DNA of 41,439 bases from Gemmatimonadaceae bacterium (GTDB lineage: Bacteria > Gemmatimonadota > Gemmatimonadetes > Gemmatimonadales > Gemmatimonadaceae): positions 1-41,439 of the forward strand of contig CANGXD010000020.1 of NCBI GenBank assembly GCA_947457545.1, read 5' to 3'. Below are positions 1 to 41,439 of this stretch, piece by piece. Position 1 is the stretch's first letter; each line of letters opens with the position of its first letter. Under the pieces are notes generated by a model. The model did not search any database. It saw only the letters and a list, made by a program, of their open reading frames with translations, and had not been told where the DNA came from. The translations under genes were made by a program, and so were the position numbers.

Positions 1-392
1 CCGGTATAAATCGCGCGCAATTGCGCCAGCGACAGCGCCCGGAGCGGGTTCGTGGCATGAACAATGACAGCAATGCCATCACGCGCCACGGTCACGACCT
101 GCAACTCCGCGGCTTCTTCTGCATCCAACGCCCGAGAACTCATACCTAGCTGTGCGGTTCCTTCTCGGGCGGCGCGGATACCGGCTGTTGAACCACCGGC
201 CTGCACCGTGACATGGTCACTGCTACCGGCACCGGCATAGACCTCCGCCCACCGTTCCGCTAACGGCTGCACCGACGTGGATCCGGCCAGGACAACAGTC
301 GTGGCCGTCGGCAATCGGGAACTGCTGCGGGAGCACGCTGCCAGTCCTGCGAGCAGAACAGCAAGTGAGAAATGCCGCACGCTGAAACGCAT
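1..392 (-). CDS. PstS-like phosphate-binding lipoprotein, 3'-truncated by window edge
   Basis: The reading frame is open from an ATG at 392 to the window edge, about 130 codons. The protein starts with a basic, hydrophobic leader ending in a clear lipobox (LAGLAAC, Cys20), so it should be a lipoprotein facing the periplasm. Then come VVLAGSTSVQPLAERW, QAGGSTAGIRAAREG, LGMSSRAL and DGIAVIVHATNPLRALS, the typical order of segments in PstS-type solute-binding proteins of phosphate ABC transporters; the Gly-Ser-Thr stretches line the anion site in that family. The C-terminal lobe and any pstCAB genes lie outside the window, so assignment to phosphate rather than another oxyanion is by family. It diverges from the P-type ATPase gene with 85 bp between start codons. 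Confidence 0.88.
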   Translation of the reverse strand, partial: MRFSVRHFSLAVLLAGLAACSRSSSRLPTATTVVLAGSTSVQPLAERWAEVYAGAGSSDHVTVQAGGSTAGIRAAREGTAQLGMSSRALDAEEAAELQVVTVARDGIAVIVHATNPLRALSLAQLRAIYT

Positions 393-477
393 CCTCTAGC
401 ATACGGGACAAATCGCTGTCGGCAGCACAACCAACGTCACGAATGAGTCACGGACCATTTCCCTTCACACCGAACGA

Positions 478-3210
478 ATGCCACCGCCTGTCACCACACC
501 GTCTGCCCAGCGCACCCCTGCGCCAGTATCCGCTGCATCCTCCACGTCACCTTCAACGCCGTGGCATACCCTGACGGCGGAGGCCACCATCACCATGCTG
601 CACAGCGATGTGCAGAACGGCCTTGCGATGGCCGAGGTGACTCGCCGACTCGCTGAGTACGGAGAGAACGTTCTGGCCACGGCGGCCAAACGCGGGCCGT
701 GGCGCATGCTGTTGGCGCAGTTCACCGATGTCATGGTGCTGGTGCTGCTCGCCGCCGCGGCGGTGACCGCGGTGGTAGGAGACATCGAAGACATCATTGC
801 CATTCTCGCAATCGTCGTCCTCAACGCCACACTCGGCTTTGTGCAGGAGTACCGCGCCGACAAGGCTATGGCCGCGCTCGGCGCCATGTCTGCAGCAACG
901 GCGCGAGTGCGCCGAGACGGTGTCGAACACACCGTGCCACCTCAGGCGCTGGTCCCCGGTGACATCGTGCTGCTCGACGCCGGAACCGTCGTGCCCGCCG
1001 ATCTGCGCCTGCTGGAGGTATCCCAACTCAACGTGGAAGAAGCTGCACTCACCGGCGAGTCGCTCCCGGTGCACAAGTCGATTGCGCCCAACAGTGACCC
1101 GCAGGCGGCGTTGGGTGATCGCCGGGCGATGGCGTACAAAGGCACCAACATCGCCAGCGGCCGTGGACTGGGGGTGATCGTGGCCACCGGCATGCAAACG
1201 GAGCTCGGGCGCATTGCCGCGTTGCTCACGGAAGACACGCGCCTGCGCACGCCGCTGCAGCAACGTCTGACTGCGCTCGGTAAATGGCTCGCCATTACCG
1301 TCCTCGTGGTGTGCGTGGCCATTTTTGTGGCGGGTCTCCTTCGCGGCGAACCGGTGGCGCTGATGTTCATGACTGCCGTCAGCCTCGCCGTGGCGGCCAT
1401 CCCGGAAGCACTCCCCGCAGTCGTAACCGTGTCGCTCGCACTCGGCGCGCGACGCATGGTGCAACAGCATGCCCTCGTGCGACGACTGCCTGCCGTGGAA
1501 ACGCTGGGATCCGTGACGTACATCTGCACGGACAAGACCGGCACCTTGACCGAGAACCGCATGCGGGTGGATGCGGTTCTTACAGTGAAGAACGAACCGG
1601 GGGAGAGTCTCGGTCATGGTGTGCCGCTGCAGGAAACGCCCCTGACGTTTGCCGAAGCGGTGACCCTCTGCACCGACGTGCAGCAGGCGCACGACGGCGT
1701 GCTGACGGGAGACCCGACCGAAACGGCGCTGGTGCGCTGGGCCGTTGAGCAGGGAGTTGATGCGTCGACATTGCGTGGCCGGTGGCCGCGCGTAGGCGAA
1801 CTGGCCTTCTCTTCCGAACGCGCCCGAATGACTACGGTGCATACCACGAGCGACGGGGAGTATCGCGTCGCCTGCACCAAAGGGGCTCCAGAGCGGGTCA
1901 TTCCAGCGTGCACGCGCATGTGGTACCAAGGCTCGCTCATCCCGGTGGAGGCCGCAGACGTGTTGGCCCACGCCAACAGCATGGCCGCGAGCGGATTGCG
2001 CGTGCTGGCCATCGCGATGAACTGTGACAAGCAAGCCGCTGCAGCGCCGATAGCCCCACTGGAGGAACAGCAAGTCCTGCTCGCGCTGGTGGGTCTGCTG
2101 GATCCACCGCGAACGGCAGCGCGCGACGCCGTCGCGACCTGTCATGCCGCTGGCATTCGGGTGGTCATGATTACCGGTGATCATCCCGCTACCGCGCGGG
2201 CAATCGCCTCGCGGCTGGGGCTCATTGCCGCCGATGCCGGCGAAGAGGACGTGCTGACCGGTGCGGCGCTGCAGGCGCTCGATGATCAGGGGCTGCAGCT
2301 ACGCGTGGAGCACGCCCGGGTGTATGCGCGCGTGACCCCCGAGGACAAGATGCGCATTGTGACCGCGCTGCAGGCGCGCGGGGAATACGTCGCCATGACC
2401 GGCGACGGCGTGAACGACGCGCCCGCGCTCAAGCGCGCCAACATCGGGATCGCCATGGGGCGCGGCGGCACCGACGTCGCGCGCGAAGCGTCGGACATGG
2501 TGTTGCTGGATGACAATTTCTCGACGATTGTGGTCGCCGTACGTGAAGGCCGGCGCATCTACGACAACATTCGACGGTTTGTGCGCTTTGTGCTGTCCAC
2601 CAACGCCGGCGAGATTTGCACCTTGTTTGCGGCGCCGCTGTTCGGACTGCCGCTGCCGTTGCTCCCTATTCACATCCTGTGGATGAACCTCATTACCGAT
2701 GGCCTCCCGGGGCTGACGTTGTCAGCTGAACCGGCTGAGGTGGGGATCATGCAGCGTCCGCCTCGACCGCCGCAGGAGAGCATCCTGTCCCACGGTCTCT
2801 GGCAGCACGCCGTGCGCGTGGGGCTGCTGATGGCCGCGCTGGCGCTGGGAATCCAAGCGTGGTCGCTGCACACCGGACACGGGCACTGGCAAACGATGAC
2901 CTTTACCGTGCTCACGGTATCGCAACTTGCGCATGTCATGGCCATTCGCTCTGAACGCACGTCGCTGTTTCGCTTGGGGCTCACGAGCAACCCGTGGCTG
3001 CTGCTGGCCGTGGCAACGTCGCTGGGGCTTCAGCTGGCCATCATTTACGTACCAATCCTGAATACGGTGTTCCGCACGGCGCCGCTGTCGTTTGGCGAGC
3101 TGATACTTTGTCTTGTGGTGTCCTCCGTGGTATTTGTGGCGGTGGAACTGGAAAAACTCCTCATCCGTCGGCGTGAAGACCGGGCCGACACGAGTTCCCA
3201 ACGGACATGA
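478..3210 (+). CDS. Calcium-type P-type ATPase (P2A)
   Basis: Cation-pumping P-type ATPase of 910 residues, near the usual length for P2A pumps. It has the cation N domain (about 30-90), TGES actuator loop (192-195), DKTGT phosphorylation motif with Asp352, nucleotide-domain KGAPE (468-472), and hinge TGDGVNDAP (641-649). The membrane helices carry the Ca2+ ligand pattern of SERCA: PEALP in M4 (Glu310), NAGE in M5 (Asn709, Glu712) and NLITD in M6 (Asn737, Thr740, Asp741). Having all of these argues for Ca2+ rather than Mg2+ or K+, though Mn2+ cannot be excluded. The ATG at 478 has no clear Shine-Dalgarno and the first 28 residues are Pro/Ser/Thr-rich. The stop overlaps the next start (ATGA), so the two are probably translated together. 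Confidence 0.95.
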   Translation: MPPPVTTPSAQRTPAPVSAASSTSPSTPWHTLTAEATITMLHSDVQNGLAMAEVTRRLAEYGENVLATAAKRGPWRMLLAQFTDVMVLVLLAAAAVTAVVGDIEDIIAILAIVVLNATLGFVQEYRADKAMAALGAMSAATARVRRDGVEHTVPPQALVPGDIVLLDAGTVVPADLRLLEVSQLNVEEAALTGESLPVHKSIAPNSDPQAALGDRRAMAYKGTNIASGRGLGVIVATGMQTELGRIAALLTEDTRLRTPLQQRLTALGKWLAITVLVVCVAIFVAGLLRGEPVALMFMTAVSLAVAAIPEALPAVVTVSLALGARRMVQQHALVRRLPAVETLGSVTYICTDKTGTLTENRMRVDAVLTVKNEPGESLGHGVPLQETPLTFAEAVTLCTDVQQAHDGVLTGDPTETALVRWAVEQGVDASTLRGRWPRVGELAFSSERARMTTVHTTSDGEYRVACTKGAPERVIPACTRMWYQGSLIPVEAADVLAHANSMAASGLRVLAIAMNCDKQAAAAPIAPLEEQQVLLALVGLLDPPRTAARDAVATCHAAGIRVVMITGDHPATARAIASRLGLIAADAGEEDVLTGAALQALDDQGLQLRVEHARVYARVTPEDKMRIVTALQARGEYVAMTGDGVNDAPALKRANIGIAMGRGGTDVAREASDMVLLDDNFSTIVVAVREGRRIYDNIRRFVRFVLSTNAGEICTLFAAPLFGLPLPLLPIHILWMNLITDGLPGLTLSAEPAEVGIMQRPPRPPQESILSHGLWQHAVRVGLLMAALALGIQAWSLHTGHGHWQTMTFTVLTVSQLAHVMAIRSERTSLFRLGLTSNPWLLLAVATSLGLQLAIIYVPILNTVFRTAPLSFGELILCLVVSSVVFVAVELEKLLIRRREDRADTSSQRT

Positions 3211-4508
3211 CCTGCAGCACTCGCAATCCGGAACCGGTGGCGCGGCGGCGACCGTCGCTGTTCGCGTGCGCCCTCCTGATGCTGAGTCTCGCGGTACTGG
3301 TCGGCAGCGCGTGCCGTCGCCCCCCCGCGCCAGATACCCGGGCGATATCAGACGGGGCGACCGGCCACGCCACCGTCCTCATCTCGCTCGACGGCTTTCG
3401 CGCAGACTACATCACGCGTCCCGGGGCGGTGCGATTGCGCGAACTTGCCGCGCGCGGCACACGCGCCGAACGACTCATTCCCGCGTTCCCCAGCAAGACA
3501 TTCCCCAATCACTACACCATCGTCACCGGGCTGTATCCGGAGCATCACGGCATCGTGGCCAACACGATGCGTGACGAACGCATCGGCACGACGTTCACCA
3601 TCGGCGACACGCTCATTGCGCGCGATCCGCGCTGGTGGGGCGGAGAACCCATCTGGAACACCGCCGAACGGCAGGGGGTGCGTACCGCCGCCTTCTTTTG
3701 GCCCGGCAGCGACTACGCCATCAACGGGCGCTATCCCACGTACTACACGCCGTACGATGGCCGCATCCCTAATGATGTCCGTGTGCAACGCGTGCTCGAC
3801 TGGCTCTCCATGCCCGCCGCCACGGCACCACGTTTCGTCACGCTCTACTTCAGCACCACCGACGACGTCGGGCACAAGCACGGTCCGCTCACCGCGCAGG
3901 TGGACACCGCCATCGCGCACGTCGATTCGCTCATCGGCGCCCTTGTCGACGGACTCGCGGCGCGCAGACTCACCGATCGCGTGAACCTCGTCGTCGTCTC
4001 CGACCATGGCATGACCGAAATCGACAGTACACGCGTCATCCGTCTCGACGAACATGCTTCACTCGCCGACATGGACGTCGTCGACTGGATGCCCGTGACC
4101 GCCGTGACTCCCAAGCCCGGCAGACTGGCCACCGTGTATGCGGCACTCCGTCGGGTGCCACACCTGCAGGTCTTTCACAAAGACAGCGTGCCCGCGCGCT
4201 TTCACTATCGCGCGCATCCGCGCATTACGCCGCTCGTACTGCTCGCCGATGAAGGGTGGACGATCTCCAGTACTGAGCGTGTGCAGAAGTCCGGCCCACC
4301 GGTGGGCGGCACGCACGGCTACGACAACGAGCTCCCCAGCATGGGGGCGTTGTTCGTTGCGGCTGGCCCGGATATTCAGCGCGGCCGCGTGATCGGCCCC
4401 GTGGCCAACGTGCACGTGTACCCGCTGCTCGCGCACTTGCTCGGCGTGCGCGCCGCGCCGTCGGATGGATCGCTGGACGCGATGCGTGCGGTGCTGCGGG
4501 TGCCGTGA
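3207..4508 (+). CDS. Secreted nucleotide pyrophosphatase/phosphodiesterase family protein
   Basis: A 433-residue member of the alkaline-phosphatase superfamily, NPP branch, which hydrolyses phosphodiester or pyrophosphate bonds with two metal ions and a Thr nucleophile. Visible are SLDGFRADY (Asp62, metal), PSKTFPNHY (Thr98, nucleophile), DDVGHKHGP (Asp219 and His223), VVSDHGM (Asp266-His267) and GTHGYDN (His370), so the full metal and nucleophile set is present. A hydrophobic N-terminal segment (about 16-35) ends in GSAC, so export is likely; lipoprotein status is uncertain because the -3 residue is Gly. The start overlaps the stop of the Ca2+-type ATPase by 4 nt. NPP enzymes release phosphate or nucleotides outside the cytoplasm, and a PstS-like gene lies nearby, but a shared phosphate role is only inferred. 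Confidence 0.9.
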   Translation: MTCSTRNPEPVARRRPSLFACALLMLSLAVLVGSACRRPPAPDTRAISDGATGHATVLISLDGFRADYITRPGAVRLRELAARGTRAERLIPAFPSKTFPNHYTIVTGLYPEHHGIVANTMRDERIGTTFTIGDTLIARDPRWWGGEPIWNTAERQGVRTAAFFWPGSDYAINGRYPTYYTPYDGRIPNDVRVQRVLDWLSMPAATAPRFVTLYFSTTDDVGHKHGPLTAQVDTAIAHVDSLIGALVDGLAARRLTDRVNLVVVSDHGMTEIDSTRVIRLDEHASLADMDVVDWMPVTAVTPKPGRLATVYAALRRVPHLQVFHKDSVPARFHYRAHPRITPLVLLADEGWTISSTERVQKSGPPVGGTHGYDNELPSMGALFVAAGPDIQRGRVIGPVANVHVYPLLAHLLGVRAAPSDGSLDAMRAVLRVP

Positions 4509-4530
4509 CTTCGGTGTGTTCCGGCGATCA

Positions 4531-4690
4531 ACGGGCTACGGGACGAGCCCTCAGTAGGAAGAACGTAAGGGCAAAGGGAAAAGCGCGGTTCGCTCGGCCA
4601 GGAACAACGGACCGTTGTTCATGTGGACGGCACCGCGCTCTGTCCTTTGCCCTTGTGTTCTTTTCCCTGAGGGCTAGATCCGCGGCCCGT
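4531..4690. repeat. 160-nt imperfect palindrome (REP/MITE-like or large terminator)
   Basis: The two 80-nt arms pair across an axis at 4610/4611 with substitutions but no indel until the very centre. Well-paired blocks are 4547-4554 with 4667-4674, 4568-4577 with 4644-4653, and 4582-4589 with 4632-4639. A separate inner near-perfect 19-nt palindrome at 4602-4620 is shifted by one base. It lies between two convergent genes, the phosphodiesterase (+) and the PYP gene (-). The RNA would fold into one long hairpin, so it could terminate both transcripts, but the size suggests a non-autonomous mobile or REP-type element. No target duplication was found. Confidence 0.75.
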
Positions 4691-4726
4691 GAACCAACTG
4701 GCCAATCAACCCCCGACTCAGACCGC

Positions 4727-5155
4727 TTATCGCGGCGTGATCGTCTCCGACTCCGTCGTCGCCAACGGCTTCCCTTCGTGGTCGGAGATCAGCACCCATA
4801 CCGTACGTGATCGCCTCGAGTACAACAAGCGCACGGTCACGTCACGCGGGTTCTGCTTGAAGGCAAAGTGAAAGTGAAAGCTCGTATCGAGCGCTTCACG
4901 AATCACCCCTTCCTTGAACCGACCGTAGAACTCCTGCACGCGCGTGCACGGCGCAATCTCGGTGAAGAACTGTTTGCCGATCGCGTCTTCCTTGCGCAAC
5001 GACGCCAGCTTCGACTCCACCGCGTTGTAATTCAGAATGCGCCCGCTCGCATCGAGCTGGATCATGCCGTAGGGCAAACGATCCAGTTCGTCGGTGTTCA
5101 TGGTATCGACGGCCTCGAGGACTTCGTCGATCTGCTGCGTGTAGCGGTTGGGCAT
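4727..5155 (-). CDS. pyp: Photoactive yellow protein (PYP)
   Basis: A 142-residue single PAS-fold protein that aligns almost position for position with the 125-residue PYP of Halorhodospira. The chromophore loop FFTEIAPCTRVQEFYGRF contains Cys70 (Cys69 in PYP), which binds p-coumaric acid as a thioester. LNYNAVES supplies Tyr43 and Glu47 (Tyr42 and Glu46), which hold the phenolate. The positions of Thr50 and Arg52 are Ala and Leu here, as happens in some PYP relatives and expected to tune colour and photocycle. A short C-terminal tail of about 15 residues exceeds the classic length. I chose the ATG at 5155 because the PYP homology starts there; an upstream in-frame extension has no PYP-like sequence. 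The Shine-Dalgarno is weak. No tyrosine ammonia-lyase or coumarate ligase gene is in the window. The gene diverges from dnaE2. Confidence 0.9.
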   Translation of the reverse strand: MPNRYTQQIDEVLEAVDTMNTDELDRLPYGMIQLDASGRILNYNAVESKLASLRKEDAIGKQFFTEIAPCTRVQEFYGRFKEGVIREALDTSFHFHFAFKQNPRDVTVRLLYSRRSRTVWVLISDHEGKPLATTESETITPR

Positions 5156-5207
5156 CGGACGGACCGGGGACAAACAGGGAGTGTCCTTGAAGAATAACGC
5201 CCCGCAC

Positions 5208-5252
5208 GCGCCAAACGGCGGCGAGTGAGGCGGCCGCCGCCACATTTGGCGC
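5208..5252. promoter_or_regulatory. Inverted repeat in the PYP/dnaE2 intergenic region
   Basis: The 127 bp between the two divergent starts hold an inverted repeat: outer arms GCGCCAAA (5208-5215) and TTTGGCGC (5245-5252) match perfectly. Inner GGCGGCG (5217-5223) pairs with CGCCGCC (5235-5241) after a 2-3 nt bulge. It could be an operator for one or both genes, or a leader hairpin. The function is inferred. Confidence 0.45.
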
Positions 5253-5262
5253 CCAGTTGCAG

Positions 5263-5277
5263 GTTCGGTGTATATTC
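5263..5277 (+). promoter_or_regulatory. Candidate LexA-like box upstream of dnaE2
   Basis: The sequence reads GTTC, seven bases, ATTC, one base from the GTTC-N7-GTTC direct repeat known for alphaproteobacterial LexA. It ends 5 bp before the chosen dnaE2 start, a place where a bound repressor would block initiation, and dnaE2 is a LexA target in many bacteria. The LexA motif of this organism is unknown, so this is a weak candidate. Confidence 0.3.
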
Positions 5278-5282
5278 GGTAT

Positions 5283-8200
5283 ATGCAGTACGCCGAACTT
5301 CACGCCCACTCCGCCCTGTCCCTGCTCGACGGGGCCTCCCTGCCGGAAACGCTCGCGGAGTGCGCCGCGCAGCTGGGATACACCGCACTGGCGCTCACCG
5401 ACCACGACGAAATGGGGGGCGTGGTCCGCTTCGGCACGGCCTGTGAAGCGCTCGACCTTGGTGGCATTCTGGGCACCGAGCTCACCGTGCGCATGCCACA
5501 GCTCGCCGGCCGTGGCGGCGAACGCCCCACCCACCTCGTGCTGCTCGCCGAAACGCGCGAAGGCTACCGCAATATTGCCTCGCTCGTCACACGCGCTCGC
5601 ATGGACAGTGAGCGCGGCCGTGCGAGTGTGCCGTGGGCGCTCGTTACTCGACACGTGGAAGGGGTGACGGCACTCAGCGGTTGTCCGCGTGGCTGGATCC
5701 CGCAACTGCTCGCCGAAGGACATCCCGAGCAGGCATGGACCGCCGCCACCGAATTGCGCGATGTCTTCGGTGAGCATCTCGCCATCGAATGCTGGGATCA
5801 CCGCCTTCCCGAAGAACGCGCACTCGTGCAGCAGCTGCAACCGCTGGCGCACAAACTCGGCGTGCCGTGGGTCGTCACCAACAACGTGCATTACGCCACC
5901 CCGGAGCAGCGCATCGTGCACGACGTGCTACACACGTTGCGACATGAACGCACCCTCGACACCATGGGTACGCGCCTCAAGCCCAACGCCGAGTGGGCGC
6001 TCAAACCCATCAAGCGCATTTATCAGCGCTGGCGTGGTGCCGAAGAAGGCATTCGTGCGTCGGTCGCCATTGCCGAACGCTGTGCCTTTCGGTTGCAGCA
6101 GCTCAAGCCGAGCATGCCGGCGTTTCCGTTGCCGCCCGGTGTTTCCGCGCAGGAGTATCTCGCACGACTCGTCGAGCAGGGCGCCTACGAACGGTGGGGC
6201 GATGCGCGCACGCCCAAGCACGACCGCCAGCTCGCGCACGAACTGGGGATGATCCGCAAACTCGATCTGGCCGGCTTTTTTCTCATCGTCTGGGACATCG
6301 TGCGCTTCGCACGGCGCGAGGGCATTCTCTGTCAGGGACGCGGCTCGGCGGCCAATTCCGCAGTTTGCTATTGCCTTGGCATCACCGCCGTCGATCCCAT
6401 TCGCATGGAGCTGCTCTTCGAACGCTTTTTGAGCGAAGAGCGCAAGGAACCGCCCGACATCGACATCGACTTCGCGCACCGCGATCGCGAGCGGGTGTTG
6501 CAATACGTGTACAACCGCTACGGACGCGAACACGCGGCTATGGTGTGCGAACAGATCACCTGGCGCGGGCGCAGCGCCGTGCGCGATGCGGCGCGCGTGC
6601 TGGGGTTCAGTACGCAGCAGGCCGACATGCTCGCCGCCCTCAGCGATCGTTTCAGCGCCAAGAGCACCGCGGAGGCGCTGCGGGTCACACCATCTGATGA
6701 CGACACGGCCCCGCAGAAGCCGAGGAGCGACGCCGAGCGACTGGGGGAGCAGATGATGCAGGGAACCGAGGCCACCACCAAGGCGCGTGTCGTTCGTGAA
6801 GCCGCACGCACTGTGGCGGCATCACCAACGCGTCTCACGTCGTCCGATCGCCCCAAGCCCAAGGCCAGCTACGAACCGCACGGCTCCCCCAACGCGCAAC
6901 GCACACCCAAGGGCATCACCGAACGGGACGCCACGTGGGCACAGCTCATCGATCTGCAAGCCGAACGCAAATTGGCGAACGACGAACGTGCGCAGCTCGG
7001 CCCACTCGCCAAGGGCGCGGAGAAGCCCCCCACGAAGGAAACGCACGCCGAGTTCGTGGAAGGGCGCAATCGTACCACCGCCACACGCGACGAAAGCACC
7101 GGACGTGAGCTGTTGCAACGCGCCGGGCTCGACCCCGACGATCCGCGCGTGCAACAGCTCGCACGCGTGGTAAACGGACTGCATCAGCTGCCGCGGCACC
7201 GCTCCATTCACGTGGGCGGCTTCATTCTCACCGAAGAGCCGCTGGGCAGTATCGTACCGCTCGAACCCGCGTCCATGCCCGGGCGCACGGTCATTCAGTG
7301 GGAGAAGGACGATCTCGACCCCGTGGGGCTCGTCAAGATCGACCTGCTCGGCCTCGGCATGCTCACCGTGGTGCAGGACTGCCTGCTGTACATCCGGCAC
7401 ACGCGCGGCGTGAACGTCGACCTCGGGCAGCTCGACATGAGCGATCAGGCGGTGTACGACGTCATGTGTCGCGCCGATACCGTGGGGCTTTTTCAGATTG
7501 AAAGTCGTGCGCAGATGAACACGCTGCCACGGCTCCAGCCACGCTGTTTCTACGATCTGGTGGTGGAGGTGGCGCTCATTCGGCCGGGGCCCATTCAGGG
7601 GGAAATGGTGCACCCCTATTTGCGTCGTCGCGCGGGGCTCGAGCCCATTACGTATCCGCACCCCAGTGTGGAGAAGGTGCTGCGACGGACGCTCGGCGTG
7701 CCGCTCTTTCAGGAGCAGGGGATGCAGGTGGCCATTGCCGCAGCCGGCTTCACGCCCGGGCAAGCCGATGTGTTGCGTCGCGCCATGGGCCACAAGCGCT
7801 CGCGCGAACGCATGGCCGCCATTTGCGAAGAGCTCATTGCCGGTATGGCGCGCAACGGTATCCCGGAGGAAACCGCGCGGCGCATTTACAATCAGATCAA
7901 CGCTTTCGCCGATTACGGCTTTCCGGAAAGTCACGCGGCCAGCTTTGCGCTGATCGTGTACGCCACCGCATGGCTACGGCACTACTACGCGCCCGAATAT
8001 CTGTGCGCCATTCTCAATGCACAGCCCATGGGCTTCTACTCGCCCGGCACTCTCATCGAAGACGCCAAGCGTCACGGAGTGGAAGTACGCCCCATCGATC
8101 TCACCAAGAGCAGCTGGGATCACAGCATCGAACTCTCAGATGGTCGCATCCTCGTGCCCAACGACGGCACCGCCAGAATGCTCCAACCCACAACTCAAAA

Positions 8201-8975
8201 CCCGAACTCAGAGCTCACGGCTCACCCCCCAGCCGCTCCATCTCCCCCCGCCGTGCGCCTCGGCGTCCGCCTCATCCGCGGCCTCGGCGCCCGTGCCCGA
8301 CGTGCACTCGAAGCCGCACTGCGCGACGGTCCCTTCACGAGTATCGACAATGCCGTGCGCCGCGTGTCGCTCGACAAGCGCTCGTGGCGTCATCTCGCCG
8401 AGGCGGGCGCGTTCGACAGCATGTTCGCGCATGAACCGGCAGACCGCCGTCGCCGAGTGGCGTTGTGGGAAGTGCTCGCTGCCACCCGCGGCCCCGAGCT
8501 CCCTCTGGCTCCCCGCGAAGCGCCAGCCCCTGCCCCGCAACTGCCTGCCTACGCGCCAGTCGAACTCACCGAGGCCGATTACCGCATGACTGGCTTATCG
8601 CTCGCTGGGCATCCCATGAAGCATGTCCGTGAATATCTCGCGCTCAACGGTGTGCTCACCGCCGCCGAAGCACATGCGCATGGGAAGGACGGTCAACCCG
8701 TGGCCGTGGCGGGCCTCGTGATCTGCCGACAGCGTCCAGGCACCGCCAAGGGCTTCGTCTTTCTCACTCTCGAAGACGAAACCGGCATGGTGAATATCGT
8801 CGTCACTCCCGATCGCTTCGAACAGCACGCGCTGCTCATCTCCACCACGCCGCTGCTACTCATTCGTGGCACGCTGCAGGTGGAGCAACACGTGGTGAAC
8901 GTACGCGCCAAGCAGTTCAAGGCACTCGAACTCGGGGGCGGGGAGCAGCACATCAAGGGGCACAACTACCGCTGA
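5283..8975 (+). CDS. dnaE2: Error-prone DNA polymerase III alpha subunit, DnaE2 type
   Basis: C-family DNA polymerase used in damage tolerance and induced mutagenesis. The N-terminal PHP domain starts AELHAHSALSLLDGAS and continues with LALTDHDEMGG and GTEL. The palm carries the catalytic Asp set in PPDIDIDF (Asp394, Asp396) and KIDLLGLGML (Asp687). Fingers (RRAMGHKRSRERM) and an HhH region follow, then a C-terminal OB fold (VAVAGLVICRQRPGTAKGF). There is no long tau-binding tail, and RHRSIHVGGFILTEEPL is typical of DnaE2. The product is 1230 residues, against about 1050 for the family; the excess is a hydrophilic insertion at about 460-600. I chose the ATG at 5283 because DnaE2 proteins begin at this AELH motif; an in-frame ATG at 5268 is an alternative. 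Neither has a good Shine-Dalgarno. The usual partners imuA and imuB are not beside it. Confidence 0.93.
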   Translation: MQYAELHAHSALSLLDGASLPETLAECAAQLGYTALALTDHDEMGGVVRFGTACEALDLGGILGTELTVRMPQLAGRGGERPTHLVLLAETREGYRNIASLVTRARMDSERGRASVPWALVTRHVEGVTALSGCPRGWIPQLLAEGHPEQAWTAATELRDVFGEHLAIECWDHRLPEERALVQQLQPLAHKLGVPWVVTNNVHYATPEQRIVHDVLHTLRHERTLDTMGTRLKPNAEWALKPIKRIYQRWRGAEEGIRASVAIAERCAFRLQQLKPSMPAFPLPPGVSAQEYLARLVEQGAYERWGDARTPKHDRQLAHELGMIRKLDLAGFFLIVWDIVRFARREGILCQGRGSAANSAVCYCLGITAVDPIRMELLFERFLSEERKEPPDIDIDFAHRDRERVLQYVYNRYGREHAAMVCEQITWRGRSAVRDAARVLGFSTQQADMLAALSDRFSAKSTAEALRVTPSDDDTAPQKPRSDAERLGEQMMQGTEATTKARVVREAARTVAASPTRLTSSDRPKPKASYEPHGSPNAQRTPKGITERDATWAQLIDLQAERKLANDERAQLGPLAKGAEKPPTKETHAEFVEGRNRTTATRDESTGRELLQRAGLDPDDPRVQQLARVVNGLHQLPRHRSIHVGGFILTEEPLGSIVPLEPASMPGRTVIQWEKDDLDPVGLVKIDLLGLGMLTVVQDCLLYIRHTRGVNVDLGQLDMSDQAVYDVMCRADTVGLFQIESRAQMNTLPRLQPRCFYDLVVEVALIRPGPIQGEMVHPYLRRRAGLEPITYPHPSVEKVLRRTLGVPLFQEQGMQVAIAAAGFTPGQADVLRRAMGHKRSRERMAAICEELIAGMARNGIPEETARRIYNQINAFADYGFPESHAASFALIVYATAWLRHYYAPEYLCAILNAQPMGFYSPGTLIEDAKRHGVEVRPIDLTKSSWDHSIELSDGRILVPNDGTARMLQPTTQNPNSELTAHPPAAPSPPAVRLGVRLIRGLGARARRALEAALRDGPFTSIDNAVRRVSLDKRSWRHLAEAGAFDSMFAHEPADRRRRVALWEVLAATRGPELPLAPREAPAPAPQLPAYAPVELTEADYRMTGLSLAGHPMKHVREYLALNGVLTAAEAHAHGKDGQPVAVAGLVICRQRPGTAKGFVFLTLEDETGMVNIVVTPDRFEQHALLISTTPLLLIRGTLQVEQHVVNVRAKQFKALELGGGEQHIKGHNYR

Positions 8976-8976
8976 G

Positions 8977-10506
8977 CTACTGCACGTCGGACCGTGACGC
9001 CCTTACGAGCTGCTGCGCCGCATTTACCAACGCGTACTCGGAGAACGGCGACGGGAGTACCGACCACACACCCGCCACGCCATGCCATTCGGGACGCGGC
9101 GCGTCGGACTCTCCGCTCAACAAGAGGACGGGAACGGACGGCCACTGCTGCTGCAGCGTGCGCGGGAATGCCGCATCACCACTCTGTGCCGCCGTTCCCA
9201 CGACGATGAGTGCCGGCACGGCTACGTGCTGCAGTAGTTCCAGCACCTCTTCTCCCGACGCGGTGGCCAGCACGCGGTATCCTACCCGGGCGAAGCTCCG
9301 CACGAGCACGGTCCGCGTCGGCTCGTGAGGCTCCACGACCAGAACGGTACGAGCTCGCGCTCCCGTCGTGCCGACACTCGTCGCCCCGCGGCCACTCGCG
9401 AGCGGCGGAGACGCGACCCACACAACGAACGTGGCACCGTGATTCGGGGCGCTCGCGAATGTGAGAAAGGCGCTGTTCTGCCGGGCCATCCCCAGCAACG
9501 CGGGCAATCCGAGTCCCGGTGCCCCGTCGGCGAGATGGGTGGTGAAGAACGGCTCCAGCATATGGCGTTGCACGTCGGCCCCGATCCCCTCGCCCGAGTC
9601 GCGTACGGTGATCGTGACGTACGCGCCGGGAGGCATGATCCGCGCATCCGCCGCAAGCTGCGGCGCGGATAATGTCGTGGCGCGCACCGCGACCTGGATC
9701 TGTCCGCTGGTGCGCGTGGCAGATCGCGCGTTGTCGAGCAGACATTCCATCATCTGCTGCAGGTGGCGCGCATCCATGTGCACCGCCGGAACAGCCCCCG
9801 AGGCGTAGCCCACTCGGCCCGACGGCGCGTTCGCCGCGACCTCCCATTCCTGCAAGATGGCGTAGACGGAGGTGTTGAGAAACAACCGGCGCGGCATGAA
9901 CGGCGCATCACCCACGACCTGCAGCATCCGTCGGGTAATCATCGCACTCGAATGGGCCGCACGGCTGACCTCCGCCACATCTGCGCGCTGGTCGTCCGAC
10001 AACGTCGAGGTCAGGAGCCCCTCGCTGAAGCCGATGACCACCTGCAACCGATTGTTCAGCTGATGCGCGATGCCGCCCATGACGGCGCGCCAGTCAGCGT
10101 TGCGCTCTGCCTGCCGCCGCTCCTCCTCCAGCGCCAATGCGGTGCGCTCCGCTTCGAGCTGATCGTGCAGGTCGTGCAGCACCAAATGGGCCCTGAGGTG
10201 CCCGGCGTGAACGAACAGCTGCGCACTCACCTCCACCTCTCGCACCGAACCGTCGAGCACATGCAGACGTTCTCGCGCGAAGGAACGCGAAGCGTCTGTG
10301 CCCGTGCGGTCACACAGCGCACGGGCGACCGACTTGAGATACGGCCGTTCGAACAGCATCGATACCGGATGACCCACGAGTTGATCGTGCCGGCTCGCTC
10401 CAGCCAGGCGCAGCGTGGCCGCATTCACGGCGACAATGTGCTGACCATCGTGAACAACGAAACCATCCGGCGCCTGCTCGACCAACTGCGCGTAGTACCC
10501 GTTCAT
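8977..10506 (-). CDS. PAS histidine kinase with C-terminal pseudo-receiver
   Basis: A soluble 509-residue sensor kinase, last gene of the KaiC operon. An N-terminal PAS domain (about 1-110) has the start EQAPDGFVVHDGQHIVAVN. A short coiled coil (115-140) leads to the H-box GGIAHQLNNRLQ with His148, of the HDFNN-like class. The ATPase domain has LLDNARSA (Asn259), DSGEGIG (303-309) and GLGL (331-334), so kinase activity is plausible. Residues 387-500 have a receiver fold pattern, but the acidic pair is Glu-Pro (VVEPHEPTR), the phosphoacceptor position reads VVGTAAQ with no Asp, and the switch Lys is Ser (LPSPFS). This receiver should therefore not accept phosphate by the usual chemistry. The ATG overlaps the kaiC-like stop by 4 nt. 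The gene ends 1 bp from the dnaE2 stop on the other strand. Confidence 0.9.
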   Translation of the reverse strand: MNGYYAQLVEQAPDGFVVHDGQHIVAVNAATLRLAGASRHDQLVGHPVSMLFERPYLKSVARALCDRTGTDASRSFARERLHVLDGSVREVEVSAQLFVHAGHLRAHLVLHDLHDQLEAERTALALEEERRQAERNADWRAVMGGIAHQLNNRLQVVIGFSEGLLTSTLSDDQRADVAEVSRAAHSSAMITRRMLQVVGDAPFMPRRLFLNTSVYAILQEWEVAANAPSGRVGYASGAVPAVHMDARHLQQMMECLLDNARSATRTSGQIQVAVRATTLSAPQLAADARIMPPGAYVTITVRDSGEGIGADVQRHMLEPFFTTHLADGAPGLGLPALLGMARQNSAFLTFASAPNHGATFVVWVASPPLASGRGATSVGTTGARARTVLVVEPHEPTRTVLVRSFARVGYRVLATASGEEVLELLQHVAVPALIVVGTAAQSGDAAFPRTLQQQWPSVPVLLLSGESDAPRPEWHGVAGVWSVLPSPFSEYALVNAAQQLVRASRSDVQ

Positions 10507-11990
10507 GGAGTCGTGCGAAGGGACCTCGTAGGTATTCCGGTCATGATGCCATCGAAATCACGGAGCGTACGCCCCAGCGCAATCCCCCCTTCGGTGGACG
10601 TGTACAGGTGGAACGCGCGACTATGGTCACTGCCCCGCATCTTCACGACGACAAGCGCCTTGCGCAGCTCGCCCTCAACCTCGATGTAGCGCTGACTGAG
10701 AATGATGTCGGTAAGAAAGGAGACACGATATCCAGTCAGCGTCGCCTGATCTTGCGCCTCGATCTCCACCGTCGAGTACATCGTCACGCCGAGGCTGGTG
10801 AGGGTACCGATGAGCCGGTACAGCGACTCGCGGAAGTCTTCACGAAACGTCGGAGCGAGCGCCATCTCGAATCCGTTGATGGAATCGATGACGACGCGCG
10901 TGGCACCGGTCTCGGCGACGGCATCACGAATCTCCTGAAGCGTTTCGTCCACGGACAGATCGAGCGGCCGCAGATAAATGATGCGCAGACGGCCGGCCGC
11001 GGCAGCCTCGGTGAAGGCGGCCCCGAACCGTGAGGCGCGCGCCAGGTACACATCCGGTCGCTCCTCGAACACGGCCACCACCGCCGACTCACCAGCCGCC
11101 AAGCCGGCCTGCACGAACTGCATGGCGAACGTCGTCTTTCCCGATCCGGTGGGTCCGGCCAGGACCAACGAGTCGCCGATGGGAATGCCTCCCCCCATCA
11201 GCGCATCCAGTCCCTCGATCCCCGAGGCCAATCGTGATCCCGAAACGTTGGGGAACGCCCCGTGCTGTGCAGGCACGCGCGGAAACACCTGCACACCGGC
11301 TGAGGTCATCTTGAGCGTATGCAGCCCCGGCATATGCTGCACGCCACGCGACTTCACCACCTGCAGCTTGCGCACGACCGAGTTGCGGTCGACGTCCTGC
11401 GTCAGCCAGAAGATGCCGTCGGCTACCGTGAAAACGGGATTGCGCAGCTCCTGCTGCTGATACTCACCGATGAGCACGGACGTGATGTCCCATGTGGTGA
11501 GGTGCAGCGCAAGCCGTTGCACAAATCGTTCGATGCTCCCTGCCGGCTCGTCGCTATCGACCGCGTGTACGAGCGACCGGAACGAGTCGACGACCACCAT
11601 GCCGGGGTGCAGCGTCTCCACGTCGTGCACGATGCGCGCGAGCACCGCATCGAGGTCGCCGGAGAGCGCCTCTTCACTGAGGTTGAGAAAGTGCACGCGG
11701 CGGCCCAACGCACTCGCATCGAAGAACCCGAAACACTGCTGATAGCGCAGCATTTTGAGCGATGTCTCACCGAGCAGCGTGATGAACAACCCGGGCCGCT
11801 CTTCGGTGGCCGTCGCGAAGAGCAGCTGCATGGCCATCGTCGTTTTCCCCGACCCCGGTCCACCGGCAATCAGATTGAACGACAGCGCGGGCAGTCCGCC
11901 ACCGAGCACTTCGTCCAATCCGGGGACCCCGGTGAGCAGCAGTGGCACAGCGGGCGCGGCGGTGGTGCGCGACGAAGAAGAGATGTTCAT
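10503..11990 (-). CDS. KaiC-like double RecA-domain ATPase
   Basis: A 495-residue protein with two tandem KaiC/RecA domains, near cyanobacterial KaiC in length (519). Domain 1 has Walker A GGPGSGKT (43-50) and Walker B MVVVDS (131-136); domain 2 has GPTGSGKT (279-286), the FEE catalytic pair (Glu309-Glu310) and RVVIDS (365-370). In domain 1 the matching position reads LGE, so one of the two acidic residues is lost. The C-terminal stretch YIEVEGELRKALVVVKMRGS and the IPTRS tail match KaiC. The region of the two KaiC phosphosites (Ser431-Thr432) reads Ser424-Phe425, so only the serine remains. It overlaps both neighbours by 4 nt, in an operon with a kinase and a LuxR regulator. No kaiA or kaiB is present, so the role is more likely a signalling ATPase than a proven clock. 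Confidence 0.92.
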   Translation of the reverse strand: MNISSSSRTTAAPAVPLLLTGVPGLDEVLGGGLPALSFNLIAGGPGSGKTTMAMQLLFATATEERPGLFITLLGETSLKMLRYQQCFGFFDASALGRRVHFLNLSEEALSGDLDAVLARIVHDVETLHPGMVVVDSFRSLVHAVDSDEPAGSIERFVQRLALHLTTWDITSVLIGEYQQQELRNPVFTVADGIFWLTQDVDRNSVVRKLQVVKSRGVQHMPGLHTLKMTSAGVQVFPRVPAQHGAFPNVSGSRLASGIEGLDALMGGGIPIGDSLVLAGPTGSGKTTFAMQFVQAGLAAGESAVVAVFEERPDVYLARASRFGAAFTEAAAAGRLRIIYLRPLDLSVDETLQEIRDAVAETGATRVVIDSINGFEMALAPTFREDFRESLYRLIGTLTSLGVTMYSTVEIEAQDQATLTGYRVSFLTDIILSQRYIEVEGELRKALVVVKMRGSDHSRAFHLYTSTEGGIALGRTLRDFDGIMTGIPTRSLRTTP

Positions 11991-12427
11991 GATGGAGTAT
12001 CGGTGTCGTCAGGATCCGCGAGGCCGCGTGGGGCCGCGGTGCCGCTGAGTTCGATCAGGTGTATCGCCATGGGGGCGCCAATGATGGCCCCGAGCTGCGA
12101 CATCATGGTGACCAACAGGGCCACGACGGCTTCACGGCTCGCGGCCGCATCCAGTGGGGGCGACGCCGCGCCAGCCGGTGCGCCCTCTGCACCGCCAAGA
12201 TCGGCGATCGACGCCAGGATCGGTTGGGAAGGCATGGTCAGCGCGACCGAGCGCGACAGAAGCGCCGCGTATCCTTCCGCACCGACCCATCGGCGCAGCG
12301 CACTCTCGAGTTGAGTGAGCACGGTATCGATGATCGCCGCCGCGTCTCCCATGGGGCGCGCACGCATTTCCGCATACGCCCACAACCCGCGCGCCACGGT
12401 GTGTGCCCGATCTTCAGTCGCGCTCAC
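11987..12427 (-). CDS. Unknown protein encoded inside the KaiC operon
   Basis: A 146-residue protein I do not recognise. It begins with GTG, which overlaps the stop of the regulator gene (GTGA), and its own stop overlaps the kaiC-like start (ATGA), so translation is coupled on both sides and the frame is well supported. The sequence looks mostly helical, with an amphipathic N-terminal half (DTVLTQLESALRRWVGAEG), an Ala/Gly/Pro-rich hinge (about 80-95), and a hydrophobic helix (AVVALLVTMMSQLGAIIG, about 100-120). There are no cysteines and no catalytic motif. Position suggests a partner or adaptor of the KaiC-like ATPase or kinase, but there is no direct evidence for that. Confidence 0.8.
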   Translation of the reverse strand: MSATEDRAHTVARGLWAYAEMRARPMGDAAAIIDTVLTQLESALRRWVGAEGYAALLSRSVALTMPSQPILASIADLGGAEGAPAGAASPPLDAAASREAVVALLVTMMSQLGAIIGAPMAIHLIELSGTAAPRGLADPDDTDTPS

Positions 12428-13143
12428 GGTTGTTCACCCGGCGTTCGGGTATGTGCCGCCACTTCCAGCCTGCTGTGCAGCGACAGCTTCTCGAGAATGT
12501 TATGCACGTGCCGCTTCACCGTATGTACGGCGATGTACAGGCGATCGGCGATCTCCTTGTTGCTCATCCCTTCCCGCAACAAGCCAATGATTTGTCGTTC
12601 ACGTTTGGTAAGACTCGCCTGATCAGCCGCCGACAGCCCGGCCACCGGTACTGCATGGCTGCGGATCTGCGAGAACAGTGACATCGTGAGCGCACGCGGC
12701 AGACTGGGTTCGTCGTTCGCCACATGACGCACCGTCTCCACGAACTGCGATGGACTGGCCGATTGCATGATGAATCCGGTGGCGCCGGCATGGATGAAGG
12801 CCGCGACATCGTCATGCATGACGGTCATGCCCGTGATGATGATCCGCAACTCCGGCGACGTCAGTCGTAGCGCTATGCACCCCGCCAAACTGTCGGGGTT
12901 CGCCACGGAGACATCGAGGAGTGCCACGATCGGCGCCCCGCGGAACAGCGTGGGCGAGATCGCCGGCACACCGGCCACGGCATCTACGGCGGCAAGCAGC
13001 GAAAAGCCGGGGGCGAGCGAGAGCGTCGCAACCGTGCGGGCACGCACCGTACGACGTGCCTCGATGACGATAACCGACACCGGGAATGTCGCGAGCCCGC
13101 GCTCGCGGCGCGTCTCCTGCGACTCCGGCGATGTTTCCTGCAT
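12424..13143 (-). CDS. LuxR/NarL-family response regulator with atypical receiver
   Basis: A 239-residue DNA-binding regulator, first gene of the KaiC operon. The C-terminal LuxR helix-turn-helix (about 177-233) is textbook: LTKRERQIIGLLREGMSNKE followed by IADRLYIAVHTVKRHVHNIL. The N-terminal receiver (20-145) keeps the phosphoacceptor position (LLDVSV, Asp77) and a Thr (IIITGM), but the acidic pair at the start is Glu-Ala (VIEARR) and the switch Lys is Gln (GFIMQSAS). It may therefore be phosphorylated poorly or act without phosphate. I chose the ATG at 13143: AAGGGAG sits 6 nt upstream, while an in-frame ATG at 13236 has no such support. The operon order regulator, unknown, KaiC, kinase suggests that it is the output. 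Confidence 0.9.
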   Translation of the reverse strand: MQETSPESQETRRERGLATFPVSVIVIEARRTVRARTVATLSLAPGFSLLAAVDAVAGVPAISPTLFRGAPIVALLDVSVANPDSLAGCIALRLTSPELRIIITGMTVMHDDVAAFIHAGATGFIMQSASPSQFVETVRHVANDEPSLPRALTMSLFSQIRSHAVPVAGLSAADQASLTKRERQIIGLLREGMSNKEIADRLYIAVHTVKRHVHNILEKLSLHSRLEVAAHTRTPGEQP

Positions 13144-13206
13144 TGCGCTCCCTTGAGGTAGGCGCACGGCCACGCCGGGGAACTCCCAGTGGGATCGCGA
13201 TCGGGC

Positions 13207-13225
13207 CACGGCGCGTGACGCCGTG
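13207..13225. promoter_or_regulatory. Hairpin upstream of the KaiC operon
   Basis: CACGGCG and CGCCGTG form a perfect 7-bp stem with loop CGTGA, 64 bp upstream of the regulator start. It may be an operator for the regulator or a leader hairpin. It is a small feature in GC-rich DNA and could be chance. Confidence 0.3.
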
Positions 13226-13292
13226 CCCTCGTGCACGTAATCTAGCTCGTAATCGACGGGACCGGGTCATCTCCGGTCAGCCCCACCGATCG

Positions 13293-13442
13293 TCAGTCAT
13301 ACTCCGGCCGTACCCGCACGATCTGCGTCAGGAAGAGCGTGATCGCCGCGACCAGCAACAGATGTATCGCTCCGCCGGCCGTCCACGAAAGCATCATGCC
13401 GGTGACCCATGTTGCAACGCACATCACTATTATCCTGAACAT
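13293..13442 (-). CDS. Small membrane protein, lmo0937 family
   Basis: A 49-residue protein with two hydrophobic segments (FRIIVMCVATWVTGMMLSW and AIHLLLVAAITLFLTQIV) joined by a Gly-Gly turn. The GGAIHLLLVAAI stretch is the signature of the short lmo0937-type membrane proteins, whose function is unknown. I chose the ATG at 13442 because a strong GGAGG lies at ideal distance and the family starts there; a longer in-frame ORF to 13547 has no family-like sequence. The gene stands alone, upstream of the KaiC operon on the same strand, with its own start region. Confidence 0.8.
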   Translation of the reverse strand: MFRIIVMCVATWVTGMMLSWTAGGAIHLLLVAAITLFLTQIVRVRPEYD

Positions 13443-13598
13443 CGTTCCTCCTGCAGTACGTCCGGACGATCGTGCCGCATGCGGCGTAGTCCGTACTGTG
13501 CAAGCTCTTCTGGAACTGGTGTTGCGGCTATCCACCTTGCGATCCATTTGCAGAACGCACCGGTTGGCCGTCTGCCCTCAACGCGGAGTAGGTGCTCA

Positions 13599-13763
13599 AT
13601 GAAAGGCGGCAAAGGCGGTACCGGACGCAAGAACTCTTCGTCACGCCCACCGGACAAATCGAAGAACCCGCACGACGGCCCCAAGCGCGGTGCCCCCAAA
13701 AAGGACTGGGGCGCTGTCGAGAAAGATCCCTTCGCACCGACCAAGAAAAAGCCGCGCCCGTAG
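13599..13763 (+). CDS. Small basic protein, unknown
   Basis: A 54-residue, very basic ORF rich in Lys, Gly and Pro (start MKGGKGGTGRKNSS, end DPFAPTKKKPRP), with no hydrophobic segment. GGAG lies about 10 nt before the ATG and a perfect GC hairpin lies right at the stop, both in favour of a real gene. It converges on the YidB-like gene. The composition looks like a disordered nucleic-acid-binding tail, but no family is recognised. Confidence 0.55.
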   Translation: MKGGKGGTGRKNSSSRPPDKSKNPHDGPKRGAPKKDWGAVEKDPFAPTKKKPRP

Positions 13764-13778
13764 TCACACGGGCGCGGC
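13751..13778. terminator. Hairpin between convergent genes
   Basis: A perfect 11-bp stem, GCCGCGCCCGT (13751-13761) with ACGGGCGCGGC (13768-13778), loop AGTCAC. It overlaps the last codons of the small basic ORF and precedes the stop of the YidB-like gene on the other strand. There is no T-run, so termination strength is uncertain. Confidence 0.55.
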
Positions 13779-13802
13779 GCGTTCCATAGCAGCGGCAGGC
13801 GA

Positions 13803-14258
13803 TCAGCCGCGAATCATCCCCAGCACCGAGCTGATCAACGCTCCGCTGTTGGCCGGCAGCTGCCCGCCCGGCGTCAGCTGATTCACGATTTCGGGCAGCA
13901 TCGAAGCGAGGCCGTCCCGCACCTGCGCGGGAGCTACGCCCGCCTGTGACGCCGCCGACGCCATGGCATCGTGGCCGAGCACCTGCTCCAGTTGCGCGCC
14001 GCTCACCGGCGCGTTGGCACCGGTGCCCACCCACGACTGCACCACGTCGCCCATCCCGCCGGCCTGGAACTTCTGCACCAGCGCTTCGAGACCACCTTGC
14101 TGCTGCACAAGGTTCATCGCGGCCGCCAGCAGTCCTTTATTGCTCCCCGCCCCGCCGAACTGCGAAAGCAGACCACCGAGCATCTGCTGCGCATTGCCGC
14201 CCTGTCCGCCGAGCAGCGAACCGGCCATATCCCCCAACGCTCCGTCCAAAAGTCCCAT
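13803..14258 (-). CDS. YidB-like protein (DUF937)
   Basis: A 151-residue protein with the features of the YidB/DUF937 family: start MGLLDGALGDMAGSLLGG, a Gly/Gln-rich N-terminal half (QMLGGLLSQFGGAG), FQAGGMGDVVQSWVGTGAN in the middle and LASMLPEIVNQLTPGGQLP near the end. The molecular function of the family is not established. The ATG at 14258 was chosen because AGGAG lies 7-11 nt upstream and the family begins with this MGLLD motif; an in-frame extension upstream is Arg-rich and unlike the family. It diverges from the PHP phosphoesterase gene across 174 bp in which I see no clear promoter. Confidence 0.88.
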   Translation of the reverse strand: MGLLDGALGDMAGSLLGGQGGNAQQMLGGLLSQFGGAGSNKGLLAAAMNLVQQQGGLEALVQKFQAGGMGDVVQSWVGTGANAPVSGAQLEQVLGHDAMASAASQAGVAPAQVRDGLASMLPEIVNQLTPGGQLPANSGALISSVLGMIRG

Positions 14259-14432
14259 CGGTTCCTCTCCTGGTTGAGAATGGCGCCTGTAGCGCCGCGA
14301 GGGGCCCCTGTGCCGTCTCCCCCAGCGCCGTCTTCCCACGCGCAATGACCTGACGCAACTTAGCCCGGCGCACGGCGACAGACACGCCAAAGCCGCCCGC
14401 ACGTCGTTGGACAGCCTTCTGAGGACTTAAAG

Positions 14433-15512
14433 ATGCCATCTCGCGCCACCGTACGTACGCGCCGACTCGTTGCGCGGGCGGCGCTTGCGTCGCTCGCCGT
14501 GTTCACCGGTTGTCTTACTCGCGCGGCATCAGCGCACGCCCAATCCGTTGCCCCCGCCCGCTTCGTCGTGCCGGCCGAACCGGCCAACGCCCGCTGGTTC
14601 AAGGGCAACACCCACACGCACACCACCAACTCGGACGGCGATACCCCGCCGGAGCCGGTCGCACGCTGGTACAAGCAGCACAAGTACGATTTTCTCGTGC
14701 TGTCCGACCACAACGTCTTCACCGATCCCGCAACGCTGGCGTCGCTCGTCGACTCCACGTTTCTGCTCATTCCCGGTGAAGAGGTCACGACGGCCTTCGG
14801 CGCCGCGTCGGTGCACATCAACGCGCTCGACATCACGCGCGTGATTCCCGCGCCCACGGGGAGCTCGCTCCTCGAAACGGTGCAGAAAACCATCGACGCC
14901 ATTCGCGCCGAACGCGCGATTCCGCACATCAATCATCCGAACTTCCGCTGGAGCATCGACACCACCGTGCTCTGGCGCATGAAGAACGACCGGCTCATCG
15001 AGATTCACAACGGCCATCCCATCGTGCACAACGAAGGGGGCGGCGACAGCCAAGGGATGGAAGATGCGTGGGATGCGCTGCTTACCCGCGGCAAGCGCAT
15101 CTTCGGCATTGCCGTCGACGACGCCCACAACTTTCAGGGCGAGTTTGCCCCCGATCGCGCCAACCCCGGGCGCGGGTGGGTCGTAGTACGCACCCCCTCG
15201 CTGAACGGACGCGCCATCGTCGAAGCGCTCGACGCCGGGCACTTCTACGCCAGCAGCGGTCCTGTTCTGCGTGAGGTGCGCGCGACGGAGACGGCGCTCA
15301 CCATCCAGATTCAGCGCGACGGCGACTTCAAATACACCACCCAGTTCATCGGCGCCAACGGCCGACTTCTGGGCACCGACAAGTCGCTCACGCCGACGTA
15401 CACGCTGCGCGGGGACGAAACGTACGTGCGAGCGCGGATCATCGATTCGGCGGGCCGGGTGGCATGGGTCCAGCCGGTCTTCACGACCCGGTTCGTGGAA
15501 CGCCAGCCGTAA
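14433..15512 (+). CDS. Exported PHP-type metal-dependent phosphoesterase (CehA/McbA-like)
   Basis: A 359-residue protein with an N-terminal signal segment (about 10-37, ending SAHAQ) and a PHP domain. The first metal motif is NTHTHTTNSDG (His61, His63), followed by VLSDHN, IPGEEVT, HINHPNF and AVDDAHNF, the usual order of PHP metal ligands. A beta-rich C-terminal part (about 270-355) looks like a sandwich domain. CehA/McbA-type enzymes hydrolyse phosphoesters or related esters; the substrate here is unknown. Export distinguishes it from the PHP domain of DNA polymerases. GAGG lies 9 nt before the ATG. It is followed after 75 bp by the S9 peptidase, and both products are exported. Confidence 0.85.
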   Translation: MPSRATVRTRRLVARAALASLAVFTGCLTRAASAHAQSVAPARFVVPAEPANARWFKGNTHTHTTNSDGDTPPEPVARWYKQHKYDFLVLSDHNVFTDPATLASLVDSTFLLIPGEEVTTAFGAASVHINALDITRVIPAPTGSSLLETVQKTIDAIRAERAIPHINHPNFRWSIDTTVLWRMKNDRLIEIHNGHPIVHNEGGGDSQGMEDAWDALLTRGKRIFGIAVDDAHNFQGEFAPDRANPGRGWVVVRTPSLNGRAIVEALDAGHFYASSGPVLREVRATETALTIQIQRDGDFKYTTQFIGANGRLLGTDKSLTPTYTLRGDETYVRARIIDSAGRVAWVQPVFTTRFVERQP

Positions 15513-15554
15513 AGGGGGCCGAGTCTCAACGGGGCGCGCCGACAAGTAGTATTT

Positions 15555-15572
15555 AGGGTGGTATCTCACCCT
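15555..15572 (+). promoter_or_regulatory. Leader hairpin before the S9 peptidase
   Basis: AGGGTG and CACCCT form a 6-bp stem with a 6-nt loop that ends 1 bp before the GGAGG ribosome-binding site at 15574-15578. Such a stem could affect ribosome access. It may also be chance. Confidence 0.3.
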
Positions 15573-15587
15573 CCGGAGGCTTGTTTC

Positions 15588-18218
15588 ATGTCATTCCCCC
15601 ACCGCCGCCTCGTCAGTGCCCTGATGCTGCTTGGCGCGGCGACGTCGACCCTCGGCGCGCAGAACAATCCGCAGGCCAGTCAGCCCGATGAAAATCGGGT
15701 GGTCAAGGCCAATTGGGCGCTCGCCAACCGCTTCTCGGCGGCCGCGACGCGCAGCATCACCTACACGTTCGGCGTGCAGCCGCGCTTCCTCGGCAAGTCG
15801 GACACCATGTACTACAACTGGCGCGACCGAAACGGCTCGCGCTTCATGTTGTACGTGCCGTCGCCGAGCGGCGGCACCAAGCGTCCGCTCTTCGATGTGA
15901 GCAAGCTTGCCGAACAGCTCACGCTCCTCAGCAAGAAGCCGTACGACGCGACGAATCTGCCGTTCCAGACGATCACGTTCCTCAAGAACCACAAGGCGTT
16001 CCGCTTTACCACCGACAGCACGCGGTATGAGTGGACGCTGGCCACCGAGCAGCTCAAGTCGCTCGGACGCGTCGTGCGCAACGCGCCGCCGCCGGATGAC
16101 GAAGAGCGCGAGACGGGTGGCGGGTTTGGCGGCGGTGGAGGCGGCGGGTTCGGCGGCGGTGGCGGTCGTGAGTTCCGCAACTTCTCGCCCGACAGCACCG
16201 TCTTCGTATTCGCGCGCGAGCACAACCTGTTCATCGTCGACGTGAAGAAGGGCGACACGACGAAGATCAGCACCGATGGCGTCGAGGACTATTCGTTCGG
16301 CGCGCGCGACACGACGGAGAATCGTCGTCAGCTGAACGCGCTTGGCGGCGGTGGGCAGAACCAGGGCGACGAGGACGATCAAGAGGACGCCAACAGCCGC
16401 GACATGCGGGTGCGGGCGAACGTCATCTGGTCACCCGACTCCAAGAGCTTCGCCTTCGTGCGCCGCGATCAGCGCAAGGTGAAGGACCTGTTCCTCGTGA
16501 ACGTGCTCGCGAACCCGCGCCCCGTGCTGCTGCGCTACAAGTACACGATGCCGGGCGAAGAGAACGTCACGCAGAGTGAACTGTGGGTGTTCCGTCGCGG
16601 CGACGCGGCGGTCAAGCAGATCAATGTGCGCAAGTGGAAGGATCAGTCCATCCAGGATGTGCATTGGCCGATCAGCGGTGACAAGCTGCGCATCGTGCGC
16701 CGCGACCGTCCGCAGCGCGCCGTCGACTTCGTCGAAATCGATCTCGCCAGCGGCGGTATCAAGACGCTGCTCGCGGACGCCATCGAAGGCGCCGCGCTCG
16801 AGCCCAAGCCCGTCCGCTACCTCAAGAAGGGCGGCGACTTCCTCTGGTGGTCGCAGAAGACCGGCTGGGGCATGTTCTACGTGTATGGCTTCGATGGTGG
16901 CGAGAAGATGCCGCTCACCACGGGTCAGTGGAACGTGAACTCGCTCGTGAAGATCGACTCCACGACGCAGCAGGTGTGGATCTCCGGTCAGGGCCGCGAG
17001 CCCGGCGAGCAGCTGTACCAGACGCACCTGTATCGCGTGAACGGCAACGGTACGGGGCTCACGCTGCTCGACGCTGGTGACGCGCACCACGCGCTCACGC
17101 TCGGCGAGAACGGCACGCCCAGCGTGGTGTCGCCGTCGGGACGTTACGTGTACGACACGTACTCCAAGATGGATCAGGCGCCGGTGAGCGTGGTACGTGA
17201 TGGCCTCACGGGCCGCGTGCTGACGAAGCTCGAAGAGATGGACCTGTCGAAGCTCAAGGAAGTCGGCTTCAAGTTCGCGAGCACGTTTACCGTGAAGGCG
17301 GCGGACGGCGTGACGGAACTGTATGGCAACATGTGGAAGCCGTTCGACTTCGACAGCACCAAGAAGTATCCGGTCATCACCTACGTATATCCGGGCCCGC
17401 AGACGGAAGCCTTCACGACCGGCTTCAGCGTGCGCACGCCGCTCATGCAGCTCGCGCAGCTCGGCTTCATTGTGGTGGAAGTCGGTCACCGTGGCGGCTC
17501 GCCGCTGCGCTCGCTGGCGTACCACCGCTACGGCTACGGCAACCTTCGCGACTACGCGCTCGCCGACAAGAAGTCGGCGCTCGAACAGCTCGCGGCACGC
17601 CATGCGTTCATGGATATCGACAAGGTCGGTATCTTCGGCCACTCGGGTGGTGGTTTCATGACCGCCGCGGCCATGCTGCTGCCGCCGTACAACGAATTCT
17701 TCAAGGTGGGCTGGTCGGAATCGGGCAATCACGACAACAACATCTACAACCAGAACTGGAGCGAGTGGAACCATGGCGTGAAGGTCGTGGCCAAGGCCGA
17801 CAGCGCCCGTGGTGGTGCGGCGCGCGGTGGTGCCGCGGCGGGTGCCGCCCAGCGTCGTGGCGGACCGGGGGCCGGCAACGGCGCCACGGCCGCCCGTGAA
17901 GTGGTGCAGGACTCGACGAACTACGACAACGTGCGCTTCGAGATCCGCGTCCCCACGAACGATGAGCTGGCCGGCAACCTCAAGGGCAACCTGGCGCTCA
18001 TCACCGGTGACCTCGACAACAACGTGCACCCCGGCGGGACCGTCCGTCTGGCCAACGCGCTCATCAAGGCCAACAAGCGGTTCGACTTCTACGTCTATCC
18101 GGGCGAACCGCACGGCTACCGTGGCGCCGTGGGCACGTACAACCAGCGCATGCTCATGGAGTATTTCGCCGAGCACCTGATGGGCGACTACTACCGCGGC
18201 AACAGCGACATCAAGTAA
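15588..18218 (+). CDS. Secreted S9 prolyl oligopeptidase (DPP-IV type)
   Basis: An 876-residue serine peptidase exported by a clear signal peptide (start MSFPHRRLVSALMLLGAA, ending TLGAQ). The N-terminal two thirds form the beta-propeller. The C-terminal alpha/beta-hydrolase domain has the nucleophile in FGHSGGGF (Ser686), Asp810 in GDLDNNVHPGG and His842 in YPGEPHGYRG, a full triad. This family removes dipeptides from peptide N-termini or cuts short peptides in the periplasm. Two low-complexity insertions are unusual: a nearly pure Gly/Phe tract at about 176-193 in the propeller and an Ala/Gly/Arg-rich loop at about 738-770 after the nucleophile. GGAGG lies 9 nt before the ATG at 15588, which decides this start over an in-frame ATG at 15558. 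A REP-like palindrome follows the stop. Confidence 0.93.
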   Translation: MSFPHRRLVSALMLLGAATSTLGAQNNPQASQPDENRVVKANWALANRFSAAATRSITYTFGVQPRFLGKSDTMYYNWRDRNGSRFMLYVPSPSGGTKRPLFDVSKLAEQLTLLSKKPYDATNLPFQTITFLKNHKAFRFTTDSTRYEWTLATEQLKSLGRVVRNAPPPDDEERETGGGFGGGGGGGFGGGGGREFRNFSPDSTVFVFAREHNLFIVDVKKGDTTKISTDGVEDYSFGARDTTENRRQLNALGGGGQNQGDEDDQEDANSRDMRVRANVIWSPDSKSFAFVRRDQRKVKDLFLVNVLANPRPVLLRYKYTMPGEENVTQSELWVFRRGDAAVKQINVRKWKDQSIQDVHWPISGDKLRIVRRDRPQRAVDFVEIDLASGGIKTLLADAIEGAALEPKPVRYLKKGGDFLWWSQKTGWGMFYVYGFDGGEKMPLTTGQWNVNSLVKIDSTTQQVWISGQGREPGEQLYQTHLYRVNGNGTGLTLLDAGDAHHALTLGENGTPSVVSPSGRYVYDTYSKMDQAPVSVVRDGLTGRVLTKLEEMDLSKLKEVGFKFASTFTVKAADGVTELYGNMWKPFDFDSTKKYPVITYVYPGPQTEAFTTGFSVRTPLMQLAQLGFIVVEVGHRGGSPLRSLAYHRYGYGNLRDYALADKKSALEQLAARHAFMDIDKVGIFGHSGGGFMTAAAMLLPPYNEFFKVGWSESGNHDNNIYNQNWSEWNHGVKVVAKADSARGGAARGGAAAGAAQRRGGPGAGNGATAAREVVQDSTNYDNVRFEIRVPTNDELAGNLKGNLALITGDLDNNVHPGGTVRLANALIKANKRFDFYVYPGEPHGYRGAVGTYNQRMLMEYFAEHLMGDYYRGNSDIK

Positions 18219-18223
18219 CGCAC

Positions 18224-18297
18224 CAGAGTCAAAAAGGGGTCAGAGTCGTTGAACTAACGACTCTGACCCCTTTTTGCTTTTTGACTCTGACCCCTTT
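18224..18297. repeat. REP-like palindrome with GGGGTCAGAGTC units
   Basis: A perfect 20-bp stem (18231-18250 with 18256-18275, loop GAACT) has AAAAAGGGGTCAGAGTC in one arm. A further inverted copy of the unit follows at 18283-18297, and a partial CAGAGTC lies at 18224-18230 before the first arm. The arm ends in TTTTT, so the element can also serve as intrinsic terminator of the S9 peptidase gene, whose stop is 5 bp upstream. Similar GGGGTCAGAGTC palindromes are, as far as I recall, common near REP-associated transposases in many bacteria; no such gene is in this window. Confidence 0.8.
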
Positions 18298-18343
18298 CTG
18301 CTGACGACTGAAAACGTCGGGTTGCCGGTGGCCAGTTCGACGA

Positions 18344-19018
18344 TCAGTCGAGCACGGGTAATGCGCGCAGACGACCGCCGGACACATTCACGCCGTCACG
18401 ATGCGCGACGAAGACGCCAACCGTGTGTGGCGTTGCGGCATCGACCGCCGCCTGTAAACCCGTGCACAGATAGCTGTTGCAAATAGCGCTGCGCATGTCG
18501 CGCGGGAGCGTGCACCCCTGCAGCCCCTGATACACGCACCCGGGATGCAGCGCACGCTGCGGAAGGTATGCGAGATACGTCTGCACGATCTCGTCGTCCG
18601 TGAGTGACGGATGCGCCGCCGCAAACTCGCGCATGGTGCGCACTCGCAGAAAGGCATGCTCACGTCCCGCGGCGCAGCACGCTCCTTTGCAGGCACTGCA
18701 GACGGCAATCACCACGCGCGTTTCCGGCACATTCAGTGGCGCCGGTTGCTCGATGAACCCGTCATCCTGCTCGGGCCCTGTCTGCCGCATGGTGACAAGC
18801 AGTTCGCGGATACGCTGCGCCAGCATTGCATGACGGCGCGCGGCGGTGCGACGCATACGGGCGCCATTGCGTGGGACCAACGCCACTGGCACCGTCTCGG
18901 CGGTATGCGTCGGTCGACCGTCGCTGGTCACGGCATGATCGCGGGCCTCGGCAACCGTACGGTGCATCTGCCGCAGCAAATCACGAGCGGCACGATGGCC
19001 GGTGGGCAACGAAGTCAT
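18344..19018 (-). CDS. Cysteine-cluster protein, YkgJ-like
   Basis: A 224-residue protein with eight cysteines in the spacing CxxCxxxCC (107, 110, 114, 115), then 161, 169, 180 and 185. The first cluster in CSACKGACC and the segment CVYQGLQGCTLPRDMRSAIC recall the YkgJ group of zinc- or iron-binding Cys-cluster proteins, whose function is unknown. The N-terminal 100 residues are Arg/His-rich and helical with no signal peptide, so it should be cytoplasmic. The Shine-Dalgarno before the ATG is weak. It lies downstream of the cold-shock gene on the same strand but is separated by a strong terminator, so it probably has its own promoter, which I could not identify. Confidence 0.7.
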   Translation of the reverse strand: MTSLPTGHRAARDLLRQMHRTVAEARDHAVTSDGRPTHTAETVPVALVPRNGARMRRTAARRHAMLAQRIRELLVTMRQTGPEQDDGFIEQPAPLNVPETRVVIAVCSACKGACCAAGREHAFLRVRTMREFAAAHPSLTDDEIVQTYLAYLPQRALHPGCVYQGLQGCTLPRDMRSAICNSYLCTGLQAAVDAATPHTVGVFVAHRDGVNVSGGRLRALPVLD

Positions 19019-19065
19019 TTCCGCAATCTATCCACGATGGCGAGCGCACATGTGCTGCGCAGAAA

Positions 19066-19105
19066 CACAACGGGCCACCAGTCCGAAGACTGGTGGCCCG
19101 TTGTG
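19066..19105 (-). terminator. Intrinsic terminator of the cold-shock gene
   Basis: A perfect 18-bp stem with tetraloop (19066-19083 and 19088-19105), 20 bp downstream of the cold-shock stop, followed on the minus strand by GTTTCTG. The GC content of the stem, the exact pairing and the following T-rich bases fit Rho-independent termination. Confidence 0.85.
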
Positions 19106-19125
19106 AGTTCGCTGAAGCGGCGGAA

Positions 19126-19338
19126 TTAACCGCGGAGCTTCGTGACCTGCTCGGCCGCGGGGCCCTTCTGGCCCTGCACGATGTCGAATTCGACACGCTC
19201 GCCTTCGGCCAGCGTGCGGAAACCGCCGCCCTGGATGGCCGAATGGTGAACGAAGCAATCCTTCGAGCCGTCATCGGGCGTAATGAAGCCAAAGCCCTTG
19301 GCGTCGTTGAACCACTTCACCTTGCCGGTCGTACGCAT
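19126..19338 (-). CDS. Cold-shock protein (CspA family)
   Basis: A 70-residue single-domain RNA/DNA chaperone. It has the family start [16 protein letters not shown] with RNP1 (KGFGFI), RNP2 as DCFVHHS, the loop [20 protein letters not shown], and the usual end AEQVTKLRG. Length is standard. AGGAG lies upstream at good distance of the ATG at 19338; the longer in-frame ORF to 19503 is unlike the family. CspA-type proteins melt RNA structure and are often controlled by a long 5' leader; a long leader is predicted here as well. Confidence 0.97.
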
Positions 19339-19699
19339 GGCACTACTCCTGTGTGTTACTGGGTGTTCGGAGTCCGGCCCTGCCGTACGCACCGAGCACT
19401 CGTGTTGATTCGCGGACCGTTCCCCCGCGCGGGTTAGCAATCGTCGTGCAACGTTTGCCAAGCATCGTTTCGCGATGGACTCCCACGAAAAAGGGACCCG
19501 CACTTAGCCAGGTCCCCGAAGTCGCCTGCTCCTGCGTTCCCGCGCCGTGGCGCGCCCATCATGATCTGAGTGCTGCAAGACGTTAGCGCGGACGGATCAC
19601 ACCGTCAATACTGAACTTTCGGGACGACCCGTCACGCTCTCGTCACACTCGCCAGGGGGACGACTGGACGTCCGGAAAGGGCACCGGCAGCTTCCGTGC
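19339..19699 (-). other. Gene-free stretch holding the predicted cold-shock leader
   Basis: No credible ORF lies in these 361 bp. From the predicted promoter at 19580-19608 the cold-shock transcript would have a 5' leader of about 235 nt, with a GC hairpin around 19541-19556 (GCGCC/GGCGC). Long structured leaders are common for cspA-type mRNAs, where they sense temperature. The remaining 90 bp lead to the hydrolase gene on the other strand; no clear promoter was seen for it. Confidence 0.5.
19580..19608 (-). promoter_or_regulatory. Predicted sigma-70-type promoter of the cold-shock gene
   Basis: On the minus strand, TTGACG (19608-19603) and TAACGT (19585-19580) are separated by 17 bp, close to the TTGACA/TATAAT consensus. 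The position fits a long cold-shock leader. Prediction only. Confidence 0.5.
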
Positions 19700-20803
19700 A
19701 TGCCCATTCACGACGCGCCATCGTCCTTGCCTGCTTCCGCGAATCGCCCCGGGGTACGGTCACGATTCTTCGGGCCGCTCATCGCGGCCATGCTGACGTG
19801 TGCCTCGGTTGCGGCGGCGCAGCCCCCCGCCGCCAGTCCGCGTCTGCTGCGCGCCGGCGACATCGACACGCTCCCGCTGCAACAGCCCGGGCAACGCATC
19901 GCGTACGGCACGGACTCTCTGCAATTCGGCGAACTCCGACTCCCCGCCGACGCCCGCGGCGAACGCGTACCCATTGCCGTCATTCTGCACGGCGGATGCT
20001 GGATTGCACCGTTTGCCACATTGCGAAACACGGCGCCGCTGGCCGACGCGCTGACCGCCCAGGGTATCGCTACGTGGAACGTGGAATACCGCCGCTCTGA
20101 CAATCCAGGTGGCGGATGGCCCGGCACCTTCCGCGACGCCGCGGACGCCGCCGACTACGTACGCGTGCTCGCGCGCCTTCACCCCATCGATACCACCCGC
20201 GTCGTCCTGGTGGGTCACTCCGCTGGCGGACAGCTGGCGCTCTGGCTGGCTGGTCGGCCCTCCTTGCCAGCGGGCAGTGCGCTCGCTGGAGGCGTGCCGT
20301 TGCCGGTACGCGGTGTCCTTTCGATTGGTGGCGTGGTCGATCTCGAAGAGTTCGCCCAACGGTCCGGGCAAGGCTGTGGCCGCGGCGTCGGTATGCTGCT
20401 GGGTGGCCCGCCGGCGACACTCCCCGAACGGGTCCGAGAGGCGTCACCTATTCGCCGAGTCCCAACGCGCGTGCGCACGGTCCACCTGGCCGGCGCTCAG
20501 GACGCCATTGCGCCTGCTGCCGTCCTCGAGAGCTACCGGGCGGCCGCCCAACAGGCGAACGATTCCACCGCGGTAGTCGTCATCGTACCAGGTGGGCACT
20601 TCGAACCGCTGTCACCACGCACCCCCGCCGGCGACACGACCATCGGGCTCATCCTCTCGGCCGTGGGACGCTCTCCCAGGCGGCCCCAGCCGCCGGCCAT
20701 GCCCTCCTTGTTACGAACGTCACCAAACGCGGGCTTTACAGCGCCGCGTTCTGGCGGCAACGTCCAAGGCAGGTCCCCCAGCCAATCAGGAGTCGCGCCA
20801 TGA
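19700..20803 (+). CDS. Exported alpha/beta hydrolase (esterase-like)
   Basis: A 367-residue hydrolase with a long n-region and hydrophobic segment (about 22-41, ending VAAAQ), so it should be exported. The catalytic set is visible: oxyanion HGGCW, nucleophile GHSAGGQ (Ser174), Asp268 in AGAQDAIAP and His300 in GGHFE, in the order of BD-FAE/carboxylesterase-type enzymes. The substrate is unknown. After the His the protein runs on for about 60 residues of Pro/Ser/Arg-rich tail with no fold; the stop overlaps the next start (ATGA). The tail may be real, or the stop may have been lost at its normal place. There is no strong Shine-Dalgarno before the ATG at 19700. Confidence 0.82.
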   Translation: MPIHDAPSSLPASANRPGVRSRFFGPLIAAMLTCASVAAAQPPAASPRLLRAGDIDTLPLQQPGQRIAYGTDSLQFGELRLPADARGERVPIAVILHGGCWIAPFATLRNTAPLADALTAQGIATWNVEYRRSDNPGGGWPGTFRDAADAADYVRVLARLHPIDTTRVVLVGHSAGGQLALWLAGRPSLPAGSALAGGVPLPVRGVLSIGGVVDLEEFAQRSGQGCGRGVGMLLGGPPATLPERVREASPIRRVPTRVRTVHLAGAQDAIAPAAVLESYRAAAQQANDSTAVVVIVPGGHFEPLSPRTPAGDTTIGLILSAVGRSPRRPQPPAMPSLLRTSPNAGFTAPRSGGNVQGRSPSQSGVAP

Positions 20804-20976
20804 AGGACAACCAACTCAAGTCCCTGCTCAAGAAGACGCAGGCCAAGGCCGCTCAGGTCAAGAAGCCCACCAAGCAGGCCTACGACCCCACCCTGCAAGC
20901 CACGCGCAGTGCCGTCGAAGCCGATGACTCCGACGCCAAGGAAATCTTCAAGGAAATGAAGCGCCGCGAATTCTGA
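20800..20976 (+). CDS. Small Lys-rich protein, unknown
   Basis: A 58-residue hydrophilic protein (start MKDNQLKSLLKKTQAKAAQV, end EIFKEMKRREF), mostly helical, basic at the N-terminus and acidic near the end. AGGAG lies 8 nt before the ATG, which is strong support. The ATG overlaps the hydrolase stop (ATGA), so translation may be coupled. No family is recognised. Confidence 0.7.
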   Translation: MKDNQLKSLLKKTQAKAAQVKKPTKQAYDPTLQATRSAVEADDSDAKEIFKEMKRREF

Positions 20977-21032
20977 TGGAGTCGCGGCACGGGCGCGAAA
21001 CCTGATCCAGCCCACCGGCCGTAGATACCGGC

Positions 21033-22916
21033 GTGACTGATACGCGCTCCGCCTCCGATCCATCGTTTCTCGCCCTGCAGGCCGCCGTCGCCGGACGCTT
21101 TTCTCTCGAAAGCGAACTCGGTCGGGGCGGCATGGGCATTGTGTATCTCGCGCGCGATGTCATCCTCGAGCGCCCGGTAGCCATCAAGCTGCTGGCCCCG
21201 GCCTTGGCCAGCCGCGACGATATGCGCCGCCGTTTTCTCCGGGAAGCGCGACTCGCGGCGCAATGTTTTCACCCGCACATCGTGCCCATCCACGAGGTCG
21301 CCGAAGACGGCGCGCTTGCATGGTTCGTCATGGGCTACGTGCACGGCGAAACGCTCGCCGACCGGCTGCGACGCGTGGGGACACTCTCTGCCGAACATAT
21401 CCGACGCATTGGTAGTGAAGTCGGGTGGGCGCTGTCATACGCGCACGAACGCGGCGTCATTCACCGCGACGTAAAGCCCGAGAACATTCTGCTCGAACAT
21501 GGCACGGACCGCGCACTCATTGCCGACTTCGGCATAGCCGTGGGCGGTGATGTTTCGGTGAGCGGCGACGACGTGGCGGGCACCACGCGCTTCATGGCCC
21601 CCGAGCAGGCGCTCGGCGAACGCCTCGATGGCCGCGCCGATCTGTATGCGCTTGGTGTAACGCTGTATCTCGCAGCGACCGGCACCTACCCGTACAACGG
21701 CGCCAACGCCATCGCCCTCGTGGCGGAGCCGCGCGCCGCGCACGCGCTCTCGTTACGCGAGCGCGCCCGCTCACTGCCGCCGACGCTCGCCGACGCGATT
21801 GAACAGTGTCTCGCCGTACGCGCCAGCGATCGCTACGACAGTGCCGCCGCCTTCGTCGCCGCACTCGCCCGCTCTCCCGATGGGGGCGAGCTCCCCGTCG
21901 AAGCCCGGCAAGCGCGCGTGGGGGCGGTGAGTACGATGTCACTGATGGACTGGTTCGTCGCGCTGGCGCTGGCCTCGTTCTTTCTGGTGGCCGGCGAGGA
22001 GGCTCGCTCCTTGGGACGGGCCATCATGAGTGGTCTTGCCCAGGCGGCGCTTCTCATGTTCGGTATCGCCATTACGCTTCGTGGCGGCGAAACACTGCTC
22101 GCCGCACGGCGCGCGCTCAAACAGGGCGTTCGCCCCGACGACGTGGCCAACGCGCTTGCCCCGCCGCCTGCCGAACCATTCATGCCGGTGGGTCCGCTCA
22201 AGGGGATGGCGCTGCTAGGTACCGGGTTTGCGCTCGCCCTGCTGCAGGCACAGGTAGATAATCTCGGGTTGCCCAGCATGATCGAGCTGGCCGGAAACCT
22301 CCTCACGTGGGTAGCCCCACCGCTGTTGATTCACCGGGCCATCACCGGCATGCGCAACAGCTCCGGGCAGACCAGCTGGTTCTACGCATTTGTGCGCAAA
22401 CCGCTGGCCGCGCGTGTGGTTCGGTGGCTCGGCGGCGCACGTGCGCCCGAACGCACGCGGGCCGTGCCCGCCAACGCGCCAACAGAACTCCTCCTCGATC
22501 GCGCTGCGCACGACATCTTTGCGCGCCTGCCGCAGGCCGTGCAACACGACATCGCCGCTGTGCCCGCCGCGGCCGAGGCGCTCGCCGGCGAGGCGGTCGT
22601 CCTCCGGACGCGCGCCGACGCATTGTCCGGCGAGCAGCGTGTGCTCCGTCGCGCCCCCAGCGATGATACCGACGCGCAGCGACGCCTCACCGCACTGCAG
22701 GCGGAGCATGCGCAGGTACGCGCGCGCCTCGGCACCACCATCGCCGCACTCGAGGCAATCCGCCTCGACCTGTTGCGACTTGAGGCGTCGCAGACCGTAC
22801 CCGGCAATCTCACAGACCATCTGGATGTGGTGCGGGAGCTCCAGCATCGGGTCGACGCCAACGCCGAAGTGCGTCGCCTGTTGCAGCCGCTACGCCCGGA
22901 ACCGACGCCGGTCTAG
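21033..22916 (+). CDS. Membrane-bound Ser/Thr protein kinase
   Basis: A 627-residue eukaryote-like (Hanks-type) kinase. Residues 23-285 carry LGRGGMGIVYLARD, the ATP Lys (Lys52 in VAIKLL), catalytic HRDVKPEN (Asp146), DFG (165-167) and the MAPEQ motif, so it should be active. Several hydrophobic segments follow (around 305-345 and 385-440), then a cytoplasmic or periplasmic helical, partly coiled-coil tail (about 490-620) with many Arg, Glu and Leu. PASTA domains are absent, so the sensor part is of another type. The start codon is GTG at 21033. Substrates are unknown. The following lipoprotein starts after 59 bp. Confidence 0.9.
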   Translation: MTDTRSASDPSFLALQAAVAGRFSLESELGRGGMGIVYLARDVILERPVAIKLLAPALASRDDMRRRFLREARLAAQCFHPHIVPIHEVAEDGALAWFVMGYVHGETLADRLRRVGTLSAEHIRRIGSEVGWALSYAHERGVIHRDVKPENILLEHGTDRALIADFGIAVGGDVSVSGDDVAGTTRFMAPEQALGERLDGRADLYALGVTLYLAATGTYPYNGANAIALVAEPRAAHALSLRERARSLPPTLADAIEQCLAVRASDRYDSAAAFVAALARSPDGGELPVEARQARVGAVSTMSLMDWFVALALASFFLVAGEEARSLGRAIMSGLAQAALLMFGIAITLRGGETLLAARRALKQGVRPDDVANALAPPPAEPFMPVGPLKGMALLGTGFALALLQAQVDNLGLPSMIELAGNLLTWVAPPLLIHRAITGMRNSSGQTSWFYAFVRKPLAARVVRWLGGARAPERTRAVPANAPTELLLDRAAHDIFARLPQAVQHDIAAVPAAAEALAGEAVVLRTRADALSGEQRVLRRAPSDDTDAQRRLTALQAEHAQVRARLGTTIAALEAIRLDLLRLEASQTVPGNLTDHLDVVRELQHRVDANAEVRRLLQPLRPEPTPV

Positions 22917-22975
22917 CCCGTACTCGCGGCCCCCCGCAGACACCCCAAGCGCACGCACCGGAAGTAGATTGCAGC

Positions 22976-23500
22976 ATGCTTCCGTATCGTCTACGCACGC
23001 CCGCGCTGTGCCGTCTCTGTGCTGTGGCATTCGCGTTGCCAGTCCTCGTGGCGTGTGGCCGCAGCGATGGGCAACGCGCCGGCGAGAGCAGCGCCGCAAC
23101 GATGGCCCTCGACGCGACGCCATCGGGCAGTTCTGCCCGCCAGGGCACTTGGCAGGATGGCGACGAGAAGATCGAGTGGAGCGCCAACTCACAAGCTGGA
23201 AAGGTCGCCAGCATCACCGAACAGTACACGTTCGGCACCGATGGTCGCGGCGAGCGCACACTCCGCTTTGACGGCAATGCGGCACTCCTGCAGATCGACG
23301 AAACCAGCACGCAAGTCATGCAATACCCCGACCGAACCCCGGCGCCATCCACCGTGCAGATCACGCTGCAGTTCAGTGGTGATTCTGTAACGTCGCGCCG
23401 CAAACTCGTCGACGGCGCGACAGGCACGGTGCACGACTACGAGATCGATCGTCTACGCCGCCACGCGCGCAGCATCGCCGAGTACATCGTAACGCATTGA
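22976..23500 (+). CDS. Lipoprotein of unknown function
   Basis: A 174-residue protein with an N-terminal hydrophobic leader and lipobox LVAC (Cys27), so it is probably anchored to a membrane on the outside. The mature part starts with a Ser/Ala-rich linker, then a beta-rich domain (segments EKIEWSA, ITEQYTFG, ERTLRFDGNAALLQID, STVQITLQFSGDSVTSRR). No known domain is recognised. It follows the Ser/Thr kinase gene on the same strand; a functional link is not shown. Confidence 0.72.
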   Translation: MLPYRLRTPALCRLCAVAFALPVLVACGRSDGQRAGESSAATMALDATPSGSSARQGTWQDGDEKIEWSANSQAGKVASITEQYTFGTDGRGERTLRFDGNAALLQIDETSTQVMQYPDRTPAPSTVQITLQFSGDSVTSRRKLVDGATGTVHDYEIDRLRRHARSIAEYIVTH

Positions 23501-23577
23501 GTGCGACGGTCCGCACGCCCGGTACGACCTTCTTCCGATTCTCTCCGCTCTCGCTCCGCCTTCTCCAGGACTGGACC

Positions 23578-26040
23578 ATGTCGGTGACGGACTTCGAAAC
23601 TCTCGGCGCCTTCTACCTCGGCAAGCGCTATGACATTCCGTCGCGCACGCGCAGCAACGATCTCGTGCTGTACGATGCCAAAGACCTGACGACGCACGCC
23701 GTGATCATCGGCATGACCGGCAGTGGCAAGACGGGCTTGGGTGTCGGGCTTATCGAGGAAGCGCTCATCGACAAGGTGCCGGTCATCGCGGTCGACCCCA
23801 AGGGCGATCTTGGCAACCTGGCGCTGCGCTTTCCGTCGCTGGTCGCCAACGATTTCCGCCCGTGGGTCGACCCGCAGCAGGCCACGAACGCCGGCATGAC
23901 GGCCGATCAGTTCGCCGAGCAGCAGGCGTCACTGTGGAAGAACGGTCTGGAGGGATGGCAGCAGGACGGTGCGCGCATTCAGCGCTATCGCGACGCCGCC
24001 GACATCACGATTTACACGCCGGGGAGCACCGCCGGCCGGCCGCTCTCGCTACTCAAAGCCTTCGACGCGCCGCCCCCTGCCGTACGCGACGACGCGGAAG
24101 CCCTGCAGGAGCGGGTGAGTGCCACCGCCACATCGCTTCTCGCCCTGCTCGGCATCGACGCCGATCCGCTCTCGAGCCGCGAACACATTCTGCTCTCGAA
24201 CCTGCTGCATCACGCGTGGCAGGAGGGGCAGAGCCTCGACCTTGCCGCACTCATTGGCGGCATTCAGAATCCGCCGTTCAGCACCGTCGGCGTCATGCCG
24301 CTCGACACGGTGTTCCCGCCAAAGGATCGCATGGCCCTGGCCATGCAGCTCAACAACCTGCTCGCCTCTCCAGGCTTCAAGACGTGGATGCAGGGTGAGG
24401 CGCTCGACACAGCCTCACTGTTGTACGAGCCCAGTGGCAAGCCGCGCGGCTCCGTTATCTCGATTGCGCACCTCAACGACGCCGAGCGCATGTTCTTCAT
24501 GACGCTCCTGCTGGCGGATATCATTGCGTGGGTCCGCACCCAGCCCGGCACCGGATCGTTGCGCGCCATCTTGTACATCGACGAGCTGTTCGGGTACATG
24601 CCACCGGTGGCGAACCCGCCCAGCAAAGTGCTGCTGCTCACGCTGCTCAAGCAGGCGCGCGCGTATGGCCTCGGCGTGGTGCTCGCGACGCAGAATCCCG
24701 TCGATCTGGATTATCGTGGGTTGTCCAACACCGGCACGTGGTTCATTGGGCGCCTGCAGACCGAGCGCGACAAGATGCGCGTCATGGAAGGACTCGAGGG
24801 CGTAAGCGGAGGGCAGCCCTTCGACAAAGCAGCCATGGAACAGACGATCGCCGGACTCGGCAAACGCGTCTTCCTGCTGCACAGTGTGCACGAACCGGCG
24901 CCCGTGACGTTCGAGACCCGGTGGACGCTGTCGTATCTCGCCGGCCCCATGACGCGCGATCAGATTCGCAGCGTCACGGCGCAGAGCAGTGCGCCGTCGA
25001 CATCGGCGGCGGTTTCCGGCAACAGTGCGCCGGTACCCCCCGTATCGACCAGCAGCACCGGCGGCAGCCTCGGGGCACTCGACGCCGCTGCGACGCGCGT
25101 GCCAGTACTGCCCCACGAGATTGCCCAGTTCTACCTGCCGCCCCTGCAGCAGCACCGTGGCCCGTTGCAATACAATCCCGTCGTTCTGGGACTTGCCGAC
25201 GTGAGCTTTGCCAATGTCAAGCTGGGGGTCACCGAGCAGCGTCGTGTCTCGCTGCTCGCACCGGTCGAAGACGGACCGATCTCGCTCGAGTGGGACAGCG
25301 CTGAACGCGTGGAGATCGAGCCATCCTTGTTGGAAAAGAGCCCTCGCGATGGGGCGGCCTTTGGTGCCGTCCCGACGGCCGCCACGACCGTGAAGAACTA
25401 CGCGGTATGGACGAAGACGCTGCAAAAGTGGATCGTGACCAACGAGCAGATCACGCTGTTCCGCAGCGCCGCCTTCAAGACCACGTCCAACCCCGGCGAA
25501 AGCGAGGCGCAGTTCCGCATTCGCCTGCAAGTGCTTTCACACGAAGCACGTGACGCGAAAATCGAAGTGCTCCGCGGCAAGTACGCCACCAAGCTCGCAG
25601 CCATGCAGGACAAGCTGCGTCGCGCGGAGCAAACGGTGCAGCGCGAATCGCAACAGGCCTCGCAGGCCAAGATGGACACGGCCATTTCGGTGGGCGGGGC
25701 CATCCTTGGCGCCATCTTCGGGCGCGGCAAGGTTGGTGTCGGCACGCTTGGCAAGGTTGCCACTGCCACACGGGGTGCCGGACGCGCCGCCCAGCAGGCG
25801 GGCGATGTTTCGCGAGCGCAGGAATCGCTCGAGGCGCTTCAGCAGCAGCAGGCCGAACTCGAAGCCAAGCTGCAGGCCGAGGTGGACGCACTCGGCGCGG
25901 CGTACGACGCCCAGCAGGAGTCGCTGGAGACGGTGCTCGTGAAGGCGAAGAGCACCGACGTGCTGGTGCAGCTGTGCGGATTGCTCTGGGTGCCGTACGT
26001 GAAAGACGCGAACGGCATGGTGACGGCGGCGTGGCGCTGA
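23578..26040 (+). CDS. HerA-like ATPase (DUF87-type) with coiled coil
   Basis: An 820-residue ATPase of the HerA/FtsK group. Walker A is GMTGSGKTGLG (near 47-57), followed by VIAVDPKGDLGN; Walker B is LYIDELFGYMPP (about 338-349), and VVLATQNPVDLDYRGLSNTG is the sensor-like strand of this group. Such ATPases move DNA or proteins; the substrate is not known for this subfamily. The C-terminal third has a Gly-rich hydrophobic patch (SVGGAILGAIFGRG) between two coiled coils rich in Gln and Glu. I chose the ATG at 23578 (AGGA 8 nt upstream); the frame continues to a TTG at 23497 but without conserved sequence. There is no nuclease gene beside it, so a NurA-HerA repair pair or a HerA-based defence system is not supported. 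Confidence 0.85.
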   Translation: MSVTDFETLGAFYLGKRYDIPSRTRSNDLVLYDAKDLTTHAVIIGMTGSGKTGLGVGLIEEALIDKVPVIAVDPKGDLGNLALRFPSLVANDFRPWVDPQQATNAGMTADQFAEQQASLWKNGLEGWQQDGARIQRYRDAADITIYTPGSTAGRPLSLLKAFDAPPPAVRDDAEALQERVSATATSLLALLGIDADPLSSREHILLSNLLHHAWQEGQSLDLAALIGGIQNPPFSTVGVMPLDTVFPPKDRMALAMQLNNLLASPGFKTWMQGEALDTASLLYEPSGKPRGSVISIAHLNDAERMFFMTLLLADIIAWVRTQPGTGSLRAILYIDELFGYMPPVANPPSKVLLLTLLKQARAYGLGVVLATQNPVDLDYRGLSNTGTWFIGRLQTERDKMRVMEGLEGVSGGQPFDKAAMEQTIAGLGKRVFLLHSVHEPAPVTFETRWTLSYLAGPMTRDQIRSVTAQSSAPSTSAAVSGNSAPVPPVSTSSTGGSLGALDAAATRVPVLPHEIAQFYLPPLQQHRGPLQYNPVVLGLADVSFANVKLGVTEQRRVSLLAPVEDGPISLEWDSAERVEIEPSLLEKSPRDGAAFGAVPTAATTVKNYAVWTKTLQKWIVTNEQITLFRSAAFKTTSNPGESEAQFRIRLQVLSHEARDAKIEVLRGKYATKLAAMQDKLRRAEQTVQRESQQASQAKMDTAISVGGAILGAIFGRGKVGVGTLGKVATATRGAGRAAQQAGDVSRAQESLEALQQQQAELEAKLQAEVDALGAAYDAQQESLETVLVKAKSTDVLVQLCGLLWVPYVKDANGMVTAAWR

Positions 26041-26046
26041 ACGCGC

Positions 26047-26083
26047 CAACGCCGTCAGTTCACGCGTGTGTCACACGGCGTTG
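26047..26083. terminator. Candidate hairpin between convergent genes
   Basis: CAACGCCGT (26047-26055) and ACGGCGTTG (26075-26083) are exact complements separated by 19 nt, just after the HerA-like stop. The right arm overlaps the last codons of the small minus-strand ORF. There is no T-run, so this is a weak terminator candidate. Confidence 0.4.
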
Positions 26084-26190
26084 ACGAAGTACGCTACGGT
26101 GCACGCCAGCAGAAAGGCGAGGCCACCCTGGGCGATGGTGGCGGTATCCAGACGAAGCGCGCGGGCGAGCGAACGGCGGTCGAACGGCAT
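26071..26190 (-). CDS. 39-residue single-span membrane protein
   Basis: A short ORF starting MPFDRRSLARALRLDTATIA with a hydrophobic span, QGGLAFLLACTVAYFVNAV, to the end. AGGAG is placed 6 nt before the ATG at 26190, which makes chance less likely. Basic N-terminus then one helix predicts an N-in membrane peptide. No family is recognised. It lies downstream of the DUF547 gene on the same strand, 46 bp after its stop. Confidence 0.55.
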   Translation of the reverse strand: MPFDRRSLARALRLDTATIAQGGLAFLLACTVAYFVNAV

Positions 26191-26236
26191 CGGTAGCTCC
26201 TGAGCGGGAAGAGAAGGTCGTCTCAGGAGCGACGCG

Positions 26237-27091
26237 CTAGCGCGATTGAGGTAACGGCCGGGCGTTGCCAGGGGCCGGTTTGGTGATCGGCGTCGCGTTC
26301 AGCGCCCAATCGTAAGGACGTGGCACAACGATCGCCTTGCCCTCGGCGAGCCGCTTCTTCTGTTCTTCGCCCTGCCGAAGCGTGACGTAGGGGGCCACGA
26401 ACTGCACCAACTCCACGCGTGACGCCGCGAAGTCTTTTTCGTACGCCAGCATCACAGCATTCACGCCGAGCACGCCGCGCCGATACCAGGTCCACGTAGA
26501 GTCGGAAAGCAGTCGCTTGGTCTGATCTTCCAGCTGCGCCTCCAGTCGCTCGCCCGTGTACGCTTCGCTGCGGAGCGGCGGCGCGCCCTTGGACGCCGGA
26601 ACCACGGCGAAGTGCATGCGCGGCTCTCGGAACTGCTTGCGCAACACGCGATGAAAGACTTCGTCGAGCGTGTACGTTTTGCCCGCCGCATGCACGAGGC
26701 GTTCGCTCCATGGCCCCTTGAGCTGCAACACACCAAGCGAACGGTTGATGTTGCGAATGGAGGTGCGCTCCCCGTGCGACACGATGAGTTGGACCGTGTA
26801 CGCGTTGTACACATTGATCCAATACGCAAGGCGATCGGGTTCCGACAGCTGCTCCACCTGCACGGTATCGAGTGACGCGAGATACTGCTTGAACGCCGGT
26901 GCGGTTGCGAACGCCTGGTAATTCACGACGCCGTCGTGTACATGTGCACGCAGTAGACTGTCCCATGGGGCGTGCACGCTGCGCACCGCCGACTGCGCCG
27001 ACGCCGTGGTTGCGAGCGCCAACCACGCCGCCATACCGACGGCAGGCAGGAGCCCTCGCACGAGACGCTGCATCCGCTTGGACGATCCCAT
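26237..27091 (-). CDS. Exported DUF547 protein
   Basis: A 284-residue protein with a signal peptide (hydrophobic about 10-32, ending ASAQ). The DUF547 domain is clear: FKQYLASLDTVQVEQLSEPD, RLAYWINVYNAYTVQLIV, SIRNIN, and LDEVFHRVLRKQFREPRMHF with FAVVPASKGAPPLR. The family is widespread in the envelope of bacteria and its activity is not established. The ATG at 27091 lies only 12 bp from the divergent ATG of the lipocalin-like gene; an in-frame ATG at 27073 would leave 30 bp and keep the signal peptide, so it is a good alternative. No strong Shine-Dalgarno for either. Confidence 0.85.
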   Translation of the reverse strand: MGSSKRMQRLVRGLLPAVGMAAWLALATTASAQSAVRSVHAPWDSLLRAHVHDGVVNYQAFATAPAFKQYLASLDTVQVEQLSEPDRLAYWINVYNAYTVQLIVSHGERTSIRNINRSLGVLQLKGPWSERLVHAAGKTYTLDEVFHRVLRKQFREPRMHFAVVPASKGAPPLRSEAYTGERLEAQLEDQTKRLLSDSTWTWYRRGVLGVNAVMLAYEKDFAASRVELVQFVAPYVTLRQGEEQKKRLAEGKAIVVPRPYDWALNATPITKPAPGNARPLPQSR

Positions 27092-27103
27092 TATCGTTCA
27101 CCC

Positions 27104-27421
27104 ATGTCGACAGACTGGTTGCTGGGCACGTGGCGCCTCATGCGCGCCGACGAACCGCTGGATTTTGCGCCCGGAGTGAGGATGGAGTTCCTCACCGGCG
27201 GGGTGCTGCGCTATCACGTGGATGTGGGGGGTACCGATCAGACCATCGATCTGGTGTACCGCGTCGACGGGGAGCTGCTGCATACCGACAACCCGGCCGC
27301 ACCGCACTCGATGTCGGTACGTATGGTACACGGCGAAGGTGACAGCCTGCTCTTCGATTTTGGCGGGCCACAAGCGCTACTGGTCCGCGAAGCGACGCTG
27401 TCACGCGGTCCGATGCGCTGA
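27104..27421 (+). CDS. Small lipocalin-like protein
   Basis: A 105-residue protein starting MSTDWLLGTWRLMRADEPL. The GTW motif near the N-terminus and the run of short beta strands (RMEFLTGGVLRYHVDVGG, TIDLVYRVDGELLHTDN, MSVRMVHGEGDSLLFDF) are typical of lipocalin-like stress or ligand-binding domains. There is no signal peptide, so it is cytoplasmic. The ligand is unknown. No Shine-Dalgarno is seen, and the start is 12 bp from the divergent DUF547 start, so a leaderless transcript is possible. It converges on the CPBP protease gene, 6 bp apart. Confidence 0.65.
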   Translation: MSTDWLLGTWRLMRADEPLDFAPGVRMEFLTGGVLRYHVDVGGTDQTIDLVYRVDGELLHTDNPAAPHSMSVRMVHGEGDSLLFDFGGPQALLVREATLSRGPMR

Positions 27422-27427
27422 GCCGCG

Positions 27428-28123
27428 TTACATCCAGAAGCTGTAGCGATTGGTGATCAGCACCATCGCCGACAGCGCTGCGTTCGAGGTCACGTGTACG
27501 AGGACGAGATCGCCGAGCGACTTCGTCTTCCACATGTACCAGTTGTACACGAGCCCGCAAAACAAACCGACGTCCCAGAAAGGACCGTGTTCGCTGGCAA
27601 AGAGCAGCGCGGTGCCGACAAAGGCGAGGGTGTTGTACGTGCCCATGGGCACGCGATCCCAATTGTTGTCGACGATCCAGCGCGGCAAAAACCCGCGCCA
27701 GAAGAGCTCTTCGAGAAACGGCACCAGCAGCGCCGCACGCACGATGCGTAGCGTGAGCACCAGCGGGTCGCCAAGATCGCCGCGCGAGATGGACATCGTC
27801 ACGCCGCCGGTGATGCTGTTCTGAAAGAGCCAGTGCGACCGATAGCCGTCGATGAGCAGATCGGGGAGCACCCACAGCACCCCCACCGTAAGTCCCAGCA
27901 GAATACTGGGGATCCAGTGCTTCACCCGCAGCGCAAAGACGACCGGCCGCGAGACGGTGAGCAGCACCACCAACAGCGAGCCGACCCGTAGGATCGACTC
28001 CAGTGGCTGAGAGAGCCCCAGAAAAGGCCCAATGGCCAGCCACACCATGAACGTCGCAAATGGCGCGACCCACGGCGTGGCCGAGGGTTGCGGCAGCATT
28101 GGGGAACTGGGAGACGCTGGCAT
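27428..28123 (-). CDS. CPBP-family intramembrane protease
   Basis: A 231-residue polytopic membrane protein with the CPBP (CAAX-protease and bacteriocin-processing) motifs: EELFWRGFLPR (Glu138, Glu139, Arg143), SEHGPFWD (His179) and VLVHVTSNAALS (His210, Asn214). These form the glutamate-type active site in the membrane. Length and the segment RWIVDNNWDRVPMGTY recall the CAAX-related proteins that occur with PEP-CTERM/exosortase systems (TIGR03008), but no exosortase or PEP-CTERM protein is in the window. The substrate is unknown. A GC hairpin lies just upstream, separating it from the small membrane protein gene. Confidence 0.88.
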   Translation of the reverse strand: MPASPSSPMLPQPSATPWVAPFATFMVWLAIGPFLGLSQPLESILRVGSLLVVLLTVSRPVVFALRVKHWIPSILLGLTVGVLWVLPDLLIDGYRSHWLFQNSITGGVTMSISRGDLGDPLVLTLRIVRAALLVPFLEELFWRGFLPRWIVDNNWDRVPMGTYNTLAFVGTALLFASEHGPFWDVGLFCGLVYNWYMWKTKSLGDLVLVHVTSNAALSAMVLITNRYSFWM

Positions 28124-28144
28124 TTACCCAAACTACATCCAACA

Positions 28145-28168
28145 GGGCCGGGCAACTACGCCCGGCCC
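28145..28168 (-). terminator. GC hairpin after the small membrane protein gene
   Basis: GGGCCGGGC and GCCCGGCCC form a perfect 9-bp stem with loop AACTAC, 6 bp downstream of the stop at 28175 on the minus strand. It lacks a strong T-run, so termination may be partial. Confidence 0.5.
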
Positions 28169-28174
28169 GGCGGA

Positions 28175-28465
28175 TCACGGTCCGTATACGATGGGCGAGG
28201 TGCCCTGACGGATATCGCGGGCGCCAGCCGCGACGCCAGAGCCCACGGCGAACGCGGCAGACAGGGCGGTGCCTATTCCCAAAACCGGGACGATCGCGAC
28301 GACCGCTCCGGCCGCCAGAAAGGCAGCACCACCAGCCACCACCGGGGCGAGCGATTTTTGAATCGCGTCCACATAGCGGAGGCGATTGCGGACGAACCGG
28401 CGCGTGGTGCTGTGCAGGGCGATGGCGGCGACAAAAAGCGCCAACGCAAACAGGAGCGAAAACAT
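28175..28465 (-). CDS. Small membrane protein, unknown
   Basis: A 96-residue protein: one N-terminal hydrophobic helix (MFSLLFALALFVAAIAL), a basic segment (TTRRFVRNRLRY), then a long Ala/Gly/Val-rich hydrophobic region with glycine-zipper spacing (GGAAFLAAGAVVAIVPVLG, GTALSAAFAVGSGVAAGA). Two or three membrane spans are likely. GGAGG sits 5 nt before the ATG at 28465, which decides this start over a longer in-frame ORF. No family is recognised. Confidence 0.72.
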   Translation of the reverse strand: MFSLLFALALFVAAIALHSTTRRFVRNRLRYVDAIQKSLAPVVAGGAAFLAAGAVVAIVPVLGIGTALSAAFAVGSGVAAGARDIRQGTSPIVYGP

Positions 28466-28539
28466 GGGACCTCCGTAGAGCTGACTGAGCGGCCACCGGG
28501 ATCCGGCGTCCACCGACGGGACTGACTCTCCTAACGACG

Positions 28540-28572
28540 CGGCGGGACAGAGGTTTCAGCCCCGTCCCGCCG
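28540..28572 (-). terminator. Candidate terminator after the DUF4412 gene
   Basis: CGGCGGGAC (28540-28548) and GTCCCGCCG (28564-28572) pair perfectly with a 15-nt loop, about 30 bp downstream of the DUF4412 stop on the minus strand. No T-run. Confidence 0.45.
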
Positions 28573-28602
28573 TGTCGGACTGCCACAGACATGACGAAAA
28601 CA

Positions 28603-29286
28603 TCACCCGGGCGGGCGGCGGGCGGGCACCGCCATCTTGTTGTAGTTGGATGGCACCGAAAACAGATCGTTGGAGAGTCGCTTCTTCTCTACCGCAATCG
28701 CCTCCATCATGACCGTGCCGTCGGGTTGCGTGACCTTGAGCGGAAATCCGTCCCCGATCTGCTTCTGCCACGCCGGAACGGCCCCCGCGCGCATCACCTG
28801 CCCCGGGTCGACATACCGCCCGAGCTCCGTCGTGATGCACATGTCGGTCGGTGGCGCCTTACCTTGCGCCACCAGCACGTGCTCACACGACAGGCCAGCG
28901 ACCGTTTCTTTCTTCCCAGTCCGGGTGACCTTCACATCGGGCTCCGGAATGCTGCTCGCGGCACTGGCCGCCTCGGCCATCGGCAGTTCCATGTACGTCT
29001 GCTGTGCCGCCATGAGCATGTACAGCTTTCGCTCCTGCGGCACCGCCAGCATGGCCATCCCACCCATGGGTCCGCCCAGATTCACGCGCACCTTGCCGCC
29101 GCGCACCTGATACTCGAGCTGCTGCGTGGCCGCGGCGCCGGCCTGCGCCGAGGCACGCGCACCCAGGTTCACGCGCATGGTGACGCTCCCTTCGAACGCC
29201 TGCGCCGCAACCGCGAGGGGCATCACGGCGCACAGCACGAGGGTCGACGGCAGCACACGTATGAGCAGGCGTGTCGCGCACAGCAT
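28603..29286 (-). CDS. Exported DUF4412 protein
   Basis: A 227-residue protein with a signal peptide (start MLCATRLLIRVLPSTLVLCA, ending AVAAQ). The mature part matches DUF4412 in style: FEGSVTMRVNLG, a strand pair with RGGKVRVNLGG, MLAVPQERKLYMLMAAQQTYMELP cut by short turns, TGKKETVAGLSCEHVLV and a C-terminal block on residual substrate, VEKKRLSNDLFSVPSNYNKM. The function is not established; the pattern is shared with periplasmic, LolA/LolB-like beta proteins. Its ATG overlaps the aminotransferase stop in TGATG, so both are read from one mRNA. Confidence 0.8.
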   Translation of the reverse strand: MLCATRLLIRVLPSTLVLCAVMPLAVAAQAFEGSVTMRVNLGARASAQAGAAATQQLEYQVRGGKVRVNLGGPMGGMAMLAVPQERKLYMLMAAQQTYMELPMAEAASAASSIPEPDVKVTRTGKKETVAGLSCEHVLVAQGKAPPTDMCITTELGRYVDPGQVMRAGAVPAWQKQIGDGFPLKVTQPDGTVMMEAIAVEKKRLSNDLFSVPSNYNKMAVPARRPPG

Positions 29287-30641
29287 CAGGGAATTCCTTT
29301 GTGAATGGCGGTGAGCACGAGCTCCGCGAACCGGTCGATCTCGTCCAGTGTGGTATACACGTTGGGCGTCACGCGGATCCCCTTGAACTCGGGGTGCACG
29401 ATGGGCGTCTGCACTACACGATGATTGCTCATGAGCCACCCGCCGAGTTTCGTAGGCTCGATCCCATCCACATTGAAAAAGCCCAATCCGCCACCCCACT
29501 TGGAGTCGAGTGGCGTGAGCACCTTCACCCGTCCCTGCCCTTCCGCGAGCAGCCGCTTCGCCCAGCGGTCGCGCAGATACATGAGTCGCGCCGACTTGCG
29601 CCCGACACCGATCGCGCGGTGAAACGCCAGCGACACGGATACCGCGTTGTGATTGGCCGCCGGGTGCGTCCCGATCTCTTCGAACTTGCGGATGTCCTTC
29701 GTCTGTCCGTCGTTCTCGGCATACAGTGGCCAGATGTCGGCAATGCGATTCCGCCGCACATACAGAAAACCGGTGCCGATGGGAGCGAGCAGCCACTTGT
29801 GCAGGCTGGTGCCGTAAAAATCGACACCGAGCTCATCGCGCGTGAACGGAAACTGCGCAAACGCATGCGCGCCGTCGACGAACACGTCGATGTTGCGGGC
29901 GCGCGCCATCTGAATGATTTCTTTCACCGGCAAGATCTGTCCGGTGAGATTCGTGATGTGCGTGATCTCGATGACGCGTGTGCGATCGGTGATACCCGCA
30001 GCAAACGCATCGACGATCTGCTGCGGCGTCGTGCACGGGACCGGGAAGGAGATCTCCTTCACGACGATGCCCTGTCGCCGAGCGCGCTGCTTCCAGCCGT
30101 TCATCATGCGGCCGTAGTTCTGATTGCTCAGCAACACCTCGTCGCCCGCTTTCAGATCGATGCCGTGAATGAGCGTCAGCAGTGCTTCGGACGCGTTCCG
30201 CGTGATCGCCATTTCTTCGGTGTCGCAGCCGAACTCGCGCGCGAGTTCCCGACGCACAATTTCGATGCGTGGCTCGAGCGTCTGCCACATGTGAATCACC
30301 GGCAGCTCGTTGGAGAATCGCAGATCGCGCTCGAGCTGCGCCATCACATGTGAGGGCGCCGGCGAACAGCCGCCGTTGTTCAGATTGATCCAGGTGCGGT
30401 CCAAATCGAAGGCACGCTGAATCGGCTCCCAGAAGTCTTCATCAGCGGCAAAGGCGGCGTCTTCCGCCGCCGTACCGCGCCACGCGATGGCGTCGGGATC
30501 GAGGAGGCGGGCACCGCGACTTCTGGCCACATCGGCCGCATCGATCAGGCGACGAATGGCTCCGGGCGCGAAGCGGGGCGAGGTGACAACCGGCAGCGCA
30601 GTAGCTCCGGCCAGCGCAGAGACGAAAAGGCGACGGTCCAT
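29286..30641 (-). CDS. Exported class V aminotransferase (isopenicillin-N epimerase-like)
   Basis: A 451-residue PLP enzyme of fold type I, class V. Visible are INLNNGGCSPAPSHV at the N-terminus, RNASEALLTLIHGIDL, VDGAHAFAQ (Asp256, ring nitrogen partner) and the Schiff-base Lys in GTSLHKWLLAPIG (Lys282). The family includes cysteine desulfurase-like enzymes and isopenicillin-N epimerase relatives; the substrate is unknown. The N-terminus MDRRLFVSALAGATALPVV resembles a Tat signal (Arg-Arg then hydrophobic), so export of a folded PLP enzyme is possible. That argues for the ATG at 30641; an in-frame ATG at 30662 is an alternative. It is followed by DUF4412 with a 1-nt overlap. Confidence 0.88.
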   Translation of the reverse strand: MDRRLFVSALAGATALPVVTSPRFAPGAIRRLIDAADVARSRGARLLDPDAIAWRGTAAEDAAFAADEDFWEPIQRAFDLDRTWINLNNGGCSPAPSHVMAQLERDLRFSNELPVIHMWQTLEPRIEIVRRELAREFGCDTEEMAITRNASEALLTLIHGIDLKAGDEVLLSNQNYGRMMNGWKQRARRQGIVVKEISFPVPCTTPQQIVDAFAAGITDRTRVIEITHITNLTGQILPVKEIIQMARARNIDVFVDGAHAFAQFPFTRDELGVDFYGTSLHKWLLAPIGTGFLYVRRNRIADIWPLYAENDGQTKDIRKFEEIGTHPAANHNAVSVSLAFHRAIGVGRKSARLMYLRDRWAKRLLAEGQGRVKVLTPLDSKWGGGLGFFNVDGIEPTKLGGWLMSNHRVVQTPIVHPEFKGIRVTPNVYTTLDEIDRFAELVLTAIHKGIP

Positions 30642-30666
30642 GAAGGCCAAACATGCGCCCAAAGCA

Positions 30667-30704
30667 CGCGCCCCGCGAGAGGCCGAAGCATCTCGCGGGG
30701 CGCG
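30667..30704 (-). terminator. Terminator of the second histidine kinase gene
   Basis: A perfect 14-bp GC stem (30667-30680 and 30691-30704) with a 10-nt loop lies about 25 bp downstream of the kinase stop. On the minus strand it is followed by TGCTTTGGG. It also separates the kinase from the aminotransferase gene. Confidence 0.7.
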
Positions 30705-30728
30705 CCGATCGTCCGGACCGTCAGTGGC

Positions 30729-32426
30729 TTAGAGTCCGGCCATCACCCGACGGGGCGGCGCCGCCTGCAGCTGCGGCTTCGTAACCTGTGTCCGCGAACG
30801 GTAGCGCGGCAGAATGATCTCGAAGCGCGCGCCCATGGTCCGGTACTTGTCCAACCGCAGCTGGCCGCCGTGCATCTCGACCGCGCGTCGCGCCGACACG
30901 AGCCCCATGCCGCTGGCGCCCTCCGCCGAGCGCGTCGTCGTCATGGGCTGGAAGATCCAGTCGTGCCGCTCTTCCGGCACGCCCGGACCGCTGTCTTCGA
31001 CGGCAATGACCACCGAGTCGTCGGTATGACGGACCGCCACCCGAATGGCCCCGCCGCTGCGCTGCACGTCCCACGCGTTCATGACCAGCGCCGTCAGCAC
31101 CTGTTGCAACTGCTGTTCGCTGCCGCGCACCAGCACGTCGTGCGCTCCGCCGTCCCACGTGAGGACGACATGATCCGGAAGCATCTGGCGGAACAGCTCC
31201 AGATGGGTTTCCACCAGGACCTTGGTGTCGACCAGCGACGCGGGATGTTCCTGCTCGGAGGCGATGGCCTGCAGCGCGTCGAGCAGATGTTCGCTCTGCG
31301 CCAGCGTGCCACGCAGCATCGCGGCGTGCGTGGAGTTGAGTACGAGATCCTGCGATGGACGCACACCGGCCAACGGCGTCATGGATTGCGACACCGTCGA
31401 CAGCAACCCACGCAAGCGATGCGTGAGATCGAGCGTCTGCTGACGGTCGAGCGCACGCCAGCGGCCGGCGTTGAGTACCTGCTCGGCGCGGCGCGGTTCG
31501 CGCAAATCGGTGAGCTGCGCAACCACCAGCGGCCCCTGCGCCGAATCGTCGAGGCGCACGAGACGAGCCAAGACGGGAATCCCACGCGCACTCGAGGTGC
31601 CCATGGTGCATTCGCACTCGCTCACCGACCCCGAGGGGGCGTTGAAGAGCGACACGACCGCTTCGGACAGTGCGGCGCGATCGGTGGGGACCAGCAGGTG
31701 CACGAGATCGGCGCCAACCGGAGACATGCGCTGACCGGTCATCTCACGCCACAATGTGTGCAACGCCATGTTCGCATCGCACACGCGCCCGTCGCGATCG
31801 ATAAGGGCGACGGCCGTCGGGAGCGTGTCGAGCACCGTCGTACTCGGCGCGATCTCGCGCACGGAGCGACGCGTCGCACTCGTGATGACGCGACGCAGCG
31901 CGCGGACGGTGGCCAGCACCTGCTCCACGTCGTCCGTGTCGTCGATGACGGCGTCGGCACCGGCGTCGATCAGCTCGGCGGGTGTCCCCTTCAGCATCAC
32001 CGTGGACTGCCACGCGATGACCGGGACCGGCTCGTGGTGCGCATCGAACTGCGCCCGCACGGCACGAATGAGCTTTCCCCCCAACGCGGTATCGGACGCA
32101 CTCACGATGACCGCATCCGGATCCATGAGCCGCAGCGCATCCGCCACATCGAACTCGTCGCTCGCCATGATCACCCGCGCCGCGCCGCCACTCGTGAGGT
32201 GCGCGCGACGGCCGGCACGCCGCGTCGTATCCGCATCGACGAGCACCATGGCAAATCCGGGCGCATTGTCGAGTGCGCGGCGGTGTGTCGTGGTGTCTGG
32301 CGTGTAGCTGCCACCGCGAATCCAGTCGACGTCTTCGACGGGGGTACGGTGGGAGGTAGTGGCGCCTTCAGTATTGGTGAAGGCACTCCGTAAGACGCCA
32401 GCGTCGGCGGCTTTCAACGGATTCAT
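30729..32426 (-). CDS. Soluble histidine kinase with N-terminal pseudo-receiver and PAS
   Basis: A 565-residue sensor kinase without membrane spans. Residues 58-178 have a receiver-like pattern (FAMVLVDADTTRR, DAVIVSASDTALGG, VPVIAWQ, GADAVIDD), but the phosphoacceptor position is Ser and the switch Lys is missing. A PAS domain follows (about 195-310, TLPTAVALIDRDGRVCDAN), then a weak H-box LTHRLRGLL (His336) and an ATPase domain with ALVMNAWD (Asn450), DSGPGVP (478-484) and GASGMGL (503-509). No partner regulator gene is adjacent. I chose the ATG at 32426 because the upstream in-frame sequence crosses an AT-rich promoter-like region; no good Shine-Dalgarno is seen. A 245-bp divergent intergenic region separates it from the hydrolase gene. 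Confidence 0.82.
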   Translation of the reverse strand: MNPLKAADAGVLRSAFTNTEGATTSHRTPVEDVDWIRGGSYTPDTTTHRRALDNAPGFAMVLVDADTTRRAGRRAHLTSGGAARVIMASDEFDVADALRLMDPDAVIVSASDTALGGKLIRAVRAQFDAHHEPVPVIAWQSTVMLKGTPAELIDAGADAVIDDTDDVEQVLATVRALRRVITSATRRSVREIAPSTTVLDTLPTAVALIDRDGRVCDANMALHTLWREMTGQRMSPVGADLVHLLVPTDRAALSEAVVSLFNAPSGSVSECECTMGTSSARGIPVLARLVRLDDSAQGPLVVAQLTDLREPRRAEQVLNAGRWRALDRQQTLDLTHRLRGLLSTVSQSMTPLAGVRPSQDLVLNSTHAAMLRGTLAQSEHLLDALQAIASEQEHPASLVDTKVLVETHLELFRQMLPDHVVLTWDGGAHDVLVRGSEQQLQQVLTALVMNAWDVQRSGGAIRVAVRHTDDSVVIAVEDSGPGVPEERHDWIFQPMTTTRSAEGASGMGLVSARRAVEMHGGQLRLDKYRTMGARFEIILPRYRSRTQVTKPQLQAAPPRRVMAGL

Positions 32427-32523
32427 AAAGGGACCGTGTGGTTGGAGGGATGCAGCGACTGTACGGTGTGATGCGGCGGGCTCGTGCGCCAGAGCAGTTC
32501 TGTGTATGTGAAGATAATTTAAT

Positions 32524-32557
32524 ACCGTAAAGCCGTTCTCGCTGTTGGACTTACGGT
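32524..32557. promoter_or_regulatory. Inverted repeat in divergent intergenic region
   Basis: ACCGTAA (32524-32530) and TTACGGT (32551-32557) are exact complements 20 nt apart. They flank part of an AT-rich patch (32511-32533) that is unusual for this window and may hold the kinase promoter. Operator function is inferred. Confidence 0.35.
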
Positions 32558-32570
32558 GATCTAGCTCACA
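32555..32570. promoter_or_regulatory. CRP/FNR-type palindrome
   Basis: GGTGATCTAGCTCACA matches 14 of 16 bases of the consensus E. coli CRP site (TGTGATCTAGATCACA). It lies between the divergent kinase and hydrolase genes, 129 bp before the kinase start and 102 bp before the hydrolase start. No CRP/FNR gene is in the window; the match may be chance, but its symmetry is good. Confidence 0.4.
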
Positions 32571-32671
32571 GTCTGCCTGAGGTACGTGGTCCCGTCGTCG
32601 ACCTCCGCGCCCGGGGAAACGGTGGGGTTTGCCATATCGCGCCAAATTGCGCCGGAGGGTATCGTGCCCTC

Positions 32672-34618
32672 ATGCGCAGCTTCCCGCCCCTCTCCGCCGG
32701 CCTCCGGCGCCTGCCCCGCTTCGCTTCGGCGGGTGTGGGTGCCCTCTTTGGTCTTCTGTCCGCGTGCGTCCAGCCACTGACCGTGGCCCGCAGCGACGCT
32801 GCCACCGTGCTGGCGAACCGCACGATCACGGCGCCCAACCCCGGACTCCCTGGCCCGCACAAAGTGGCGCGCCTCTTCTACGGCAGCGGGAAGGACAAGC
32901 GCCGTCCCGAGTACCGCGATTCCGTCACGTATCGCACTGGCACCGTCGACGCGTCGGCGTTTGCCCGCACCGAACCCGCCAACGCCAAGTCGCGCAAGAA
33001 GTACTGGGGCTACGACAACACCGCCTTTCCGCTCAATGCGCGCGTCTGGTATCCCGAAGGGGACGGCACGTTTCCGCTCGTCCTTGTCGTACATGGCAAT
33101 CACAACATGATGGAGTTTTCCGACCCGGGCTATCAGTGGCTTGGTGAACTCCTCGCGTCACGCGGCTTCATTCTCGCGTCGATCGACGAGAACTTCCTGA
33201 ACGGCAACATCCGCGGGGAGAATGACGCCCGCGGCTGGATGCTGCTCAAGCACCTCGAAGTGTTCCGCGCGCTCAACGACAGCGCGGGCAAGCCGCTCTT
33301 CGGGAAGATCGACATGAAGCGCATTGCGCTCATGGGGCATTCCCGCGGCGGTGAGGCGGTCGCGATTGCCGGTGCCTTCAACCGGCTCTCCCACTATCCC
33401 GACGACGCGACGGTCCGGTTCAACTTCAATTTCGACATCAAGGCGCTCGTGGCCATTGCCCCCGTCGACGGGCAATACAAGCCGGCTGAACAGCCCACGC
33501 CGGTGAGTGACTACAACTACCTCGTCATTCACGGTTCGCACGATGGCGACGTGTCGAGCTTCATGGGGCTCACGCAGTACAATCGTTTTCGCTTCACGCG
33601 CCCGGGCACGGAATTCAAAAGCGCTATCTGGATGCACCGCGCCAACCACGGGCAGTGGAATACCGTCTGGAACAACAAGGACAACGGCAGCTACTCGGTG
33701 CGCGCCTTGCAGCTCAAGGCGCTCGTCGATGGCGAAGAACAGCGCCGCTTTGGCCGCGTCGTCATTGGGGGCTTTCTCGAGGCCGCGCTGAACGGCCGCA
33801 CGGAATATCGTGAGCTCTTCCGCGATCATCGCGCCGCCGGCGACTGGCTCCCGCCCGAGATGTATCTCACGCGCTACGCCGATGCGAACACCCGCTGGCT
33901 CGCGACCTTCGAAGAAGATGTCGACGTGTCCACCGGCACCGCGCCCGGCGTGCGCATTCAGGCCGATTCGGTGAGCACGTGGAAGGAAAGCGATTCGCCG
34001 TCCCGCGCGCGCGCGTCGACCTTCCGCAGCAACATGGCCACGGTTGGCTGGAACAACGCACCGGCTGGCAAAGACACGACGGTGGCACGCTGGCCCGCGC
34101 GCATTGCGGTGACCGTTCCCGACTCGCTGCGGCAGGCATGGCAGCTGTCGTCATCGAGTGCGCTGCTACTCACCATTGGCAGCACCGACCAAAAGCCCGG
34201 ACCACGCAAGGTGTCGCGTGACACGACCAAGCGTGACAGCACCACCAAGGCTGCCGCCGCGAAGGCTCCAAAAAAGAAGGAAGCACCCAAGCCCAAGACG
34301 CCTCCCAAGGACACGGTGGCCCCCGACCTGACGGTGGAGCTCGAAGACGCCAGCGGACGGACGGCGCGTATGCCCCTCAGCACGTTCGGCGCCGTACGCA
34401 TGCCCATCGAGAGTTACATCTACCGTCGCAAAGGTCGCGACAAGACACAGTTCCCGACGCTGGCGGAGCCGGTCATGCAGACGTATGTGATGCCGCTGGC
34501 ACGCTTCACATCGGCCGCCGCTGGCTTCGACGTGGGCAGCCTGCGCACCATTCGCCTGGTGTTCGATCGCAAGCGCAGCGGGGCCATCACTCTCGACGAC
34601 ATCGGCATCACCAGGTAA
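32672..34618 (+). CDS. Lipoprotein alpha/beta hydrolase with C-terminal beta domain
   Basis: A 648-residue protein with a hydrophobic leader and lipobox (LLSAC, Cys32). The hydrolase domain (about 110-400) has LVVHGNHN as oxyanion region, nucleophile GHSRGGEA (Ser224), Asp in HGSHDGDV and His in HRANHGQWN, as in chlorophyllase- or polyester-hydrolase-like enzymes. After it comes a Lys/Pro/Thr-rich, disordered linker (about 510-550), and a C-terminal beta region (PDLTVELEDASGRTARMPL and on) that may bind a surface or substrate. The natural substrate is unknown. GGAGG is about 13 nt before the ATG, longer than ideal. It converges on the TonB receptor gene with a 6-bp gap. Confidence 0.82.
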   Translation: MRSFPPLSAGLRRLPRFASAGVGALFGLLSACVQPLTVARSDAATVLANRTITAPNPGLPGPHKVARLFYGSGKDKRRPEYRDSVTYRTGTVDASAFARTEPANAKSRKKYWGYDNTAFPLNARVWYPEGDGTFPLVLVVHGNHNMMEFSDPGYQWLGELLASRGFILASIDENFLNGNIRGENDARGWMLLKHLEVFRALNDSAGKPLFGKIDMKRIALMGHSRGGEAVAIAGAFNRLSHYPDDATVRFNFNFDIKALVAIAPVDGQYKPAEQPTPVSDYNYLVIHGSHDGDVSSFMGLTQYNRFRFTRPGTEFKSAIWMHRANHGQWNTVWNNKDNGSYSVRALQLKALVDGEEQRRFGRVVIGGFLEAALNGRTEYRELFRDHRAAGDWLPPEMYLTRYADANTRWLATFEEDVDVSTGTAPGVRIQADSVSTWKESDSPSRARASTFRSNMATVGWNNAPAGKDTTVARWPARIAVTVPDSLRQAWQLSSSSALLLTIGSTDQKPGPRKVSRDTTKRDSTTKAAAAKAPKKKEAPKPKTPPKDTVAPDLTVELEDASGRTARMPLSTFGAVRMPIESYIYRRKGRDKTQFPTLAEPVMQTYVMPLARFTSAAAGFDVGSLRTIRLVFDRKRSGAITLDDIGITR

Positions 34619-34624
34619 TGCCGT

Positions 34625-37321
34625 TCAGAAGCTGGTGCGCAAACCCAGCGTCAGCGTTCGGCCAGAGATAACGGTGGCATTATCGGGGGCGCCGGTCTGC
34701 ACGTTGAGCAGATTGTCGCCCCCGACAAGTACCGACAGGTCACCGCGTACGCGGAAACTCGTGCTCGCGCGCACTCTGGTAATGCCGGCGTACGTCATCC
34801 AATAGCGTCGCAAATTGGCGCCTTCGAATTCGCGCGGCGAAAGGGCGCTGTCGGCGAGCGCAGTCCCGATGCCGGCACGATCATAGCCAATCCAGTCCGC
34901 CGCCCGAATGGCCGTGCCAGCCACGCTCCAACGACCGCTCGTGTAGGCCGCCGTCAGGCTCACTGTATTCGACGGTACATCGAGCATGCGATCACCCACG
35001 CGCATGTCGCCGCGATAGCCCGACGCCAACTGCGCCACACGACTGTCCACCAGCGCGACCGCGGCCGCCAGCGACAAACGCTGCACGCGCGTCGTAGCCT
35101 CGAGTTCCCATCCGTGGTTGTCGATCGCCCCCACGTTCTGCAGCGTGTACGTCATGCTCCGTGACAGGCGGCCACTGCCGCTTACGGTCGTCACGAGCGC
35201 CGAGACCGGCTGAATGAGCCCCGACGCCCGCTGATCGAAGCGCGTGACATGCAGCGCCGTGCGCGCACCCAGCAACAGGTCCACGCCAGCCTCCGTACCG
35301 GTCTGCCGCTCCGGCTCGAGCGACGAGAGCGACGCATACTGACCCGGCCCCAACCATGACGAACTCCGCGTCAGCGCGCGCGCCGGACGGATGCCGGTAC
35401 CGAACGCGCCGCGCACCTTCACGACGACATCGCCCACATCGCGCACATAGGCGGCGCCGAGCATCGGGAGTAAAGACTGTTGCGTATTGAGCGTAGCGCC
35501 GCCGATGCGCTCGGCCCGTACACCGGCCGACGCGAACCAGCGGTCCTGCCACGCCACCTGCGCCTGCGCCGACACGCCAGTCGTGCCGTACGACGTACTC
35601 GACTCACGCACGCGTGCCACAGGGCCACCCAGCAGTGCGCCGTTGCCACCCGGACCGTTGGGGCCACTGCCCACGCCCGCCGTCGCGATGACACCAGCTC
35701 CCCCCACCACTTCGTGCGTGAACGCCTGCTCCACCGCGAACGTCGTCGTCAACAGCGTGGCGGGAGCGATGTCGTAGCGCCCCACGCTGCGCCACCGGAG
35801 CGACGCGCGATCGGCGGCGCCTTCGCCGCTCCCCGCCTGCGCCGCATTCGACAGCGACTGCGGCCCGGCCAGGGCAAATGCCGAGAGTCCTTGCAGGCGA
35901 TAGCCGTCAACACCGCCAATCAGCGTATGTGTCCACCGCAGGTTCGGCATGAAGGCGACACTCCCACCCACGGTGTACTGCGCGACCTGCTGCCCATTGG
36001 CGCTGTCGACTCTCACGGCGCCTCGCAGCGAATCACGTAGCGCACCTCCGCGCATGGTATCGATGGCACCGACACTCACCGCCCGGCGGAACGCGCCATC
36101 GTTCACCGTCACCATAAGTGCAGACGGCTGCGCGGAAAACGTAGAAACACCATCGGTGCTCAGCAGCAGCGACGTACTCGCGTTGGCGCGCATGAGCGAC
36201 AGCCGAGCCATGCCGGTAAAGATCGTCTGCTGCCGCGAGAAGCGGGCGTCGGCATCGAGCAACAATCGCCGTTCGGAGGCGCCAGGTACGTACGCCCCGA
36301 CCGTGCCAACATTGACACCGAGGCCAAGGTTGCGCGACGCCGAACCGCGACGGTATGAGAGCGAATGTTCCTGGACAAACGGATCACGCGTTGCGTATGC
36401 CGTGGCGGAGATTCCGGCGCTGGTGGACAGCTGCGTCTGCTGCCGTCCCTGTGGCGCGCCATCATGGCGCGTGAGAATGTTGACCACCCCGCTGATCGCG
36501 TCGGCGCCGTACAACGCCGCTCCTTGCGGACCGCGAATGACTTCCACGCGCGCCACGCGCGAGGGATCCAGTTGCGTGACGAGCAACGGGTTGGCTACCT
36601 CGATGCCGTCGAGATAAATCTTCGGGGCGCTCACCCCGAATGAACTGGCCCCTCGGATACTGCCATAGCGCGCCGTCAGGGACCCGGCGGCCGCCGTCCA
36701 CGTCCACACCCCGGGGACCGACAAGTCGAGCGCTTCGCCCAGCGTCCCGACACCATGCTCGGCGAGCTGCGCGCCATCGACCACATTGAGCGCGTACGGC
36801 GAGCCACGCTGGGCGGCGCCGTCGGGTGATCCCGTCACCACCACGCGATCGAGCACGCTCGAACGGCGTGAGATGGGCACCTCGCTGCCGGCTCGTGTGG
36901 CCGTGATGCGAGACGGCGCGAGCACCACCTGCGTACTCCCCAGCACGATGGGGCGCAGCGCCGATCCCTCGAGTAGCAAGTCGAGCACCGCGCCCACGGG
37001 GACGCGATCGAGCGCCAGACAAACACGACGATCGGCCGGCAGGAGATCGGCGCTGTACGACAGCTCGAGGTGCGCGACGCTCGCCAACCGATCGACGGCA
37101 TCGCGCACGGACACATCGGTCACACGCAGGGTAACCACGCGATCGAGCGGCGGTGCCCACAGCGAAGCGCGGTCTGCGGAGGGGACCGATTTCGTGCACG
37201 CCGGTTCGACTGTCGACAGCCGGGCGGCAAACGCAGAAGCGGGCAGCAACAGCCCCGCGACCAGCGAGGCTGCTGCGCCCGCGAGACGCCCAGGGCGTCG
37301 CGAGTCGAACGATGCGGGCAT
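34625..37321 (-). CDS. TonB-dependent outer-membrane receptor with STN signalling domain
   Basis: An 898-residue receptor. A signal segment (about 12-33) is followed by the STN domain (60-136: VVTLRVTDVSVRDAVDRLA, ALDRVPVGAVLDLLLEGS), which passes the signal to a FecR-type anti-sigma factor. A TonB-box-like VVVTGS lies at 160-165, then the plug (VVDGAQLAEHG, EVIRGPQGAALYGADAISG, VVNILTR) and the 22-strand barrel, ending in a terminal Phe (LRTSF) as needed for insertion. No SusD gene adjoins, so a glycan (SusC/D) system is not supported; an iron complex or other rare nutrient is more likely, but the ligand is unknown. It follows the fecR-like gene after 17 bp. Confidence 0.92.
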   Translation of the reverse strand: MPASFDSRRPGRLAGAAASLVAGLLLPASAFAARLSTVEPACTKSVPSADRASLWAPPLDRVVTLRVTDVSVRDAVDRLASVAHLELSYSADLLPADRRVCLALDRVPVGAVLDLLLEGSALRPIVLGSTQVVLAPSRITATRAGSEVPISRRSSVLDRVVVTGSPDGAAQRGSPYALNVVDGAQLAEHGVGTLGEALDLSVPGVWTWTAAAGSLTARYGSIRGASSFGVSAPKIYLDGIEVANPLLVTQLDPSRVARVEVIRGPQGAALYGADAISGVVNILTRHDGAPQGRQQTQLSTSAGISATAYATRDPFVQEHSLSYRRGSASRNLGLGVNVGTVGAYVPGASERRLLLDADARFSRQQTIFTGMARLSLMRANASTSLLLSTDGVSTFSAQPSALMVTVNDGAFRRAVSVGAIDTMRGGALRDSLRGAVRVDSANGQQVAQYTVGGSVAFMPNLRWTHTLIGGVDGYRLQGLSAFALAGPQSLSNAAQAGSGEGAADRASLRWRSVGRYDIAPATLLTTTFAVEQAFTHEVVGGAGVIATAGVGSGPNGPGGNGALLGGPVARVRESSTSYGTTGVSAQAQVAWQDRWFASAGVRAERIGGATLNTQQSLLPMLGAAYVRDVGDVVVKVRGAFGTGIRPARALTRSSSWLGPGQYASLSSLEPERQTGTEAGVDLLLGARTALHVTRFDQRASGLIQPVSALVTTVSGSGRLSRSMTYTLQNVGAIDNHGWELEATTRVQRLSLAAAVALVDSRVAQLASGYRGDMRVGDRMLDVPSNTVSLTAAYTSGRWSVAGTAIRAADWIGYDRAGIGTALADSALSPREFEGANLRRYWMTYAGITRVRASTSFRVRGDLSVLVGGDNLLNVQTGAPDNATVISGRTLTLGLRTSF

Positions 37322-37338
37322 GCGCGACAGCGCCTCGA

Positions 37339-38448
37339 TCAGGGCGTCGGCGTGGGGACGGATCCTTGCGGCTGCAACGTCACCGTATCGCCCAGCTGTA
37401 CGACGTCGGCACCGAGCGCGAGCGCAATGACGCGTACCACCTGCGCGGCCGAGTCGCCACGGAACGACGCCGTGAGTGTACGACGCGCCAGCGCGCTATC
37501 GACCACGCGCAAATTGAGACCGTACCAGCGCAGCAGATCCGCGCGCACTTCGGCGAGTGACGCATCGCGGTACGACAGCACGCCACGCGTCCACGCCACA
37601 TCATCGGCGGTGACGGTTCCACGGGAGACGGTCACGGCCTGCCGGACTACCACGCCGCGGTCGCCGGCACGCAGTTCCGTTGGTGCCTCGGCCACGGCCC
37701 GCGCGCTGAGCGCCACGATGCCGTGCGTCACGTCGACGGCGACTTCTCCGTTGCCGCTCGTCTTCACCGAGAACGCCGTCCCGATATCGCGAATATCGGC
37801 GTCGGCGGTGTGCACGGTAAATGGACGCGCGGCGTCGTGCTGCACATCGAAGTAGGCAGCACCGTCGAGCGTGACTTCGCGGGTGGTTGCCCCAAAACCG
37901 GCCGCCACGGTGAGGCGACTGCCAGGTGCCAGCACGACGGTGCTGCCGTCGGGCAACCGCACCGAATCGCGCTGCCCCACGCGCGTCTGGTATTCCTGCG
38001 CTACCTGCCCCACGTCTGGGCCAGTGCTCCGGAACTGACTGAGCGCCGCGACGGCGGCCAGCCCGGCGGCGGCCGCAAAACCCACCACACGCCAGGAACG
38101 GCGCGCTGTTGCCGCGGGGGCCGCACGTGGCGCTCCGCCCCGCTCCACACGCAGCGGAGCCTCGGCCGCAGGTGCTCCCGTCGCGTCTTCACGGGCCATG
38201 CGGGCTCGCACCGCCGCCAGCGCTCGCTCCGTGTTGACCGACAGATCCGCCCGCTGCTCCATACGCCCCGAACGCGCCTTGATGATCGCGTCGAAGCTGG
38301 CGTCCTGCGGATGCGCATCGAGCCACGCCCGGACGTCCGCAGCCTCCGCCGGGGTGCTCTCGTCCGCCAGATGGCGGGCAAGCGCTTCCCAGTGGGCGTC
38401 GGGCGCCTGGTCGGATGCGGGCAGAAGCTCGTCGGAACGGTCGGACAT
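37339..38448 (-). CDS. FecR-like anti-sigma factor
   Basis: A 369-residue inner-membrane regulator. The N-terminal cytoplasmic part (about 1-118: HWEALARHLADESTPAEAAD, VRAWLDAHP) binds the sigma factor, one membrane span is at about 121-145 (VVGFAAAAGLAAVAALSQF), and the periplasmic FecR domain follows (VRLPDGSTVVLAPGSRLTVA, DGAAYFDVQHDAARPFTVHT, RDIGTAFSV). The C-terminal part (about 285-355, DASLAEVRADLLRWYGLNLR) looks like an STN/DUF4974 domain, as in Bacteroidetes-type FecR. It stands between the receptor gene (same strand) and the divergent sigma factor gene. No good Shine-Dalgarno before the ATG at 38448. Confidence 0.9.
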   Translation of the reverse strand: MSDRSDELLPASDQAPDAHWEALARHLADESTPAEAADVRAWLDAHPQDASFDAIIKARSGRMEQRADLSVNTERALAAVRARMAREDATGAPAAEAPLRVERGGAPRAAPAATARRSWRVVGFAAAAGLAAVAALSQFRSTGPDVGQVAQEYQTRVGQRDSVRLPDGSTVVLAPGSRLTVAAGFGATTREVTLDGAAYFDVQHDAARPFTVHTADADIRDIGTAFSVKTSGNGEVAVDVTHGIVALSARAVAEAPTELRAGDRGVVVRQAVTVSRGTVTADDVAWTRGVLSYRDASLAEVRADLLRWYGLNLRVVDSALARRTLTASFRGDSAAQVVRVIALALGADVVQLGDTVTLQPQGSVPTPTP

Positions 38449-38516
38449 ACCAGGGGAACACGGGAGTCAGGCGCTACCCTACGTGCCGGTTGCAGCGCGA
38501 TCAGCACACGTAGGTT

Positions 38517-38531
38517 CACACGAATCGTGTG
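38517..38531. promoter_or_regulatory. 15-bp palindrome in the fecR/sigma divergent region
   Basis: CACACGA and TCGTGTG are perfect arms around one base. It lies 11 bp before TACAAT (38542-38547), a good -10 element for the sigma gene; no matching -35 is seen, so the palindrome may bind an activator or repressor. Prediction only. Confidence 0.45.
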
Positions 38532-38633
38532 TGTTGTAGTGTACAATACCATGCGCGGCGGTGCCGCATCCATTTGCGGGCGCACCGCGCGCCGCGTCCT
38601 GTCCACCGTAACTCCGCCCCCGCCCCGCTCCTC

Positions 38634-39191
38634 GTGACCGACTCCGACCTGCTGCGACGGCTCCGTCAGGGTGATCACACGGCGTTCGATGCGCTGTTCC
38701 GGCAGTGGTACGAGCCGGTGGTGCGCTCCGCCAACCGGGTGCTGCACGAGCCGCAGGTGGCCGAGGAATTGGCTCAGGACGTCTTTCTCGAACTGTGGCG
38801 CCGACGCGATCAGCTTCCGGATGGGAGCAGCCTGCCTGGCTATCTCATGCAGGCCGCCCGCAATCGGGCGCTCAATCATCTGCGACATTTACAGGTGCAG
38901 AAGAAGTCGCAGGTGTATGTCGAAGCACTCAGCGAACCGGCCGAGCACGCCGACGCCGACGCGCAGGCCAACGAGCTCGAACAGGCGATCGGCGGTGCCA
39001 TTGCCGACCTCCCGCCCCGCACGCGTGAGGTCTTCCTCATGAGCCGTGAACGCAATCTCAAGTACAGCGAGATCGCCGAGCTCCTGGGTATCAGCGTCAA
39101 GGCGGTCGAGGCGAACATGAGCCGCGCACTGCGCCAATTGCGCGAGAAGCTCTCGCCGTTTTTGCAGCGGCACAGCGACGGCGACGGATAG
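38634..39191 (+). CDS. ECF sigma factor (FecI-like, Bacteroidetes type)
   Basis: A 185-residue extracytoplasmic-function sigma factor. Region 2 is FDALFRQWYEPVVRSANRV with EELAQDVFLELWRRRDQL; region 4 is LPPRTREVFLMSRERNLKY followed by SEIAELLGISVKAVEANMSR. Loss of region 3 and this region 4 wording fit the sigma-70 group that pairs with FecR and STN receptors. I chose the GTG at 38634 (MTDSDLLRRLRQGDH); an in-frame upstream start at 38529 would overlap the predicted -10 and has no conserved sequence. There is no Shine-Dalgarno. It is divergent from fecR, not in the usual fecI-fecR order, so sigma and anti-sigma are separately transcribed. Confidence 0.9.
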   Translation: MTDSDLLRRLRQGDHTAFDALFRQWYEPVVRSANRVLHEPQVAEELAQDVFLELWRRRDQLPDGSSLPGYLMQAARNRALNHLRHLQVQKKSQVYVEALSEPAEHADADAQANELEQAIGGAIADLPPRTREVFLMSRERNLKYSEIAELLGISVKAVEANMSRALRQLREKLSPFLQRHSDGDG

Positions 39192-39295
39192 CACGTAGGG
39201 TCGTCCTGCGGTCGCGTGTCAGGAGGATGTCCGTCTACTGGATCGTCGGCGATACTCGCCGGCTCCCACGAACCCCGCACTCCGGATCCTCTACT

Positions 39296-40207
39296 ATGTC
39301 ACGCACGATTTTCCGCACCATGGCCGTGGGCACCGCGCTCGTCAGCGCGACCGCGTGCTCGCTGGACGGCTTCGGTGGCCCGAGAGACACCATGCAGTTC
39401 GATACGGCTTTTGAAAGCGCACCGGCCGGTATGGATGCCGCGTCGAGCAGCTTCGCAGCCGACGCAGAAGGCGCGTGGGGCGGCCCGCGCCGCGGTCGCG
39501 GGCCCGGTGGCCCCGGCATGATGGGCCTCATGGGTGGAGGACTCGGCGCGGAGTTCATGGGCGACGGTGGCATGGGTCGCGGCGCCGGTCGCGGCCCGTT
39601 CAGAGTGCAGATCGATGCCGACTGCGCGGTGGCCGGTGGCAACGTGACCTGTGTGCGCACGAGCAACGGTCTCACCGCGACGACGATCTACACGCTGCAG
39701 AACGCGGCCGGCGCCACACAGACGGCACTCGACACGATCACCACGAACACGGTGCGCACCCGCACCACGGTGACGGGCACCACGACCCGCGGCCGTGACG
39801 GTGCGTCCGTGACCGCGACGGTGAACAACAGCAGCGACCGCACGGTCACCGGCCTGGCCGCCACGAGCACGCAGCGCACGGTGAACGGCACGTCGGCGGG
39901 GAGCGAGAACACCACCGGGACCAATCGCGACGGGCAGGCCTTCACGTCGGTACGCGTCTCCTTCGACACCACTGCGGGACTCATCATTCCGGTGTCGGCC
40001 ACCACGCAGACGTACCCGACGGCCGGCAAGGTCATTCGCCGCATGAAGGTCACCACGACCGTGGCCGGCAGCACCGCAACGGTGCGCGAGCGGCGTGAAG
40101 AAGTCGCCTACGACGGCTCCGCGACGGCCAAGGTGACCATCACCGCCGATGGCACGACGAAGAACTGCACGATGGCCTTGCCGCGCGGGCGCCCCAACTG
40201 CGGCTGA
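39296..40207 (+). CDS. Low-complexity lipoprotein, Gly/Met-rich then Thr-rich
   Basis: A 303-residue protein of unknown function. The leader MSRTIFRTMAVGTALVSATA ends at a Cys (lipobox-like SATAC). The mature N-terminus is low complexity, with Gly, Arg, Met and Pro (RRGRGPGGPGMMGLMGGG), and the rest is very rich in Thr (TNTVRTRTTVTGTTTRGRDG, TSTQRTVNGTSAGSENTTG) with a beta pattern and a small C-terminal segment holding one Cys pair candidate (Cys near 120/128 and the end). Threonine-rich beta stretches are common in surface or adhesin-like proteins. The ATG at 39296 fits the lipoprotein leader better than an in-frame ATG at 39227 that directly adjoins AGGAGG. A strong terminator follows. Confidence 0.68.
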   Translation: MSRTIFRTMAVGTALVSATACSLDGFGGPRDTMQFDTAFESAPAGMDAASSSFAADAEGAWGGPRRGRGPGGPGMMGLMGGGLGAEFMGDGGMGRGAGRGPFRVQIDADCAVAGGNVTCVRTSNGLTATTIYTLQNAAGATQTALDTITTNTVRTRTTVTGTTTRGRDGASVTATVNNSSDRTVTGLAATSTQRTVNGTSAGSENTTGTNRDGQAFTSVRVSFDTTAGLIIPVSATTQTYPTAGKVIRRMKVTTTVAGSTATVRERREEVAYDGSATAKVTITADGTTKNCTMALPRGRPNCG

Positions 40208-40226
40208 TCGCACGCGCGTGCACGCA

Positions 40227-40267
40227 AAACCGCCCGGCATCGCGATGATGCCGGGCGGTTTCTGTTT
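40227..40267. terminator. Bidirectional intrinsic terminator
   Basis: AAACCGCCCGGCATC (40227-40241) pairs perfectly with GATGCCGGGCGGTTT (40247-40261), loop GCGAT. It is followed by TTTCTGTTT on the plus strand and TTTTGCG on the minus strand. It lies between the convergent stops of the lipoprotein and PorV-like genes. Confidence 0.85.
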
Positions 40268-40287
40268 GCGCGCCACTTACGCGCCGA

Positions 40288-41280
40288 TTACTTGACGCGA
40301 ATGCCCACGCGGTGCGAAACCGGACGGCCGCCGCGTACGGGATCGAACGCATAGTCGAACGAGAAGCGATCCACCGTCACGCCGAATCCGCCCGTGACGA
40401 GCGATTCATCGCGCTCGCGCGGCATGCGAACGCCCTGACGGATGATGAACGAAACACCTTCGACCGGGACGTAGCCCAACTCGACGCCACCGGCGGGACG
40501 CACGAATCCGTCTCGCTCGACGCTCAGTTGCGACTGCATCCCGATGTCGAAGCGCTCCCAGATCGGAAAGAGTCCGCCGCCGAAGCCGATGGTCACGCGC
40601 GTTGGCAGCGACCCGCCAATTCCGCCGATCTGTGGCCCGGCCCCGATATTCTGCACGCTCACGCCGATGGTGGCCGGCCCGAGGGGACGATTCATGCCGA
40701 CATCGAGCGCCGCCACGCCATCCCGAGAGCCGCCGAGTCGCTCTTCGGCGTACTTCACATTCGCGCCCAACCGGAACCCCTTGATGGTCCGCGCCGCGCC
40801 CAGTACGAACACGTTGCTCGAGGCCGAAACGGGGCCACCGTCGGACAACCGTGGCGCGCCGGTGCGCACCGCGGCCTCGAGGCCGCCCGCGGCGGGTGCG
40901 CCGTAGTCGAGCGTCTGCGCTCCCACGCCAATGGTAAAGGCGCCCAGCGCTTGCACGCTGCCAAACGATCCGCTGGTCGCCTGCGCCCCGAATCGCTGCA
41001 CCGACACCGCCATACCGCGTGCCTGCGCCAACATCCCCGGGTTGTAGAAGATGACGTCGGCGTCGTTCCCGGAGACCCCGGCGTTGGCCAGTGCGGCATA
41101 GCGGGCGCTGGCCGGCACGCGGAGCGCCAACGGCGCCTCAGGACGCCCCGATGTCTGGGCGGCGAGTGGCTGCGACGGCAGAGCGGCGCTGACGCCGGAG
41201 ACGGCGAGCAGCGAAAACACCAGCGATCTGGCGCGGTGTGCCGAACTCGGAGCAGCCACGAAACTGGCCGGCGGGCACAT
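40288..41280 (-). CDS. PorV/PorQ-like outer-membrane beta-barrel protein
   Basis: A 330-residue protein with a hydrophobic signal (about 15-40, ending PLAAQ). The mature start LALRVPASARYAALANAGVS with DADVIFYNPGMLAQARG is the sequence pattern of PorV/PorQ family barrels (FadL-like), which have NPA/NPG near the start. Alternating beta strands run to the end (DYAFDPVRGGRPVSHRVGIR). In Bacteroidetes PorV works in type 9 secretion; no other secretion gene is here, so that role is not supported in this window. The ATG at 41280 was chosen because AAGGGA lies just upstream; in-frame ATGs at 41307 and 41361 lack a signal. It is divergent from the gene at the window end. Confidence 0.82.
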   Translation of the reverse strand: MCPPASFVAAPSSAHRARSLVFSLLAVSGVSAALPSQPLAAQTSGRPEAPLALRVPASARYAALANAGVSGNDADVIFYNPGMLAQARGMAVSVQRFGAQATSGSFGSVQALGAFTIGVGAQTLDYGAPAAGGLEAAVRTGAPRLSDGGPVSASSNVFVLGAARTIKGFRLGANVKYAEERLGGSRDGVAALDVGMNRPLGPATIGVSVQNIGAGPQIGGIGGSLPTRVTIGFGGGLFPIWERFDIGMQSQLSVERDGFVRPAGGVELGYVPVEGVSFIIRQGVRMPRERDESLVTGGFGVTVDRFSFDYAFDPVRGGRPVSHRVGIRVK

Positions 41281-41314
41281 CCGTCCCTTGCGAAGCAAAT
41301 GGGTCATGCGTTCA

Positions 41315-41439
41315 AATGAACGCCATGTCGCAACCCCTCGCCAGTTGGCAGCTCGGCCCAAACGCCCCCCAGTCCCACCACCCGTGGCTTCGGGCCTTGG
41401 GACTGTTCATCCTGCGCCGCGCCGGCTGGGATTTTTCCG
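41315..41439 (+). CDS. Probable lysophospholipid acyltransferase, N-terminal part only
   Basis: The reading frame is open from ATG at 41315 (or 41324) to the window edge, 41 codons. The visible part, PWLRALGLFILRRAGWDFS, resembles the start of many PlsC-like 1-acylglycerol-3-phosphate acyltransferases, where a short amphipathic stretch with RLGRxxLRLxGW precedes the HX4D motif. The HX4D motif itself lies beyond the window, so the call rests on this similarity only. It is divergent from the PorV-like gene, 34 bp apart. Confidence 0.5.

Follow-up and report, generated by a model that had tools for sequence, protein, structure and literature searches.

A photoactive yellow protein gene divergently paired with the error-prone polymerase gene dnaE2 in Gemmatimonadaceae, and its possible coupling to the SOS mutasome

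The stretch of DNA analysed here (the window, 41,439 nucleotides) is contig C20 of the G000 assembly, which comprises 4.6 Mb in 321 contigs and is 85.8% complete. On its minus strand lies pyp (4727..5155), an open reading frame of 142 codons plus stop that begins with an ATG at 5155; the plus-strand reading of the same interval is interrupted by a stop. The product, termed PYP-1 below, is a single-domain photoactive yellow protein (PYP) with the chromophore-site residues Tyr43, Glu47 and Cys70. The gene stands alone, with dnaE2 upstream on the opposite strand and a type I phosphodiesterase/nucleotide pyrophosphatase gene (3207..4508, plus strand), retained only in part of the close relatives, converging on it from downstream. 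The dnaE2 gene (5283..8975, plus strand) encodes an error-prone DNA polymerase that passes the cut-off of NCBIfam NF004225 (1242 bits against 939); the ATG at 5283 is our choice of start, the frame being open from a GTG at 5268. Between the two start codons is a divergent intergenic region of 127 bp (5156..5282), and within it a direct repeat, TTCGGTGTATATTCGG (5264..5279, plus strand), probably a LexA (SOS) box, ends three bases ahead of the dnaE2 ATG.

On the far side of dnaE2, and convergent with it, an apparent operon occupies 8977-13236 of the minus strand. It starts with a NarL/LuxR-type regulator (12424..13236) and also contains a small unknown protein, a KaiC-like double-domain ATPase (10503..11990) and a PAS-HisKA-HATPase hybrid histidine kinase with a C-terminal receiver-like domain (8977..10506). 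The kinase is a possible signalling partner for PYP-1. The closest named relatives of the PYP-1 protein include those of an unclassified pond MAG (L143, 100%) and of the Gemmatimonas sp. UKL202c MAG (L144, 99%), and because a Gemmatimonas MAG is among them we assign this freshwater organism to Gemmatimonas. Two photosynthetic reaction-centre genes are present in G000, which makes anoxygenic phototrophy probable. PYP-1 was considered as a marker of phototrophy and rejected, since a cross-table compiled by hand for 24 genus genomes shows no clear association (PYP-1 and pufLM together in 14, PYP-1 only in 3, pufLM only in 4, neither in 3).

A preliminary description of this DNA, made from its letters, placed a PYP gene at 4727..5155, and sequence searches, structure comparison and phylogeny all agree. 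In a phmmer search of the PDB, PYP is the best match (E 2.9e-24), the PYP domain of Rhodospirillum centenum Ppr (PDB 1mzu) the second (8e-24), and the matches at E 0.001 comprise PYP, Ppr-PYP and FAST derivatives only. Ppr is a fusion with a phytochrome and a kinase, whereas the window protein is stand-alone. The structural comparison with PYP that had been proposed as a check was made with a model derived from the window protein together with 71 relatives from genome contigs (mean pLDDT 83). Its top 40 Foldseek matches in the PDB consist solely of PYP, Ppr-PYP and FAST structures, with other PAS proteins ranking lower; among them is 1gsv (rmsd 1.6, TM 0.88 by target length), the G47S mutant of Halorhodospira halophila PYP. 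The window protein thus has the fold of H. halophila PYP (PDB 2phy, 1gsv) at 36-38% identity (Foldseek), and in our tree it is placed among PYPs. A generic PAS domain that merely resembles PYP could draw on the Pfam assignment, PF00989 (PAS), and on the score against NCBIfam TIGR02373 (photoactive yellow protein), which at 110 bits (E 7.8e-32) is under the curated cut-off of 143. However, Pfam also places H. halophila PYP in PF00989, and TIGR02373 is reported to recover just ~20% of PYPs (Xing 2022, PMC9664959); given that coverage, we did not take its cut-off, passed by none of 395 phylum genomes, as defining. Together with the PYP-specific residues, the PDB matches, the Foldseek ranking and the tree position leave the generic PAS reading nearly excluded, and we are confident that the window gene encodes a genuine PYP.

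Tyr43, Glu47 and Cys70 of the window protein align with Tyr42, Glu46 and Cys69 of H. halophila PYP, whose numbering is used from here on, and the Cys lies within FFTEIAPCT; the two proteins also have the APCT loop and single-domain form in common. The near-identical numbering of three key residues and the kept APC loop, on which the preliminary description rested, are therefore borne out. We followed these positions in the PYP-1 set, defined as 31 Gemmatimonadaceae proteins (window included) with at least 180 bits against the window protein and found by a profile search that did not require the Cys. Cys69 and Glu46 are each kept in 31/31, and Ala67, Pro68, Thr70, Phe62 and Phe96 are likewise invariant; position 42 is Tyr in 28 and Phe in 3. 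The invariance of Cys69 is the more telling because a twin gene in the same genome has lost this residue. APCT is invariant too in a wider alignment (A2: 71 of 80 relatives kept from 357, nine with extension past a stop being left out), which is not evidence, the selecting pattern itself having demanded APCT. The PYP-1 alignment indicates that the chromophore site is under strong constraint.

The window protein differs from H. halophila PYP in having Phe98, Gln100 in place of Met100, and Ser, Leu, Ala and Leu at positions 47, 49, 50 and 52. Ser47, Leu49, Ala50 and Leu52 are the PYP family consensus, and absorption of the four Ala50 PYPs described falls within 435-465 nm (Dohmen 2025, PMC12826048). 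A special colour arising from changes at Thr50 and Arg52 had been predicted; the residues are indeed replaced, by Ala and Leu, but both substitutes are the consensus and we have dropped the idea. Position 100 is Gln in 28/31 PYP-1 proteins. As Met100 has been proposed to aid re-isomerisation of the chromophore (Xing 2022, PMC9664959), recovery may be slow, and Gln100 is more likely than Ala50 or Leu52 to slow the photocycle.

In contrast to H. halophila, the window pyp has no tal/pcl operon, and dnaE2 is its neighbour. G000 (86% complete) contains a single PF00221 lyase, which scores 620 bits, above the hutH cut-off of 539, and sits in an apparent histidine-degradation (hut) operon, the gene names being our reading of the open reading frames. 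Its selectivity loop aligns as RSH, which we take to be the histidine-lyase motif, and not as YHL, presumably the tyrosine-type motif. No tyrosine ammonia-lyase (TAL) is recognisable in this assembly, nor any dedicated coumaroyl ligase (pCL), where only generic ligases were found; neither is recognisable in the single-contig PYP-1 carrier G074, which has one lyase. Among 30 genus genomes, a second PF00221 lyase is present only in G039, G372 and G398, the one in G039 having the YHL motif and adjoining a different PYP (L075); G398 and G372 alone have dedicated pCL matches scoring over 50 bits. With a single histidine lyase and no dedicated pCL, p-coumarate would have to come from outside, from a promiscuous enzyme or from a gene that the searches missed, or it is not supplied at all. 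A TAL/pCL source is not part of the published definition of the PYP family, and generic ligases and uptake are possible routes.

The preliminary description had held blue-light sensing to be expected. A complete and conserved site speaks for this, but with no recognisable tal or pcl it is not simply expectable. Absence of tal/pcl together with close relatives lacking the Cys had been named as the pair of findings that would tell against a functional photoreceptor; the first holds as far as our searches see, while all 31 PYP-1 proteins keep the Cys. Given an organism with no recognised coumarate pathway, PYP-1 might work without p-coumarate in vivo, its pocket holding some other small molecule or the protein acting as an apo form. 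The histidine type of the only G000 lyase, the scarcity of dedicated pCL in the genus and the loss of Cys69 from a same-genus paralogue would all fit, yet the invariance of Cys69, Glu46, Ala67, Pro68 and Thr70 is hard to explain without a thioester. Moreover, of 113 predicted pyp operons just 5% include TAL and 32% pCL, and pCA uptake or enzymes encoded elsewhere have been suggested (Dohmen 2025, PMC12826048). We therefore think a PYP-1 without p-coumarate unlikely and consider it probable that PYP-1 binds its chromophore in vivo.

That a stand-alone pyp lies beside a mutagenic polymerase had been singled out as unusual, and this neighbour provides our strongest result. We fetched 67 PYP loci (L044-L110), 16 of which belong to none of the three groups counted, including L110, a 42-bit match in a multidomain protein. 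In 29 of the 30 fetched PYP-1 loci, from nine genera, dnaE2 is on the stretch, and the window provides one further pair. Scored by script, the genes are divergent in 28/30 and no more than 500 bp apart in 25/30; other genes intervene in three loci, with gaps of 3555 to 4401 bp. One locus (L069) was scored as non-divergent through an over-extended dnaE2, its named copy (L146) being divergent, and a gap of 857 bp in another (L045) reflects a split dnaE2, the gap in its named copy (L158) being 184 bp. The only locus without dnaE2 (L059) is from G245, in which no dnaE2 match was found at E 1e-200 in a search that scored four candidates per genome and can miss a split dnaE2, G245 included. Named loci (L143-L172) carry dnaE2 in 30/30 and largely repeat the fetched genomes. 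Around the pair, gene content is reshuffled: 303 of 307 cross-genus locus pairs have no other clustered flanking gene in common, a figure that is not a probability, the loci sharing ancestry and the stretches being 4-17 kb long with some under 2 kb on one side; gene calling and clustering were home-made (35% identity, 60% coverage). The mutagenic polymerase adjoining pyp is a conserved partner.

A second mutasome gene often lies close by. An imuB-like gene is found within 600 bp 3' of pyp in 9/30 loci from six genera, so that pyp lies antisense between it and dnaE2; the window has no imuB. Members of this family (cluster 2, of which one was tested and matches PF00817) are named imuB by us. As controls we took 20 dnaE2 loci whose genomes had not been scored as carrying PYP-1 (19 from drawn genomes without a PYP-1-level match, and G417 from outside that draw). 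Fifteen of these stretches include the imuB-like gene, in every case on the same strand as dnaE2, and in 10 it lies immediately upstream of dnaE2, no more than 300 bp away. A RecA-like match, ImuA-like in our naming, is on another G000 contig (C84), outside the window. The arrangement recalls the LexA-controlled imuA-imuB-dnaE2 mutasome, with a predicted LexA box at dnaE2 and an imuB-like gene beside dnaE2 in relatives, and differs from it in the PYP gene placed antisense inside or beside the cassette.

The exact pattern TTCGG-N6-TTCGG occurs at a single site in the window (5264..5279). It is also upstream of lexA in all 23 genus loci scanned (L253-L275; 23 of 26 loci, fragments and weak matches L276-L278 being left out), twice in 21 of them. 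Before recA the exact pattern is in 0/21 loci scanned (L279-L299; 21 of 30 loci, partial and RecA-like L300-L308 being left out), but all 21 have a relaxed form, TTCG-N7-TTCGG, some 119 bp ahead of the recA match. Of the exact sites in G000, two are at lexA and another lies 147 bp ahead of the RecA-like match on C84, and a one-mismatch site directly precedes a gene that we read as ruvB. Because the same repeat precedes lexA, recA (relaxed), the RecA-like match and the gene read as ruvB (with one mismatch), we conclude from these sequence patterns that it is probably the LexA box of Gemmatimonas. Like the alphaproteobacterial LexA box, GTTC-N7-GTTC, which it resembles in shape, it is a direct repeat. 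The background is ~0.007-0.008 boxes per promoter-sized stretch; exact sites outnumber those of a reversed control by 16 to 5 in G000, 17 to 5 in G074 and 10 to 1 in G019, but by only 13 to 8 in G039. Within the genus the box is present in 14 of the 16 pyp-dnaE2 gaps (it is missing from L048 and L051), and in other genera it is found in 0/9. We found nothing on a LexA or SOS box of Gemmatimonadetes in open-licence PMC literature.

Since the box lies at the dnaE2 end of the gap, it does not yet bear on the control of pyp, and a search for sigma-70-like promoters gave none for pyp or dnaE2. One might imagine that pyp belongs to the SOS regulon and is induced together with dnaE2 from one LexA-controlled region, so that PYP would act after DNA damage and not set the response in advance. 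The recurrence of the box in this region across the genus would suit such a scheme. Its placement would not: the box is separated from the dnaE2 start by three bases but from the pyp start by 109 bp, and the other strand of the gap contains no exact box. We regard induction of pyp with the SOS response as improbable.

A second PYP clade, from another Gemmatimonadota family in the same class, is tied to a different UV-damage gene. In 7/9 of its loci (L070, L071, L073, L076, L079, L085, L086), uvsE lies 94-215 bp downstream of pyp on the same strand; the two without it (L046, L103) are extra copies in G032. The tested uvsE member passes the UvsE equivalog cut-off, a named member (L189) identifies the family as Longimicrobiaceae, and the named loci L184, L189 and L193 likewise have uvsE, at least L189 repeating a fetched contig. 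On the opposite side, most of the uvsE-linked loci carry sugar kinase, transketolase and transaldolase genes. In the tree, the Longimicrobiaceae and Myxococcota PYPs form one group (SH-aLRT 95), which is sister to the Gemmatimonadaceae PYPs (SH-aLRT 87; few columns). Given this grouping, the dnaE2 and uvsE links may have arisen independently, or a single ancient link may have disappeared from Myxococcota. Beyond the phylum, dnaE2, imuB or uvsE was found near PYP in 0/47 loci not labelled Gemmatimonadota (tblastn 1e-8; some flanks short). A Pfam scan of 88 non-Gemmatimonadota PYP neighbours, hand-picked from 179, gave coumarate genes already known as PYP neighbours (five AMP-binding proteins and four lyases) and one SOS-associated peptidase among the first 25 of 95 families, beyond which rare repair genes may hide.

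These observations may be drawn together in a model in which a PYP-type blue-light sensor tunes the SOS mutasome to light. A p-coumaroyl thioester, or a close analogue, would be carried on Cys70 and hydrogen-bonded by Tyr43 and Glu47 (window numbering). Blue light would isomerise the chromophore, and PYP-1 would then present an altered surface to a partner protein that relays the signal. Such a partner might be a PAS hybrid kinase of the kind that follows pyp on the same strand in two relatives (L051:7032-9870; L048:7362-9020, where the contig end cuts it and leaves PAS domains only). PYP-1 would be coupled to the SOS mutasome by its place in the genome, pyp being transcribed away from a dnaE2 that is probably LexA-controlled. 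In reporting sunlight, it would allow error-prone bypass of UV lesions by DnaE2 and ImuB to be adjusted to light. We favour this as the best explanation overall, somewhat ahead of even odds, and hold the functional coupling of PYP-1 to the mutasome in the same cautious preference.

Paired genes can persist together without acting together. PYP-1 could be a PYP photoreceptor of the usual sort, its proximity to dnaE2 being without function and dating from one entry into an imuB-dnaE2 cassette in the family ancestor, the pair having stayed because pyp and dnaE2 share a divergent promoter region. All Gemmatimonadaceae cases may indeed stem from a single insertion, which weighs against coupling; the pair can loosen, as the three loci with intervening genes demonstrate, and it is not seen in any of the 47 loci outside the phylum. 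It has, on the other hand, persisted through the reshuffling of nearly all its surroundings, if over short stretches, and a functionless neighbourhood would not lead one to expect another PYP clade beside uvsE. Coincidence is a serious alternative, to which we nevertheless assign clearly less weight than to light tuning of the mutasome. It is tempting to extend the latter to a light-gated DNA-damage module of Gemmatimonadota, in which PYP, taking blue light as a cue for sunshine, sets the activity or expression of UV-lesion processing by DnaE2/ImuB in Gemmatimonadaceae and by UvsE in Longimicrobiaceae; this broader proposal is tentative, and we would give it slightly less than an even chance.

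PYP has already been published in Gemmatimonadota, among several phyla (Xing 2022, PMC9664959; Dohmen 2025, PMC12826048), with fewer than five genomes of this phylum reported to carry it (Xing 2022, PMC9664959). The statement of the preliminary description that PYP is known from few lineages is thus dated. Those proteins are of the same phylum and protein family as the window PYP, but we found no mention of a dnaE2, imuB or uvsE neighbour in the text of the two papers. In open-licence PMC literature, supplementary neighbour tables aside, we found no report of a link of PYP to dnaE2/imuB or uvsE, and nothing on PYP with a UV damage endonuclease; one review mentions PYP and dnaE2, each separately, and PMC8508746 mentions both ImuB and a photoreceptor. 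How stand-alone PYPs relay their signal is a question posed in both papers (Xing 2022, PMC9664959; Dohmen 2025, PMC12826048). The pyp-dnaE2 pair kept amid reshuffling, together with the uvsE-linked clade, offers specific candidate partners for PYP signalling. If light does tune the mutagenic polymerase, the mutation rate of bacteria exposed to sunlight would itself be subject to sensory control. To our knowledge, such a light-gated module would give the first example of a photoreceptor linked to error-prone DNA synthesis. Among the genus genomes analysed, three are single-contig, two with PYP-1 (G039, G074) and one without (G019), so that a comparison in culture may be possible.

Other PYPs accompany PYP-1 in this family. 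The twin gene in G000 (C6:62731-63087; L095:6696-7100, plus strand) belongs to a Cys-less clade with relatives in 14 of 24 genus genomes. This clade is nested in the Gemmatimonadaceae PYPs (SH-aLRT 99, 13 rows), its exact place being unsure because of a long stem. Cys69 is lost in 14/14 twins (11 Ser, 3 Gly) and Glu46 is kept; all 14 have a Cys at position 98, and four also have Cys42. Redox sensing has been proposed for methylobacterial PYPs with relocated cysteines (Xing 2022, PMC9664959) and, by analogy, the Cys-less twins may sense redox state. In 10 of 13 placed loci, the twin and a member of one particular gene family stand head-to-head; the representative tested from that family matches a sodium:solute symporter.

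A third PYP, which is only distantly related (L075:1512-7497 in G039; L068:2321-8189 in G282), has as neighbours a TAL-type lyase, an open reading frame that is weakly CoA-ligase-like, an HDOD protein and unknown proteins. It apparently forms a self-contained pyp cluster, which occurs both in the genus of the window and in a second genus of the same family. Still other Gemmatimonadaceae PYPs lie beside c-di-GMP proteins, with GGDEF/EAL domains at L082:5161-7339 and a GGDEF domain at L093:7089-10571, as has been described for other PYPs.
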